Below, in pieces: positions 1 to 64,000 of a DNA stretch of 64,000 nt. The position numbers and the translations under genes are program-made. Numbering within the stretch: position 1 is the stretch's first letter; each line of letters begins with the position of its first letter. The notes beneath the pieces were generated by a model. The model was given only the letters and a program-made list of their open reading frames with translations. It was not told where the DNA came from and searched no databases. The DNA comes from Gammaproteobacteria bacterium (GTDB lineage Bacteria; Pseudomonadota; Gammaproteobacteria; Pseudomonadales; Pseudomonadaceae), in contig JAMCWB010000067.1 in the NCBI GenBank assembly GCA_023475025.1, positions 62,001-126,000 on the forward strand, read 5' to 3'.

Positions 1-1
1 G

Positions 2-739
2 GATTGGCATCTGCTGGTGGTATTTGTTCTCGGGGTGATTCTGATGCGCGCCGCCGGCTGTGTGATCAATGACTACGCCGACCGCAATATCGATGGCCAT
101 GTGCGTCGGACCCTGAACCGCCCACTGGCAACCGGCAAGATCCAGCCGCGTGAAGCCCTGGTCCTGTTCGGCATCCTGCTGGCTGCCAGTGCCAGCCTGC
201 TGCTGTTCACCAACTGGCTGACTGCCTTGCTGTCACTGGGCGGGGCCTTTCTGGCTACCCTATACCCCTTCTGCAAGCGCTTTACCTTCTATCCACAGAT
301 CGTGCTCGGCGCGGCCTTTTCCTGGGCCATCCCCATGGCTTTCGCCGCCCAGAGTGGCGCCCTGCCGATTACCCTGTGGCTGGTCTATATCGCCAATCTG
401 CTGTGGACTGTGGCCTATGACACCGAATACGCCATGTGTGACCGTGATGACGACCTGAAGATCGGGGTCAAATCCACCGCCATCATTTTTGGCGATGCCG
501 ACCGGGCCATTATCGGCCTGCTGCAGGGGCTCACCCTAATTTGCCTGCTCCTGGTTGGCGCCCGCTTTGACCTTGGCGTGTATTTCCACCTCGGGGTGCT
601 TGCCATGGCACTCACCTTTGTCTGGCAGCACTGGCTGATACGCGAGCGCGAACCCCAGGCCTGCCTGCAGGCTTTTTTATCCAACCACTGGAGCGGCCTG
701 CTGGTATTTATCGCTATCGTTCTGGATTATGCACTCTAG
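2..739 (+). CDS. ubiA: 4-hydroxybenzoate octaprenyltransferase, 5' end truncated by window edge
   Basis: [33 protein letters not shown] motif typical of UbiA; frame stays open to the window start; next to phoB. Confidence 0.93.
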
Positions 740-777
740 GTTGACCAGCAGCGACACACAGTGGGAGATGTGCCAGA

Positions 778-795
778 TTGTCATATAATTGCAAC
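778..795 (+). promoter_or_regulatory. putative Pho box upstream of phoB
   Basis: TTGTCATATAATTGCAAC resembles the Pho box consensus (CTGTCATA-N4-TGTCA); 54 bp upstream of phoB. Confidence 0.6.
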
Positions 796-848
796 ATAGA
801 TGTTATCTAATCATGCGGTATTGAAAACCTGTAACAGGACGCTGACGC

Positions 849-1538
849 ATGGCAGGCAAGACCATTCTGATTGTCGATGACGAAACCCCGATCCGTGAAA
901 TGATTGCGGTCGCCCTGGAAATGGCTGGTTATGAATGCCTGGAAGCAGACAACGCACAGGCAGCCCATGCGCTGATCGTCGACCGTAAACCCGACTTGCT
1001 GTTGCTGGACTGGATGCTGCCCGGTACCACTGGCATCGAACTGGCACGGCGGCTCAAGCGTGATGAAATGACCAGTGACATCCCCATCATCATGCTCACC
1101 GCCAAGGGTGAAGAGGACAACAAGATCCAGGGCCTGGAAGTCGGTGCGGATGATTACATCACCAAGCCCTTTTCCCCGCGTGAGCTGGTTGCCCGCCTGA
1201 AAGCCGTGCTGCGCCGTGCCGGGCCTGCCGACAGTGAAACCCCGATCGAAGTTGATGGCCTGCTGCTCGACCCGATCAGCCACCGTGTGACTATCGATGA
1301 GTCACCGGCGGACATTGGGCCAACGGAGTATCGCCTGCTGCAGTTCTTTATGACCCACCAGGAACGTGCCTATACCCGCAGTCAGCTGCTGGACCAGGTC
1401 TGGGGTGGTAACGTCTATGTCGAGGAACGTACCGTGGACGTGCATATTCGCCGCCTGCGCAAGGCGCTGGGCGACAAGTACGAACATCTGGTACAAACTG
1501 TACGCGGTACCGGCTATCGCTTCTCCACGCGTAGCTGA
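849..1538 (+). CDS. phoB: phosphate regulon response regulator PhoB
   Basis: Receiver plus winged-helix OmpR-type domain; adjacent to PhoR-type kinase. Confidence 0.95.
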
Positions 1539-1570
1539 GTGATGTCTTACCGCTGGCAACAGGATCCTCT

Positions 1571-2875
1571 GTGAGCAAAGGTGCATTGCGCTCTGCTGTA
1601 TTCCAGATACTCAAGATCAGCCTGGCCGGCGCCTTGCTCGGCGGTTTGCTGGGTAGCGCAGGCATTGGCCTGGCCGTTGCCCTTGCCCTGTGCCTGATCT
1701 GGCATCTGCGCCAATTGCAGCGCCTGCTGCGCTGGCTGCAAAAGCCCTACAAAAGCCAGGTGCCGGAAGCCGGTGGGCTCTGGGGCGAAGTCTTCGACAC
1801 CTTGCACACCATGCGCCGCCGCGAGCAGGAAGTGCGCAAGCGTATGCGCTCGGTGATCAATCGGATCCAGAGCTCCACCACCGCCCTGAGCGATGCGGTC
1901 GTGATGATTGATCGCGATGGCCATCTGGAATGGTGGAACCAGGCCGCACAGACCCTGCTCGGCCTGCGCAGCCCCGACGACACTGGCCAGCATGTCACCA
2001 ACCTGATCCGCGATCCGCGTTTTGTGGATTATTTCGAGCTGACTCAACATGCCCGTGAGGGGCTGGACCTGCCCTCGCATATCGACCCCAATGTGCGCCT
2101 GATGTACTCACTCACCCGCTATGGCCGCGGTGAACGATTGATGGTCGTGCGTGATGTCACGCGGCTGCATAATCTGGAGCAAATGCGCAAGGATTTCGTC
2201 GCCAACGTCTCCCATGAGCTGCGAACACCGCTGACCGTAATTGTCGGTTACCTGGAAACCCTGAGTGACAATGTCGATGCCATCAACCCGCGCTGGAAGC
2301 GTGCGCTGGATCAGATGCAGCAGCAGGGGCGACGCATGCAGGCCTTGTTGACCGACCTGTTGTTGCTGGCCCGACTGGAAAATGACGAACTCGGTCGTGA
2401 TGAAGAGACTGTGCAGCTGTCACCCTTGTTGCGCAGTATTTGTCAGGACGCGCGGGACCTCTCCGGCGAACGGGGGCACAAGATCACCCTGGACATTCAG
2501 GGGAGTGCGCTGATCAAGGGCGTCGAAGCAGAAATCCGCAGTGCCTTTTCCAACCTGGTGTTCAATGCGGTGAAATACACCCAGGATGGCGGGCAAATCA
2601 CTATTCGCTGGTGGGAAGATGTGCATGGCGGCCATTTCAGCGTCACCGACAATGGCGCCGGCATTGCCCCGGAACACCTTAACCGGCTCACCGAGCGCTT
2701 CTATCGGGTGGATGCCAGCCGCAACAGCAGTACCGGTGGCACCGGCCTGGGGCTGGCCATCGTCAAACATGTCATGCTGCGCCATCAAGGTTATCTGAGC
2801 ATTGCCAGCACCTTGCACAAGGGCAGTACCTTTACCTGCCACCTGCCAGATAGCCGCCTGCTGGATAACGACTAG
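1571..2875 (+). CDS. phoR: phosphate regulon sensor histidine kinase PhoR (GTG start)
   Basis: PAS region, H-box FVANVSHELRTPLTVIVGYLE, ATPase motifs; follows phoB. Confidence 0.94.
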   Translation: MSKGALRSAVFQILKISLAGALLGGLLGSAGIGLAVALALCLIWHLRQLQRLLRWLQKPYKSQVPEAGGLWGEVFDTLHTMRRREQEVRKRMRSVINRIQSSTTALSDAVVMIDRDGHLEWWNQAAQTLLGLRSPDDTGQHVTNLIRDPRFVDYFELTQHAREGLDLPSHIDPNVRLMYSLTRYGRGERLMVVRDVTRLHNLEQMRKDFVANVSHELRTPLTVIVGYLETLSDNVDAINPRWKRALDQMQQQGRRMQALLTDLLLLARLENDELGRDEETVQLSPLLRSICQDARDLSGERGHKITLDIQGSALIKGVEAEIRSAFSNLVFNAVKYTQDGGQITIRWWEDVHGGHFSVTDNGAGIAPEHLNRLTERFYRVDASRNSSTGGTGLGLAIVKHVMLRHQGYLSIASTLHKGSTFTCHLPDSRLLDND

Positions 2876-2879
2876 CGAC

Positions 2880-3848
2880 TCAGGCGCTGGGCGAGTAGTG
2901 TGACTGGGCCGTGCCCGAGGCAATCAACCGTGACAGATACTCCAGCTTCTCAGGGTCCTGATCGACAAACTTGACCGTAACCTTGAGCCACTCGCAGTCG
3001 ACCTTGGGCTCCATGGCCGCAACTGCATGAATATAGCCATTGATACGCGCCACGGACTGGTCGCTGTCCTGCTCAAGGTCCAGCACACCCACCTCAAATA
3101 CCTGCGGCATCCGCTCGCCGCGGCGCACCACGACCAGGGCATCGCGCAGACTGAGGGTTTTGACCACACAGGCAAACTGCTCACCAGCAAGTCGTAATTG
3201 CGCCTGCCCGCGCACTGGCGAGCTGCCCTTGGTCCCGGCTGCAGTCGCCGGTGGCGCAGCCGCCCTGGCAGGGGTTGTAGCCACCGCTGACGACGTGGCG
3301 GCGCCACCAGTCAGTGCCGCGATACTGCCGGCGCCGGGAGCAGCGCTGGGCGCGGGCGCTGCGACCGGTTTTTTCTCCGGCGCGCGACCGCCCATAAGTG
3401 CCGACACGCTGTCCTTGGCGGTGCCTTCACTGGTCTGTTTGCTGCGCTGCTGAAACTCCGACAACTTGCCGGCACGGTGCAGCGCCTTTTTGACCTTGGC
3501 AATCAACTGCTCGTTGGTAAAGGGCTTGCCGACATAATCGGAGACCCCGGCCTGGATGGCCTGCACCACATTGTCCTTGTCGCCGCGACTGGTGACCATG
3601 ACAAAGGGCACTTTGCTCTTGTCCGGCTGCGCCCGCACCCACTCGAGCAACTCCAGGCCACTCATTTCCGGCATTTCCCAATCACACAGGATCAGGTCGA
3701 AGCTGGCGCGGCTTAGCAATTGCTGAGCCTTGCGGCCGTTGGTCGCCTCTTCAATCTGTAAGCCTGGGAAATAGCTGCGCAAGGCCTTCTTGACCAGATC
3801 ACGAATAAAGGGGGCGTCGTCCACTACCAGGACGTTAACTTTAGCCAT
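2880..3848 (-). CDS. response regulator with Ala/Pro-rich linker and C-terminal PilZ-like domain
   Basis: MAKVNVLVVDDAPFIRDLVKKAL receiver; low-complexity linker; C-terminal ~100 aa with PilZ-like pattern. Confidence 0.75.
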   Translation of the reverse strand: MAKVNVLVVDDAPFIRDLVKKALRSYFPGLQIEEATNGRKAQQLLSRASFDLILCDWEMPEMSGLELLEWVRAQPDKSKVPFVMVTSRGDKDNVVQAIQAGVSDYVGKPFTNEQLIAKVKKALHRAGKLSEFQQRSKQTSEGTAKDSVSALMGGRAPEKKPVAAPAPSAAPGAGSIAALTGGAATSSAVATTPARAAAPPATAAGTKGSSPVRGQAQLRLAGEQFACVVKTLSLRDALVVVRRGERMPQVFEVGVLDLEQDSDQSVARINGYIHAVAAMEPKVDCEWLKVTVKFVDQDPEKLEYLSRLIASGTAQSHYSPSA

Positions 3849-3970
3849 AGAAACAGATGTCCACTGATGCCAGTTAAGCAAGGCTGATATGCCTGCTAGC
3901 TTAGCGCAGGCGAGCAGTAAAAACTGCTGCAATTTGCCATCAGGCTAAAACAAGTTGGCAGCTGGGAACA

Positions 3971-3996
3971 CAAAGCCCGCCAGTTGGCGGGCTTTG
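3971..3996. terminator. rho-independent-type hairpin
   Basis: CAAAGCCCGCCAGTTGGCGGGCTTTG inverted repeat just downstream of the alcohol dehydrogenase gene. Confidence 0.7.
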
Positions 3997-4014
3997 TGGG
4001 CACTCAAGGCAGGT

Positions 4015-5175
4015 TCAGAGCTTGCCTTGCAGGGCGTTGAGGAACAACTGCTGGTATTGCCCGGCATCCAGCTTGATCGGGTTGGTCGCCGCCGCCGGAT
4101 CCTTGATGGACATGGCGCCCAGCGCTTCAGCATTGCTGTCATCGATATCCAGCGCCGCCAGCGTATGCGGAATATCCAGCTCCTGACGCAGGTCCAGCAC
4201 CCACTCCAGCATGCCATCGAAGTTCTGCTTGGGCAGCCCCAGGTAACGGGCGGCACGCTCCATTTCCGCTTCAATCGCAGGGCGGTTGGTTTGCAGCGCA
4301 TACGGCATGACGATGGCATTCAGGGTGCCATGGTGGGCGTCATACATGGCGCCGAGACTGTGTGACAGGGCATGAATAGCCCCCAGGCCACGCTGGAACG
4401 CGACACAACCCATGGTCGAGGCAACCAGCATCTGCATGCGTGCATCGATATCACTGGCACCCTGCTTGGTGGCACGTGGCAGGTACTCTTTAACCAGACG
4501 CATGCCTTCCAGCGCAATCCCTTCTGCCATCGGATGGAACAAGGGTACGCAGAAGGCTTCCAGATTATGTGCCAGCGCGTCCATACCGGTCGCGGCGGTC
4601 ATTTTCGCCGGCAGGCCCAGGGTCAGTTCCGGATCCAGGATGACAATCCCCGGCACCATCTTGGCGTGAAACAGAATACGCTTGGCGTGTTTCTCCTCAT
4701 CGCTGATCACCGACGCCTGGCCCACTTCGGAACCGGTACCCGCAGTGGTCGGCACGGCAACTACCGGCAGCATCTTGCTGGCATCAACGTTGGATGGCTT
4801 GAGCGCATCCCACAGGGCGATGTCCTGCCGGGCAATCAGGGCAATGGCCTTGGCCGCATCAATGGCCGAGCCACCACCAAAGGCAATCACGCCGTCATGG
4901 TTGCCGGCCTTGAGCGCTGCCACGCCATCGAGCACGTTCTCACTGCTGGGGTTACCCTTGACCTTGCTGAACATCGCGGCCTGCAAACCGGCATCGCGAC
5001 ATTGCTGGATCGCCGCCTCAACCATCGGCAGTGCCGCCAGGCCCGGGTCAGTGACCAACAAGGGGGCTTGCATACCCAATTGTTTACAGGCTTTGGCCAG
5101 CTCACCGATCCGCCCCGGCCCCACACGTACTGAGGTCGGATAATGCCAGTTCATGCTGTAGGAAGTGATGTCCAT
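4015..5175 (-). CDS. iron-containing alcohol dehydrogenase
   Basis: GGGSAIDAAKAIA and FHAKMVPGIVILDPELTLGLPAKMTAATGMDALAHNLEA motifs of Fe-ADH family. Confidence 0.93.
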   Translation of the reverse strand: MDITSYSMNWHYPTSVRVGPGRIGELAKACKQLGMQAPLLVTDPGLAALPMVEAAIQQCRDAGLQAAMFSKVKGNPSSENVLDGVAALKAGNHDGVIAFGGGSAIDAAKAIALIARQDIALWDALKPSNVDASKMLPVVAVPTTAGTGSEVGQASVISDEEKHAKRILFHAKMVPGIVILDPELTLGLPAKMTAATGMDALAHNLEAFCVPLFHPMAEGIALEGMRLVKEYLPRATKQGASDIDARMQMLVASTMGCVAFQRGLGAIHALSHSLGAMYDAHHGTLNAIVMPYALQTNRPAIEAEMERAARYLGLPKQNFDGMLEWVLDLRQELDIPHTLAALDIDDSNAEALGAMSIKDPAAATNPIKLDAGQYQQLFLNALQGKL

Positions 5176-5473
5176 GCTGTCTCCGCTGAATGCTCGTTAT
5201 TGGAATCCGGTTATCGGTATGGCTACCAGCCGCTCAGGCCACTTGCCGGCGGGGGATACAGAACCGATTTATGTCCCGCAACATACCCAAAACAGCTGCC
5301 TACGTCCATGCCCGGCAACATTTGCTGCGACAATTGACCACTTGCGTTCCCCTGATCAGAGGGTAGAGTGACACCGATACCAACAGGTCCATCCTTGTTC
5401 ATGCGAGCCTGGCAGACCGATAAGCGCTGAGCACAGTGCATTGCGTATTCGATTAAATGCCTTGAGGAAAACC

Positions 5474-5797
5474 ATGATGAAAACCCTGATTTCCGCAGTA
5501 TCGTTGGCTGCCCTGATGGCCGCCCCGGCCGTGATGGCTGAAGACCCTGAGCAGCTGTTCAACACCAAGGCCTGCATGGCCTGCCACGCACTGGATGACA
5601 GCCAGCGTGTTGGCCCTGGCATGGAGGCTGTACAAGCCCGCTATGCCGATGAAGACCTGGACGAGATTGTCGCTACCCTGGCTGGTTACATCAAGAATGG
5701 CAACTCGGGTAACTGGGGCCAGATCCCCATGCCGGCTAACGCCAACGTCAGTGAAGAGCAGGCTGAAATCCTCGCCCGCTGGGTAATGACCCGCTGA
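5474..5797 (+). CDS. small periplasmic c-type cytochrome (c-551/c8-like), intact copy
   Basis: Signal peptide MMKTLISAVSLAALMAAPAVMA, CMACH haem motif. Confidence 0.9.
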   Translation: MMKTLISAVSLAALMAAPAVMAEDPEQLFNTKACMACHALDDSQRVGPGMEAVQARYADEDLDEIVATLAGYIKNGNSGNWGQIPMPANANVSEEQAEILARWVMTR

Positions 5798-5815
5798 ATG
5801 CGTCAGCAATACAAC

Positions 5816-5850
5816 AAACCCCACACCGGCATGCCGATGTGGGGTTTTTT
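5816..5850. terminator. bidirectional terminator between cytochrome c and phoU (copy 1)
   Basis: AAACCCCACACCGGCATGCCGATGTGGGGTTTTTT hairpin with T tract. Confidence 0.85.
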
Positions 5851-5870
5851 ATAACCCTGGTGTTACCGGG

Positions 5871-6614
5871 TCAGGCCTGACTACCCTTGCCTCCGTCATC
5901 CTGCAATGTAGCTTCTATCTGCTTCAACCCCTGATAACGCACATCACGCCCAATCACCAGATAGATCACCTGCTCGGCAATATTGCGCGCATGGTCACCC
6001 ACCCGCTCCAGTGAACGCAGCACCCAGAGTACGTTGAGTACGCGACCGATCGAACGGGGATCTTCCATCATGAAAGTGACCAGCTCGCGCATGGCGGTCT
6101 TGTATTCCTGATCGACGATCTTGTCTTCACGCGCCACGGCATAGGCCTGGTCGCTGTCCAGGCGGGCAAAGGCATCCAATGAGTCCTGCACCATCTTGCG
6201 CACATGAGCACCGATGTGTCGGCATTCAACGTAACCACGCGGCGATTGCCCTTCATCGACCAGTTGCAGGGCACGCTTGGCAATCTTTGATGCCTCATCG
6301 CCAATACGCTCGAGATCGACAATGATCTTGTTGATGCTCATGACCAGACGCAAATCGCTGGCCGCCGGCTGGCGACGGGCCAGGATACGCAGGCATTCCT
6401 CGTCAATCTGCAACTCCATCTGGTTGACCGCCTGATCACTGTCGCGCACCTTTTCGGCCAGTTCGCTATCGCCGCTGACCAGCGCGCTGACCGCATCATT
6501 GATCTGCTTCTCGACCAGGCCGCCCATCTCCAGCAACTGGGTGCGGATTTCCTCGAGTTCGGCGTTGAACTGCTGGGAAATATGGTGGCTGAAACCTTCA
6601 GTTTCCTTGTTCAT
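5871..6614 (-). CDS. phoU: phosphate signalling complex protein PhoU (copy 1)
   Basis: PhoU family sequence; identical to 7503-8246. Confidence 0.95.
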   Translation of the reverse strand: MNKETEGFSHHISQQFNAELEEIRTQLLEMGGLVEKQINDAVSALVSGDSELAEKVRDSDQAVNQMELQIDEECLRILARRQPAASDLRLVMSINKIIVDLERIGDEASKIAKRALQLVDEGQSPRGYVECRHIGAHVRKMVQDSLDAFARLDSDQAYAVAREDKIVDQEYKTAMRELVTFMMEDPRSIGRVLNVLWVLRSLERVGDHARNIAEQVIYLVIGRDVRYQGLKQIEATLQDDGGKGSQA

Positions 6615-6632
6615 GGTGCATTCCCCTCAAGG

Positions 6633-7155
6633 TTAGCCGTAACGGCCGGTAATGTAGTCTTCGGTTTGCTTCTTGCTCGGGTTGGTGAACAACGTATTGG
6701 TATCGCCGTATTCGATCAGGTCGCCCATGTACATAAAGGCGGTGTAATCCGAGACCCGCGCTGCCTGTTGCATGTTGTGCGTCACAATAACGATGGTGTA
6801 CTGATCCTTCAGCTGGTTGATCAGCTCTTCGATTTTCAGGGTCGAGATCGGGTCAAGCGCGGATGCCGGCTCATCCAGCAGGATCACTTCCGGCTCGATG
6901 GCGATGGCGCGGGCAATCACCAGGCGCTGCTGCTGACCACCGGACATGCCGAAGGCGTTGGCATCCAGGCGATCCTTGACCTCATCCCAGAGCGCCGCAG
7001 CACGCAGCGAGCGCTCGACGACTTCATCCAGCTCGCGCTTGGAGTTGACACCCTGCAGGCGCAGGCCATAGGCCACGTTCTCGTAGATGGATTTGGGGAA
7101 GGGGTTCGGCTTCTGGAATACCATGCCCACGCTGCGGCGCAATTCCGCCACATCC
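6633..7155 (-). pseudogene. pstB: 5'-truncated pstB fragment created by the tandem duplication
   Basis: Identical to the C-terminal part of full pstB at 8265-9158 but lacks the Walker A region GPSGCGKST. Confidence 0.9.
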
Positions 7156-7429
7156 CCCGGCCGTGATGGCTGAAGACCCTGAGCAGCTGTTCAACACCAA
7201 GGCCTGCATGGCCTGCCACGCACTGGATGACAGCCAGCGTGTTGGCCCTGGCATGGAGGCTGTACAAGCCCGCTATGCCGATGAAGACCTGGACGAGATT
7301 GTCGCTACCCTGGCTGGTTACATCAAGAATGGCAACTCGGGTAACTGGGGCCAGATCCCCATGCCGGCTAACGCCAACGTCAGTGAAGAGCAGGCTGAAA
7401 TCCTCGCCCGCTGGGTAATGACCCGCTGA
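7155..7429 (+). pseudogene. truncated cytochrome c copy lacking signal peptide
   Basis: Identical to 5523-5797; start codon and most of signal peptide absent. Confidence 0.88.
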
Positions 7430-7447
7430 ATGCGTCAGCAATACAAC

Positions 7448-7482
7448 AAACCCCACACCGGCATGCCGATGTGGGGTTTTTT
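7448..7482. terminator. second copy of bidirectional terminator
   Basis: Copy of 5816-5850 offset by 1632 bp. Confidence 0.85.
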
Positions 7483-7502
7483 ATAACCCTGGTGTTACCG
7501 GG

Positions 7503-8246
7503 TCAGGCCTGACTACCCTTGCCTCCGTCATCCTGCAATGTAGCTTCTATCTGCTTCAACCCCTGATAACGCACATCACGCCCAATCACCAGATAGATCA
7601 CCTGCTCGGCAATATTGCGCGCATGGTCACCCACCCGCTCCAGTGAACGCAGCACCCAGAGTACGTTGAGTACGCGACCGATCGAACGGGGATCTTCCAT
7701 CATGAAAGTGACCAGCTCGCGCATGGCGGTCTTGTATTCCTGATCGACGATCTTGTCTTCACGCGCCACGGCATAGGCCTGGTCGCTGTCCAGGCGGGCA
7801 AAGGCATCCAATGAGTCCTGCACCATCTTGCGCACATGAGCACCGATGTGTCGGCATTCAACGTAACCACGCGGCGATTGCCCTTCATCGACCAGTTGCA
7901 GGGCACGCTTGGCAATCTTTGATGCCTCATCGCCAATACGCTCGAGATCGACAATGATCTTGTTGATGCTCATGACCAGACGCAAATCGCTGGCCGCCGG
8001 CTGGCGACGGGCCAGGATACGCAGGCATTCCTCGTCAATCTGCAACTCCATCTGGTTGACCGCCTGATCACTGTCGCGCACCTTTTCGGCCAGTTCGCTA
8101 TCGCCGCTGACCAGCGCGCTGACCGCATCATTGATCTGCTTCTCGACCAGGCCGCCCATCTCCAGCAACTGGGTGCGGATTTCCTCGAGTTCGGCGTTGA
8201 ACTGCTGGGAAATATGGTGGCTGAAACCTTCAGTTTCCTTGTTCAT
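7503..8246 (-). CDS. phoU: phosphate signalling complex protein PhoU (copy 2, adjacent to full pstB)
   Basis: Identical to copy 1; follows full-length pstB in operon order. Confidence 0.95.
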   Translation of the reverse strand: MNKETEGFSHHISQQFNAELEEIRTQLLEMGGLVEKQINDAVSALVSGDSELAEKVRDSDQAVNQMELQIDEECLRILARRQPAASDLRLVMSINKIIVDLERIGDEASKIAKRALQLVDEGQSPRGYVECRHIGAHVRKMVQDSLDAFARLDSDQAYAVAREDKIVDQEYKTAMRELVTFMMEDPRSIGRVLNVLWVLRSLERVGDHARNIAEQVIYLVIGRDVRYQGLKQIEATLQDDGGKGSQA

Positions 8247-8264
8247 GGTGCATTCCCCTCAAGG

Positions 8265-9158
8265 TTAGCCGTAACGGCCGGTAATGTAGTCTTCGGTTTG
8301 CTTCTTGCTCGGGTTGGTGAACAACGTATTGGTATCGCCGTATTCGATCAGGTCGCCCATGTACATAAAGGCGGTGTAATCCGAGACCCGCGCTGCCTGT
8401 TGCATGTTGTGCGTCACAATAACGATGGTGTACTGATCCTTCAGCTGGTTGATCAGCTCTTCGATTTTCAGGGTCGAGATCGGGTCAAGCGCGGATGCCG
8501 GCTCATCCAGCAGGATCACTTCCGGCTCGATGGCGATGGCGCGGGCAATCACCAGGCGCTGCTGCTGACCACCGGACATGCCGAAGGCGTTGGCATCCAG
8601 GCGATCCTTGACCTCATCCCAGAGCGCCGCAGCACGCAGCGAGCGCTCGACGACTTCATCCAGCTCGCGCTTGGAGTTGACACCCTGCAGGCGCAGGCCA
8701 TAGGCCACGTTCTCGTAGATGGATTTGGGGAAGGGGTTCGGCTTCTGGAATACCATGCCCACGCTGCGGCGCAATTCCGCCACATCCACGTTACGGTCAT
8801 AGATATTCTGACCATCCATCACGATCTCGCCGGTAATACGGCAGATATCCACCAGGTCGTTCATACGGTTGAAGCAGCGCAACAGGGTTGACTTGCCACA
8901 ACCGGACGGACCGATAAAGGCGGTGACCTTCTTTTCCGGAATACGCAGATTGATGCCGTTCAGGGCCCTGTCATTACCATAGTGCAGCTCAAGGTTGTTC
9001 ACCTCGATCTTGATCGTCTCATCGGCCAGCGACAGGATCTCGCTCTTGTGCCCCAGCGCCTGGCTGGGTGACATGGAAACCTGGCTCTGTGTGGACGGCT
9101 TGGCCGCTGTGTTCATATCGGAGTTCTCGGTAGTCATAAGATTGATTCCTGTCATCAA
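8265..9158 (-). CDS. pstB: phosphate ABC transporter ATP-binding protein PstB
   Basis: [41 protein letters not shown]. Confidence 0.96.
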
Positions 9159-9163
9159 TGCGC

Positions 9164-10831
9164 TTAATCGGAAGCGCTGCGGTAGCGTTCACGCAGGTGG
9201 TTGCGGATCGAGATGGCGGTCAGGTTGAGCACCACAATCAGCAATACCAGCACCAGCGCCGTGGCATAGACCAGTGGGCGAGCCGCTTCAACATTGGGGC
9301 TCTGGAAGCCGACATCGTAGATATGGAAGCCCAGATGCATGATCTTGCGTTCCAGGTGGATAAAGGGGAACTCGCCATCGATGGGCAGCGTTGGTGCCAG
9401 CTTGACCACACCCACCAGCATCAGTGGTGCCACCTCACCGGCCGCACGGGCAATCGCCAGAATCATCCCGGTCATCATCGCCGGGGTCGCCAGCGGCACG
9501 ACCACTTTCCACAGGGTTTCCGACTTGGTTGCGCCCAGCGCCAGACTACCCTGGCGGATGGTGCTGGGAATCCGCGCCAGACCTTCTTCGGTCGATACAA
9601 TCACGATCGGCAGGGTCAGCAAGGCCAGCGTCAAGGAGGCCCAGAACAAACCCGGGGTCCCGAAGGTCGGGGACGGCAGCGCAGCCTCGTAGAACAGACG
9701 GTCGATATTGCCGCCGAGGAAATACACGAAGAAGCCAAGACCGAATACCCCGTAGACGATCGAGGGCACCCCGGCCAGGTTGTAGACCGAGATGCGGATG
9801 ATCCGCGTCATCAGGCCCTGTTTGGCATATTCACGCAAATAAATGGCGGCGAAGATACCGAACGGGGTAACAATGATCGACATCACGAAGACCATGGTTA
9901 CGGTGCCGAAAATGGCCGGGAAAATACCGCCCTCGGTATTGGCTTCACGCGGGTCATGGGTCAGAAACTCGCCCAGACGCACAAAGTACTGTCCCAACTT
10001 GGCCGGAACACTCATGGCATTGGGTGCCGAGACGCGGACAATGTGGGCAAGACTGATATCCAGCTCCTGCCCGTCATTCATGCGCATACGCAAGGTATCG
10101 CGCTGGGTACTGGCGTAGAGTACATCCAGTTCGGCGCGCAACTCATCGTAGTCGGTATCCAGCTGGGCGTTCATCTCGGCAATGCGGGCCTCGGCCTGCT
10201 CGCGCTCGGCACCCTCGACATTGCGCAGATCCAGCGAGCGCCGATCCAGACGCAGTTGCTCGATACCCCGGTTGATGCGACCGATCTCACCGCGCTCGAT
10301 AGCGCGGATATCATTATGCAATGCCACGCTGCGGCTGACCGAGTCCTGCACCGCCGACCAGAAATTACTGTCACCGACATTCAGCACTTCGCCATCGCGG
10401 GTCATGCTGACCGGATAACCATAGAAGTTACCCCACTCGCGGCGTTCGATAACCCAGACGTTCTCCGGATACTGGAACTCGCCCATACCGAACTCGGTGT
10501 ACCAGGCAAAGTCGCGTCCGGTCTGGTCACGGTTACCCTGCTTGAACAGGTAGCGGGTCACCAGTTCGACCTCCGCCGGCACCACATAACCGGCATCACG
10601 AGCCACAGCGGCTGGAATGGTCTGCGAGCGCACTACTTCACCGAGGATTTCCGTGCGGTTACCCTCAGTATCAATGACCTCAACCTGGGCCACATCCGCC
10701 GGCCAGAAGTGCGCGAAACCGCGCACCGCAATCAGGCCGAGCAGGCCCACCACCATGATCATACAAATCGCCACTGCACCGGCATTCAGCCAGATCCAGG
10801 GGGAACCACTTCTAAACCAGGATTTCATCAT
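9164..10831 (-). CDS. pstA: phosphate ABC transporter permease PstA
   Basis: Permease motif [50 protein letters not shown]; long N-terminal extension. Confidence 0.94.
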
Positions 10832-10848
10832 ATTCCCCTATTGACCGA

Positions 10849-13146
10849 TTACAGGCTGCTGTAACGCGCGCGCAGGCGCTGGCGGATGATTTCTGCGACG
10901 GTATTGACCACGAAGGTCATCGCCAGCAGGACGAGAGCAGCGAGGAAGAGCACGCGGAAGTGCGAGGAGCCGACGGCGGTTTCCGGCAACTCAACGGCAA
11001 TGTTCGCCGACAGGGTGCGCATGCCTTCGAAGATATTGAAGTTGACCACCGGGCTGTTGCCCGTTGCCATCAACACGATCATGGTTTCCCCCACAGCGCG
11101 ACCAAAACCCATCATGACCGCCGAGAAGATACCCGGGCTGGCCGTTGGCAGCACCACACCCACAACGGTTTGCCAGCGTGTGGCACCCAGGGCCAGAGAA
11201 CCCTGGGTCAAATGCTTGGGTACGGTAAAGACCGCATCCTCGGCAATCGAGAAGATGGTCGGGATCACGGCAAAGCCCATGGCGATACCAACAATCAGGG
11301 CGTTACGCTGGTCGTAGGTAATGCCGACATCGGTAAACCACTGGCGCATGCTGCCGCCAAAGAACCAGATCTCGATAAAGGGGCTCAGGATCACGGCGAA
11401 CCAGACAAAGCCGATAATAATGGGCACCAGCAAAGCCGCTTCCCAGCCATCCGGCACAAAGCGACGCAGTGACGTTGGCAGTACCGTTGACCACAGCCAG
11501 GCGAACAGCAGCATCATCACCGGCAAAAGCAACAGAATGCTGAAGATCGCCGGTAGATGGGCTTCGGCAAAGGGCGCCAGCCACAAACCCGCCAGGAAAC
11601 CAAGAATAACCGTTGGCAGCGCTTCCATGATCTCGATACTGGGTTTGACGAAGCCACGCAGCTTGGGGGTCATGAAGTAGGCGGTATAGATAGCCCCGGC
11701 AATCGCCAGCGGCATGGCAAACAGCATGGCGTAGAAGGCCGCCTTGAGCGTACCAATGGTCAGCGGTGTCAGACTGAACTTGGACTCGAACTCATCAGAG
11801 GCCGATGAGGACTGCCAGATATATTCCGGCTCGCTGCGGCCTTCATACCAGACCTTGTTCCACAGGGCACTGAACGACAATTGCGGATGCTGGTTCCAGA
11901 TTTCAGCAACATGGATTTTCGCATCCGGTGTTTTTGCCAGTATCCGACCGTTCAGCGGCGAAATGGCCACCTGGGTAATCGGCTGCTCGACAAATTGATC
12001 AAGGTACAGGGTACGCGCTGAGGTGCCGTAGTGAATACCGACTTGACCGTCGGCATCACCGGCAACAAAGCCCTTGCGGTTGTATTCCGCCGCCAGGCTG
12101 GTAATGGCTGCTCCGTGCGCACGGAAGTCACGCACAAAGGTCAGCTCATACTGGTTATTCTCATCACGTACCAGAAACCACTGGCTCAGTTCACCGCGCT
12201 CGGTACCCACAATCAGGGACACAGTGCCATTGAGGAATTCGATAGCCGTAATCGGGCTGCCAGCACCGGCATCCACGCTTTGCACCAGCCGTGCATTGGC
12301 CGGGTCCCTGACATCGTAATAATGGATGCGACCCTGCCTGTCTGCGACGAACAGGCTACGTAACTGCTGATCCAGCAGCATTTTCACTGGTTCGCCCGGC
12401 ACCGCCGGCAAAGTGTAGCGACTGGTCTGGACCGTGGTTTCTCCGGTCATCATATTGCTGCGGGTAGCAATATTCGCCAGCACCAGGCGCTGGTCCTCGG
12501 TGATACCCGCCATCAGCGTAGCGGCGCGGCCACGCACGCGGCGCTCGATAGCCAGATGCGTCAGCGCAGCGCCCTGTTCATCCAGCTGAATCGGCGCCTC
12601 GCCCAAGGGAAACTCGAATTTGGGTGCAATATGCCGCACCCCGTCCGGAAAGGTCAGGTCATAATCATGCTCGACCACCATTACCTGCCCATTATCCAGA
12701 CCCTGGGCCACAATCTGCGAGCTCGGATTAGCGGATGCGAAGCTGGTGATGCGCGTGCCCTCCGGCAACCCTAGATCCAGATCGGCCCGCACGACACCAT
12801 CGTCAAGCTGGAAAAAGGTTGCCCGCCCCTCGTTGGTGTACTGGAAGCCCAGCTCTTCATAACGCTCGATAAACAAGGCCTGGGTTTCAGCCTCAGTCAC
12901 CGGCAACTCGAGGCTGACCAGCGGGGTTACCGTGGCACCGCGAATAATCGGCGCTACCTCGTAAAACAGATAGACAAAAATCATTGCCAGGGCGAAAACC
13001 ACGCCAAAGCCTGCCGTGCTGATACCCCAGCGCGACAGGCTATCCTTGCGGGCGCGTCGCTTACGCAATTTCTGTCGCGCCTCGGCATTCGGGAGCAAAG
13101 AAGGTGCTGGCGCACTCTCTGCCATGGTTCTGGTCAAGTCAGTCAT
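10849..13146 (-). CDS. pstC: phosphate ABC transporter permease PstC (long form)
   Basis: [45 protein letters not shown]; long periplasmic/WD-like insertion. Confidence 0.92.
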   Translation of the reverse strand: MTDLTRTMAESAPAPSLLPNAEARQKLRKRRARKDSLSRWGISTAGFGVVFALAMIFVYLFYEVAPIIRGATVTPLVSLELPVTEAETQALFIERYEELGFQYTNEGRATFFQLDDGVVRADLDLGLPEGTRITSFASANPSSQIVAQGLDNGQVMVVEHDYDLTFPDGVRHIAPKFEFPLGEAPIQLDEQGAALTHLAIERRVRGRAATLMAGITEDQRLVLANIATRSNMMTGETTVQTSRYTLPAVPGEPVKMLLDQQLRSLFVADRQGRIHYYDVRDPANARLVQSVDAGAGSPITAIEFLNGTVSLIVGTERGELSQWFLVRDENNQYELTFVRDFRAHGAAITSLAAEYNRKGFVAGDADGQVGIHYGTSARTLYLDQFVEQPITQVAISPLNGRILAKTPDAKIHVAEIWNQHPQLSFSALWNKVWYEGRSEPEYIWQSSSASDEFESKFSLTPLTIGTLKAAFYAMLFAMPLAIAGAIYTAYFMTPKLRGFVKPSIEIMEALPTVILGFLAGLWLAPFAEAHLPAIFSILLLLPVMMLLFAWLWSTVLPTSLRRFVPDGWEAALLVPIIIGFVWFAVILSPFIEIWFFGGSMRQWFTDVGITYDQRNALIVGIAMGFAVIPTIFSIAEDAVFTVPKHLTQGSLALGATRWQTVVGVVLPTASPGIFSAVMMGFGRAVGETMIVLMATGNSPVVNFNIFEGMRTLSANIAVELPETAVGSSHFRVLFLAALVLLAMTFVVNTVAEIIRQRLRARYSSL

Positions 13147-13195
13147 AATCGGCTACTCACAGGTCTCTGCCACGATGCTGCAGAGACTAACGGCG

Positions 13196-13217
13196 GGATA
13201 TGACAGCTTTGTTACAG
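13196..13217 (-). promoter_or_regulatory. putative Pho box upstream of pstC
   Basis: Minus strand CTGTAACAAAG-CTGTCATATCC, two 11-bp half-sites. Confidence 0.75.
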
Positions 13218-13262
13218 CGTTGAAATATAGTGCTGCCCGGGCAGTTTTTTCTGCGCAACAAA

Positions 13263-13282
13263 AAGGGGCCTCGCGGCCCCTT
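13263..13282 (-). terminator. terminator downstream of pstS
   Basis: AAGGGGCC-TCGC-GGCCCCTT hairpin followed by T tract on minus strand. Confidence 0.8.
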
Positions 13283-13301
13283 CCTGTCACTGCAAGCTGG
13301 C

Positions 13302-14276
13302 TTAGTTGATGCCCAGCTCGCCCAGTACACGCTCGCCAACGCTGTTCGGTACCGGCACAAAACCGTCACGATGTACCACACCCTGGCCTTCCTGGGTGAA
13401 GATCATGCGCACGAACTCGCGGGTCAGCGGGTCCAGGTCTTCGTTCGGGTTCTTGTTGATATAGACATACAGGTAACGAGCCAGCGGGTAATCACCCGTC
13501 GCCGCGTTTTCAGCAGTCGCTTCGAAGTGCTCACCACCTTGCTCGGCAGCCAGCGGAACGACGCGAACACCTGAGGTGCGGTAGCCGATACCGGAGTAAC
13601 CGATACCGTTGATCGACTCGGTCACACCCTGAACGACCGAAGAAGAACCCGGCTGCTCGTTGATGCTGGACTTGAAGTCACCGCCACACAGGGCGTTATC
13701 CTTGAAGAAACCGTAGGTACCGGATACAGCGTTACGGCTGTACAGGGCGAAGTCACGGTTGGACCAGGCACCGGTCAGACCCAGCTGGCCCCAGCGGGTG
13801 ATATCTTCGCTGGCACCACAACGGCGGGTAGCGGAGAAAATGGCATCAACCTGCGGCAGGCTCAGGCCTTCAATGGGGTTGTCCTTGTTGACATAGACAG
13901 CCAGCATGTCAACGGCAACCGGCAGGGCGTAAGGCGCATAGCCGTGGCGCTGCTCAAAGGTCTGGATTTCCGAATCACGCATGGCGCGGCTCATCGGAGC
14001 AAAGTTGGCAGTCCCTTCGGTGATCGCCGGCGGCGCAGTAGAAGAACCGGCACCCTGGATCTGCACGTTCACGTTCGGGTAGAACTTGTTGAACTCTTCG
14101 GCCCACAGGGTCATCAGGTTGTTCAGGGTATCGGAACCGATACTGGACAGGTTGCCCGATACACCACCAACGCGCTCGTAGCTCGGCAGGTTCGGATCTA
14201 CATCAGCGACGCTGACGCTGCTGAATACAGCCGCGCTGGCAAGACTTACGGCGACACAGAGTTGCTTCAGTTTCAT
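13302..14276 (-). CDS. pstS: phosphate ABC transporter substrate-binding protein PstS
   Basis: Signal peptide; IQGAGSSTAPPAITEGTANFAPMSRAM phosphate-binding pattern. Confidence 0.94.
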   Translation of the reverse strand: MKLKQLCVAVSLASAAVFSSVSVADVDPNLPSYERVGGVSGNLSSIGSDTLNNLMTLWAEEFNKFYPNVNVQIQGAGSSTAPPAITEGTANFAPMSRAMRDSEIQTFEQRHGYAPYALPVAVDMLAVYVNKDNPIEGLSLPQVDAIFSATRRCGASEDITRWGQLGLTGAWSNRDFALYSRNAVSGTYGFFKDNALCGGDFKSSINEQPGSSSVVQGVTESINGIGYSGIGYRTSGVRVVPLAAEQGGEHFEATAENAATGDYPLARYLYVYINKNPNEDLDPLTREFVRMIFTQEGQGVVHRDGFVPVPNSVGERVLGELGIN

Positions 14277-14329
14277 GCTTGTCTCCTTCAGAGGACGTGT
14301 TTGGCATCACGTGGCTCAGTATCGGGATG

Positions 14330-14362
14330 CCATGTGACAACTCTATGCCTGTAATATGACAG
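14330..14362 (-). promoter_or_regulatory. putative extended Pho box upstream of pstS (three 11-bp units)
   Basis: Minus strand CTGTCATATTA-CAGGCATAGAG-TTGTCACATGG. Confidence 0.78.
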
Positions 14363-14526
14363 TTTGGTTAAACCACACGCTGTCTGGAGACGGTTCGGCA
14401 ACTTCTGTGTGCTTTTCATTGAGACTCGGCTGCGCAGGCCGTAATATAGCGCCGCCTGTCACTTGTCAAGCATGATACAGACTGCTTAAGTGACCCAATA
14501 ACTACAATGGCCAAGACGAGTCTGAC

Positions 14527-14919
14527 ATGAATGATGTTGATCAAGATCCGATTCCACAGGGGGAGTTGGCCCTCAAGGTGACCGCACTACCGCGCGATGC
14601 CAACGCCTGGGGAGACATTTTTGGCGGCTGGCTGGTCTCGCAAATGGACCTGGCTGGTACCAGCACCGCTTCGCGCATTGCCCGTGGCCGGGTGGCGACT
14701 GTCGCCATCGACCGCATGGGCTTCATGGTCCCGGTACCGGTGGGCGCACAACTGGCGTTCTATTCGTTACTGCAGGACATTGGTCGCAGCTCGATCAAGA
14801 TCACCGTCGAAGTCTGGAGCGAAGACCTGGCCCATGACGAGTGCCGCAAGGTCACCGAAGCCACCTTTGTTTTCGTGGCCATTGATGACCGTGGTCGAAC
14901 GCGGATCATTCCCTCCTGA
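14527..14919 (+). CDS. acyl-CoA thioesterase (hotdog fold)
   Basis: DIFGGWLVSQMDLAGTSTASRIARGRVATVAIDRMGF motif. Confidence 0.9.
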   Translation: MNDVDQDPIPQGELALKVTALPRDANAWGDIFGGWLVSQMDLAGTSTASRIARGRVATVAIDRMGFMVPVPVGAQLAFYSLLQDIGRSSIKITVEVWSEDLAHDECRKVTEATFVFVAIDDRGRTRIIPS

Positions 14920-14930
14920 TCACGACTGCC

Positions 14931-15500
14931 ATGTCCAAACGCCTGCTGCTGCATACCTTGCCTCTGGCCGATACCATTGATCACCTGAATCGCACCCTGG
15001 GCCGCAGCCTGGCCTGGCTGAGCATCTTGCTGGTGCTGTTCACGGTCAGCGTGGTGTTGCTGCGCTATGGCTTTCAGCGCGGCAATACCGCGTTACAGGA
15101 ACTGACCCTCTACGCCCATGGCCTGATCTTCCTCGGTGCTGCGGCCTGGGCCCTGCAACGGGATAGTCATGTGCGCGTGGATGTGTTTTACCGCCGCTTT
15201 TCCCGTCAACGCCAGGCGCTGATCGACCTCGCTGGCACCCTGTTCCTGCTGCTGCCGATGTGTCTGTTTCTGGCGTGGAACTGCTGGGATTATGTGGCAG
15301 CGTCCTGGGCCCGGCGCGAGGGCTCCGCGGACAGCGGTGGCTTACCTTTCGTGTATATCCAGAAAAGCTTTATCCTCGTGCTGGTCGCTACCTTGCTACT
15401 GCAGGCGCTGGCACAGGTCATCAAGACCCTGGCCGTACTCACCGGTCTGCGCGATGACTTTCTTGACCATCCCGATGACCATCAGGACGAGGTGCTCTGA
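14931..15500 (+). CDS. TRAP transporter small permease (DctQ-like)
   Basis: Four-TM small permease, stop overlaps start of DctM-like gene. Confidence 0.9.
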   Translation: MSKRLLLHTLPLADTIDHLNRTLGRSLAWLSILLVLFTVSVVLLRYGFQRGNTALQELTLYAHGLIFLGAAAWALQRDSHVRVDVFYRRFSRQRQALIDLAGTLFLLLPMCLFLAWNCWDYVAASWARREGSADSGGLPFVYIQKSFILVLVATLLLQALAQVIKTLAVLTGLRDDFLDHPDDHQDEVL

Positions 15501-16870
15501 TGGGCTTTGAGTGGGTCGCCATCCTGTTGTTCGTGTGTATCTGTCTGGCACTGATGCTGGGCTTTCCGGTGGCTTTTACCCTCGGCGGGCTGTCCTTGCT
15601 GTTTGCCGGGGCAGGTATCCTGTTCGGCGTATTTGAGCCCGGTTTTCTCGGCGCCTTGCCCAGCCGTCTGTTCGGCACCATGAACAATCAGACCCTGCTG
15701 GCGGTGCCCCTGTTTGTATTTATGGGCGTGATGCTGGAAAAGTCGCGCATCGCCGACGACCTGCTGGATGCCATGTCACGCCTGTTCGGCAGCCTGCGCG
15801 GCGGCCTGGCGATTGCCGTCTGCCTGGTTGGTGCCCTGCTCGCCGCCAGCACCGGGATTGTTGGTGCCACTGTGGTTACTCTGGGCTTGCTGGCGCTGCC
15901 GACCATGCTCAAGCGCGGTTATGACCCGGCGATTGCCACTGGCACCCTGGCCGCGACCGGGACGCTGGGGCAGATTATTCCACCCTCTATCGTCCTGGTG
16001 TTGCTGGGTGATGTGCTGTCCAGCGCCTATCAGCAGGCGCAACTGCGCCAGGGCATCTTCTCGCCGCAGACGGTCAGCGTCGGTGACCTCTTTGTCGGCG
16101 CCCTGTTGCCCGGCATTCTGCTGATTGGACTGTATCTACTGTATTTGCTGGTGATGGCCTGGTGGCGGCCGGACAAAATGCCGGCCCTGCCGGTCAACGC
16201 ATTGCCGGCCATCAGCCTGCCACGCTTGCTGCTCAGCCTGTTCGCCCCTTTGCTGTTGATCATGTCGGTGCTCGGCTCGATCCTCGCCGGTATCGCCACC
16301 CCGACCGAAGCGGCCGCCGTCGGCGCCCTGGGCGCCAGCCTGCTGGCGATCCTCAAGGGCCGCCTGAGCCTGAGTCGCCTGCGAGCCGTGGCCGAGTCCA
16401 CCACCCTGATCAGCGCCATGGTGTTCATGATCCTGATCGGTGCCTCGATTTTCTCGCTGGTGTTTCGTGGCTTTGGTGGTGAGGATCTGGTGCACAGCCT
16501 GTTCAACGCCCTGCCCGGCGGCGTATTTACCGCCACCTTGCTGGTGATGCTGCTGATCTTTCTGCTCGGCTTTATTCTCGATTTTATCGAGATCACCTTT
16601 GTCGTGGTGCCCATTGTCGGCCCGGTACTGCTGTCCATGGGCCTGGACCCGATCTGGCTCGGCGTGATGATCGCGCTGAACCTGCAAACCTCCTTCCTCA
16701 CCCCGCCCTTCGGCTTTGCCCTCTTCTATCTACGCGGGGTCACCCCGCCCAGCGTACCTACCATGGCGATCTACAGGGGTGTACTGCCCTTTATTGCCAT
16801 CCAGATCCTGTTGCTGATGATCGCCGCCATCTGGCCGGGGCTGATTACCTGGTTGCCGGGAAAACTCTGA
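15500..16870 (+). CDS. TRAP transporter large permease (DctM-like)
   Basis: LGFPVAFTLGGLSLLFA, TGTLAATGTLGQIIPPSIVLVLLGD motifs. Confidence 0.94.
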   Translation: MGFEWVAILLFVCICLALMLGFPVAFTLGGLSLLFAGAGILFGVFEPGFLGALPSRLFGTMNNQTLLAVPLFVFMGVMLEKSRIADDLLDAMSRLFGSLRGGLAIAVCLVGALLAASTGIVGATVVTLGLLALPTMLKRGYDPAIATGTLAATGTLGQIIPPSIVLVLLGDVLSSAYQQAQLRQGIFSPQTVSVGDLFVGALLPGILLIGLYLLYLLVMAWWRPDKMPALPVNALPAISLPRLLLSLFAPLLLIMSVLGSILAGIATPTEAAAVGALGASLLAILKGRLSLSRLRAVAESTTLISAMVFMILIGASIFSLVFRGFGGEDLVHSLFNALPGGVFTATLLVMLLIFLLGFILDFIEITFVVVPIVGPVLLSMGLDPIWLGVMIALNLQTSFLTPPFGFALFYLRGVTPPSVPTMAIYRGVLPFIAIQILLLMIAAIWPGLITWLPGKL

Positions 16871-16871
16871 A

Positions 16872-17081
16872 CTATTGCCAGCTCAGCTTGAGCTCTTTCT
16901 GTGACTGGGCGCAGTCACGCAAATAGAGATTGATCAGGCTCTGGTACGGCAGATCCTTCTCTTCGGCCAGTTGCTTGAAGTAGGCAATAGTGTCCTCATC
17001 CAGGCGAATGGTTACCTGCTTTTTCAGCTTCTTCGCGTAGGGGTTCTTGACCGATTCGGAGAAATCATAGTGATCACGCAT
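16872..17081 (-). CDS. brnA: BrnA-like antitoxin
   Basis: KKQVTIRLDEDTIAYFKQLAEEKDLPYQSLINLYLRDCA; overlaps brnT by 8 bp. Confidence 0.85.
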   Translation of the reverse strand: MRDHYDFSESVKNPYAKKLKKQVTIRLDEDTIAYFKQLAEEKDLPYQSLINLYLRDCAQSQKELKLSWQ

Positions 17082-17367
17082 ATCTGTACTCCTGATATAC
17101 CTTGGCCTCACGCCTGTTGGCCCTGCGCGCTGAAATGATGCGGATTGACTCGCCATCTCTGATGCAGTGGCACACCAGCAAAAGACGTGCATTGATACTG
17201 GTTCCGAGCAGAATAAAGCGGTCTTCATCGCCTGAGTGATCAGGATCGGCAATCAAGCGAGCATAATCGTCGGTAAACACTGACTTTGCTTCATCAAAAG
17301 AAACGCCATGCTTCCTTTGATTGGCAGCATCCTTGCGCACATCCCACTCGAATATCAGTCTATCCAT
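17074..17367 (-). CDS. brnT: BrnT-like toxin (type II TA ribonuclease)
   Basis: FEWDVRKDAANQRKHGVSFDEAKSVFTD ... IRIISARRANRREAKVYQEY. Confidence 0.9.
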   Translation of the reverse strand: MDRLIFEWDVRKDAANQRKHGVSFDEAKSVFTDDYARLIADPDHSGDEDRFILLGTSINARLLLVCHCIRDGESIRIISARRANRREAKVYQEYRYA

Positions 17368-17407
17368 AATTATATTGTAGTTATATTGTTGTTGCTTTCA
17401 AGATCGC

Positions 17408-18178
17408 TCAACAAATCACCAGTGGTTGACTAACACGATCTAGCCCAACCGTGAAATAGACTGCCAACCCAACCAATACCGCGCACTCAACAAGCTCAAC
17501 CGTGGCTCCGGCAGTATCTCCGGTGGTTCCGCCCAGCCGGCGCAGGAAGTGCCAGCCGGCCCAACTGCAGGTGACCGCAGCGATAGCCATTGCCAACAGG
17601 CCAGACCAGCCGAGGGCCAGCATCAGCAGGCCATGCACCAACAATATGGCGAACAGGCTTTTTCGCGGCAGGTTAGCCGCCATGGTCGCCCCGAGGCCAT
17701 TGGCACGTACGTAGGGCAAGCAAAGCAACAGGATTGGCAGGCAACTGCGCCCGAGCCAGGGGGCGAGCAACAGAGCCCAGTACAGATCCTGTTGCAGCAG
17801 GCCATAGAGCGCGGCCCATTTCAGCAACAACACCAATACCAGAGCGGTCACGCCCATGGGGCCACAGGCCGGGTCTTTCATGATCGCCAGGGTGCGCTCG
17901 CGGTCACCATAGCCACCGACCCAGGCATCCACCGTATCGGCCAGGCCATCCAGATGCAGCGCGCCGCTGGCAAGGACCCACAACGCCAGCAGCAAGGCAG
18001 CCAGCAGCGCTGGCGGCACGGCACTGAATAACCAGGCCAGGCTGGCCAACAGACCGCCGAGCAGCAAACCAACCAAAGGGTAATGCAGCAATGAGCGCCC
18101 CTGTTCCGCCGGGCTGGGTGCGCGCGGCAAATGAATTGGCAGACGGGTCAGAAACTGCAAGGCAATCAGCAGGGGCAT
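17408..18178 (-). CDS. cobS: adenosylcobinamide-GDP ribazoletransferase
   Basis: LHLDGLADTVDAWVGG; in cob operon. Confidence 0.93.
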   Translation of the reverse strand: MPLLIALQFLTRLPIHLPRAPSPAEQGRSLLHYPLVGLLLGGLLASLAWLFSAVPPALLAALLLALWVLASGALHLDGLADTVDAWVGGYGDRERTLAIMKDPACGPMGVTALVLVLLLKWAALYGLLQQDLYWALLLAPWLGRSCLPILLLCLPYVRANGLGATMAANLPRKSLFAILLVHGLLMLALGWSGLLAMAIAAVTCSWAGWHFLRRLGGTTGDTAGATVELVECAVLVGLAVYFTVGLDRVSQPLVIC

Positions 18179-18744
18179 TCGCTCAGCTCTCCGTTGCTCG
18201 TCAAGCGCAGGCGGAACAGGCCGCCATGCGGCACCTCGACCTGCAACAGGTCTTTGGCTGGCAGGCCGCGGGCCCGCGCCAACAACAAGCGCATTACCCC
18301 ACCATGAGTAACCACCAGCAAATGCTGCTGTGGATACGCCCGCGGCAAGGCTCCAACGGCCGCCAGTACTCGGTCAGCAAAAGCAACCATGGGCTCGGCT
18401 GCAGGTGGGGTAAAAGCGTAGGGATCGGCCCAGAACTCGCCCAGCGCCTCGGCGCTGGTATGCATCAACTCACTGGCACTGCGCCCTTCCCAGTCGCCAA
18501 AATGCATTTCACGCAGCCCGGGCATGCGGATCAGCTGGCAGCCGTTGGCTTCAGCAATCCCGGCAGCAAAATCGGCGCAGCGGCGCAGCGGCGAGCTGAC
18601 AACCGCCGACCAACCCGTACGACCACTCAGGCTGTCTTGCATCTGCTGCCAGCCCTGCGCGGTCAGCGCATCATCGATACTGCCGCGAAAGCCGCCGCCG
18701 AGTTCGGTTTCGCCGTGGCGCAACAGATCAAGCGTGAGCGTCAT
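18166..18744 (-). CDS. cobC: alpha-ribazole phosphatase / histidine phosphatase
   Basis: [24 protein letters not shown] motif; start chosen at [11 protein letters not shown]. Confidence 0.88.
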
Positions 18745-19795
18745 CAGCCCTCCGATCCACACCGGCAGCGGCAAAGCTGGCCATGCTGTTGTGCAGCAGA
18801 CAGGCATGGCGCAACAGGGGAACCGCCAAGGCCGCCCCGGAACCTTCACCCAGGCGCAAACCCAGCTGCAGCATGGGTTCCGCTTGCATGGCGGCCAGCA
18901 AAGCGGCGTGCCCCGGCTCCGCACCCCGGTGGCTGAACAACCACCAGTCCCGGCTGGCCGGGTTGAGCCGTGCTGCGCACAGCGCCGCTGCACTGGCGAT
19001 ATAGCCATCAATCAGTACCGGCAACGCCAGTTGCGCCGCACTGACATAGGCGCCGACCAACGCAGCCAGCTCAAGACCACCGAGATGGCAAAGCCAGTCA
19101 AAGGCCGTGGCGCAGGCTGGCCGATGCAACGCCACTGCCTGATCGATCACCTGGGCCTTGTGCGCCACCCCTGCCGCATCCAGCCCGGTACCCGGGCCCA
19201 CCAGCGCACTGGCCGGGAGCTGCAACAGTGCACAGGCCAGGGCACAGGCAGCCGTGGTATTGCCAATACCCATCTCGCCGCCAATAAAGACCTCACAACC
19301 TCGACCGGCAGCCTGCATAACTACCTCGCGCCCTACGGCCATGGCCTGCTCACACTGTTCCGCTGTCATTGCCGCTTGGCGGCGCAGGTTGGCGGTACCC
19401 GGGGCCAACTGCCAATGCCGCACGCCAGGCATGTCTGCCACCGGCATGGCCAGGCCCAGGGCATGTAGCTGCAGCTCGGCATTCAGGCTGTCGGCAAGTA
19501 CACTGATAGCCGCTCCCCCCGTAGCGAAATTGCCCAGCATCTGCCCGGTCACCGCTTGTGGATAGGCCGAAACGCCCTCGGCAACAACGCCATGATCAGC
19601 GGCAAAGATGGCAATGGTTACTCGCTCGGCCTGCGGTCGGTCACTCGCCTGCATGGCGGCCAATTGCACGGCCAGGGCTTCCAACTGCCCAAGTGAACCC
19701 GCCGGCTTGGTCAACTGCGTCTGCCGGGCGCGAGCCCGTTGCGCATACACCTCGCTCGGGCGAGCAACCCGGCCCTGCCACCATGGCTGTTTCAT
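18728..19795 (-). CDS. cobT: nicotinate-nucleotide--dimethylbenzimidazole phosphoribosyltransferase
   Basis: [33 protein letters not shown] motifs. Confidence 0.95.
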
Positions 19796-20313
19796 GCCGG
19801 CCCCCCTTTGAGCAATTGCGGCAAGCCGGCAACACAAAAGGTCACTCGCTGGCAGTGTGCCGCCAGCGCCTGATGCAAATGGCCGGCTGCATCCACATAG
19901 CGCCGGCTGAGTTCACCCATGGGCACCACGCCGAGGCCGGTTTCATTGCTCACCAGAATGACCTGCCCCGGCAGTGCCGGCAGCAGTGTTAGCAGTGCAC
20001 TGGTTTCCTGCTCTAGACGCCCAGGCTCATCGACCAGCAGTAGATTGCTCAGCCACAGGGTGAGGCAGTCAACCAGCAGACAGCGCCCGACAGCCGCTTC
20101 GCGCTGCAGGGCAGCAGCCAACGCCAGTGGCTCTTCCACCAACGTCCAATCCGCGGGGCGCTGCGCCCGGTGCTGATCAATCCGCGCGGCCATCTCGTCA
20201 TCCAGTGCCTGGGCGGTAGCGATATAGACCACCGGCAAACCCGTGGCACGGGCCAGCATTTCGGCGTGACGGCTCTTGCCCGAGCGGGCACCGCCAAGAA
20301 TCAGTTCATGCAT
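19792..20313 (-). CDS. cobU: adenosylcobinamide kinase/guanylyltransferase
   Basis: [14 protein letters not shown]-loop; [24 protein letters not shown]. Confidence 0.95.
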
Positions 20314-21766
20314 CGGTTACTCCACATAATTGCCGCAGCTGCCGGGTATCCAGGTGGACCGCGACCAGATCAGCCAGGCGATCAATATCGCGGGCACGCA
20401 GGGCCGGGTAATCCAGGCCGCCGGCCTGCGCCAGCCCGGCCCAGCGCAACAAGGCGGCGTTTGCCTGCGGCTGTTCGAACAGGCCGTGTAGATAAGTGCC
20501 CGCGATCTGTCCATCCGGACTCAGGGCACCTTCCAGGCTGCCATCGCTCAGGGTCAGCAACGGTCGCTGCAAGGCCGCACCCTGACTGCGCCCGGCATGA
20601 ATCTCATAGCCTTGGACCAGCGCCTGCTCCAGCTGCAACTGGCCGCTGACCCGGGTCAGGCGCTTGTGGGCGGTCAGTTCGCTCGTCAAGGCCAGTAGCC
20701 CAAGGCCGGCACTGATGCCCGGCGCACCTTCCAGCCCCAGAGGGTCGGCAACCTGCTCGCCGAGCATCTGCAAGCCGCCACAAATACCCAGTAGCTTGCC
20801 GCCGTAGCGCAAGTGTCGGCGCACACCGTCGTCCCAGCCTTGCTGGCGCAGGAACTGTAAATCGCTACGCACGCTTTTCGAGCCGGGCAGAATGATCAAA
20901 TCCGCTGGCGGCAATGGCTGCCCTGGACCAACGAACTGCAAATCAACCTGTGGATGCAGGCGCAGCGGATCAAAGTCGGTGTGGTTGCTGATGCGCGGCA
21001 GCACCGGCACCACCACCCTCAAGGTATCGCCCAGCTTGTCTGGCTGACGGGCATTGACCGCATCCTCAGCCTCGATATGCAGGTCATGCAGATAGGGCAA
21101 TACGCCGAGCACCGGCTTGCCGGTGTGCTGCTCGAGCCAGTCCAGCCCCGGTTGCAGCAAGGCGATGTCACCGCGAAAGCGGTTGATGACAAAGCCTTTT
21201 ATCCGCGCCTGCTCACTGGCGGACAACAAGGCCAGAGTACCGACCAGGTGAGCGAAGACGCCGCCTTTGTCGATATCGGCAATCAGGATTACCGGGCAGT
21301 TGACCGCCTCGGCAAAGCCCATGTTGGCGATATCACCGGCGCGCAGATTGATTTCCGCTGGCGAGCCGGCCCCTTCAACCAGCACGGTCTGATACTGCTG
21401 GCGCAGCCGCTGATGCGAGGCCAGCACCGCCTCCAGGGCGATGGGTTTGTAAGCGTGATAGGCCACGGCATCCATGCTGCCCACCGGGTGGCCATGAATG
21501 ATCACCTGAGCGCCAATATCGGTATTGGGCTTGAGCAGCACCGGGTTCATGTCGGTATGCGGCTGCAGCCCGGCGGCTTCGGCCTGTACCGCCTGGGCGC
21601 GGCCGATCTCGCCACCGTCGATGGTGACCGCCGCGTTCAGCGCCATGTTCTGCGGCTTGAATGGGGCCACAGCAACCCCTTGGCGCGAGAGCCAGCGGCA
21701 CAGCGCGGTGACCAGGGTGCTTTTGCCGGCATCCGAGGTGGTGCCCTGGATCATCAGGGTGGTCAT
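20306..21766 (-). CDS. cobQ: cobyric acid synthase
   Basis: [30 protein letters not shown]. Confidence 0.96.
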
Positions 21767-22785
21767 AACGCAGATACCTCCTGAATCAACTGCGGTGCCG
21801 GCAGAGCTAGCCCCTGCAAAGCCTGCTCCAGCCGGGTCCAGCCCGTTTCATTGCCGGGCAGACCGATGCGCAGCGCGGCCGGCTGACTGAACAGCCGGGT
21901 CAGAATCCCCTGCCCGGCCAGAGCCTGATGCAGGTCTGCGGCGTCCGTGCGGCAAACCCACTGAAACAGGGCGCAGCCACCGTCCGGCGTCAGGCCGCAG
22001 GTACTCAGCAATTGCTGCAAGCGCTGGCCTTCACGCTGTAGCCGCCAGCGCCAGACCTGCTGGGTATCACGCTCGGCCAGCACCTGCTGGGCAACAAAGC
22101 GGGCCGGACCATTCACCGTCCAAGGACCCAGACGCTGGTTCAGACGCGCCAGCAGCGCGGTGTCGGCCAGCACAAAGCCCAGGCGGGCACCGGCCAGGGC
22201 GAAGAACTTGCCCAATGAGCGCAATACAATCAGCCCCGGCCGGTCGCTACAGGGCGCCAGACTGTACTCGGGTTGCAGATCGGCAAAGGCCTCATCGACC
22301 ACCAGCCAGCCGCCACGCGCGGCCAGCTCGGCCTGCCAGGCCAGCAGGGTTGTCGGGGCCAGCAGGCGACCGGTAGGGTTGTTCGGGTTGACCAGCACCA
22401 GCACATCGCAATCATCCAGCGGCGGCAGGCCCTGCGCCCGTTCATCCCAGACCTGTACCTGATGCCCGGCCTGACGCCAGGCTTGGGCATGCTCGGCATA
22501 GCAGGGCCCGAGCACCCGCACCCGACAGGCCGGGCGCAGGCTCGGCAAGGCCTGAATCGCCGCCTGCGAACCGGCTACCGGCAGCAGCGCCGGGGCTTGA
22601 TAGTAGTCACGGGCGACCACCTCCAGGCCATCATCCGGCTCCGGCAACCGACTCCAGCAACTGGCCGGCACCGCCGGCAGCGGCCAGACCCAAGGGGCCA
22701 GACCGGTGGACAGGTCCAGCCAAGCGTCCTGCGCGATGCCGTACTGGCGGGCAGCCAGGCTCACACGTCCTCCATGTTCAAGCAT
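21763..22785 (-). CDS. threonine-phosphate decarboxylase-like aminotransferase of cobalamin synthesis
   Basis: Class I/II aminotransferase motifs [38 protein letters not shown] in cob operon. Confidence 0.88.
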
Positions 22786-23701
22786 GACTAAGCCCCCAGA
22801 TGATCAAGGCCAGCAGTAGCCACAGGGCCACGCCCTGACGCACCAGTCGCACGGCGCGGCCAATATCCACGGCCGTCGGTGGCCCGCCGGCACCCAGATC
22901 GGGTTTGTCTTGCCATTGGCCGTGATAGCAGCCCCCGCCACCCAATTGCAGATTCAACGCCCCGGCCCCGGCGGCCATGACCGGGCCAGCGTTGGGGCTA
23001 TCCCAGTACGGTGACTGACGGCGCCAGCAGGCAAGCGCCTGACGGGTACGCCCACAGAGTGCATAGGTCAGGGCCACCAGCCGCGCCGGCAGGTAGTTCA
23101 GCACATCATCCAGCCGCGCCGCCGCCCAGCCAAACTGCCGGTAGCGCGGATTGCGGTAACCCCACATGGCATCCAGGGTATTGGCCAGGCGGTACAGCAC
23201 TACCCCCGGCGCGCCGAGCAGGGCAAACCAGAACAGCGCGGCGAATACCGCATCGCTGCCGTTTTCCAGCACCGACTCGGTGGCCGCCCGGGCCACACCT
23301 TCGGCATCCAGTGCCGAGGTATCGCGGCTGACGATATAGCCCACCCGCTCGCGGGCCAGCGGCAGATCGCCCGCAGCCAGTGCCTGAGCGATCGGCAGGG
23401 CATGCTCGCTGAGACTGCGCAATCCCACCGCCAGATACAACACCAGCGCCGCCACCAGCCAGCCGATCCAGGGCAAGGCGGCCAGCGCAGCGGTCAGCAG
23501 GGTCAAGGGCACAACCGCCAGCAGCCAGGCCAACACGCCGTGCCAGCGGCTGGCGGCTGGCCGGTTCAGCCATTGTTCCAGCCGGTTGGCCAGCCGGCCA
23601 AAACCGACCAGCGGATGCCAGCGTTTCGGCTCACCCAGGAGGTGGTCGAGCAGCACCCCGGCCAGCAGCAGCGGCGCCAGGCCCATCAGCGCTGGCTCCA
23701 A
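22778..23701 (-). CDS. cbiB: adenosylcobinamide-phosphate synthase (CbiB/CobD family)
   Basis: [54 protein letters not shown]. Confidence 0.93.
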
Positions 23702-24477
23702 TCCCGGATCAGGCCATGCAATTGCTCCAGGCCGATGGTCAGCGCGGAGATGCCCGGCTGCAGGATATCCGGCGACTTGATCTCGAATACTTGCCCGTCA
23801 CGAACCGCTGGCACGGTCTCCCAGCCGGGCCGCGCGACTACCTGCTCGGGGCGGAAACGCTTGCCGCACCAGGAGCCGACAATGATCTGCGGGGCACGGC
23901 GTACCACGTCCTGCGGGTCGGTGATGTAACGCTGGCGGGCTCGTGGGAACTGGCTGAGTTCGGCAAAGCAGTCCTGGCCACCGGCAATCTCGATCAGCTC
24001 ACTGACCCAGCGGATGCCACTGATCAGCGGCTCATTCCACTCCTCGAAGTACACCCGAGGGCGAGCCGGCAGTGATGCCGCCTGGGCCTGGACCTGCTCC
24101 AGCCCCTGCCGCAACTCGGCCACCAGCTGCTCGGCGCGGGCATTGGCGTGCACCAGCGCACCCAGAGTCTCGATCATGCGGAAAATGCCGGCGATATCGC
24201 GCTGGTTGAACAGGTGCACCTCCAGCCCTTCACGCGCCAACTCGGCGGCGATATCGGCCTGCAAATCGCAATAGCCGATCACCAGATCCGGCCTAAGTTC
24301 GAGGATTTTCTCGGTCTTGGCGCTGGTGAAGGCCGACACCTTGGGCTTTTCCTTGCGTGCCTGCGGCGGGTGCACGGTAAAGCCGGAAATGCCGGCGATG
24401 CGCTCCTGCGCGCCGAGACGATAAAGCACTTCGGTGGTTTCAGTGGACAGGCAGACGATGCGTTGCGGCCCCTTCAT
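23686..24477 (-). CDS. cobalamin-binding protein (BtuF-like)
   Basis: [32 protein letters not shown]; periplasmic-binding protein fold, no clear signal peptide. Confidence 0.82.
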
Positions 24478-25124
24478 GGTGATTCTCCCCAGTGATCGGT
24501 ATACAACAGCTCGGCCAGCGGGCGGGGTGCGGCCCAGCCTTGTTCGACCAGCATCGGCTGCTCATAGAAGGCGGTGACCGGGCCCAGACACAAGATCGCG
24601 ACCGGCTCGGCGTCGGCCGGCAAACCCAGCAACTCCGCCACGGCCTGCGGGTCGAACAGCGACACCCAGCCCAGCCCCAGCCCCTCGGCGCGGGCCGCCA
24701 GCCACAGGTTCTGGATGGCACAGGCCAGTGAGGCCAGGTCCATCTGCGGCAGGGTGCGGCGACCAAACACATGCGCCTCACGGCCTTCCGGTAGCGCCGC
24801 GACAAGCAATTCAGCGCAGTCGCGGATACCTTCAACCTTGAGCTGCATGAAGGTGGCACTGCGCTCCCCCAGCGCCTCGGCAGTGCGCAGCCGTTCCTGT
24901 TCGACCAGCCGGTGCAACTGCTGGCGTAGCGCCGGTCGGGTGATGCGAATAAAGCGCCAAGGCTGCATCAACCCCACACTGGGCGCCTGATGTGCTGCTT
25001 CGAGCAACTGCGCCAGCAGCTCGGGAGCAACCTCACCACCACTGAAATGGCGCATGTCACGGCGCTCACGGATCACCCGGTAAATGGCCGCGCGCTCGGC
25101 GTCGCTGTAGCGCGCGCTGCTCAT
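24474..25124 (-). CDS. bluB: 5,6-dimethylbenzimidazole synthase
   Basis: IRERRDMRHFSGGEVAPELLAQLLEAAHQAPSVGLMQPWRFI. Confidence 0.94.
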   Translation of the reverse strand: MSSARYSDAERAAIYRVIRERRDMRHFSGGEVAPELLAQLLEAAHQAPSVGLMQPWRFIRITRPALRQQLHRLVEQERLRTAEALGERSATFMQLKVEGIRDCAELLVAALPEGREAHVFGRRTLPQMDLASLACAIQNLWLAARAEGLGLGWVSLFDPQAVAELLGLPADAEPVAILCLGPVTAFYEQPMLVEQGWAAPRPLAELLYTDHWGESP

Positions 25125-26413
25125 GGCGCAAACACCGCCGCAGCCGCCTGCGGGTTACCCGGCAGATAGCAGTGAATGTAGGACGCCGTCAGCCGGCCCA
25201 GACGCCAGACCGCCTCGCTGGTGCGTTTATAGTTCGGGCATTCGCCACGCACCAACGGCTCCAACGCACACTCGATCGCCGAGTGATGATAGGTATGCCC
25301 GCGCAGCGACCCTTCCGGCAACTCCACTTCCTGCAGGGCCAGCGCGGTCAGGCGCGGTTGCATGGTCGCCGTCGCCGGCAGCAGGCCGAGCATCTCGCCG
25401 CTGTGACCCTGCACATCGGTCAGACGCTGACACAGGTAGAGCATACCACCGCATTCAGCGTGAATCGGTTTGCCGGCGGCATGGTGGGCGCGGATAGCTG
25501 CCGCCATCGGCGTATTGCCGGCCAACTGATCCAGATGCAGTTCAGGATAACCGCCGGGCAGATACAGGCTATCAACCACCGGCAGGGCGCTATCGATCAG
25601 TGGCGAAAAGAAGCACAGCTCGGCGCCCAGTGCTTCGAGCAGATCAAGGTTGGCCTGGTAGATGAAGGCAAAGGCCGCATCCCGGGCAACGCCTATGCGC
25701 ACTCCGGCCAGCAAGGGTGGCAATTGCTGGGCATCCACCGGGGCAAAACTCACGGCCGGGGGCAGCCGGGTGTCGGCGCTGGCGGCCAAGGCATCCGCGG
25801 CGGCATCCAGCCGGGCATCCAGGTCAGCCAGCTCCGCCGCCTGCACCAGCCCCAGGTGTCGGCTCGGCAGCTCCACCGCGGCATCACGGGTCAGGGCGCC
25901 AAACCAGGCGATACCGGCGGGCAAACAGTCACGCAGCATCTCGCCATGGCGGGCACTGCCAACCTTGTTGGCCAGCACCCCGGCAAACGGCAGATCGGGC
26001 TGGTAGCTGGCCAGCCCGTGGGCCATGGCACCGAAGGTCTGGGCCATGCCCGAGCCGTCGATCACCGCCAGTACCGGTACGCCGAAATGCCGGGCCAGAT
26101 CAGCCGCCGAGGGGGTGCCATCGAACAGCCCCATCACCCCTTCGATCAGGATCAGGTCATTGTCGCGTGCGGCCTCGGCCAGCAGACGCTTGCTTTGCGC
26201 TTCGCCAATCATCCACAGATCAATCTGATGTACCGGCTGGCCGCTGGCCCGAGCCAGAATCATCGGATCGAGGAAGTCCGGCCCGCATTTGAATACCCGC
26301 ACCCGCCGGCCCTGGCGGCTGTGCAAACGTGCCAGCGCGGCGGTGACCGTGGTCTTGCCCTGACCCGAAGCCGGGGCGGCGATCAATACCGCCGGACACT
26401 CATGCTGATTCAA
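25121..26413 (-). CDS. cobB: cobyrinate a,c-diamide synthase
   Basis: IAAPASGQGKTTVTAALARLHSRQGRRVRVFKCGPDFLDP. Confidence 0.94.
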   Translation of the reverse strand: MNQHECPAVLIAAPASGQGKTTVTAALARLHSRQGRRVRVFKCGPDFLDPMILARASGQPVHQIDLWMIGEAQSKRLLAEAARDNDLILIEGVMGLFDGTPSAADLARHFGVPVLAVIDGSGMAQTFGAMAHGLASYQPDLPFAGVLANKVGSARHGEMLRDCLPAGIAWFGALTRDAAVELPSRHLGLVQAAELADLDARLDAAADALAASADTRLPPAVSFAPVDAQQLPPLLAGVRIGVARDAAFAFIYQANLDLLEALGAELCFFSPLIDSALPVVDSLYLPGGYPELHLDQLAGNTPMAAAIRAHHAAGKPIHAECGGMLYLCQRLTDVQGHSGEMLGLLPATATMQPRLTALALQEVELPEGSLRGHTYHHSAIECALEPLVRGECPNYKRTSEAVWRLGRLTASYIHCYLPGNPQAAAAVFAP

Positions 26414-27021
26414 AACTCGACCCCCTTCTGCGCCTTGATACCGGCTTTGAAGGCATGCTTGACCATGCCCATCTCGGTTACCGTATCGGCCACCTCCAGC
26501 ATCGCCGCCGGAGCCCCGCGACCTGTCACCACCACATGCTGGTGAGGCGGTCGGCCAGCGATATCCGCCAGCACCTGATCCAGCTCCAGATACTGGTATT
26601 TGAGCGCAATATTCAATTCATCGAGAATCACCAGCGCTACCGCCGGGTCGCGCATCAGCTCGACAGCCACCGCCCAGGCTGCCTGGGCCTTGGCGATATC
26701 GTCCTGGCGATCCTGGGTTTCCCAGGTAAAGCCGGCACCCATCACGTGATAACGCACCTGCTCGGGAAAACGCCGAAAGAACGCCTCTTCGCCGGTGCTG
26801 CTGGCGCCCTTGATGAACTGCACGATCCCCACCTGCAAGTCGTGCCCCAAGGCACGAGCAGCCATACCGAAAGCCGAGCTGCTTTTGCCCTTGCCGTTGC
26901 CGCTGAGCACCAGCAGTAAGCCGCGTTCGTCCTGCGCCGCGGCGATCTTTTCATCGACTACCGCTTTCTTGCGTTGCATGCGCTGGCGGTGACGCTGATC
27001 GCGCTCGCTCGGATCGCTCAT
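26410..27021 (-). CDS. cobO: cob(I)yrinic acid a,c-diamide adenosyltransferase
   Basis: LSGNGKGKSSSAFGMAARALGHDLQVGIVQFIKG. Confidence 0.95.
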   Translation of the reverse strand: MSDPSERDQRHRQRMQRKKAVVDEKIAAAQDERGLLLVLSGNGKGKSSSAFGMAARALGHDLQVGIVQFIKGASSTGEEAFFRRFPEQVRYHVMGAGFTWETQDRQDDIAKAQAAWAVAVELMRDPAVALVILDELNIALKYQYLELDQVLADIAGRPPHQHVVVTGRGAPAAMLEVADTVTEMGMVKHAFKAGIKAQKGVEF

Positions 27022-27596
27022 GCCTTGCGCCCCTGGCCCAACAGCCCTTGCTGAGCCAACAGACGCAACACCACATACACGGCGCAGGCCGCCACCACGT
27101 ACATAACCAGCGTGCTCAGGTATTGCGGATAGTAGTAGGCAATGCGCTCAAGCAGGCCGACGAAGGTCGGGTTTTCATGCCGACCGGAGAAGAAATAGAA
27201 GCCGCCACTGGAAAACAGGTTGCACACCAGTGCGCCGGTTGCGACCGTCGGGACCAGAATCAGCAGCGTGGCTGGATGATCACGGTGCCAGCCCGCGTAC
27301 AAGCGGCCAGCCAACCACAGGCTGCCGTAGGCGGGCAGCAAGGCCCAGTAGGCGATCGACATGCAGTGATGGCCGGCGTTGGTCCAGCCGACGCTGAGCA
27401 CATCCATGACCACCGCTTGCAGAAACAGCAGCGGAAACGCCCAGCGCGGACGCAAAAACACCCCAGCCAGGAAAAATACCGCCCAGGAAGCGCTAGGCAA
27501 GTTGACCACACTGAAGTGACTGCCACGGGTCATGGCCATCAACAACACCAGTACGGCGCCAACAGCCAGTTGGCTGCGTTTGGATAGTACGATCAT
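27018..27596 (-). CDS. multi-pass membrane protein of the cob operon, candidate cobalt/cobamide-related transport component
   Basis: Several hydrophobic segments; first gene after btuB in the cobalamin cluster; function inferred from context only. Confidence 0.6.
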   Translation of the reverse strand: MIVLSKRSQLAVGAVLVLLMAMTRGSHFSVVNLPSASWAVFFLAGVFLRPRWAFPLLFLQAVVMDVLSVGWTNAGHHCMSIAYWALLPAYGSLWLAGRLYAGWHRDHPATLLILVPTVATGALVCNLFSSGGFYFFSGRHENPTFVGLLERIAYYYPQYLSTLVMYVVAACAVYVVLRLLAQQGLLGQGRKA

Positions 27597-27707
27597 GTCA
27601 TCCTCCTTGGATGGGTGTAGATATTCGGTTCAACTGCTGTCATTACGTCTTCCCGCTAGTCCGTCATGACGGAGCTCCTGCACCAGGGCGATCCCCCCGC
27701 TACTCCT

Positions 27708-27830
27708 TCATTGCGAGCCGCATAGCGGCGTGGTAATCCATGCGCAGACCCCACCACCGAGGCAGGTGGATTGCCACGGGCCTGCGGCCCTCGACGAGTG
27801 TGAGGCAGGCCCGTTCCCCTCTCGCAATGA
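27708..27830. repeat. imperfect palindromic repeat / MITE-like element
   Basis: TCATTGCGAG...CTCGCAATGA outer arms and TGGTAATCCA...TGGATTGCCA inner arms, intergenic. Confidence 0.65.
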
Positions 27831-27837
27831 CGAGTCC

Positions 27838-29655
27838 TTACAGCATCTGGTAGCGCACGGTCAGATAGCCGGCGCGGCCCTGCTGCTGATAGCTGGCAGC
27901 GGTTTCGTAATCGGTATCGAACAGGTTGCTGATCCGCGCCTGCAGTCGCCACTGCTGGCTGAGCCCGTATTCGGCGCGCAGGTCGACAGTGTTGTAACCA
28001 TGCAGGCGGGTGGTATTGGCGGCATTGTCCCAACGCCGGCCTTCGGCATGCAGGCTGGCGCCGACGCCTAACCGGCCAAAGCGGCGGTCGACATCCAGAT
28101 TGAACAGTTGCTCGGCACGGCGGGCCAGCAGGTCACCCTGGTTGGACCGTCTTGAGCGGTTTGATGGGTCCTGCAGGGTCAGGTTACTAGCGATATCCCA
28201 GCCCCACCAATAACCCGCTACGTCGAGTTCAATACCCTTGATTACCGCCTTGTCGATATTCTCCGCCAACCAGATGCCACCACCCATATTGACGCTGGCG
28301 ATCAGGTCTTCGACTTCGTTGCGGAAGACATTGACGGCCCAGGTACCCCAGTCATGCTGGCCACGCAGCCCAAGCTCGTAGTTGCGCGAGGTCTCTTCCT
28401 TGATATCGGGGTTGCCGAAGCCGGGGAAGTACAACTGATTGAAGGTCGGTGCCTTGAACGCGGTGCCGTAGCTACCAACCAGTTGCAAGCTGTCCGTCAG
28501 GCTGATGCCGTAACCGATGTTGCCGGTGGTGTGATCACCGTGCTGCTGGTTGTCATCATGGCGCAGGCCAAGCTGCCATTCATGGATGCCACGCTGCCCC
28601 AGGTACTGGGCGTAATAACCCTTGTTGGTGCGCCGGCCCTTGCTGTAGTCGGTGCTGCTGCTGATCTCGTCGGTCAGATGGTCATAGCCCAGGGTCAGTA
28701 CCTGGCCCGGTGCCAGATCAAAGTCGTTCTGCCAACCAACGCTATCGCGGCGAGTATCAAAGCGGCTGGTGAAATTGCTGCCGTTGAAGTTGTCGCTCTT
28801 GTCTTCGCTGCGTGCGGCCTGCAGGGTCACTCGCCAGGGATCAAGCGGAGCAAAGCGGGCATTGAGAGCGTGGGTCTTGAGTACCGAATCGGAGTTGGCC
28901 TTGAAACCGGAGTCGAAGTCATTGCTGGAGTGGGTTTCCAGTACCTGACCATCAAGTTCCAAGCCATTGGCAAAGCGGTAACCTGCCTTGAGATTGGCCG
29001 ACCATTCGCGGTAGCCGTCGTTGTCCGGATCGCCTCGGCCCGGACGCGCATCAATGCCCCGGGTCCCCAGGCTGCTGATGCCGACGTTGTACCAGGCATT
29101 GCCCAAACCGCCTGACACGCCCGCACTACCTGCATGGTGGTTGCGGCTGCCCGTGGTCGCCGAAAACCAGGGCTGGGGCGCACCTGTGCTGCCCTGACGG
29201 GTAAAAATCTGGATCACCCCACCGATCGCTTCCGAACCATAGAGGCTGGAGCGCGGGCCACGGACAATCTCGATGCGCTCGATCTGCTCCATCGGCAGGT
29301 TCTGCAAGGCAGCGTTACCACTGGTGACCGAACCGATGCGTACACCATCAATCAGCACCAGTACATGATCACTGTTGGTGCCGCGAATACCGATACTACT
29401 GGACTTGCCCGGCCCGCCATTGTTGACGATGCTGACGCTCGGCGAGCGGCGCAGCAGATCCAAAGCATCGGTGGCTTGCAGGCGTTCGATATCGGCCCGC
29501 TCAATAACCGTAACCGCAGCCAGGTTGGCGGCAATCGATTGGTTGGTGCGGGTCGCGGTAACCACCTGGCTGTCCAGGTGCAGGGATTGGGCATGGGAAA
29601 AGCAGGCGCTGGCCATCAGGGCCAATGCCAGCGGCGTGCGCGGCAACGTCTTCAT
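27838..29655 (-). CDS. btuB: TonB-dependent vitamin B12 receptor
   Basis: TonB box/plug (VVTATRTNQS, IGIRGTNSDHVLVLIDGVRIGS), C-terminal LTVRYQML; behind cobalamin riboswitch. Confidence 0.93.
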   Translation of the reverse strand: MKTLPRTPLALALMASACFSHAQSLHLDSQVVTATRTNQSIAANLAAVTVIERADIERLQATDALDLLRRSPSVSIVNNGGPGKSSSIGIRGTNSDHVLVLIDGVRIGSVTSGNAALQNLPMEQIERIEIVRGPRSSLYGSEAIGGVIQIFTRQGSTGAPQPWFSATTGSRNHHAGSAGVSGGLGNAWYNVGISSLGTRGIDARPGRGDPDNDGYREWSANLKAGYRFANGLELDGQVLETHSSNDFDSGFKANSDSVLKTHALNARFAPLDPWRVTLQAARSEDKSDNFNGSNFTSRFDTRRDSVGWQNDFDLAPGQVLTLGYDHLTDEISSSTDYSKGRRTNKGYYAQYLGQRGIHEWQLGLRHDDNQQHGDHTTGNIGYGISLTDSLQLVGSYGTAFKAPTFNQLYFPGFGNPDIKEETSRNYELGLRGQHDWGTWAVNVFRNEVEDLIASVNMGGGIWLAENIDKAVIKGIELDVAGYWWGWDIASNLTLQDPSNRSRRSNQGDLLARRAEQLFNLDVDRRFGRLGVGASLHAEGRRWDNAANTTRLHGYNTVDLRAEYGLSQQWRLQARISNLFDTDYETAASYQQQGRAGYLTVRYQML

Positions 29656-29781
29656 CTGTTCGCTCCGTCGTACTCACCCGTACGACATCAGGTAGCTGGA
29701 TGCAGGCAGCTAAGCGAACAGGTAGACAGCCGGAAGTAACAGGGCCAACCACCCACAGCGCCCGCCGCACTGCAATGAGAT

Positions 29782-29997
29782 GCGACAGGCCGGTCTCCGG
29801 GCTCACACGTGGACCTGAGTCCGACGATCCGACCTTCCCATGCAGCGCACAGTGGTCATGCTGGATCATCTGCCGCAGCTCAGCCGAAGGCTGGCGGGCA
29901 CGCGTTTACCGTTGCGGGGGCAGCGCCGGAATTGTCCCATTGACATGGACGCACCGGCTTCCCTGTTTCACCCTGTGGCACTTGGCCCAGGGCACCT
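29782..29997 (-). ncRNA. cobalamin riboswitch upstream of btuB
   Basis: Minus strand GGTGCC...AACAGGGAAGCCGGTGCG...GCTGCCCCCGCAACGGTAA...GAGCCCGGAGACCGGCCTGTCGC. Confidence 0.93.
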
Positions 29998-30050
29998 GAA
30001 GCAGCGCAGGAGAGTAGAGCCTTTTCCTGCCTTGGTCAATCAGCCTGGCA

Positions 30051-31148
30051 TCAATCGCGCAACGCATACATCGCCTGCTCGCCCAGCGCCTGGTTGGGCC
30101 AGACAGTCTTGCGGAAGGTTTCCATCGAGTCCCAGATTTCGCGATTCAGCGCGCTGCGATTGGCGGTTTCTTCCAACACCTCGCCGGATAGCTCGCGCAG
30201 CCGAGCCAGCACGTCATCCGGCAGCTTGCGCAGTTGCACCTGATGCTGGTTGACCAGGGTATCCAGCGCCTCGGCATTGCGCAGGGTGTATTCGTCGTGC
30301 ATGACCTGGTTGGTCGCCCGCGCGGCCGCGCGCACCACCGCTTGCAGATCGGCCGGCAACTGCTCATAAGCGCGCTGGTTGATGGTCAGCTCCAGTACCG
30401 CGCAAGGCTCCTGCCAGCCAGGGTAGTAATAGTAGCGAGCCGCCTGATGCAGGCCAAAGGCGAGGTCGTTATACGGGCTGACCCATTCAGTAGCATCGAT
30501 CACCCCGGTTTGCAGCGCGGTGAACATTTCGCTGCCCGGAATGCTCACGGTAGTGACCCCGGCCCGCGACATGACCTCGCCGCCGAAACCGGGAATACGC
30601 ATTTTCAGCCCACGCAGGTCGCTCAGGCTGTTGATTTCACGGTTGAACCAGCCCGCCATCTGCACCCCGGTATTGCCACAAGGCAAGGGCAAGACGCCGA
30701 AATCGGCATAGGCCTTTTGCCACAGCTCGAGCCCGCCGCCGTTGTACAGCCAGGCGTTCATTTCCTGGGCATTCAGGCCAAAGGGCACGGCGGTAAAGAA
30801 GGACGCCGCCGAGGTCTTGCCGCGCCAATAATAGGCGGCGCCGTGACCCAGCTCGGCAGTGCCGCCGGCAACCGCATCAAAGACTTCCAGTGCCGGTACC
30901 AGCTCACCGGCGGCAAACAACTGGATCTGCAGGCGGCCACCAGAGAGCTGGTTGACCAGGTCGGCAAAATACTCCGCGGTGGTGCCCAGGCCAGGAAAGT
31001 TTTTCGGCCAGGAGGTCACCATGCGCCAGCGAAAACGCTGCTGCGCTTGTCCGTCACCCGCCGCCACCGGTTCATCACTGCGGCAACCCGCCAAGGCCGC
31101 CGCACCCAGGCCCAGACCCGCAGCAGTCAGTAGTTTGCGTCTATTCAT
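30051..31148 (-). CDS. TRAP transporter substrate-binding protein (DctP family, Tat/lipoprotein-like signal)
   Basis: MNRRKLLTAAGLGLGAAALAGCR; RWRMVTSWPKNFPGLGTTAEYFADLVNQLSGGRLQIQLF. Confidence 0.93.
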   Translation of the reverse strand: MNRRKLLTAAGLGLGAAALAGCRSDEPVAAGDGQAQQRFRWRMVTSWPKNFPGLGTTAEYFADLVNQLSGGRLQIQLFAAGELVPALEVFDAVAGGTAELGHGAAYYWRGKTSAASFFTAVPFGLNAQEMNAWLYNGGGLELWQKAYADFGVLPLPCGNTGVQMAGWFNREINSLSDLRGLKMRIPGFGGEVMSRAGVTTVSIPGSEMFTALQTGVIDATEWVSPYNDLAFGLHQAARYYYYPGWQEPCAVLELTINQRAYEQLPADLQAVVRAAARATNQVMHDEYTLRNAEALDTLVNQHQVQLRKLPDDVLARLRELSGEVLEETANRSALNREIWDSMETFRKTVWPNQALGEQAMYALRD

Positions 31149-31172
31149 TTGTTTCTGTCTCTCGTCAAGTCG

Positions 31173-31310
31173 GAAGCTAGAAGCTAGAAGCTAGAAGCTA
31201 GAAGCTAGAAGCTAGAAGCTAGAAGCCAATGATCAGGTGGGCCATGTTCTCACGGTCAAGCCCGCTCTGTGCTGCTTTCAGCTTTTAGCCTCCAGCTTCC
31301 AGCTTCCAGC
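31173..31310. repeat. heptamer-repeat element with inverted arms (element 1)
   Basis: (GAAGCTA)x7 plus GAAGCCA at 31173-31228; TTTCAGC TTTTAGC CTCCAGC TTCCAGC TTCCAGC at 31276-31310. Confidence 0.9.
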
Positions 31311-31311
31311 C

Positions 31312-31337
31312 GCTGCAAGCGCTACAGCGCTTGCAGC
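31312..31337. repeat. perfect 11-bp stem hairpin over the uvrD stop codon
   Basis: GCTGCAAGCGC-TACA-GCGCTTGCAGC; no T tract. Confidence 0.75.
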
Positions 31338-33493
31338 TTGGCATAGGCCACCATCAACCACTTGCTGCCTTCGCCATCAAAATTGACCTGGATTCGCGCC
31401 TGGGCGCCCTGGCCTTCGTAATTCAACACCACCCCTTCACCAAAGAGGCTATGCATGACCCGTTGACCAAGTGCAAAACCGGTACTTTCGCTAGCCTCGG
31501 CCTGGAACATGTTGTTGCGCGGACCGAAGGGGCGGCTGACCTGGTTGCCCAGGCGCACTTCACGGATCAGCTCGCTGGGGATTTCACGCACAAAGCGCGA
31601 GACCTTGTTGAAGGTTTCGCTACCGTACAGGCGACGGGTCTCGGCCCAGGTAATCACCAGTTGCTGCATGGCGCGGGTGATGCCGACATAGGCCAGGCGA
31701 CGCTCCTCTTCCAGCCGACCCGGCTCTTCCAGGCTCATCTTGTGCGGGAACAGGCCCTCTTCGACCCCAGCGAGGAACACCAGCGGAAACTCCAGGCCCT
31801 TGGCGCTGTGCAAGGTCATCAGCTGCACGCTGTCCTCATACTGATCGGCCTGGGTATCGCCGGCTTCCAGCGAGGCGTGGGCGAGGAAGGCAATCAGCAC
31901 ATCGCCCTCGGCCTCCAGCTCGGCCTGGTCGTTTTCAAAGGCACGCGCCGCGGATACCAGCTCTTCGAGGTTTTCCACCCGCGCCTGGCCCTTGTCACCC
32001 TTTTCTTTTTCATGAAAGGCCAGCAAGCCGCTCTGCTCGACCACCTGCTGTACCCGGCTGTGCAGCGGCAAGCCCTCAGTGCGCTCGGCCAGCTCTTCGA
32101 TCAATTGCAGAAAACCCTGTACCGCATTGGCGGCGCGCCCGGGCAGCGCCTTGAGGTCAATCAGGTCGCAGGCCGCCTGCCATACCGAGGTACCCCGTTC
32201 ACGCGCCTGCTGACGCAGGGCTTCGACGGTCTTGTCACCGATGCCGCGGGTTGGCAGGTTAATCACCCGCTCCAGCGCGCCATCATCATCGCGGTTGCCG
32301 ACCAGGCGCATATAGGCCATGGCATTCTTGATTTCCGCACGCTCGAAAAAGCGTTGGCCACCGTAGATACGATAGGGCACGCCGGCGCGCAACAAGGCTT
32401 CTTCAAGTACCCGCGACTGGGCATTGGAGCGGTACAGGATGGCCATTTCACTGCGCGCCATGCCCTCGCCTACCGCCTGCTCGATACGATCAACGATAAA
32501 ACGCGCTTCATCCTGTTCGTTGAAGCCGGCATAGAGGGCAATCGGCTCACCCTCACCGCCATCAGTCCACAATTCTTTACCGAGACGTCCGGCGTTGTTG
32601 TCAATCAGCGCATTGGCCGCCTTGAGGATGGTGGTGGTGGAGCGGTAGTTCTGCTCCAGACGGATCAGTTCGGCATTGGGGTAATCACGCTGGAATTGAT
32701 GAATATTCTCGATCCTGGCACCGCGCCAGCCGTAGATCGACTGATCATCATCACCCACCACCATCAGGCTCGGACTCTTACCGGCAATCAGCCGCAGCCA
32801 GGCATATTGCACCGCGTTGGTGTCCTGGAACTCGTCAACCAGCATATGCCGGAAACGCGCCTGATACTGCTCGCGCAGGGCATGGTTATCGCGCCACAAC
32901 TCCAGCGAACGCAGCAGCAGTTCGGCAAAGTCGACGGACCCGGCGCGCGCGCAGGCCTCTTCGTAGGCCTGGTAGATGCGCACCATGGTGGTCAGGTAGA
33001 GATCGCCCGCCGGCTGGATATGCTGCGGCCGCAGGCCTTCATCTTTCTGGCTGTTGATCCACCACTGGGCCTGACGCGGCGCCCACTGATTCTCATCCAG
33101 CCCCAGCTCACGGATGATGCGCTTGAGCAGCCGGAACTGGTCATCACTGTCGAGAATCTGGAACTGCTCGATCAGCCCGGCTTCCTGCCAGTGGGCACGC
33201 AGCAGGCGGTGGGCCAGGCCATGAAAGGTACCTATCCACATGCCGCGGGGCGAAATACCCAGCAGCTGTTCGATTCGCTGGCGCATTTCGTGCGCGGCCT
33301 TGTTGGTAAAGGTGACCGCCAGAATGCTCCAGGGCGAGGCCTGCTCGACCTCGACCAGCCAGGCAATACGCTGGACCAGTACACGGGTTTTGCCGGAGCC
33401 GGCGCCAGCCAGCACCAGTTGTTGGCCCGGGCTGGCACTGACCGCCTGGCGCTGGGCTTCGTTGAGTGAGTCGAGCAGATGCGAAATATCCAT
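31322..33493 (-). CDS. uvrD: DNA helicase II UvrD
   Basis: LNEAQRQAVSA, LAGAGSGKTRVLVQRIAWL, VDEFQDTNAVQYAWLR, C-terminal Tudor-like tail. Confidence 0.96.
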   Translation of the reverse strand: MDISHLLDSLNEAQRQAVSASPGQQLVLAGAGSGKTRVLVQRIAWLVEVEQASPWSILAVTFTNKAAHEMRQRIEQLLGISPRGMWIGTFHGLAHRLLRAHWQEAGLIEQFQILDSDDQFRLLKRIIRELGLDENQWAPRQAQWWINSQKDEGLRPQHIQPAGDLYLTTMVRIYQAYEEACARAGSVDFAELLLRSLELWRDNHALREQYQARFRHMLVDEFQDTNAVQYAWLRLIAGKSPSLMVVGDDDQSIYGWRGARIENIHQFQRDYPNAELIRLEQNYRSTTTILKAANALIDNNAGRLGKELWTDGGEGEPIALYAGFNEQDEARFIVDRIEQAVGEGMARSEMAILYRSNAQSRVLEEALLRAGVPYRIYGGQRFFERAEIKNAMAYMRLVGNRDDDGALERVINLPTRGIGDKTVEALRQQARERGTSVWQAACDLIDLKALPGRAANAVQGFLQLIEELAERTEGLPLHSRVQQVVEQSGLLAFHEKEKGDKGQARVENLEELVSAARAFENDQAELEAEGDVLIAFLAHASLEAGDTQADQYEDSVQLMTLHSAKGLEFPLVFLAGVEEGLFPHKMSLEEPGRLEEERRLAYVGITRAMQQLVITWAETRRLYGSETFNKVSRFVREIPSELIREVRLGNQVSRPFGPRNNMFQAEASESTGFALGQRVMHSLFGEGVVLNYEGQGAQARIQVNFDGEGSKWLMVAYAKLQAL

Positions 33494-33701
33494 CGACGCA
33501 TTCTAGCAGGCTCACCAGCGGCGCCGGAAGAAAAGCCGCAATTGCCCGCCTAGAGGCATTCCTGGAAAAATTTCATACTCCCGGGGGCTGGGCCGGGGCA
33601 TACGGCTGGTGTAAGGTAAAGGGCTATCAGGGGCAGTAAATCTCGCCTGCTACGTCAAAATTATAACAAAATGCCCTGTGCTCTGAGGTACAGTCAACTC
33701 C

Positions 33702-36539
33702 ATGACCTCTCATGATTCTCGCGCCACCAGCGAGCGTGTACAGACCCGCCAACTGGACCTGCTGTATAGCTATTCACGCCTGCCACAATGGCTGATGCTA
33801 CTCAGTGCCTTCGGCATCGTACTGGTGATGTGGTCGCATGTGGCGCACAACCTGCTACTCGGCTGGCTTGCTGTGGTGGCGGGCCTGGCCCTGTTGCGTG
33901 CCATCCTGGTGCGCCGCTACCGTGCCTGCACAGCTACCGAACGCCAACGCTTGCGCTGGTATGCCCTGTTCTATCTGGGCAATCTGGCATCCGGGCTGTG
34001 CCTTGCTTTCGTGCATATCTATATCGTGCCGCTGGAGCACTTTGAATTACAGGCAGTGGCCTATGCGCTGGCTACCGGCATCGCTCTCTGTGTCAGTATC
34101 ATCTATGCCACCCAGTTCCTCGCCTTCCTCAGTTTTGCCGTACCGGCCTGGCTGCCCGCCACCTTGTACCTGCTGGCTCAGGATGACCCGACCAGTCCTT
34201 ACTGGGGGTTGATCGGTATCACCCTGGCAGGTTGCCTGTTACTCGCTGCGGCCTTTCTCAACCGCACTGCCAGCGCCATTCTTGCCGCCAATGAGCGCAA
34301 CAAGGCACTGGTTCGCAAACTCGATGATGCGCACCAGCAGTCCGAAGAGCTGAACCAGCAATTGACCCAGGAGATCAATCAACGCCGCCAGGCCGAACGT
34401 GAACTGCGCCAAAGCCATGAGGAGCTGGAAGGGCGGGTGGCTGAACGGACCGCTGCGCTGCAGGCTGCCAGCGAACGCCTGAAGGCCAGCGAGGCCAGAC
34501 TCAACCTAGCAATCGAAGCCAGCCAGCTGGGTCTCTGGGACTGGAACCTGGCAACCGATGAAGTTTTTCATTCTGACCTCGAAGCCATTTTCGGCTTGCC
34601 CGATGCAGCAGCTACCCACATGCGCCTGCATCTGCAACCACTGGTACACCCCGATGACCGCGAGCTGGTACGCAGCACCCTGATTGACCATATGAAAGGG
34701 CGTAGCCCGTCCTACCGCATCGAATACCGCATTCGCCATGCCGAGGGTCACTGGGTCTGGGTTGAAGACAGTGGTCGCGCGGTTGAGTGGGATAGTCAGG
34801 GCCGGGTAAGCCGCATGATCGGTACCCGCCGGGATGTCAGTGAACGCCTCGGGCGTGAACAGCAGGCCCAGTTGGCCGCTACCGTTTTCAATGCCACCGC
34901 TGAAGGCATCTTTATTCTCGACCCGGATTTCACCATCCTGACGGTCAACCAGGCCTTTTGCTTTATTACCGGCTATTCGGCTGATGATGTCTGTGGCATG
35001 CCGATGCACCGGCTCAGCGACGACCCCGACCGCAATCGCTTCTACCAGCACTTGCAAAGCACCCTGGATTCCGAGGACCGCTGGCAGGGTGAACTGATGG
35101 AGCAACGCCGCAGTGGTGAACGCTACCCCCAATGGCTACAGTTAACCGTTGTTCGCAACCAAAAAGGACAGATTACCCATTATGTCGGCTTTTTCAGCGA
35201 CCAGACCAGTCATCGCCAAACCGAACAACGCCTGCAGTACCTGGCCAATTTCGACCCCCTGACCCAATTGGCTAATCGCAACCTGTTCACCCAGCAACTG
35301 GAAGAGGCCGTCAGCCGGGCCCGTCAGTTCCAGCAGGACGTCGCCTTGCTGCACCTGGATCTGGACCGTTTCAAACATATCAATGAGACCCTCGGCCATC
35401 ATGTGGCGGATAACTTGCTGCGTCAGGTTGCCCAGCGTCTGCTCGATACCGCCGGCGACAGTGCTGCTGTTGCCCGCCTGTCAGCCGACGAGTTCGTACT
35501 CATTGTTGAGGGCCACCTGACGCGCCCTGAGCTGGGTAAACTGGCCGAACTCTTGCTGCAGGCACTACGCCGCCCGCTGCAACTGGATGGCCATGAACTG
35601 GTCATAACCGCCTCCGTCGGTATCAGCCTGTTCCCTCACACGGCCCGCGACGGGCTGTTATTGATTACCCAGGCCAATCAGGCCATGCAACATGCCAAGC
35701 ATCTGGGCGGTAATGGCTACCAGTTTTACTCCGATCGCTTACAGGCTCACGGTATCGAACGCCTGCAACTGGAAAATCAGTTGCGCAAGGCCCTGGATGA
35801 CAACCAGCTGGTGGTTTACTACCAGCCCAAACAGGACCTGCCGGACGGCGAGCTGCGCGCAGCTGAGGCCCTGGTTCGCTGGCAACATCCCGAACGCGGG
35901 CTGCTGGCTCCGGGCGCCTTCATTGAACTGGCCGAAGAAACCGGCATGATCATTCGCCTTGGTCACCAGGTCCTGCAAGCGGCCTGCGAACAGGCCAGTA
36001 GCTGGTATCAGTCCGGCCAGCCGGTGCAAGTAGCGGTCAATCTGTCAGTGCAGCAATTACGCCAGCGCGGCTTTGCCGAACAGGTTGCCGATATACTCAG
36101 GACCACGGGCCTGCCGGCCAGCTATCTGCAGCTGGAGCTGACCGAAAGCATGCTGCTGGAACAACTCGAGGTGGTCGAGCAAAACATTGCCGCGCTGCGC
36201 CAGCAGGGCATTACTCTGGCTATTGACGACTTTGGTACCGGTTACTCATCGCTTGCGTACCTCAAGCGCTTTCCGATTTCGACCCTGAAGATTGACCGCG
36301 CCTTTATTGCCGGCCTGCAGCAGGCCGCCGAAGACGCCGCCATTGTGCGCGCCATCATTGTCATGGGCCATAGCCTGGGCCTGCAGGTGGTTGCCGAAGG
36401 GGTAGAGAACGAGCGGCAACGCCAGTTACTGGCGGAGTATCAGTGTGACCAGTTACAGGGTTACCTGATCGGGCGGCCCATGCCCGCAGAGGAACTAACA
36501 CCCATGCTGAGCCGCCACGCAAACGCAAATAACGGCTAG
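33702..36539 (+). CDS. membrane-associated PAS-GGDEF-EAL protein with degenerate GGDEF
   Basis: N-terminal TM segments, PAS/PAC repeats, LSADEF at GGDEF position, EALVRWQHPERG EAL motif. Confidence 0.92.
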   Translation: MTSHDSRATSERVQTRQLDLLYSYSRLPQWLMLLSAFGIVLVMWSHVAHNLLLGWLAVVAGLALLRAILVRRYRACTATERQRLRWYALFYLGNLASGLCLAFVHIYIVPLEHFELQAVAYALATGIALCVSIIYATQFLAFLSFAVPAWLPATLYLLAQDDPTSPYWGLIGITLAGCLLLAAAFLNRTASAILAANERNKALVRKLDDAHQQSEELNQQLTQEINQRRQAERELRQSHEELEGRVAERTAALQAASERLKASEARLNLAIEASQLGLWDWNLATDEVFHSDLEAIFGLPDAAATHMRLHLQPLVHPDDRELVRSTLIDHMKGRSPSYRIEYRIRHAEGHWVWVEDSGRAVEWDSQGRVSRMIGTRRDVSERLGREQQAQLAATVFNATAEGIFILDPDFTILTVNQAFCFITGYSADDVCGMPMHRLSDDPDRNRFYQHLQSTLDSEDRWQGELMEQRRSGERYPQWLQLTVVRNQKGQITHYVGFFSDQTSHRQTEQRLQYLANFDPLTQLANRNLFTQQLEEAVSRARQFQQDVALLHLDLDRFKHINETLGHHVADNLLRQVAQRLLDTAGDSAAVARLSADEFVLIVEGHLTRPELGKLAELLLQALRRPLQLDGHELVITASVGISLFPHTARDGLLLITQANQAMQHAKHLGGNGYQFYSDRLQAHGIERLQLENQLRKALDDNQLVVYYQPKQDLPDGELRAAEALVRWQHPERGLLAPGAFIELAEETGMIIRLGHQVLQAACEQASSWYQSGQPVQVAVNLSVQQLRQRGFAEQVADILRTTGLPASYLQLELTESMLLEQLEVVEQNIAALRQQGITLAIDDFGTGYSSLAYLKRFPISTLKIDRAFIAGLQQAAEDAAIVRAIIVMGHSLGLQVVAEGVENERQRQLLAEYQCDQLQGYLIGRPMPAEELTPMLSRHANANNG

Positions 36540-38012
36540 TCAGAGGCTTGGGTCAAACCACTGGTGGCCCAGGCGCTCAACCAGACTGTTGGCCGCTTCC
36601 GGCCCCCAGCTACCCGAGGCGTAGGGTTTCGGTGAGCGATAACAGTCCTGCCAACCGGTCAGGATGGGGTCGACCCAGCGCCAGGCCGCCTCGATCTCGT
36701 CACGCCGCATAAAGAGGGTGGCATCGCCCTGAATCACATCCAGCAACAGCCGCTCATAGGCGTCCCAGCGCCGCTTCTTGAAGGCCTCGGCAAAATTCAG
36801 ATCCAGATCCACCGGCTGCAGGGTCATGCCACGCCCGGGGCTTTTCGCCATCAGCGACAAACGGATGCTTTCATCCGGCTGCAGACGTATCACCAGGCGG
36901 TTTTCAGTCGGCGTTTCCTGGTTCTGGGCAAACAGGCGGTGCGGCACTGACTTGAACTGGATGATGATTTCCGACTTGCGCTGGGCCAGGCGTTTGCCCG
37001 TACGCAGATAGAAGGGCACGCCGGCCCAACGCCAATTATCGATTTCTGCCTTGAGAGCAACAAAGGTTTCAGTATTGCTGTCGTGGTCGACGCTTTTCTC
37101 GAAGTAATACGCCGGCAAGGTTTCACCCGCGCGTTTGCCGGCAGCGTACTGACCACGCACAGTCAGGTCCTGCACATCCATTCCGGTGATTGGCCGTAGC
37201 GCTTCGAGGATCTTCAGCTTCTCGTTGCGCACCGCTTCCGGCTCGAAGTGGACCGGGGCTTCCATGGCTACCAGGCAGAGCAGCTGCAGCAAGTGATTCT
37301 GCACCATGTCACGCATGGCGCCAGCCTGGTCGTAGTAGTCACCGCGATTTTCTACGCCGACGGTTTCCAGCACGCTGATCTGCACATGCTCGATGTGGGC
37401 ATTACGCCACAGGGGCTCGAACAGTGCATTGCCAAAGCGCAGAGCCAACAGGTTCTGCACGGCTTCCTTGCCCAGGTAATGATCGATACGAAAAACCCGC
37501 GATTCGCTGAACACCTCACCGATTTCATCATTGATCCGCCGCGCTGTCGGCAAGCTTTCGCCCAGGGGTTTTTCCAGCACGATACGCGCCTGCTCATCAA
37601 CCAGCCCGGCCGAGGCCAGATGCCGGGCAGTGGCGGCAAACAGATTAGGCAAGGTAGCCAGGTAGAACACCCGCACCCGACCCGGATGATCGCCCAGCTG
37701 CCGCGCCAGGCGGGGAAATTCGACCCGCTGACTGGCATCCAGGCTGAGATAGTCCAGCCGCTGGACAAAAGAAGACCAGACCGCCTGGGTAAAGTCGCCG
37801 GGAGCCAGATGCTGGCTGATCTGGCGTTGTACCCACTGGCAATAGCCCTGACGGTCTTCCTTGCGGCGGGCCAGCGCCAGGATTCGGGTATCGGCGTGCA
37901 GGTGACCTTCACGGTGCAGGTAGTAAAGGGCGGGTAGAAGCTTGCGCAGCGCCAGATCCCCGGTGCCGCCAAAAACCACGATATCGCAGGCGATACCCGC
38001 TTGCACTGCCAT
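36540..38012 (-). CDS. zwf: glucose-6-phosphate 1-dehydrogenase
   Basis: FGGTGDLALRKLLPALY; RIDHYLGKEAVQNLLALRFGN. Confidence 0.96.
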   Translation of the reverse strand: MAVQAGIACDIVVFGGTGDLALRKLLPALYYLHREGHLHADTRILALARRKEDRQGYCQWVQRQISQHLAPGDFTQAVWSSFVQRLDYLSLDASQRVEFPRLARQLGDHPGRVRVFYLATLPNLFAATARHLASAGLVDEQARIVLEKPLGESLPTARRINDEIGEVFSESRVFRIDHYLGKEAVQNLLALRFGNALFEPLWRNAHIEHVQISVLETVGVENRGDYYDQAGAMRDMVQNHLLQLLCLVAMEAPVHFEPEAVRNEKLKILEALRPITGMDVQDLTVRGQYAAGKRAGETLPAYYFEKSVDHDSNTETFVALKAEIDNWRWAGVPFYLRTGKRLAQRKSEIIIQFKSVPHRLFAQNQETPTENRLVIRLQPDESIRLSLMAKSPGRGMTLQPVDLDLNFAEAFKKRRWDAYERLLLDVIQGDATLFMRRDEIEAAWRWVDPILTGWQDCYRSPKPYASGSWGPEAANSLVERLGHQWFDPSL

Positions 38013-38049
38013 CTGCTACCCCCTTGTATAACAGGCATTGTCGAGTGTT

Positions 38050-38066
38050 TTGTAGTATAACTACAA
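38050..38066. promoter_or_regulatory. putative HexR operator
   Basis: Perfect palindrome TTGTAGT-ATA-ACTACAA between divergent zwf and hexR. Confidence 0.75.
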
Positions 38067-38109
38067 GAAATCCCGAGCCACGTGCCTAGCAGACTACCAC
38101 GAAGCCACT

Positions 38110-38985
38110 GTGAATCTACTTCAACACATCGCCGCCAGCCGCCCTGTCCTGCGCAAATCCGAGCTCAAGGTAGCCGATCATGTGCTGGCCCAGGCCGCTC
38201 AGGTCATGCATTCCTCCATGGCCGATCTGGCGCAGCAGGTGGGTGTCAGCGAGCCGACTATCGTGCGCTTCTGCCGCGCCATCGGCTGTAGTGGCTTTCA
38301 GGATCTTAAATTGAAGCTGGCCCAGAGCCTGGCTGCCGGCGCCAGTTTCGGTCAGTTTTCGATCAGTGAAGACGATGATGTTGCGCAATTGTCGCAAAAG
38401 GTTTTCGACACCACGCTGGCCACCCTGATGGATGTGCGCGAACGCCTGGATCCGGTGGCGATGGAGCAGGCCATAGCCGCATTGGCCCACGCCCGTCGGG
38501 TCGAGTTCTATGGCTTTGGCGCCTCGGGCGCGGTCGCCAGCGATGCCCAGCACAAGTTCTTCCGCTTGCAGGTGTCGACCGCCGCCTATTCCGACCCCCA
38601 TATGCAGGCGATGTCAGCGGTGACCCTGGGGCCAGATGATGTCGCAGTGGCTATCTCGCAAACCGGGCGCACCAAGGACTTGCTGCATTCGGCGGGCCTG
38701 GTCGGTGAAACCGGTGCTACGCTGATCAGCCTCTGCCCCAGCCAGACCCCCCTGGCCGACCTGGCCGGCATCCATATCCCGATTGATGTGCCGGAAGATA
38801 CCGATATCTACACTCCGCTATCGTCACGCATTGCCCATCTGGTAGTGATTGATGTACTGGCCATGGGTACCGCCATGCGTCGCGGCCCGGAATTGGTCAA
38901 TCACCTGAAAAACGTCAAACGCAGCTTGCGCAGCCTGCGGCTGTCGACCAAGGCCGCTGCCCGCAGCACTGACGTCGGTGACTGA
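38110..38985 (+). CDS. hexR: RpiR-family transcriptional regulator HexR
   Basis: N-terminal HTH SMADLAQQVGVSEPTIVRFCRAIGCSGFQDLKLKLAQSL, SIS domain; divergent from zwf. Confidence 0.94.
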   Translation: MNLLQHIAASRPVLRKSELKVADHVLAQAAQVMHSSMADLAQQVGVSEPTIVRFCRAIGCSGFQDLKLKLAQSLAAGASFGQFSISEDDDVAQLSQKVFDTTLATLMDVRERLDPVAMEQAIAALAHARRVEFYGFGASGAVASDAQHKFFRLQVSTAAYSDPHMQAMSAVTLGPDDVAVAISQTGRTKDLLHSAGLVGETGATLISLCPSQTPLADLAGIHIPIDVPEDTDIYTPLSSRIAHLVVIDVLAMGTAMRRGPELVNHLKNVKRSLRSLRLSTKAAARSTDVGD

Positions 38986-39111
38986 GCTCGATCTGTTGTC
39001 GACAAGCCTGCCATGACACCCTGTTGCTTCGGTCAATTCGTCAGATAATGCCAGTTTAGGCTACAGTGCAAGAACACCAGCCATATACGCTTTCCGGTAT
39101 TGAGGCGATTT

Positions 39112-40146
39112 ATGCAAGACCCTGTGCTCGACAAACTGGCAACCACCATCACAGAAAGCCAGGACCTGGAAAGCCTGACGCGACCCCTGCTGGCCCTATT
39201 GCAGGAGCTCAGTGGTCTGGAGTCTACCTACCTGACCACCATTGATCCCGAACAGACAGAGCAGCACATCCTGTTCGCCCACAATGTCAGCAAGATGCAG
39301 ATTCCGGAAGGCCTGAGCGTGCCCTGGAGCGATACCCTGTGCAAACGTTCGCTGGATGAAGGGATACCCTACACCGACCAGGCGGACAAACGCTGGGAAA
39401 CCGTGATAGCAGCCCGCGCGCTGAACATTGTCACCTACCTGAGCGAGCCCCTGTGTGGCGATGATGGCAGACTCCATGGCACCTTGTGCGGAGCCAGCAG
39501 CTCGCGCCAGCCTATCACCGACCGGACCCGACAACTGCTGGCCATGTTTGCCCGCTTGCTGACCTTGCATATCGAGCGTGAGCAGCTGATCCAGCAATTG
39601 CAGGATGACAACCTGCGCTTCAACCAGGCCGCCCTGCTTGATCCACTGACTAACATCCCCAACCGGCGCGCTATGGAACAGGAGCTGGCGCGCACCCTGG
39701 CCAATGCAGAGCGTAACCATCTTCAGGTACATCTGGCCTTTATTGACCTGGATGGCTTCAAGGCGATCAACGATACCTATGGCCATGATGCCGGGGATCG
39801 CTTTCTGCTCTCCTTCACCTCCGCCCTGAATCAAGGCCTGCGTGAAGGTGACTTTATCGCGCGGGTAGGTGGTGATGAGTTCATTTTCTTTTGCAGCAGT
39901 GCGCTGGCGAACAGCAGCAGCCAACGCCAGGCCATCATTCGCCGCCTGCGCAGACTGACCCAGGGCCAGTTTTCCATTGGCGAGCAATCGCTGGCGTACG
40001 CCGGGCCCAGTATTGGCCTGATCAGTGCGCATCCCCATGAAACATGGCAGGACCTGCTCAAACGAGCCGATGCCGCCATGTATCAGGAAAAGCAGGCACG
40101 CAAGGCCACGAAAAAACAACCCCAGGACACCCAGCCCCCGGCATGA
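39112..40146 (+). CDS. GAF-GGDEF diguanylate cyclase
   Basis: GAF-like N-terminus; DPLTNIPNRRAMEQEL and RVGGDEFIFF. Confidence 0.92.
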   Translation: MQDPVLDKLATTITESQDLESLTRPLLALLQELSGLESTYLTTIDPEQTEQHILFAHNVSKMQIPEGLSVPWSDTLCKRSLDEGIPYTDQADKRWETVIAARALNIVTYLSEPLCGDDGRLHGTLCGASSSRQPITDRTRQLLAMFARLLTLHIEREQLIQQLQDDNLRFNQAALLDPLTNIPNRRAMEQELARTLANAERNHLQVHLAFIDLDGFKAINDTYGHDAGDRFLLSFTSALNQGLREGDFIARVGGDEFIFFCSSALANSSSQRQAIIRRLRRLTQGQFSIGEQSLAYAGPSIGLISAHPHETWQDLLKRADAAMYQEKQARKATKKQPQDTQPPA

Positions 40147-40466
40147 AATTCATTTTTGAAGTACGCATCAAGGATGGTTATCAGGCAGAGGACTATGCCG
40201 ATGCCTGGCTGCGCGCCAGCGCCATCATCCAGCAGGCACCCGGTGCGCGTGGTACCGAATTACACCGCAAACTGGACGACCCCAAACACCTGATTGCCAT
40301 TGCCCGCTGGGACAGCAAGGCCTCACGCGATGCCATGGAGTCCACTCCTGACCCCAGGGTGAAGCAGATCATCCAGAGCGCTGCGCCCTTTGTCGAGATT
40401 CGCCTGCTGGGTGAGTTCGATGAGCCGGAATGGGTGGTCTACCCGCCTGAGCATCAGACATCCTGA
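40143..40466 (+). CDS. antibiotic biosynthesis monooxygenase-like small protein
   Basis: ABM-like pattern ARGTELHRKLDDPKHLIAIARWDSKASRDAM; ATGA overlap with upstream gene. Confidence 0.7.
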   Translation: MKFIFEVRIKDGYQAEDYADAWLRASAIIQQAPGARGTELHRKLDDPKHLIAIARWDSKASRDAMESTPDPRVKQIIQSAAPFVEIRLLGEFDEPEWVVYPPEHQTS

Positions 40467-40535
40467 GAATTGTGGTTCTGATCGGCATCTGAACTGCGCT
40501 AGCATGGGCTGCCAAGCGATTCACAAGGACATTGC

Positions 40536-41738
40536 ATGAATCAGTTACTGGCGACGGAAAAACGTAATCTGTCGATCCTGGTGCTGTGCCAGATCATTTT
40601 CATGATTACCTCGATCGGTGTGCTGACGCTCAGCGGCGTGGTCGGCTTTCAGCTCAGCCCTGAGCCGGCCTGGGCCACCCTGCCGATCGCCATGATGATG
40701 TTTGGCACCCTGCTGACCACCCTGCCCGCATCATTGCTGATGAAAGCCATTGGCCGTCGCGCCGGCTTTATGCTTGGTACCGGGGTCGGCGGTCTTGGCG
40801 GTAGCGTACTCTGCGTACTGGCCATCAATGCCCACAGCTTCTGGCTGTTTGCTCTGGGTAACCTGTTGCTGGGACTCTATCAGGGCTTTGCCATGTACCA
40901 CCGATTTGCCGCAGCCGATGTCACCCGCCTGGAAGTGCGTAGCAAGGCAATTGCCTGGGTCATGGCCGCCGGGGTTGCGGCAGCCTTTCTCGGCCCATGG
41001 AACACCAGCCTGAGCCAGCGGCTGCTGGCCGATCAGCCGCTGGCGGGACCCTATCTGGTCATGGCCTTGCTGACCGGGCTGGCTATCGTCCTGCTCAGCC
41101 GGCTGCGCGTTCCGCCCAGTGGTGAACCCCAGGCCGGTGAGGTACAACGCCCCATGCCGGTGATTGCCCGTCAACCCGCCTTTGTCCTTGCCGTCAGTGC
41201 TGCCGCAATAGGTTACGCGGTGATGCTGCTGGTGATGACGGCAACCCCCCTGGCAATGGCCGCGCAAGGCCTGGGCATGCACCAGGTCGCCCAGGTCATG
41301 CAGTGGCATGTGCTCGGCATGTTCGCACCGTCTTTCATTACCGGCCACCTGATTGCCCGCTTTGGCCTGTTGCGTATCCTCCTGGCCGGCTGCCTGCTAC
41401 TTGGCGCCAGCGTGCTGGTGGCGCTGAGTGGCAATCAGCTGGGCCACTTTATTGCCGCACTGGTCTTGCTCGGCATCGGCTGGAACTTCCTGTTTATCGG
41501 CGGCAGCGCGCTGCTCACTCAATGCCATAACGAGAGTGAGCGCGGCAAGGTCCAGGGTATCAATGACCTGCTGATTTTCAGCCTGGTTACCCTGGCCTCG
41601 CTGCTCGCCGGCAGCCTGTTACACGCGCTGGGCTGGGCCGGGCTGAACCTGGCCATGCTGCCAGCCATTGGCGTGGTAATGCTGGTCATGCTGCTTTACC
41701 ACTGGCAAACCCTCAAGGCGCCATCAGCCGCTGCATGA
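40536..41738 (+). CDS. MFS transporter
   Basis: About 12 predicted TM segments; MFS-like pattern KAIGRRAGFMLG. Confidence 0.9.
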   Translation: MNQLLATEKRNLSILVLCQIIFMITSIGVLTLSGVVGFQLSPEPAWATLPIAMMMFGTLLTTLPASLLMKAIGRRAGFMLGTGVGGLGGSVLCVLAINAHSFWLFALGNLLLGLYQGFAMYHRFAAADVTRLEVRSKAIAWVMAAGVAAAFLGPWNTSLSQRLLADQPLAGPYLVMALLTGLAIVLLSRLRVPPSGEPQAGEVQRPMPVIARQPAFVLAVSAAAIGYAVMLLVMTATPLAMAAQGLGMHQVAQVMQWHVLGMFAPSFITGHLIARFGLLRILLAGCLLLGASVLVALSGNQLGHFIAALVLLGIGWNFLFIGGSALLTQCHNESERGKVQGINDLLIFSLVTLASLLAGSLLHALGWAGLNLAMLPAIGVVMLVMLLYHWQTLKAPSAAA

Positions 41739-42480
41739 TGTCAGGCGAAGGTACGCCCTGATGCTGCTGGATCATACCCTCGGCATTCAGGGCAAAGCTG
41801 GACGGCGTTGCCTGTACACCCAACTCGCGCATCAAGTTCAGGTTGCTATCCAGCTGGGCCTGGACTGCAGATGGAATACTGCGCATGGCCGGGCTCTTGT
41901 TCCCCTGTTCATGCGCCAGCAAGGCCGCTTCAGGATCATCGGCAGCCATGATGCTGGCGGCACGGGCGGCACTGTCAGCCCGAAGCATGCCCACCATGAC
42001 GTGGCGTATCTGCGCTTCACCGGACTCAACCCAGGGCCGCGCCTGCTGCCAGAAGCGGTTGCAGAAAGGACAGTTCGGATCATTGAACATATACACGATC
42101 TGCGGCGCATCGGCGTCACCATCGAGCACCCAATGACTATCCGCCAGCTGCTGCCAGATCTTTTCGGTCTGAGGCCCCAGAGTTACCTGGTCAATGGCTG
42201 CCGATGACAGGTCGCGGCCCTCAGCATCCAGCAGGGTACCGACAATGACATGGGCATTATCCGGCGTCAGGTACACGCCCACCGACTGCCCCGGTGCAAA
42301 GCTGGCAGCAAAACCGCGCAGCCCGCCGGGCGCATCAAACTCGCCGACAATCTCGCCACCGTGCTGCTCGATAGCACGCACGGCTGCGGGCCAGTCGTCT
42401 GCCGGGACCAGTGCCGGCATGGCCAGCAAGCTCCCCGCCAATGCCATGCCGGAGCCTAATTTAACTGCCTGTTTGTTCAT
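41713..42480 (-). CDS. dsbG: DsbG-like thiol:disulfide interchange protein
   Basis: Signal peptide; FNDPNCPFCNRFW thioredoxin-type CxxC. Confidence 0.88.
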   Translation of the reverse strand: MNKQAVKLGSGMALAGSLLAMPALVPADDWPAAVRAIEQHGGEIVGEFDAPGGLRGFAASFAPGQSVGVYLTPDNAHVIVGTLLDAEGRDLSSAAIDQVTLGPQTEKIWQQLADSHWVLDGDADAPQIVYMFNDPNCPFCNRFWQQARPWVESGEAQIRHVMVGMLRADSAARAASIMAADDPEAALLAHEQGNKSPAMRSIPSAVQAQLDSNLNLMRELGVQATPSSFALNAEGMIQQHQGVPSPDIMQRLMAP

Positions 42481-42499
42481 CGTGTTGTCCTCTGCTTAT

Positions 42500-43622
42500 C
42501 TAGTCTGCTTGTTTGACCTGTTGCACATGCGCCAGGAAGTCTGTCGCATCAACCTCACCGGTGATGCGTAACCCCCGTCGCTCTTCGCCATCCGGCCCGA
42601 TCCACAAAATACTCGGCGGGCCCATCACGCCGTAGTCCGCTAACAGGGCGCGGCTGGCGGCAGTGTTGGCGGTGACATCGAGGCGTACCTGCTGCATGGA
42701 GGCCAACGCGCTCTGCACCTCGGCACGGGCAAACACGCGCTGCTCCATCACCTTGCAGGACACACACCAGTCGGCGGTATAGACCAGCATGGTCCATTGT
42801 TGCTGCGCCTCGGCCTGGTCCAGCCGTGCCTGCAATGCCTGCGGGTTATCCACGATATCTCCGGCCGGTGCCACGGGGGCACTGGCAAGCTGTCCACTGT
42901 ATATGGCCAACGGTTGCCGCCAGTCGGTCGCGCCACCGGCGGCGCCGATCATCAACAACAGGCCCCAGAGCAAGCCAAGGCCGGCAGTCGCCCCGAACAG
43001 GGTCTGGGCGCGAGGTACTGCGCCCCGCAGTGTATTAAGCCCCAGCGACAGACAGATCAGCCAGGCGCCCCAGAGCGCCAGCCAGAGTGCGGGGTCAAGC
43101 AAGGGGCGGGCAACAAAGACCGCAGCCGCCAGCAGCAGAAAACCGAAAGCCGCCTTAACCCGCTCCATCCAGGGTCCCGGACGCGGCAAAAAGCGTTTGC
43201 CGACAGTCACGACCAGCAACAGTGGCAGGCCCATGCCCACCCCCAGTGCGAACAGCACCAAGGCGCCCAGCAGCATGTCACCGGTCTGCGCGATATACAG
43301 CAAGGCCCCGGCCAGAGGGGCGGTCATACAGGGGCCGACCAGCACACCCGAGAGCAGCCCCAGCAGCCCCGCGCCAAGCAGGCTGCCAATCCGGCTGCAG
43401 GCCGGAAAACTGCATGCGATCACGATACAGGTAGTAGCCTGGCGCGATATCCCATTGCACCTGCAGCGCCCCATCCGGCAGGCTGTGCTGACTGAAACTG
43501 AAGGCCTTATCCACCGGTAGAAAGTCATTCGACGAGCTGGCGAACAGGCTGGCCCAGGCCAGTGCCGGCAACAAGCACAGGGCGGCTAACAACAATCGCA
43601 TGGGATGACTCTTTGGCAGCAA
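42500..43622 (-). pseudogene. dsbD: DsbD-like thiol:disulfide interchange protein with apparent internal deletion and frame change
   Basis: N-terminal alpha-domain start (frame of 43278-43622) ends at about GYYLYRDRMQFSG; the other frame continues with late TM region GLLSGVLVGPCMTAPLAGALLYIAQTGD and C-terminal TADWCVSCK; the first half of the membrane domain is missing. Confidence 0.8.
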
Positions 43623-43648
43623 TGATCATGCAAGCCTGGCCAGCCGGG

Positions 43649-43665
43649 ATTAACCCAGGATTAAG
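43649..43665 (-). promoter_or_regulatory. direct-repeat operator candidate between dsbD and two-component genes
   Basis: Minus strand CTTAAT-CCTGG-GTTAAT (TTAA half-sites 11 bp apart). Confidence 0.55.
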
Positions 43666-43727
43666 CGGCATAATGTTGGCTTAATCCAGCCGCTACAGGC
43701 TACGCATGAACACGGGAGAGACGCTGC

Positions 43728-44405
43728 GTGCACATCTTGTTATGCGAGGATGACCCACTGATTGCTGCCGGCATCGTTACCGGCCTGCAGGCCGACAACC
43801 TGCTGGTCGAAGTTGCCGGCACCGCCAGCAGAGCCGAGCACCTGCTGGCGTGTGCCGATTTTGATCTTCTGATACTGGACCTTGGGCTACCCGATATGGA
43901 TGGCCAGCGCCTGCTGGAACGCCTGCGGCGTCAGGGGCAGCGCCTGCCGGTGTTGATTCTGAGCGCCCGCGACACCATTGATGACCGGGTCAACGGCCTG
44001 CGCGCCGGAGCCGATGACTATGTGCTCAAACCCTTTGACCTGCGCGAGCTCAGCGCCCGTGTGCTGGGATTGTTACGCCGCGCCGGCGGCCATGGCGCCG
44101 CAGTACTGCAACACGGCGCGCTGCAGTTTGATCCGGCCAGTGGCGAATGCCTGCTGGGGCAACAGCGGGTCGAACTGTCACGCCGCGAACAGGCGCTGAT
44201 CACCGCACTGTTGCAGCATCCGCAACAGATTCTCTCCGCCGATCAGCTCAAAGACCGGGTGTATGGTCTGCAGGACGACGTCGAAAGCAATGCGCTGAAT
44301 GTGCATATCCACAACCTGCGGCGCAAACTCGGCAACGAGCTGATCGACACCGTGCGCGGCCTGGGTTACCGGCTGGGCAAACCCGTTACAGGAAAACCCT
44401 CATGA
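43728..44405 (+). CDS. OmpR-family response regulator (QseB/PmrA-like, candidate DsbR)
   Basis: Receiver and winged-helix domain; divergent from dsbD-dsbG. Confidence 0.92.
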   Translation: MHILLCEDDPLIAAGIVTGLQADNLLVEVAGTASRAEHLLACADFDLLILDLGLPDMDGQRLLERLRRQGQRLPVLILSARDTIDDRVNGLRAGADDYVLKPFDLRELSARVLGLLRRAGGHGAAVLQHGALQFDPASGECLLGQQRVELSRREQALITALLQHPQQILSADQLKDRVYGLQDDVESNALNVHIHNLRRKLGNELIDTVRGLGYRLGKPVTGKPS

Positions 44406-45763
44406 GCTTGCGCCTGCGCCTGACGCTGATCATTGGCAGTAGCTTTGTCCTGCTCTGGCTGCTGGCCGCCGGCTGGTTGCTGCATGACTTGCGCCAGCAA
44501 ACCATGCAGGCCTTTGACCAGCGCCTGACCGCCTCGGCGCGCATGGTTGCCGGACTGCTGGAACAGATGCCACAACAGAGCAGCTCGCCAGCCCTGTTCA
44601 ACCCGACCTCTGCGGCCGAGCTGGGTATTCCCAACGAGCTGGCCTGTCAGGTCAGCTCGTTACAGGGCGAGATTCTCGCCAGCAGTAGCCGCACCACCGG
44701 CCAGCCTCTGCCAGCCCGGCAACCGGGGTTTGCTGAACAGGAACTCGATGGGGCGTATTGGCGCAGCTTCACCCTGCAGCATGGCGATTTGCTGATTACC
44801 ACCGCCGACCGCCTGGCTGAGCGTGAACAGCTGTCGACCTCTGCCCTGCTGGCCGCCGGTATCCCGGTGGGGCTGGCCCTGCTCGGCAGCCTGCTGATGC
44901 TGTGGCTAGCCAGCGGGCGCGGGCTGGCTCCGCTGCAACACATGCAGGAGGCACTGGCGCAGCGCAACGCCGATAGTCTGGAGCCACTCGCTGAACACCC
45001 CTGGCCTCGCGAATTACGGCCACTGGTCGCCAGCCAGAACGCGCTCTTCGCGCGCATCACCTCTGCCTTTGCACGGGAGAAGCAACTCACCCATGACCTG
45101 GCCCACGAGCTGCGCAGCCCCTTGACCGCGATCAAGACGCATCTGCAGATTGCACGCCGAAGTTCGCCTGAGGTTGCCCAGCAGAGCCTGGCACTGGCGG
45201 AAGCAGGCAGTGACCGGCTACAGCACACCCTGGAGCAGCTCCTGTTACTGGCCAGGCTTGACGGGCAACTGGAAGCCAGCAAGTCACCACAGGCCGATGC
45301 GGCAGAGATTACCCGTATGGCTCTGGCTGATCTGGGCGCGGTTAGCCGCGACATTGAATTGCATTGGCGGATTGAGCACGCCCAGACACCCATTGCCGTG
45401 CCCGCGGTGCTGGCGATTGCTGCCCTGCGCAACCTGCTGGAAAATGCCCTGCGCCATGGGCCGGAAACAGGGCAAAAAACCCTGACGGTCAGCCGGACGC
45501 AGGAGCAGCTGGTATGGACTGTTACTGATGGCGGCGGCGAGCTGCCTCCAGAGGCACTGACGCAGCTGACACAACGCTTCTGGCGCGCCTCGGCAGACCA
45601 GCGCGGCAGCGGGCTCGGGCTGGCCATCGTCAGCGCCATTTGCCAGCGCTTTGGCGGCAGCCTGGAGCTCAGCAACAGCCTGGCAGGTGTCTGCGCCCGG
45701 TTGGCATTGCCGCTGATACCGCCCCCTGCTCAGAACCCCAGTGCCATTTCCCAGTCTTCCTGA
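44402..45763 (+). CDS. sensor histidine kinase (QseC/PmrB-like, candidate DsbS)
   Basis: Two TM segments, HDLAHELRSPLTAIKTHLQIA, GSGLGLAIV; ATGA overlap with regulator. Confidence 0.92.
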   Translation: MSLRLRLTLIIGSSFVLLWLLAAGWLLHDLRQQTMQAFDQRLTASARMVAGLLEQMPQQSSSPALFNPTSAAELGIPNELACQVSSLQGEILASSSRTTGQPLPARQPGFAEQELDGAYWRSFTLQHGDLLITTADRLAEREQLSTSALLAAGIPVGLALLGSLLMLWLASGRGLAPLQHMQEALAQRNADSLEPLAEHPWPRELRPLVASQNALFARITSAFAREKQLTHDLAHELRSPLTAIKTHLQIARRSSPEVAQQSLALAEAGSDRLQHTLEQLLLLARLDGQLEASKSPQADAAEITRMALADLGAVSRDIELHWRIEHAQTPIAVPAVLAIAALRNLLENALRHGPETGQKTLTVSRTQEQLVWTVTDGGGELPPEALTQLTQRFWRASADQRGSGLGLAIVSAICQRFGGSLELSNSLAGVCARLALPLIPPPAQNPSAISQSS

Positions 45764-46401
45764 TCGAGAAAGCCGAGAACCTGCAGAGATTTCGGGTCAT
45801 CAGCGGTGGAGAAAAACAGCGCTGCGCCATAGCCCGGGCTCTCATCGGCATAACCCAGCGCCTCGTTGAAGCGTTTGATGCATCGGCTGTGGGTCACCAG
45901 GGCCAGATTGCGCCCGGGGCGCTTGTTGGCCATGACATCGCCCAACAGGTTGTCATGACAGTTGATCAGCCAGTCACGATCCTCACCCTGGTCAGCAAAT
46001 ACGATGGCTTCAGTTTCTGCCGTGCGTAGCATGGGACTGTTGAAGATATCGGTATTGCCCAGCCCCAGCTGACTGAAATCTTCCTGCAGAGCCCGACCTG
46101 GTTCGATTGCACGTGACGTAATCCCCTCCTTGTCGGTGAGGCAGGGGAGATCATATCTGTCACAGCGCTCCAGGTGCCGCAACAACACGACAACCTCGCC
46201 GGCCCGCCAGTCTTCCAACAAATCAGCCGTGTACTGCCGGTTTTCTTCCGACAGATCAGCAATGGCGGGCGGCTCAAGCAGCAGAAAGGCCGTGATAAGG
46301 ACACCGACTACGCTGCCTGCTTTCAACTTGTGTTGCCACAGACTGCGCCGCAGGCAGTGGACACGGGAATAACGGGACTGCACGGCCATAAGCCTCTCCA
46401 T
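45730..46401 (-). CDS. histidine phosphatase-superfamily protein (Ais/PmrG-like)
   Basis: VVVLLRHLERCDR ... VTHSRCIKRF; N-terminal membrane anchor. Confidence 0.75.
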   Translation of the reverse strand: MERLMAVQSRYSRVHCLRRSLWQHKLKAGSVVGVLITAFLLLEPPAIADLSEENRQYTADLLEDWRAGEVVVLLRHLERCDRYDLPCLTDKEGITSRAIEPGRALQEDFSQLGLGNTDIFNSPMLRTAETEAIVFADQGEDRDWLINCHDNLLGDVMANKRPGRNLALVTHSRCIKRFNEALGYADESPGYGAALFFSTADDPKSLQVLGFLDQEDWEMALGF

Positions 46402-46569
46402 TCAGTATCAACCAACCAAGACTAGACCGCGTGCATGACAAAAAGTTTACCTGGCAAGCCGCGCCAGTCCGACCGGCTGCCCTATGCCCCCCGCGACAAA
46501 GCCCGTACAATGCGCCGCCTCGTTGTCGGTCGTCGACACTCCATTTCTTTTGTTCCGCAGGTTCTTCCC

Positions 46570-48159
46570 TTGATCTCTACCGCCAATATCACCATGCAGT
46601 TTGGTGCCAAACCCCTGTTCGAAAACGTCTCGGTCAAGTTTGGCAATGGCAACCGTTACGGTCTGATCGGCGCCAATGGCTGCGGCAAGTCGACTTTCAT
46701 GAAAATTCTCGGCGGTGATCTCGAGCCTTCCGGCGGCCAGGTCATGCTGGAGCCCAATGTGCGTCTGGGCAAGTTGCGCCAGGACCAGTTCGCTTACGAG
46801 GAATTCAGCGTGCTGGATACCGTGATCATGGGGCATGCCGAACTCTGGCCGGTACATGCCGAACGTGCGCGTATCTACAGCCTGACCGAGATGAGCGAAG
46901 AAGATGGAATGAAAGTCGCCGAACTGGAGACGGAATACGCCGAAATGGACGGCTATACCGCCGAATCCCGCGCTGGCGAGCTACTCCTTGGCCTGGGTAT
47001 TCCGCTGTCACAGCACAGCGGGCCGATGAGCGAAGTTGCACCCGGCTGGAAGCTGCGCGTACTCCTGGCCCAGGCACTGTTTGCCGACCCGGACCTGTTG
47101 CTGCTGGATGAGCCCACCAACCACCTCGACATCCACACCATCCGCTGGCTGGAAGACATCCTGACCGCGCGCAACAGCACCATGATCATCATTTCCCACG
47201 ATCGCCACTTCCTCAACAGCGTGTGCACGCACATGGCAGATCTGGATTTTGGCGAGATTCGCCTGTTTCCGGGTAATTACGATGAATACATGATGGCTGC
47301 GACCCAGGCACGCGAACGCCTGCTCTCGGATAACGCCAAGAAGAAAGCCCAGATTGCCGAACTGCAACAGTTTGTCAGCCGCTTCTCGGCCAATGCCTCC
47401 AAGGCCAAGCAGGCCACCAGCCGGGCCAAACAGATCGACAAGATTCAGCTCGATGAGGTCAAACCCTCGAGCCGGGTCAGCCCCTTTATTCGCTTTGAGC
47501 AGAACAAGAAACTGCATCGCCAGGCCGTTACCCTGGACAAGGTCAGTCAGGGCTTTGACGGCCTCACCCTGTTCCGCAACTTCAGCCTGCAGATCGAGGC
47601 CGGCGAGCGGGTCGCCATCATTGGCCCCAACGGGGTGGGCAAGACCACGCTGCTGCGCACCCTGGTCGGTGAATTGCCGGCACAATCGGGTAACGTGAAA
47701 TGGACCGATAGCGCCGAGGTGGGCTATTTTGCCCAGGACCACGCCGATGATTTCAGAACTGACTGCACGCTGTTCGAGTGGATGAGCCAGTGGACCCAGG
47801 GTGGCGAGCAACTGGTACGCGGCACCCTGGGCCGTATGCTGTTTTCCAATGACGACATCAACAAGTCGGTCAAGGTGATCTCCGGCGGCGAGCAGGGCCG
47901 CATGCTGTTCGGCAAACTGATCCTGCAAAAAGCCAACGTCATGATCCTCGATGAGCCCACCAACCACCTGGATATGGAGTCCATCGAGGCGCTCAACCTG
48001 GCACTGGAAAACTATCCGGGAACGCTGATTTTTGTCAGTCACGACCGTGAGTTCGTCAGCTCCCTGGCCACCCGCATCATCGAACTCTCTGCCGATGGCA
48101 TCACCGACTTCAGCGGCAGTTACGACGATTACCTGCGTCAGCTGGGTATTGCTGTCTAG
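46570..48159 (+). CDS. ABC-F family ATPase (YbiT-like), likely TTG start
   Basis: Two ATP-binding cassettes ([34 protein letters not shown]), no TM segments. Confidence 0.92.
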
Positions 48160-48281
48160 CCAGAAGAGCTGATCCGGTATCAGTCGCCGGGGTGACCTTC
48201 ATCCCGGCTTCATCTGCCTGTCATCAAGGCATCATCTTCTCGCCTGATCCTGTTTGGCACAGCCAAAACGGAGGATGCAGC

Positions 48282-48491
48282 ATGACGCTGATGCAGGAAG
48301 ATAGCCAGGAAGATACCCGGAACGCCGTAGTTTCCGTGCGCAAACAGCGCCGCCTGGAAGAGGATAAAAAGCGCATGGCCTACCGCCGGGCGATTGAAGA
48401 CTACCGTGACAGCCAGGCGTTACAGGCGCAGATGACGGACTTTCCAGAGCTGCTTGGTCAGAGCAGCCGGTCACCCTGCGGTCTGTATTGA
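48282..48491 (+). CDS. PA3496-like small conserved protein
   Basis: RRLEEDKKRMAYRRAIEDYRDSQALQAQMTDFPEL; RBS GGAGG upstream. Confidence 0.65.
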   Translation: MTLMQEDSQEDTRNAVVSVRKQRRLEEDKKRMAYRRAIEDYRDSQALQAQMTDFPELLGQSSRSPCGLY

Positions 48492-48590
48492 GTTCAGCGA
48501 CTGTGTCCTCTTGCCAAAAGCTGGCGTCTGAGTAGACAAGCTGGCAGCTATCTGCCAGCCTGTATCGGCACAGACTACGGGGGATGCAGC

Positions 48591-49523
48591 ATGGGGTGGG
48601 ATCCGGTTGTACTGTTTTTTGTCTTTGGCCTGTTTGCCGGATTGGTCAAAAGTGAGCTGAAGCTACCGGCAGCCCTGTATGACACGCTGTCGATCATCCT
48701 GCTGCTGGCCATCGGTCTGCACGGTGGTGTCGAGCTGGCAGCGCAGGCCAGTCCCGCCCTGCTCGGTCAGACCCTGGCCGTGCTGGCACTGGGTATAGTG
48801 CTGCCGCTGATTGCTTTTCCGCTACTGCGCGGCCTGCGCTTCAACCGCATTGATGCGGCCAGTATTGCCGCCCACTACGGTTCGGTCAGTGCCGGTACCT
48901 TTGCGGTGGTAATTTCCTACCTGCTGGCCCGCGACATCCTGTTCGAAAGCTATATGCCGCTCTTCGTTGCCGTGCTGGAAGTGCCGGCGATCATTGTCGG
49001 CATCCTGCTGGCCAAAGGTGTCCGCCGTGATACCGACTGGAAGGCCCTCGGCCACGAGGTATTTCTCGGCAAGAGCATCATGCTGCTGCTCGGCGGCCTG
49101 CTCATCGGGGTACTCGCCGGCAAGGAAGCCATCGCACCCCTGGAGCCCTTCTACACCAGCATGTTCAAGCCGGTGCTGGCGCTGTTTTTGCTCGAGATGG
49201 GCCTGATTGCCTCGCGCCAGCTGGGTAGTTTGCGTCACAGCGGTGTGCGCCTGGTGATCTTCGCGCTGACCTTTCCGCTGCTGGGGGCGCTACTTGCCGG
49301 CTTGCTGGGTTATGCCATGGGGTTGTCCGTTGGCGGCATCACGGTACTGGCCACCCTCGGCGCCAGTGGCTCCTATATTGCGGTACCAGCGGCCATGCGT
49401 CTGGCCTTGCCGGAAGCCAACCCTGCCCTGTCACTGACCGCCTCCTTGGGGATTACCTTCCCCTTCAATATACTGGTCGGCATACCGCTGTACCTGTCAT
49501 TCGCCCAATGGCTGGCCGGCTGA
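48591..49523 (+). CDS. sodium-dependent bicarbonate transporter family permease (SbtA-like)
   Basis: Approx. 10 TM; FGLFAGLVKSELKLPAALYDTLSIILLLAIGLHGGVELA; followed by PII-like gene. Confidence 0.9.
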   Translation: MGWDPVVLFFVFGLFAGLVKSELKLPAALYDTLSIILLLAIGLHGGVELAAQASPALLGQTLAVLALGIVLPLIAFPLLRGLRFNRIDAASIAAHYGSVSAGTFAVVISYLLARDILFESYMPLFVAVLEVPAIIVGILLAKGVRRDTDWKALGHEVFLGKSIMLLLGGLLIGVLAGKEAIAPLEPFYTSMFKPVLALFLLEMGLIASRQLGSLRHSGVRLVIFALTFPLLGALLAGLLGYAMGLSVGGITVLATLGASGSYIAVPAAMRLALPEANPALSLTASLGITFPFNILVGIPLYLSFAQWLAG

Positions 49524-49533
49524 GGAACTCATC

Positions 49534-49836
49534 ATGCAATTACCTACCCGTACCCTGCTTACGCTGATTTGCGAAGCCGCACTGGAACAACGCCTGATCA
49601 AGGACCTTGAGCACCTTGGCGCCCCCGGCTGGACCCTGTCTGATGCCCGCGGCACCGGTACCCGTGGCGTGCGCAGCGCTGGCTGGGACAATGACGGCAA
49701 CATCCGGCTGGAAGTGGTATGCAGCCGCGAACTGGCAGAAAAGATTGCCCACTTCGTGCAGGAACGCTACTACCACAACTTCGCCATGATCTGTTACCTG
49801 AGCACTGTCGAGGTACTGCGGCCAGAAAAGTTCTAG
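49534..49836 (+). CDS. PII-like protein (SbtB-like)
   Basis: About 100-aa PII-like sequence adjacent to sbtA-like gene. Confidence 0.75.
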   Translation: MQLPTRTLLTLICEAALEQRLIKDLEHLGAPGWTLSDARGTGTRGVRSAGWDNDGNIRLEVVCSRELAEKIAHFVQERYYHNFAMICYLSTVEVLRPEKF

Positions 49837-49856
49837 CCAAGCACGCCGCTTGCCGC

Positions 49857-50036
49857 TAAGGAAATACTGATTAAACAGGTATAAGTGTATCAGCCTGCTT
49901 GGCACGGACCGGCCCTGGACACGCCGTAAACCCTTCCCTGGGGGCTCGTAGATGCCATCCCTGGCATCTAACGGTCCAGTGCCGGTCCGCGCCAAGCAAG
50001 CTGTCAAAGATTGTGCAATTAATCAGTCTTTCCCTA
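49857..50036. mobile_element. MITE-like non-coding inverted-repeat element
   Basis: Near-matching 18-bp ends TAAGGAAATACTGATTAA / TTAATCAGTCTTTCCCTA and inner 25-bp arms TGCTTGGCACGGACCGGCCCTGGAC / GTCCAGTGCCGGTCCGCGCCAAGCA. Confidence 0.7.
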
Positions 50037-50123
50037 ATAGCTTGTAGCTTCACCACCGTAACTTGTAAAATGACCGGCTTTTCCTGTCCGCCAGCTGGCG
50101 GAACACCTGAGCGAGGCACTGCA

Positions 50124-50615
50124 ATGACCGCACTGGTAGGCGTGATCATGGGCTCCAAGTCGGATTGGTCAACCATGAGCCATAGCGTAGAAACGCTCGA
50201 GCAATTGGGCATCCCCCATGAGGTCAAGGTGGTATCCGCCCATCGCACCCCGGATCTGCTGTTCGATTACGCCGAACGGGCCGCCGAGCGCGGTATTGAA
50301 GTGATCATTGCCGGCGCCGGCGGCGCCGCGCACTTGCCGGGCATGTGTGCCGCCAAGACCCATTTGCCGGTGCTGGGTGTGCCGGTACAGTCGTCCATGC
50401 TGTCCGGCGTCGACTCTCTGCTGTCAATCGTGCAGATGCCCGGCGGTGTGCCGGTCGCGACCCTGGCCATTGGCAAGGCGGGCGCGATCAATGCGGCGCT
50501 GCTGTCTGCGAGTATTCTGGGCGGCAAACACCCGCAATTCCATCAGGCGCTGCAGGATTTCCGTCAGCGTCAGACCGAGACCGTCCTGGATAACCCTGAC
50601 CCGCGTCAGGCTTGA
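50124..50615 (+). CDS. purE: 5-(carboxyamino)imidazole ribonucleotide mutase
   Basis: [25 protein letters not shown]. Confidence 0.96.
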
Positions 50616-50625
50616 GGTAACCCGC

Positions 50626-51708
50626 ATGAAGATCGGCGTCATTGGTGGTGGTCAACTCGGCCGCATGCTGGCATTGGCTGGCACCCCGCTGGGCCAGCAG
50701 TTTGCATTTCTCGACCCGGCCCCGGATGCCTGCGCACAGGCACTCGGTGAGCACATTCGCGCCGATTACAGTGATCGCGATCATTTGCGCCAGCTGGCTG
50801 ATGAAGTCGATGTGGTGACCTTCGAGTTCGAGAGCGTGCCGGCTGACACCGTCGCTTTCCTGTCCCAGTTTGTGCCGGTCTACCCCAATGCCGAGTCGCT
50901 GCGCATTGCCCGCGACCGCTGGTTTGAGAAATCCCTGTTCCGTGAGCTCGACATCCCGACCCCGGCTTTTGCCGATATCCAGTCACAGGCGGATCTCGAT
51001 GCTGCCGTGGCCAGCATAGGGCTGCCGGCGGTACTGAAAACCCGCACCCTGGGTTACGACGGCAAGGGTCAGAAGGTCCTGCGGGCCGCCGCCGATGTGG
51101 CCGGTGCCTTTGCCGAGCTGGGCAATGTGCCCTGTATTCTCGAAGGCTTTGTGCCCTTCAGCGGCGAAGTCTCGCTGATTGCCGTGCGCGCCCGTGATGG
51201 TGAAACCCGTTTTTACCCGCTGGTGCACAACACCCACGAAGACGGCATTCTGCGCCTTTCCGTGGCCAGTACTGACCACCCCTTGCAAGTCCTGGCCGAA
51301 GACTATGTTGGCCGGGTACTGAACAAGCTGGATTATGTCGGCGTACTGGCCTTCGAGTTTTTTGAAATTGATGGCGGGCTCAAGGCCAACGAAATCGCCC
51401 CGCGCGTGCACAACTCGGGCCACTGGACCATCGAAGGTGCCGAATGCAGCCAGTTCGAGAACCACCTGCGCGCCATTGCCGGCCTGCCGCTGGGCTCAAC
51501 CGCCAAGCTGGGTGAAAGCGCCATGCTCAACTTTATCGGCAGTGTGCCTGCCGTCGAGCAGGTCACCGCGATACCCGACTGCCATCTGCACCACTACGGC
51601 AAGGCCTTCAAGACCGGCCGCAAGGTGGGGCATGCCACGCTGCGCTGTGCCGACCAGTCAAGCCTGCAGTCTGCCATTGCCACTGTCGAGACACTGCTTG
51701 CCAGATAG
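50626..51708 (+). CDS. purK: 5-(carboxyamino)imidazole ribonucleotide synthase
   Basis: MKIGVIGGGQLGRMLALAG; ATP-grasp. Confidence 0.96.
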   Translation: MKIGVIGGGQLGRMLALAGTPLGQQFAFLDPAPDACAQALGEHIRADYSDRDHLRQLADEVDVVTFEFESVPADTVAFLSQFVPVYPNAESLRIARDRWFEKSLFRELDIPTPAFADIQSQADLDAAVASIGLPAVLKTRTLGYDGKGQKVLRAAADVAGAFAELGNVPCILEGFVPFSGEVSLIAVRARDGETRFYPLVHNTHEDGILRLSVASTDHPLQVLAEDYVGRVLNKLDYVGVLAFEFFEIDGGLKANEIAPRVHNSGHWTIEGAECSQFENHLRAIAGLPLGSTAKLGESAMLNFIGSVPAVEQVTAIPDCHLHHYGKAFKTGRKVGHATLRCADQSSLQSAIATVETLLAR

Positions 51709-51857
51709 AGCCCTCTGGCGGCAGACTGAGTAAACAGCCTCTGGCAGATAGCCATTGGATGCACGGATCACCGCTATACTGCGGTGATCACTGACACTGC
51801 CTGCTGTGACTGCCTCAAGCAGGCCTTTGTCGCTCGGGACGACAAGGTGAAGCAGGC

Positions 51858-53666
51858 ATGATAACCGGCTTTTTTTATCAGCCAGAGAACGTTCAGCACT
51901 CCTTGCTCCATGGCCAGCATGATACCGCCCTGATGCTATTGTCGGTGGTTATCGCCATTCTGACCGCCAGCTTTGCCCTGCAGGTCGCCAGCCTGGCCCG
52001 GATCGCAGCCAACACCCTGACGCGCAATATTGCCCTGTGGTCCGGCTCCCTGACCCTGGGTGGCGGCATCTGGGCCATGCATTTTATCGGCATGCTGGCC
52101 TTCCAGCTGGATATTCCGGTCAGCTATGACCCGACGATAACCCTGGTATCCGTGTTACCCGCCATCCTCGCCTCCTGGATTGCCCTGCGCATACTGAGCC
52201 AGGCGCAGAGCAGCAGACGCCAGATAGCCTTGGGTGGCCTGCTCATGGGTAGCGGTATCGGTGCCATGCACTATATGGGAATAGCCGCCATGCGCATGGA
52301 TGCGCACTTGCTGCTGGATCCAGCCTGGTTTATTGCCTCACTGATAGTCGCCGTGCTACTGGCCATGGCGGCGCTCTGGTTACGCTTTGGTCTGCGCCGG
52401 CATATGCAGGTAAGTCACATCAACAGTATCCTGCTCGGCGGAGTGGGCATCGGCCTGGCAATTGCCGCCATGCATTACACCGGCATGGTCGCGGTACGCA
52501 TTGTCGCTGTTGTCGATGCACCACCCACCGTCGCCAATACCGATCAACGCATCATGGCCATGGGTATCGCACTGATGGCGCTGGCTATAGGCCTGGCCGT
52601 CGGCGTCACCAACGGTATTCTGCGCTATCGCCATCTACTGGGCCGCATGCGGGCCAATGAGGTATCGCTACGTCTGGCTAAGGAAAATGCAGAGCAGGCC
52701 GCCGCAGCCAAATCCGTATTTCTGGCCAATATGAGCCATGAAATCCGTACCCCGATGAATGCCATTATGGGCTTCAGTGAGCTGTTGCTGGATACCCCGC
52801 TTAATGACGAACAGAGACGTCATTTGCAGACCCTGAGCTTCTCGGCGCAGGCGCTGCTGCAATTGCTCAACGACATTCTGGATACTGCGAAACTTGAAGG
52901 CGGCGCGGTCGAACTGGACGAACAGCCCTTTTCGCCACCGGCACTGGCCCAGGGCACCCTCGATCTGCTCAGCCTGGAAGCAGCAAAAAAGGATCTGCTG
53001 CTGCGCATGGAGAATGCGTTACCGGCCCGGCGCTACCGTGGTGACCCCTTCCGCATCCGGCAGATATTGCTCAATCTGTTGGGTAATGCAATCAAGTTCA
53101 CAGCCAGTGGTTCAGTGACACTTCGACTGTTTGAGGATGGGAAAACACTCTGTTTCAGTGTTACCGACACCGGTATCGGCATCAGCCATGATCGCCTGGA
53201 ACGTATCTTTGAGCCCTTTGCCCAGGCCGATGCCAGCATGACCCGCCGCTTTGGTGGAACAGGCCTGGGCACGACCATTGCGCGTCAACTGGCGCGGTTG
53301 ATGGGCGGTGATATTGACGTGCAGAGTGAGCTGGAGGTTGGCTCCTGCTTCACGCTGCGCATTCCACTCCAGGTTGACGACGCCCTTGCCGATCCAGATG
53401 AGCCACCAGCTCAGCTCGCTGCACTCAGCGAAGCTGCTACGCCAGCCGCCGCCAACACACCCATTGACCATGCCCGCTGCCGCCAGCACCTGCAGGGTTT
53501 GCTCGACAGCCTGCAACGTGGTGAGATTATCGACAGTCATGTGCAGGCGCTGGCCAGCCTGCTGCCGGAAAACCGCTGGCAAGCCATTGAGCACGCACTG
53601 GCAGACTTCGACTTTGAACTGGCCAGCCAACGCATGCAAGCCGTGCTCGATGAGGAGAGCCAATGA
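51858..53666 (+). CDS. MHYT-domain sensor histidine kinase
   Basis: MHFIGM, MHYMGI, MHYTGM repeats; [24 protein letters not shown]. Confidence 0.93.
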
Positions 53667-54670
53667 CACCCACGCCTGATTTTCGCCCTCGCTTGCTGCT
53701 GGTCGATGATGAGCCGGCCAACTTGCAGATCCTGCGTCAGATCCTGCAGGCCGACTACCGCCTACTCTTTGCTCGGGATAGCGAACGCGCGCTGGCACTG
53801 GCCAACAGTGAACGGCCAGATCTGATCTTGCTCGACGTAATGATGCCCGGTATCAGCGGCCTGGAAACCTGCGTCGCCCTCAAACAGAACCCGCAGACCG
53901 CAGCCATTCCGGTGATTTTTGTCACTGCCATGGCCGAGGTCGCTGACGAAAGCCGTGGCTTTGAAGCCGGCTGCGTCGACTACCTGACCAAGCCGCTGAG
54001 CGCACCTATCGTCAAGGCTCGCGTACGTACCCATCTGTCACTGGTCAGTGTTGACGAGCTACGCGAAACCCGTCTGCAAGTCGTGCAGCGCCTGGGTCTG
54101 GCCGCAGAATACAAGGACAACGAAACCGGCCTGCACGTTATCCGCATGAGCCACTATTCACGGCTGATTGCCGAGGCGGCGGGCTTTGCCACCGAACACT
54201 GCGAACTTCTGCTGCACGCCGCGCCCATGCACGATATCGGCAAGATCGGTATTCCCGATGCAATTTTGCGCAAGCCCGGCCGGCTGGATGCGGATGAGTG
54301 GGCGGTGATGGCGCAACACCCGGCGATCGGCTCACGTATCATCGGTGAGCATGCATCCGGGCTGTTACACATGGCCGAGGCCATTGCCCGTTGTCATCAT
54401 GAGAAATGGGATGGCAGCGGCTATCCGGCCGGGCTGGCCGGCGAAGCGATTCCTGTCGAGGCGCGTATCGTCGCCATCGCCGATGTCTTTGATGCCCTGA
54501 CCAGCGAGCGCCCTTACAAGAAGGCCTGGTCGGTAGATGATGCTATCGCTCTGATCAAACGTGAAGCCGGCCAGCATTTCGACCCACAGCTGGTCGAGCA
54601 TTTCCTTAGTCAGATGCCCGCCGTACTGGAGATCAAGGAGCGCTGGGCAGAAACCAGCGCCCAGATCTGA
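53663..54670 (+). CDS. response regulator with HD-GYP phosphodiesterase domain
   Basis: [38 protein letters not shown]. Confidence 0.95.
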
Positions 54671-54673
54671 CTG

Positions 54674-55642
54674 ATGCTGGCCCGCAGTACCCTGGAGCGG
54701 CACCAAGTCTGGCTTTACCTGGTCAGCATCGGTCTCGGACTGCTGCTGGGTAGTCTGCTGCCGGCATTTGCCCAATGGGCATCGAGTCTGATCTGGCCAG
54801 TATTGATGCTGCTTCTTTACAGTGCCTTTATCCAGGTTCCATTGCTGCATTTGCGTGCAGCGCTGATGGACCAACGTTTCCTGTTGAGCCTGCTGCTGGG
54901 TAACTTCCTGCTGATTCCCTTGTTGCTCTGGGTCGTATTACCCTGGCTACCGGCCGATCCAGCCATTCGGCTGGGCATCTTGCTGGTGTTGCTGGTGCCC
55001 TGCACCGACTGGTTCATCACCTTTGTACAACTGGGTAAGGGCGACACATCCCGTGCCATCACCGCAACGCCTGTCAATCTGCTGCTGCAGATCATGCTGC
55101 TGCCTGTTTACCTCTGGTTGATGCTGGGCAATGAGATCAGTGTTGCTATCGGTCCCGCGCAGGTCTGGCCGACCTTGCTGGTTGTGCTGCTCCCGCTGGG
55201 GCTGGCCACGCTAAGTGAGCGTTGGGTTGAAGCCAGACCGCAACGTAAGGCTTTACCTGATCATTTAGCCTGGTATCCCGTGCCTCTGCTGGCGCTGGTG
55301 CTGCTAATGGTTGCCTGCAGCCAGGTAACGGCGGTTGCAGGCAACCTTGGCCTGCTGCTCACGGTTGTGCCCTGGTTTATCGGTTTTCTGGTATTTGCTG
55401 CACTGCTGGCCAAAACCCTGGCGATCTGGTTGCGGCTACCGGATACTCAGGGCCGCACCCTGGCCTTCAGCATGGGCACCCGCAATTCTTTCGTAGTGCT
55501 GCCGCTGGCGCTGAGCCTGCCCGCCGGTTGGGAGCTGGCTGCACTGGTCATTGTGCTGCAATCTCTGGTCGAGCTGTTCGGTATGCTGTTCTATTTATGG
55601 TGGCTACCACGGCTCAGACTTGGTACTGACCAGAATCTGTAG
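54674..55642 (+). CDS. arsenic-resistance/bile acid:sodium symporter-like (ACR3-type) permease
   Basis: About 10 TM; LVPCTDWFITFVQLGKGD and GTRNSFVVLPLALSLP motifs. Confidence 0.85.
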   Translation: MLARSTLERHQVWLYLVSIGLGLLLGSLLPAFAQWASSLIWPVLMLLLYSAFIQVPLLHLRAALMDQRFLLSLLLGNFLLIPLLLWVVLPWLPADPAIRLGILLVLLVPCTDWFITFVQLGKGDTSRAITATPVNLLLQIMLLPVYLWLMLGNEISVAIGPAQVWPTLLVVLLPLGLATLSERWVEARPQRKALPDHLAWYPVPLLALVLLMVACSQVTAVAGNLGLLLTVVPWFIGFLVFAALLAKTLAIWLRLPDTQGRTLAFSMGTRNSFVVLPLALSLPAGWELAALVIVLQSLVELFGMLFYLWWLPRLRLGTDQNL

Positions 55643-55725
55643 AGCAGTTCCCTTATGGTGTCGAACTTGCCGGTGAGCAGCCGGTCTTACCCTGATCAAT
55701 GCATTATCTATCGCGAGACCCTTCC

Positions 55726-56265
55726 ATGCGCTACTGGCTCTACCTGCTCCTGCTGCTACCCCTGCTTGCTCAGGCCAATCCACAGACCATCGACTGGCTC
55801 GATCTGTTGCCCGAGGAAGACCTGGAAGCCATTCTGAATATGCCGGAAATCGTGCATGATGAAGCCGATTACGCCGAGGATACCGACGACGCCGCAACCT
55901 TCGAGCAGAACCTGCGCCAACGTGACCCTGCGTTGCCCGAGGTGATGTATTCGACCCGTGTCGTCGCGGCGATGGACGGCATCCAGGCGCGCCTGGCTGG
56001 TTTCCCGGTACCGCTGGAAACCAATGAGCGAGGACATTACACCAGTTTTTTTCTGGTGCCCTATGCCGGTGCCTGCATCCATGTGCCGCCGCCGCCGCCC
56101 AACCAGATTGTGCTGGTTGATTATCCCAAGGGCTTACCTATTGAGGACATCTACACCCCCTACTGGGTTACCGGCAGTCTACATATCGACCAGACCAGCA
56201 ATGAGCTGGCCGATGCCAGTTATCGCATCGAAGCACATGCGGTAAAGATCTACGATGGCGATTAA
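55726..56265 (+). CDS. DUF3299-type exported protein
   Basis: Signal peptide; FFLVPYAGACIHVPPPPPNQIVLV. Confidence 0.8.
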   Translation: MRYWLYLLLLLPLLAQANPQTIDWLDLLPEEDLEAILNMPEIVHDEADYAEDTDDAATFEQNLRQRDPALPEVMYSTRVVAAMDGIQARLAGFPVPLETNERGHYTSFFLVPYAGACIHVPPPPPNQIVLVDYPKGLPIEDIYTPYWVTGSLHIDQTSNELADASYRIEAHAVKIYDGD

Positions 56266-56407
56266 CCCGTAGCGCGGTTATTCTCTTGTCATTCTCACCC
56301 ATCTGGGTGGCGTCAAATTGCCAGCCCTCGGCTAAGCTGCACGCTAGAGGCAACCCGCAGTGCTGCGCTGACCACAGCACAGGTCGCCATGATGACAGGA
56401 GGTAGTT

Positions 56408-57337
56408 TTGGAACTGATTCTGGGCTTTCTCGGCCTTGCCGTACTCGTTGTGTTCTATTTGCGCAAGTGGTTGTTGCGTAAGGAAATCCCCCAACAACAG
56501 GCAATCGAATACAGCGGCGAAGTGTTCAGCATTGGCGCAGCAACCCTGGCCCGTAGTGGCCCCGAACAACCCCGGCAAAGCGTGGTTGCGGTTCATGGTT
56601 TTGTTGAGAACTTCCTCTACTTTACCGAGTTCTATAAAGACCCTGCGCTGGAGTTGATCCTGTTCACCAGTGGTGATTATCACACCCCGGTTACGCGTCA
56701 GAATGCCAAAGCACCCAGCTGGGCCAAGGTACCAAACGAGCGCCTGGGTAGTATTGCCTACGATGCCGAAGTGCTGATTCAAGCGCTTGAGCATCTGGTG
56801 ACTGGTGAGGGAGTCCGCGTGCACGGCCATTCCCGCGGTGGCGCCGTCATTCTCGAAGCCGCCCGGCGCCGACCCGACCTGTTCGAGCAGGCCGAAGTCA
56901 TTCTGGAAGCGCCGGTATTGCCCCAGGGCAAGCCCTACGCTGAACTGAGCCCTGGGGTGCGCTGGTTTCTGCCCTTTGTCCTGCCGTTCTGGCAGCAGCA
57001 GCCCATTTCACCGCGCAACAAAGCGATCTGGGGTCCCCTGGATGATAAGCGCAAACGCTCACTGATCATGGGACTGCCGTTCAACCCCAGGCATTGCAGT
57101 ACCATGATGGCCAACCTGAAAGATATGGCCGACTGGATGCCGGGCACAGGTACCGAGGTCTATCAGCACGTCAAACGTGGCGCCATTCTGGTGCCTGACA
57201 ATGACAAGGTACTGGATCCCAAGGCCATGCTGGCCAGTGCCCGACAGGCAGAAAATCTGCAACTTATCGCTGTTGAAGCGGGCAGTCATTTTGTCATTCC
57301 TGATTACCCGGACTCGATACCGCCGCTGCCGGCATGA
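56408..57337 (+). CDS. alpha/beta hydrolase-like protein
   Basis: VRVHGHSRGGAVILEAA nucleophile-elbow pattern; N-terminal TM. Confidence 0.85.
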   Translation: MELILGFLGLAVLVVFYLRKWLLRKEIPQQQAIEYSGEVFSIGAATLARSGPEQPRQSVVAVHGFVENFLYFTEFYKDPALELILFTSGDYHTPVTRQNAKAPSWAKVPNERLGSIAYDAEVLIQALEHLVTGEGVRVHGHSRGGAVILEAARRRPDLFEQAEVILEAPVLPQGKPYAELSPGVRWFLPFVLPFWQQQPISPRNKAIWGPLDDKRKRSLIMGLPFNPRHCSTMMANLKDMADWMPGTGTEVYQHVKRGAILVPDNDKVLDPKAMLASARQAENLQLIAVEAGSHFVIPDYPDSIPPLPA

Positions 57338-58029
57338 GCATTGAACTGCAACCAATTGGCATTATCCGCAGTGCCTTTATGGAAAAGTTTGCGATTCCCC
57401 GGCAGCCCAGCCTGGCTCCGGCAGCTCGGGGACGTATCCTGCTCTCGCCCCCCTATGACAGTGCCGAGGCCGTTGCCGGCCTTGAGCAGGTCAGCCACAT
57501 CTGGCTGCTGTTTGTCTTTCATCAGGCAGGCAGCGGGCCGCAGCATACCCGGGTGCGACCACCACGTCTGGGTGGCAACCAGCGTATCGGTGTGTTTGCC
57601 AGCCGTGCCACCCACAGGCCCAACCCGCTGGGGCAGTCAGTGGTGCGCCTGGAGCAGGTCGAGCCTGGCTGTCTGACGGTGTCGGGTATCGATTTGCTCG
57701 ATGGCACACCGATTCTGGATATCAAGCCCTATGTACCCTATGCCGATGCCATCAGCACCGCGACCAACCAGTTGGCACCCGCACCACCGGCCCTGCTCCC
57801 GGTGCACTGGGAGCCTGACGCTCTGGCCGCCGCGCAACAGGCCGCTACCCGCCTTGGCGAGCCGGTCATCGAGCTAATAGAACAGTGTCTGGCCCAGGAC
57901 CCCAAACCGGCCTATCAGCAACCCGGGCCGCAGCGTGAATACGGTGTACGCCTGTGGGACCTGAATGTGTGCTTTCATTACCCGCACAGTGATAGCATCC
58001 GCGTGCTCAGCGTCAGCCTGTCCCCCTGA
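57334..58029 (+). CDS. trmO: tRNA (N6-threonylcarbamoyladenosine(37)-N6)-methyltransferase TrmO
   Basis: GIIRSAFMEKFAIPRQPSLAPAARGRI; FASRATHRPNPLGQSVVRLE. Confidence 0.93.
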   Translation: MSIELQPIGIIRSAFMEKFAIPRQPSLAPAARGRILLSPPYDSAEAVAGLEQVSHIWLLFVFHQAGSGPQHTRVRPPRLGGNQRIGVFASRATHRPNPLGQSVVRLEQVEPGCLTVSGIDLLDGTPILDIKPYVPYADAISTATNQLAPAPPALLPVHWEPDALAAAQQAATRLGEPVIELIEQCLAQDPKPAYQQPGPQREYGVRLWDLNVCFHYPHSDSIRVLSVSLSP

Positions 58030-58128
58030 CCGCGTTTCAGCCAAGCACTTATCTTTTGTTATCAGCTGCGCGATTTCGGCAGCATGGACGCTATACTGCT
58101 CAGACCTGTCAACGAGTGCTGTGATGCA

Positions 58129-59697
58129 ATGAGTGCGCTGTATTTCTCCCCGATGTTGCTTGGTCTTTGCCTGCTGCTGGCCATCGCGGTCGCAGCTACT
58201 GCGCTCTGGCTGGTATCACGCCCCATCGCCGGGCCTGGTTTCTGGATGGCTGGTAGCTGGACCCTGATTGGCGGCATAGTACTGTTTATCGGCTTCATGG
58301 TGACTGGCAGCCCCACGCTCAACGTTTTGGGCAATGCCGGCCAACTGGCCGGCGAAGCGATTTTCCTGCTGGGTGTTTTCCGCTTTATGGGCCGCCCCTT
58401 GCCCTGGTGGATTGTGCCGCTCAGTGTTGGCACCATGGTCGGTTTCAATATCCATTACTGGATCTACGCTGGCAATTCCGACTTCCTCATGGGTGTCTAC
58501 TCCACCATTGCCGGACTCTTGCCGCTACAGGCCATCTGGCTATTGATGCGCGCTCGGGACGATGCTGTCACACGCCCCGCCCGTCTGTTGGTCGCCATCA
58601 GCCTGCTGATCTATTCCGTAGTCACCCTGATTCGTGGCGCCCTTGGCTATCTTGATTGGTGGCAACAACAGCCCTATGAAATGCCCTATGAGTCATTCAG
58701 CTACCTGTTGCCCTATAACTTTGCCATTCCGGCTATGGTCATGGGTTTTATCGGTGTCACCCTGATGACCATGCAGCGTATCCTCGCCCGCAGTCAGCAC
58801 CATGCCCAGGCGGCAGAACACAGTGCCCAGCGTTTTGAGCGCCTGCTCAGCGCCACCAGCTCCGGTGTAGCTATAGTGCAGGCCGAACAGATCCAGGATG
58901 CGAACATCCGACTGGAGCAGATGACCGGTCGCCGGCGCTCAGAGCTACTCGGTTTACCGGTTAGCCGACTGTTCAACCACGACAGCCAGCCCGCGCTGCT
59001 GGCCAGCCTGGAGCAGGGCCGGGTCCGGCAGCTGGAAGTTCAGGTCTTGCATCAGCAACAAGGCCAGTTCGACGCAGAAATCAACCTGGAGCCGTTGGGC
59101 AATAACGGTGACCAGATTCTTGAGTTGCGTGATATCAGCCACCACAAGGCACTGGAAGCCCAATTACATGCGCTGGCTACCCGCGACTCCTTGACCGGTG
59201 TGTTAAATCGCCGTGCCTTTGATCAGGCAGTACAGCCCGAACTGGCTCGCTGCGAGCGACATGGCCATCCCTTGAGCCTGGCCCTGCTGGATCTGGATCA
59301 TTTCAAGCAGATCAACGACCAGTATGGTCATAGCATGGGGGATAAGGTGCTGCAGTCATTTACCCTGTGCTGCCAGCAGCATATCCGCTCCAGCGATCGC
59401 CTGGCCCGTTTTGGCGGTGAAGAGTTCATCATCCTGCTGGTAGACACCGATGCAGCTGCAGCCCTGCGGCTGATGCAGCGCTTACGCCTGTCCGTACACC
59501 AGTTGCAAGCGGATCCGGCCCAGTCTGACCTGATGGTCCGCTTCAGCGCCGGGGTAACCCAATGGCAAGCAGGTGATACACTGGACTCTATGGTGCGCCG
59601 TGCGGATCGGGCACTCTATCAGGCCAAGGGAGCCGGCCGTGATCAGGTGCACTGCTGGCCACTTGCCAACGAGAAGATTGACCATGTTGACCCTTGA
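58129..59697 (+). CDS. membrane PAS-GGDEF diguanylate cyclase
   Basis: N-terminal TM region, PAS, DSLTGVLNRRAFDQAV, RFGGEEFIILL. Confidence 0.92.
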   Translation: MSALYFSPMLLGLCLLLAIAVAATALWLVSRPIAGPGFWMAGSWTLIGGIVLFIGFMVTGSPTLNVLGNAGQLAGEAIFLLGVFRFMGRPLPWWIVPLSVGTMVGFNIHYWIYAGNSDFLMGVYSTIAGLLPLQAIWLLMRARDDAVTRPARLLVAISLLIYSVVTLIRGALGYLDWWQQQPYEMPYESFSYLLPYNFAIPAMVMGFIGVTLMTMQRILARSQHHAQAAEHSAQRFERLLSATSSGVAIVQAEQIQDANIRLEQMTGRRRSELLGLPVSRLFNHDSQPALLASLEQGRVRQLEVQVLHQQQGQFDAEINLEPLGNNGDQILELRDISHHKALEAQLHALATRDSLTGVLNRRAFDQAVQPELARCERHGHPLSLALLDLDHFKQINDQYGHSMGDKVLQSFTLCCQQHIRSSDRLARFGGEEFIILLVDTDAAAALRLMQRLRLSVHQLQADPAQSDLMVRFSAGVTQWQAGDTLDSMVRRADRALYQAKGAGRDQVHCWPLANEKIDHVDP

Positions 59698-60061
59698 ACA
59701 TATCGCGCTCAGCCTGCCAGTGATTCTGCTTGCTGCCTGGTGGTGGCGTGGTATCGGGCTACATGATCTGGCCTTGCGACAGGTGCGTCAGCATTGCCGC
59801 AAGGCTGACGTACAGCTACTCGACGAGAGTATCGTACTGCGTCGACTGCGCCCCTGCCGCAACCGCCGCGGACGCTGGGGCATTGGTCGCACTTACGCCT
59901 TTGAGTTTACCGTGACCGGTGAACGCCGCTACAGCGGTCAGATTGATCTGCATGGTGCCCGCTTGCAGGGGATTGCACTGGATCCACACCCCTATCCGGG
60001 TGCAGCGGATGAAACGGGCACCACCATTCATCAAAGTAATAATGTGCGCTCTTTGCATTAA
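59684..60061 (+). CDS. DUF3301-type membrane-anchored protein
   Basis: N-terminal TM; LRQVRQHCRKADVQLLDESIVLRRLRPCRNRRGRWGIGRTYAFEFTVTGE. Confidence 0.8.
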   Translation: MLTLEHIALSLPVILLAAWWWRGIGLHDLALRQVRQHCRKADVQLLDESIVLRRLRPCRNRRGRWGIGRTYAFEFTVTGERRYSGQIDLHGARLQGIALDPHPYPGAADETGTTIHQSNNVRSLH

Positions 60062-60065
60062 GGAC

Positions 60066-60079
60066 GTTCCACGTGGAAC
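60066..60079. promoter_or_regulatory. parS site (ParB-binding palindrome)
   Basis: Perfect palindrome GTTCCACGTGGAAC, matches the chromosomal parS consensus; near glmU/atp. Confidence 0.88.
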
Positions 60080-61056
60080 CCGCCACACTGGCCAATATCC
60101 CAACCCATGTGATTGCCGGCCCTTTGGGTGCTGGTAAAACCACTCTGCTACAACATCTACTGCAACAGCGACCGGCGCATGAGCGCTGGGCCATACTGAT
60201 CAATGAGTTTGGTCAACTGGGCCTGGACGCTGCCTTGCTTGAGGTGGATACCCGGGACGGGGTCAGCCTGGCGGAAATACCCGGTGGCTGCCTGTGCTGT
60301 GTCAACGGCTTACCCTTTCAGGTCGGCTTGCAACGCCTGCTTCGCCGCAGCAAGCCCCAGCGTGTCCTGATCGAAACCTCAGGCCTGGGCCATCCCGTTA
60401 CGCTGTTACAGCAGCTGCAGCAGCAACCATGGATGGGCGTGCTGACCATGCAGCCCTTGGTCATGGTTCTCGATGCCAGTGCCCTCGCGCGCGGACAGCC
60501 ATTGCCCGCAACCCAACAGGCCGCCCTGCCCCTGGCTGGTTGCCTGTTACTGAACAAATCCGCCCAACTGACTGAAGAGCAGCGGCAACACGTGTTGCTT
60601 TCTCTGCCGGCAGTCGTTCAGCACTGGACCGAACAGGCGGCGATTGACTGGCAACAGATACCTGGAGCAGGGGCAGCAACCCCAGATCAGGCCGCGATTG
60701 CCTCCAAACCTGCAGACCCATCTGGTCTGCGCGTGCTCTGGCGCAGCCGTGATGAGATCCATTGCCAGCAACAGCGTCAGGATGAGCATCTCAGCATGAG
60801 TTGGCGCCTGCACCCGCAACAACAGCTGGATCGCCGGCAAATGACGCACTGGCTTGGCCTGTCGCCCTGGCTCAGAGCCAAGGCAATTATCCACGCTACC
60901 GATGGCTGGTTCAGCCTGAATGCCCTGCCTGATAGTCCTCTGCGCTGGAAGCCAGCTGCACCAGCCAATGAACAACGTCTGGAATTGATCTTTGGCCAGC
61001 CACAGGATCAGCAGGCATTGACCACCGCCTTGCGGCAAACCTTGATCACAGGGTAA
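60073..61056 (+). CDS. CobW/COG0523-family GTPase (GTG start)
   Basis: VIAGPLGAGKTTLLQHLL, INEFGQLGLDAALLE, GGCLCCVNG. Confidence 0.92.
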   Translation: MEPATLANIPTHVIAGPLGAGKTTLLQHLLQQRPAHERWAILINEFGQLGLDAALLEVDTRDGVSLAEIPGGCLCCVNGLPFQVGLQRLLRRSKPQRVLIETSGLGHPVTLLQQLQQQPWMGVLTMQPLVMVLDASALARGQPLPATQQAALPLAGCLLLNKSAQLTEEQRQHVLLSLPAVVQHWTEQAAIDWQQIPGAGAATPDQAAIASKPADPSGLRVLWRSRDEIHCQQQRQDEHLSMSWRLHPQQQLDRRQMTHWLGLSPWLRAKAIIHATDGWFSLNALPDSPLRWKPAAPANEQRLELIFGQPQDQQALTTALRQTLITG

Positions 61057-61127
61057 GGTGTTCAGCCTTGAATGGGGTCAAGCCGGTGCTTGCCCGAAGA
61101 GCAATCAGACTGACTATTCAGGTTCGC

Positions 61128-61502
61128 ATGCGCCCGACCCGATTGATGTATTCCCTCTTTCTGCTGCTTTTTCTGACAAGTCATCAGGTACTTGCAGCGG
61201 CCTGTTTGATCGAAAGCGATGATGACGAGTTACCCATACGCCTTTGTCAGCAGAATATGACGATTCCCGATAACCTGTTCCAGGACAGCTTCTGCCAGCC
61301 ACAGATTCCTGATCGCAGCTTCAAGGTTAGCCAGGTTGAGCGTTGCCCGGACGGGGCTTATGGCGTCTGTGCCGGAGCCTATACCGAAGGCGTGGGTTAT
61401 CAACAGTCGATTTTTTATTACTCTGACCCGGATGATGCACCCTACCTGAAAATCTACTGCGAGGATGTCAGTCGTGGTGAGTGGCAGGAACTTGCTCAAT
61501 AA
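61128..61502 (+). CDS. small exported Cys-containing hypothetical protein
   Basis: Signal peptide MRPTRLMYSLFLLLFLTSHQVLAA; six Cys in mature part. Confidence 0.6.
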   Translation: MRPTRLMYSLFLLLFLTSHQVLAAACLIESDDDELPIRLCQQNMTIPDNLFQDSFCQPQIPDRSFKVSQVERCPDGAYGVCAGAYTEGVGYQQSIFYYSDPDDAPYLKIYCEDVSRGEWQELAQ

Positions 61503-61957
61503 CGCGGTACAGGCCGTTGCAGAATATCCGGCATGGTCACTTGCATACCCGATTCCAGCTGAAGTGCCTCGACGGTGCCGGCTGGCACTTCAATCACAAA
61601 ACGCAGTGGCTGACTGGCGGGATAAACCTCGCAGGGCATGCTGAGGCACGGCGGTACTTGCTGATAGATATCCACTACACGGCCATGGTTGTCCACAAAT
61701 AGCAGATCAAGGCTGATCTGCATATTTCGCATCCAGATCCGCGGCTGCGTGCCCTGCGGAAAATCAAACAACATTCCCCCATCAGCAGCCAGAGAGTCCC
61801 GCCCCATCAGCCCTTGACGACGACTTTCTGGATCTGCCACATACTCCAGATGAAAGTTTTTCCCGGCCAGGTCAACACGTACCAGCGGGTTGCCTGCGGC
61901 TACAGTTATCCACAGGGTGTTAACAACCAGCAGAAATATCGTCAGCACGATTTTCAT
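61496..61957 (-). CDS. DUF192 family exported protein
   Basis: EYVADPESRRQGLMGRDSLAADGGMLFDFP; IWMRNMQISLDLLFVDNHGRV. Confidence 0.9.
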   Translation of the reverse strand: MKIVLTIFLLVVNTLWITVAAGNPLVRVDLAGKNFHLEYVADPESRRQGLMGRDSLAADGGMLFDFPQGTQPRIWMRNMQISLDLLFVDNHGRVVDIYQQVPPCLSMPCEVYPASQPLRFVIEVPAGTVEALQLESGMQVTMPDILQRPVPRY

Positions 61958-62038
61958 TGATGAGTTTTACCGGTAAGTGCAGCAGGCCAATTTATTGCAC
62001 ATGCCTTGGAAGCATGTGCTCGAGTATCAGTTTCACGT

Positions 62039-63403
62039 TCAATCCTGCTTGCTGGGACGTTTCCAGCCGGTGATATTGCGTTGGCGCGCGCGGGCCACAC
62101 CGAGGGCTGCCGCGGGTACATCCTGATTGATCACCGAGCCGGCGGCCGTGGTTGCACCATCGCCCACGCTGACCGGAGCGACCAGTGCGGTGTTGGAGCC
62201 AATAAAGGCCTGGGCACCAATCTGCGTATGGAATTTATTCACGCCATCATAATTGCAGGTAATGGTCCCCGCCCCGACATTGGCTTCTGCACCTACGCTG
62301 GCATCACCGACATAGGATAGATGATTAATCTTGGCGCCCGGCCCGATATCGGCTTTTTTGGTTTCTACAAAATTACCGATCTTGGCCTGACTGGCCAGCC
62401 GCGTGCCGGGGCGCAGGCGCGCATAAGGCCCGACAACGCAGTCAGTACCCAACTCGCTGCCATCTAGATGACTGAACGCCTTGATCCGGCTGCCACTGCC
62501 AATCACGCAATCCTTGAGCACACAGTTGGCCTCAATCACTACCCCATCAGCCAGCACCACCTTACCTTCGAGCACGACATTGACGTCGATGCTGATATCC
62601 TGGCCAACTATGACTTCACCCCGTACATCGATACGTGCCGGGTCCAGCAGGGTCACACCGGCTGTCATCAGCCTGTCGGCCTGACGGCGCTGGTAACTGC
62701 GCTCCAGCGTTGCCAATTGCTGGCGGTTGTTGGCGCCCAACACCTCTTCCTCATCACCGGCATGCACCACCTCAACAGCCACACCCTGCTCTACCGCCAG
62801 CGCGACCACATCGGTGAGATAGTACTCACCCTGCGCATTGTCACTGGACAGACTGGTCAACCATCCCTGTACCTGGGTACCGGGTATGGCCATGATCCCG
62901 GTGTTGCCTTCACGGATCAGCAGCTGCTCAGCACTGGCATCTTTCTGCTCGACAATGGCCTGCACCTGCCCGGCAGCATTGCGCACAATGCGCCCGTAGC
63001 CGCTGGGATCATGCATCATGACCGTCAACAGACCGAGTGCCTGGCTGCCGGCCTGCTGGCTCAGCTGTTGCAGGGTCGCCTGCTGTAGCAAGGGAACATC
63101 ACCGTAGAGAACCAGTACCTGATCAGCGTCTTTAACCTGTGGCAATGCCTGGGCAACTGCATGACCCGTACCCAGCTGTTCAGCCTGAACCACCCAGTTG
63201 ATGTCCGCTGCCGCCAACTGCTCGCGCACCTGATCAGCGCCATGCCCGATCACCACATGAATCTGCTGTGGTTGCATCGCCCGCGCGCAATCCAGCACAT
63301 GCCCCAGCATCGGCTTGCCGGCCACCGGATGGAGCACCTTGGGCAAGGTCGAACGCATGCGAGTTCCTTGTCCGGCGGCGAGAATAACGATGTGCAGATT
63401 CAT
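62039..63403 (-). CDS. glmU: bifunctional UDP-GlcNAc pyrophosphorylase / GlcN-1-P acetyltransferase
   Basis: [36 protein letters not shown]; left-handed beta-helix C-terminus. Confidence 0.97.
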
Positions 63404-63483
63404 GGCGGAGGATCCTTTTCGGCAATGGGGTATTGGGGTGGGATGATAGCAAAACGTGCTTGCAGAGGTTGGTTTCATCCGTC

Positions 63484-63629
63484 CTGAAGGCTGAAGGCTG
63501 AAGGCTGAAGGCTGAAGGCTGAAGGAAAATGGTGCGGCTGGATTGCTGATTGTCAAGGTCTTGGCTGGCATCGGCAATCAACAACTACTGGTGGCTAACG
63601 CTTCCAGCCTTTAGCCTCCAGCTTTCAGC
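63484..63629. repeat. heptamer-repeat element with inverted arms (element 2)
   Basis: (CTGAAGG)x6 at 63484-63525; TTCCAGC CTTTAGC CTCCAGC TTTCAGC at 63602-63629. Confidence 0.9.
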
Positions 63630-63648
63630 GGTCTTAACGGCATTTAAA

Positions 63649-63673
63649 AAAAGGCAGCCTCGGCTGCCTTTTT
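63649..63673 (-). terminator. rho-independent terminator downstream of atpC
   Basis: AAAGGCAGCC-TC-GGCTGCCTTTTT hairpin with T/A tracts on both sides. Confidence 0.85.
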
Positions 63674-63679
63674 CGCGAC

Positions 63680-64000
63680 TTACCGGTTGTTGAGGGCCGG
63701 TCCGCCGTACTTCTTGCGCATTTCCTGCACGGTCCGCAGCTGGGCTGCGGCCTCGGCGAGGCGGGCTGAGGCCGAACCGTAGTCGAACTCGGCGCCTTTC
63801 TCGTTGAGGGCTTTCTCTGCGGCTTTCTTTGCTTCCACAGCAGCTGCTTCGTCGATGTCACCAGCACGGATAGCCGTGTCGGCAAGCACCTTGACCATGC
63901 TCGGCTGAACTTCCAGATAGCCGCCAGAGATGTAATACACCTCTTCACTGCCATCCTGACGAATCACCCGAACCGGGCCCGGCTTGAGGTCGGTGAGCAG
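63680..64000 (-). CDS. atpC: ATP synthase epsilon subunit, 5' end beyond window
   Basis: [41 protein letters not shown]. Confidence 0.93.

Follow-up and report, generated by a model that had tools for sequence, protein, structure and literature searches.

A predicted oriC-proximal parS site contains the likely start codon of a CobW-family GTPase gene

The 14-bp palindrome GTTCCACGTGGAAC at positions 60066-60079 of the window (the whole stretch of DNA analyzed, 64,000 nucleotides) is an exact parS core, and from its sequence, copy number and conserved location it is a genuine chromosomal parS and a predicted ParB site, here termed the left-arm parS. Very probably it is an ordinary ParB loading site close to oriC whose GTG was taken over as the start codon of a CobW-family gene. 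The site would most likely serve chromosome segregation, not the control of that gene. The features of the region are as follows.

58084-59697, plus strand: GGDEF/PAS diguanylate cyclase gene, identified by open reading frame and domain match, overlapping the DUF3301 gene by 14 bp.
59684-60061, plus strand: DUF3301 gene (PF11743, 8e-30), whose 3' end appears to anchor the left-arm parS throughout the genus.
60060-60064, plus strand: AAGGA Shine-Dalgarno-like sequence, 8 nt before the GTG and overlapping the TAA stop of the DUF3301 gene (60059-60061).
60066-60079, no strand assigned: parS core GTTCCACGTGGAAC, an exact match with three copies in the genome and the same place in 37/37 congeners.
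60073-61056, plus strand: CobW-family (COG0523-type) GTPase gene, 327 aa, with its likely GTG start inside parS (open reading frame list, Pfam and alignment).
61068-61502, plus strand: gene for a conserved hypothetical secreted-type protein (open reading frame list and synteny).

The window contains no other match to GTTCCACGTGGAAC with two or fewer mismatches. A scan of the genome (3.1 Mb in 71 contigs) for further parS copies, as proposed in the preliminary description of this DNA, found three exact copies, all on contig C63 and within ~26 kb around the origin; two are inside recF and the third is the left-arm site. Under iid and Markov models, the exact 14-mer is expected by chance 0.00002-0.0003 times per window and 0.001-0.013 times per genome. 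A chance palindrome, or the site of another regulator, would have in its favor that the core CACGTG is a common palindrome and that the evidence consists of sequence. Against this, three copies are found around oriC where ~0.01 or fewer are expected per genome, every congener carries the site at the same place, and a control search with the reversed pattern almost always returned zero matches. A chance match was rejected on these copy counts and this conservation, and the probability that the 14-mer is something other than parS is close to nil.

The 14-mer is an exact instance of the palindromic parS core GTTYCACGTGRAAC. The site had initially been described as a perfect parS, which holds for the 14-bp core but not for the 16-bp form; this reads CGTTCCACGTGGAACC and deviates from TGTTCCACGTGGAACA at both outer bases, each of which is C. 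The 16-bp TGTTCCACGTGGAACA is the optimal form and is not strictly required. It is the sequence of the best parS sites in P. aeruginosa, where parS1 and parS4, with one outer mismatch, bind slightly more weakly yet sufficiently for segregation (PMC4368675). The outer bases of the left-arm parS vary across the genus, and the recF sites inspected have T...A. Since both of its outer bases deviate, the left-arm parS is possibly the weakest of the three copies, and its affinity for ParB may fall below that of the recF sites.

On C63 the left-arm parS is located at 122.07 kb, ~22 kb to the left of dnaA and oriC and on the far side of parAB (parB, 132.9-133.8 kb; parA, 133.8-134.6 kb), at a distance of 11-12 kb from these genes. 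DnaA boxes are present at 144.17-144.36 kb, with dnaA at ~144.4 kb and then dnaN, recF and gyrB. The earlier suggestion that oriC is nearby stands, with the left-arm site taking its place in the cluster of parS copies at the origin; oriC is not just past the right edge of the window, which ends at 126.0 kb, ~18 kb short of dnaA. The genome encodes a cognate chromosomal ParA/ParB pair. ParB matches TIGR00180 (1.8e-59) and the Caulobacter-type ParB structure 6t1f (5e-58), and the neighboring gene is assigned as parA from gene order and N-terminal sequence, its NCBIfam match falling under the curated cut-off. In P. aeruginosa, parS is functional within a zone of roughly 650 kb (PMC5098823) and a single oriC-proximal parS is enough for segregation (PMC4368675); the position of the left-arm parS is well inside a working zone of this type.

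In our proposed reading, the chromosome is of the Halopseudomonas type (P. pertucinogena lineage) and the 14-mer is its third parS, on the left arm. ParB, encoded 11 kb from the site, would bind it and load there as a sliding clamp, ParA would pull the loaded ParB, and the site would help to form the oriC-proximal partition complex. The four P. aeruginosa sites, parS1-parS4, share the 14-bp core and likewise include two copies in recF, parS1 and parS2 (PMC5521831), with all high-affinity sites near oriC. They are numbered clockwise and are found to the right of oriC, two of them intergenic at promoters (PMC4368675, PMC5521831). Unlike that cluster, the third site here is to the left of oriC, within an apparent operon, and has both outer bases off consensus.

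The 58 nearest genomes were searched in two independent ways, by the CobW protein and by the parS pattern, and 12 genomes were followed up. All 37 congeneric genomes carry the left-arm parS at this position in the gene block, directly after the DUF3301 gene. Most congeners have exactly three parS copies, with fewer in fragmented assemblies. The left-arm site and the first recF site share a contig in the 23 genomes measured, and in 22 of these they are separated by 22.8-30.4 kb. The exception is G021 (C1:2943488-2998749), where 55 kb separate the left-arm parS from recF, with an apparent insertion of ~25-30 kb between oriC and the site. With G002 excluded, most genomes have 2-49 bp between the DUF3301 stop and parS; in two small groups this gap widens to ~380 or 823 bp. 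At L036/L090 (G028) and L038 (G018), DUF3301 and parS are ~800 bp apart and parS is ~500 bp before CobW.

One relative is identical over 3,963 bp to Pseudomonas neustonica SSM26, a species that we take to belong to the P. pertucinogena lineage, now Halopseudomonas. From this relative we infer that the host genus is Halopseudomonas-type; NCBI lists P. neustonica under Pseudomonas. In a family-wide scan, too redundant to place the sites, most Pseudomonadaceae genomes matched the parS pattern. Other families of the order were covered by single representatives, and among the matches listed for these, most have only the site pair with recF-like spacing and none was seen to have a left-arm parS.

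The preliminary description had raised the possibility that ParB occupancy silences or tunes the CobW-family gene. If ParB regulated CobW in this way, or through the cell cycle, and the site were retained at the start codon on that account, parS would be expected to disappear with the gene. CobW orthologue loci found by protein alone do carry parS 5' of CobW in 30/30 cases, at up to ~500 bp upstream, and precedents exist: P. aeruginosa ParB represses the genes adjoining the intergenic parS3 and parS4 (PMC5521831), and in S. pneumoniae parS affects comCDE (PMC7022226). When we asked whether the site vanishes with the gene, however, the site stayed. All seven genomes in which CobW is absent retain parS; in six of them it follows the DUF3301 stop by 10-37 bp and precedes the hypothetical gene, and in the seventh the contig ends before reaching DUF3301. 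Because a pattern search located the sites in these genomes, conservation of the core letters is by construction there; presence of the sites at this place is not. Retention of parS in these seven genomes argues that the site is not kept for CobW. The distance from parS to the CobW start also ranges among the 30 loci from overlap to ~500 bp, with overlap limited to one clade, and intragenic parS sites of P. aeruginosa are without effect on their neighbors at the native ParB level (PMC5521831). By this comparison the left-arm parS is anchored by the 3' end of DUF3301 and the distance to oriC, not by CobW.

The local gene organization bears on the same question. No promoter-like site was found on the plus strand between 57900 and 61500, and no promoter or terminator beyond chance between DUF3301 and CobW. 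Since the AAGGA sequence and the TAA stop of DUF3301 overlap, translational coupling of DUF3301 and CobW is likely; the GGDEF/PAS gene is likely on the same transcript. Because the left-arm parS appears to be operon-internal rather than promoter-associated, ParB probably has little effect, if any, on CobW expression. With its neighbors so packed and no promoter-like sequence nearby, the nearest analogy is to parS sites inside genes. Like the P. aeruginosa recF sites parS1 and parS2, which have no obvious regulatory effect at the native ParB level, it constrains gene codons; unlike them, it covers a start codon and adds three residues. Given its retention without CobW, its variable distance to the start and the lack of promoter-like sequence in the DUF3301-CobW gap, a site that exists to silence or tune CobW is unlikely. 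Slightly less likely still is a clade-specific effect in which ParB loading at the start codon would couple partition-complex assembly to expression of this metal-related GTPase, for example by blocking operon transcription during assembly.

On the other side of CobW, the hypothetical gene at 61068-61502 is found directly to the right of parS in genomes without CobW. Relatives align to its product only from about residue 15, so that its true start is probably the ATG near 61128. The protein is conserved across Pseudomonadaceae beside CobW and DUF3301 and has no Pfam or NCBIfam match.

GTG 60073 opens a reading frame of 327 codons whose product matches Pfam cobW (PF02492, 1.2e-39) and CobW_C (8.9e-5, just above the cut-off), in agreement with the original assignment to the CobW family. 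The family motifs, Walker A GPLGAGKT and the CxCC motif GGCLCC, are invariant or nearly so. Because the product scores 95.7 bits against TIGR02475, the equivalog for CobW in cobalamin biosynthesis, far under the cut-off of 332, the gene is by sequence a COG0523-type GTPase of the CobW family and not CobW proper. Upstream in frame there is a stop 26 bp before parS, with no ATG, GTG or TTG between it and GTG 60073. Before Walker A the other in-frame candidates are only CTG 60088 and GTG 60109, and a start at GTG 60109 would remove the start of the fold. GTG 60073, as originally proposed, is the likely start; no other usual start codon yields a complete CobW-family protein. The Shine-Dalgarno sequence originally assigned to it is present, with a spacing of 8 nt and not 9; two of the three clade relatives have AAGG(G) and the third a weaker AACGGA.

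Translation could instead begin at CTG 60088, which would leave parS wholly in the 5' leader. All four clade members share this CTG, located one codon past the site of the relatives' ATG, but CTG start codons are rare and the AAGGA is well placed for GTG 60073 while being ~23 nt from the CTG; we consider a CTG start quite improbable. We give even less credence to an mRNA hairpin, GUUCC-ACGU-GGAAC, that would present or hide the start codon and control translation. For each of the four clade members, a 5-bp stem is predicted whose loop holds the start-codon GU, but folding is no better than in shuffled sequences (z between -1.1 and +0.7), on which ground structured mRNA was rejected. Two identical 14-mers are also inside recF, and the site persists without a nearby start codon.

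Only in this genome, G015, G027 and G029 is the likely start codon within parS the sole one available to CobW; these four genomes form one clade with a support of 1.0 in a tree of four neighboring proteins. All four CobW genes begin GTG GAA CCN, with no other in-frame ATG, GTG or TTG upstream, and encode the N-terminus VEP-x-x-L-x-N-IPT, as opposed to MLxxIPT elsewhere. The codon constraint noted in the preliminary description is thereby supported, with parS fixing the opening codons GTG GAA CC. In the other congeners CobW typically starts MLxxIPTHL, and its own start codon follows parS by 2-500 bp, often by exactly 10 nt; the ancestral Met position is occupied in the four clade members by Thr, Lys, Gln or Lys. 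In seven relatives (L015, L017 and L031-L035), exactly 10 nt separate the end of parS from the CobW ATG, and no clear Shine-Dalgarno is seen except the GGA of parS. G022 has GTG GAA CCA ATG in frame, an arrangement that could be what an intermediate looks like; the CobW starts at L020-L022 were assigned by protein alignment (L020 aligned). From these comparisons, the start codon inside parS is a late, derived feature of the four-species clade. In the simplest history, CobW lost its ancestral ATG and came to start at the in-frame GTG of parS, adding Met-Glu-Pro. The overlap would be a lineage-specific accident, through which segregation would constrain these three residues.

Stutzerimonas and related Pseudomonadaceae have a left-arm parS, GTTCCACGTGAAAC, in a homologous block near CobW, the hypothetical protein and DUF3301. 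Their parS is found 3' of the hypothetical gene instead of at DUF3301/CobW, and their CobW and DUF3301 genes are in opposite orientation. The inversion of CobW, relative to both DUF3301 and the hypothetical gene, is seen in other Pseudomonas and Stutzerimonas (L092-L171, e.g., L110, L127 and L143). The position of parS therefore wanders within this gene block.

In the literature searched, no start codon inside a parS is described, a negative result that counts only weakly as evidence of absence. The comparison shows that an oriC-proximal parS is kept for its chromosomal place: seven congeners have lost the adjoining gene and still carry the site. The overlap would also be a clean natural case of a DNA-binding site supplying a start codon, whereby segregation sets the N-terminal residues of a protein. 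The main use of this finding may be in the annotation of start codons and parS sites in the genus, and the data give no evidence of a new regulatory circuit.
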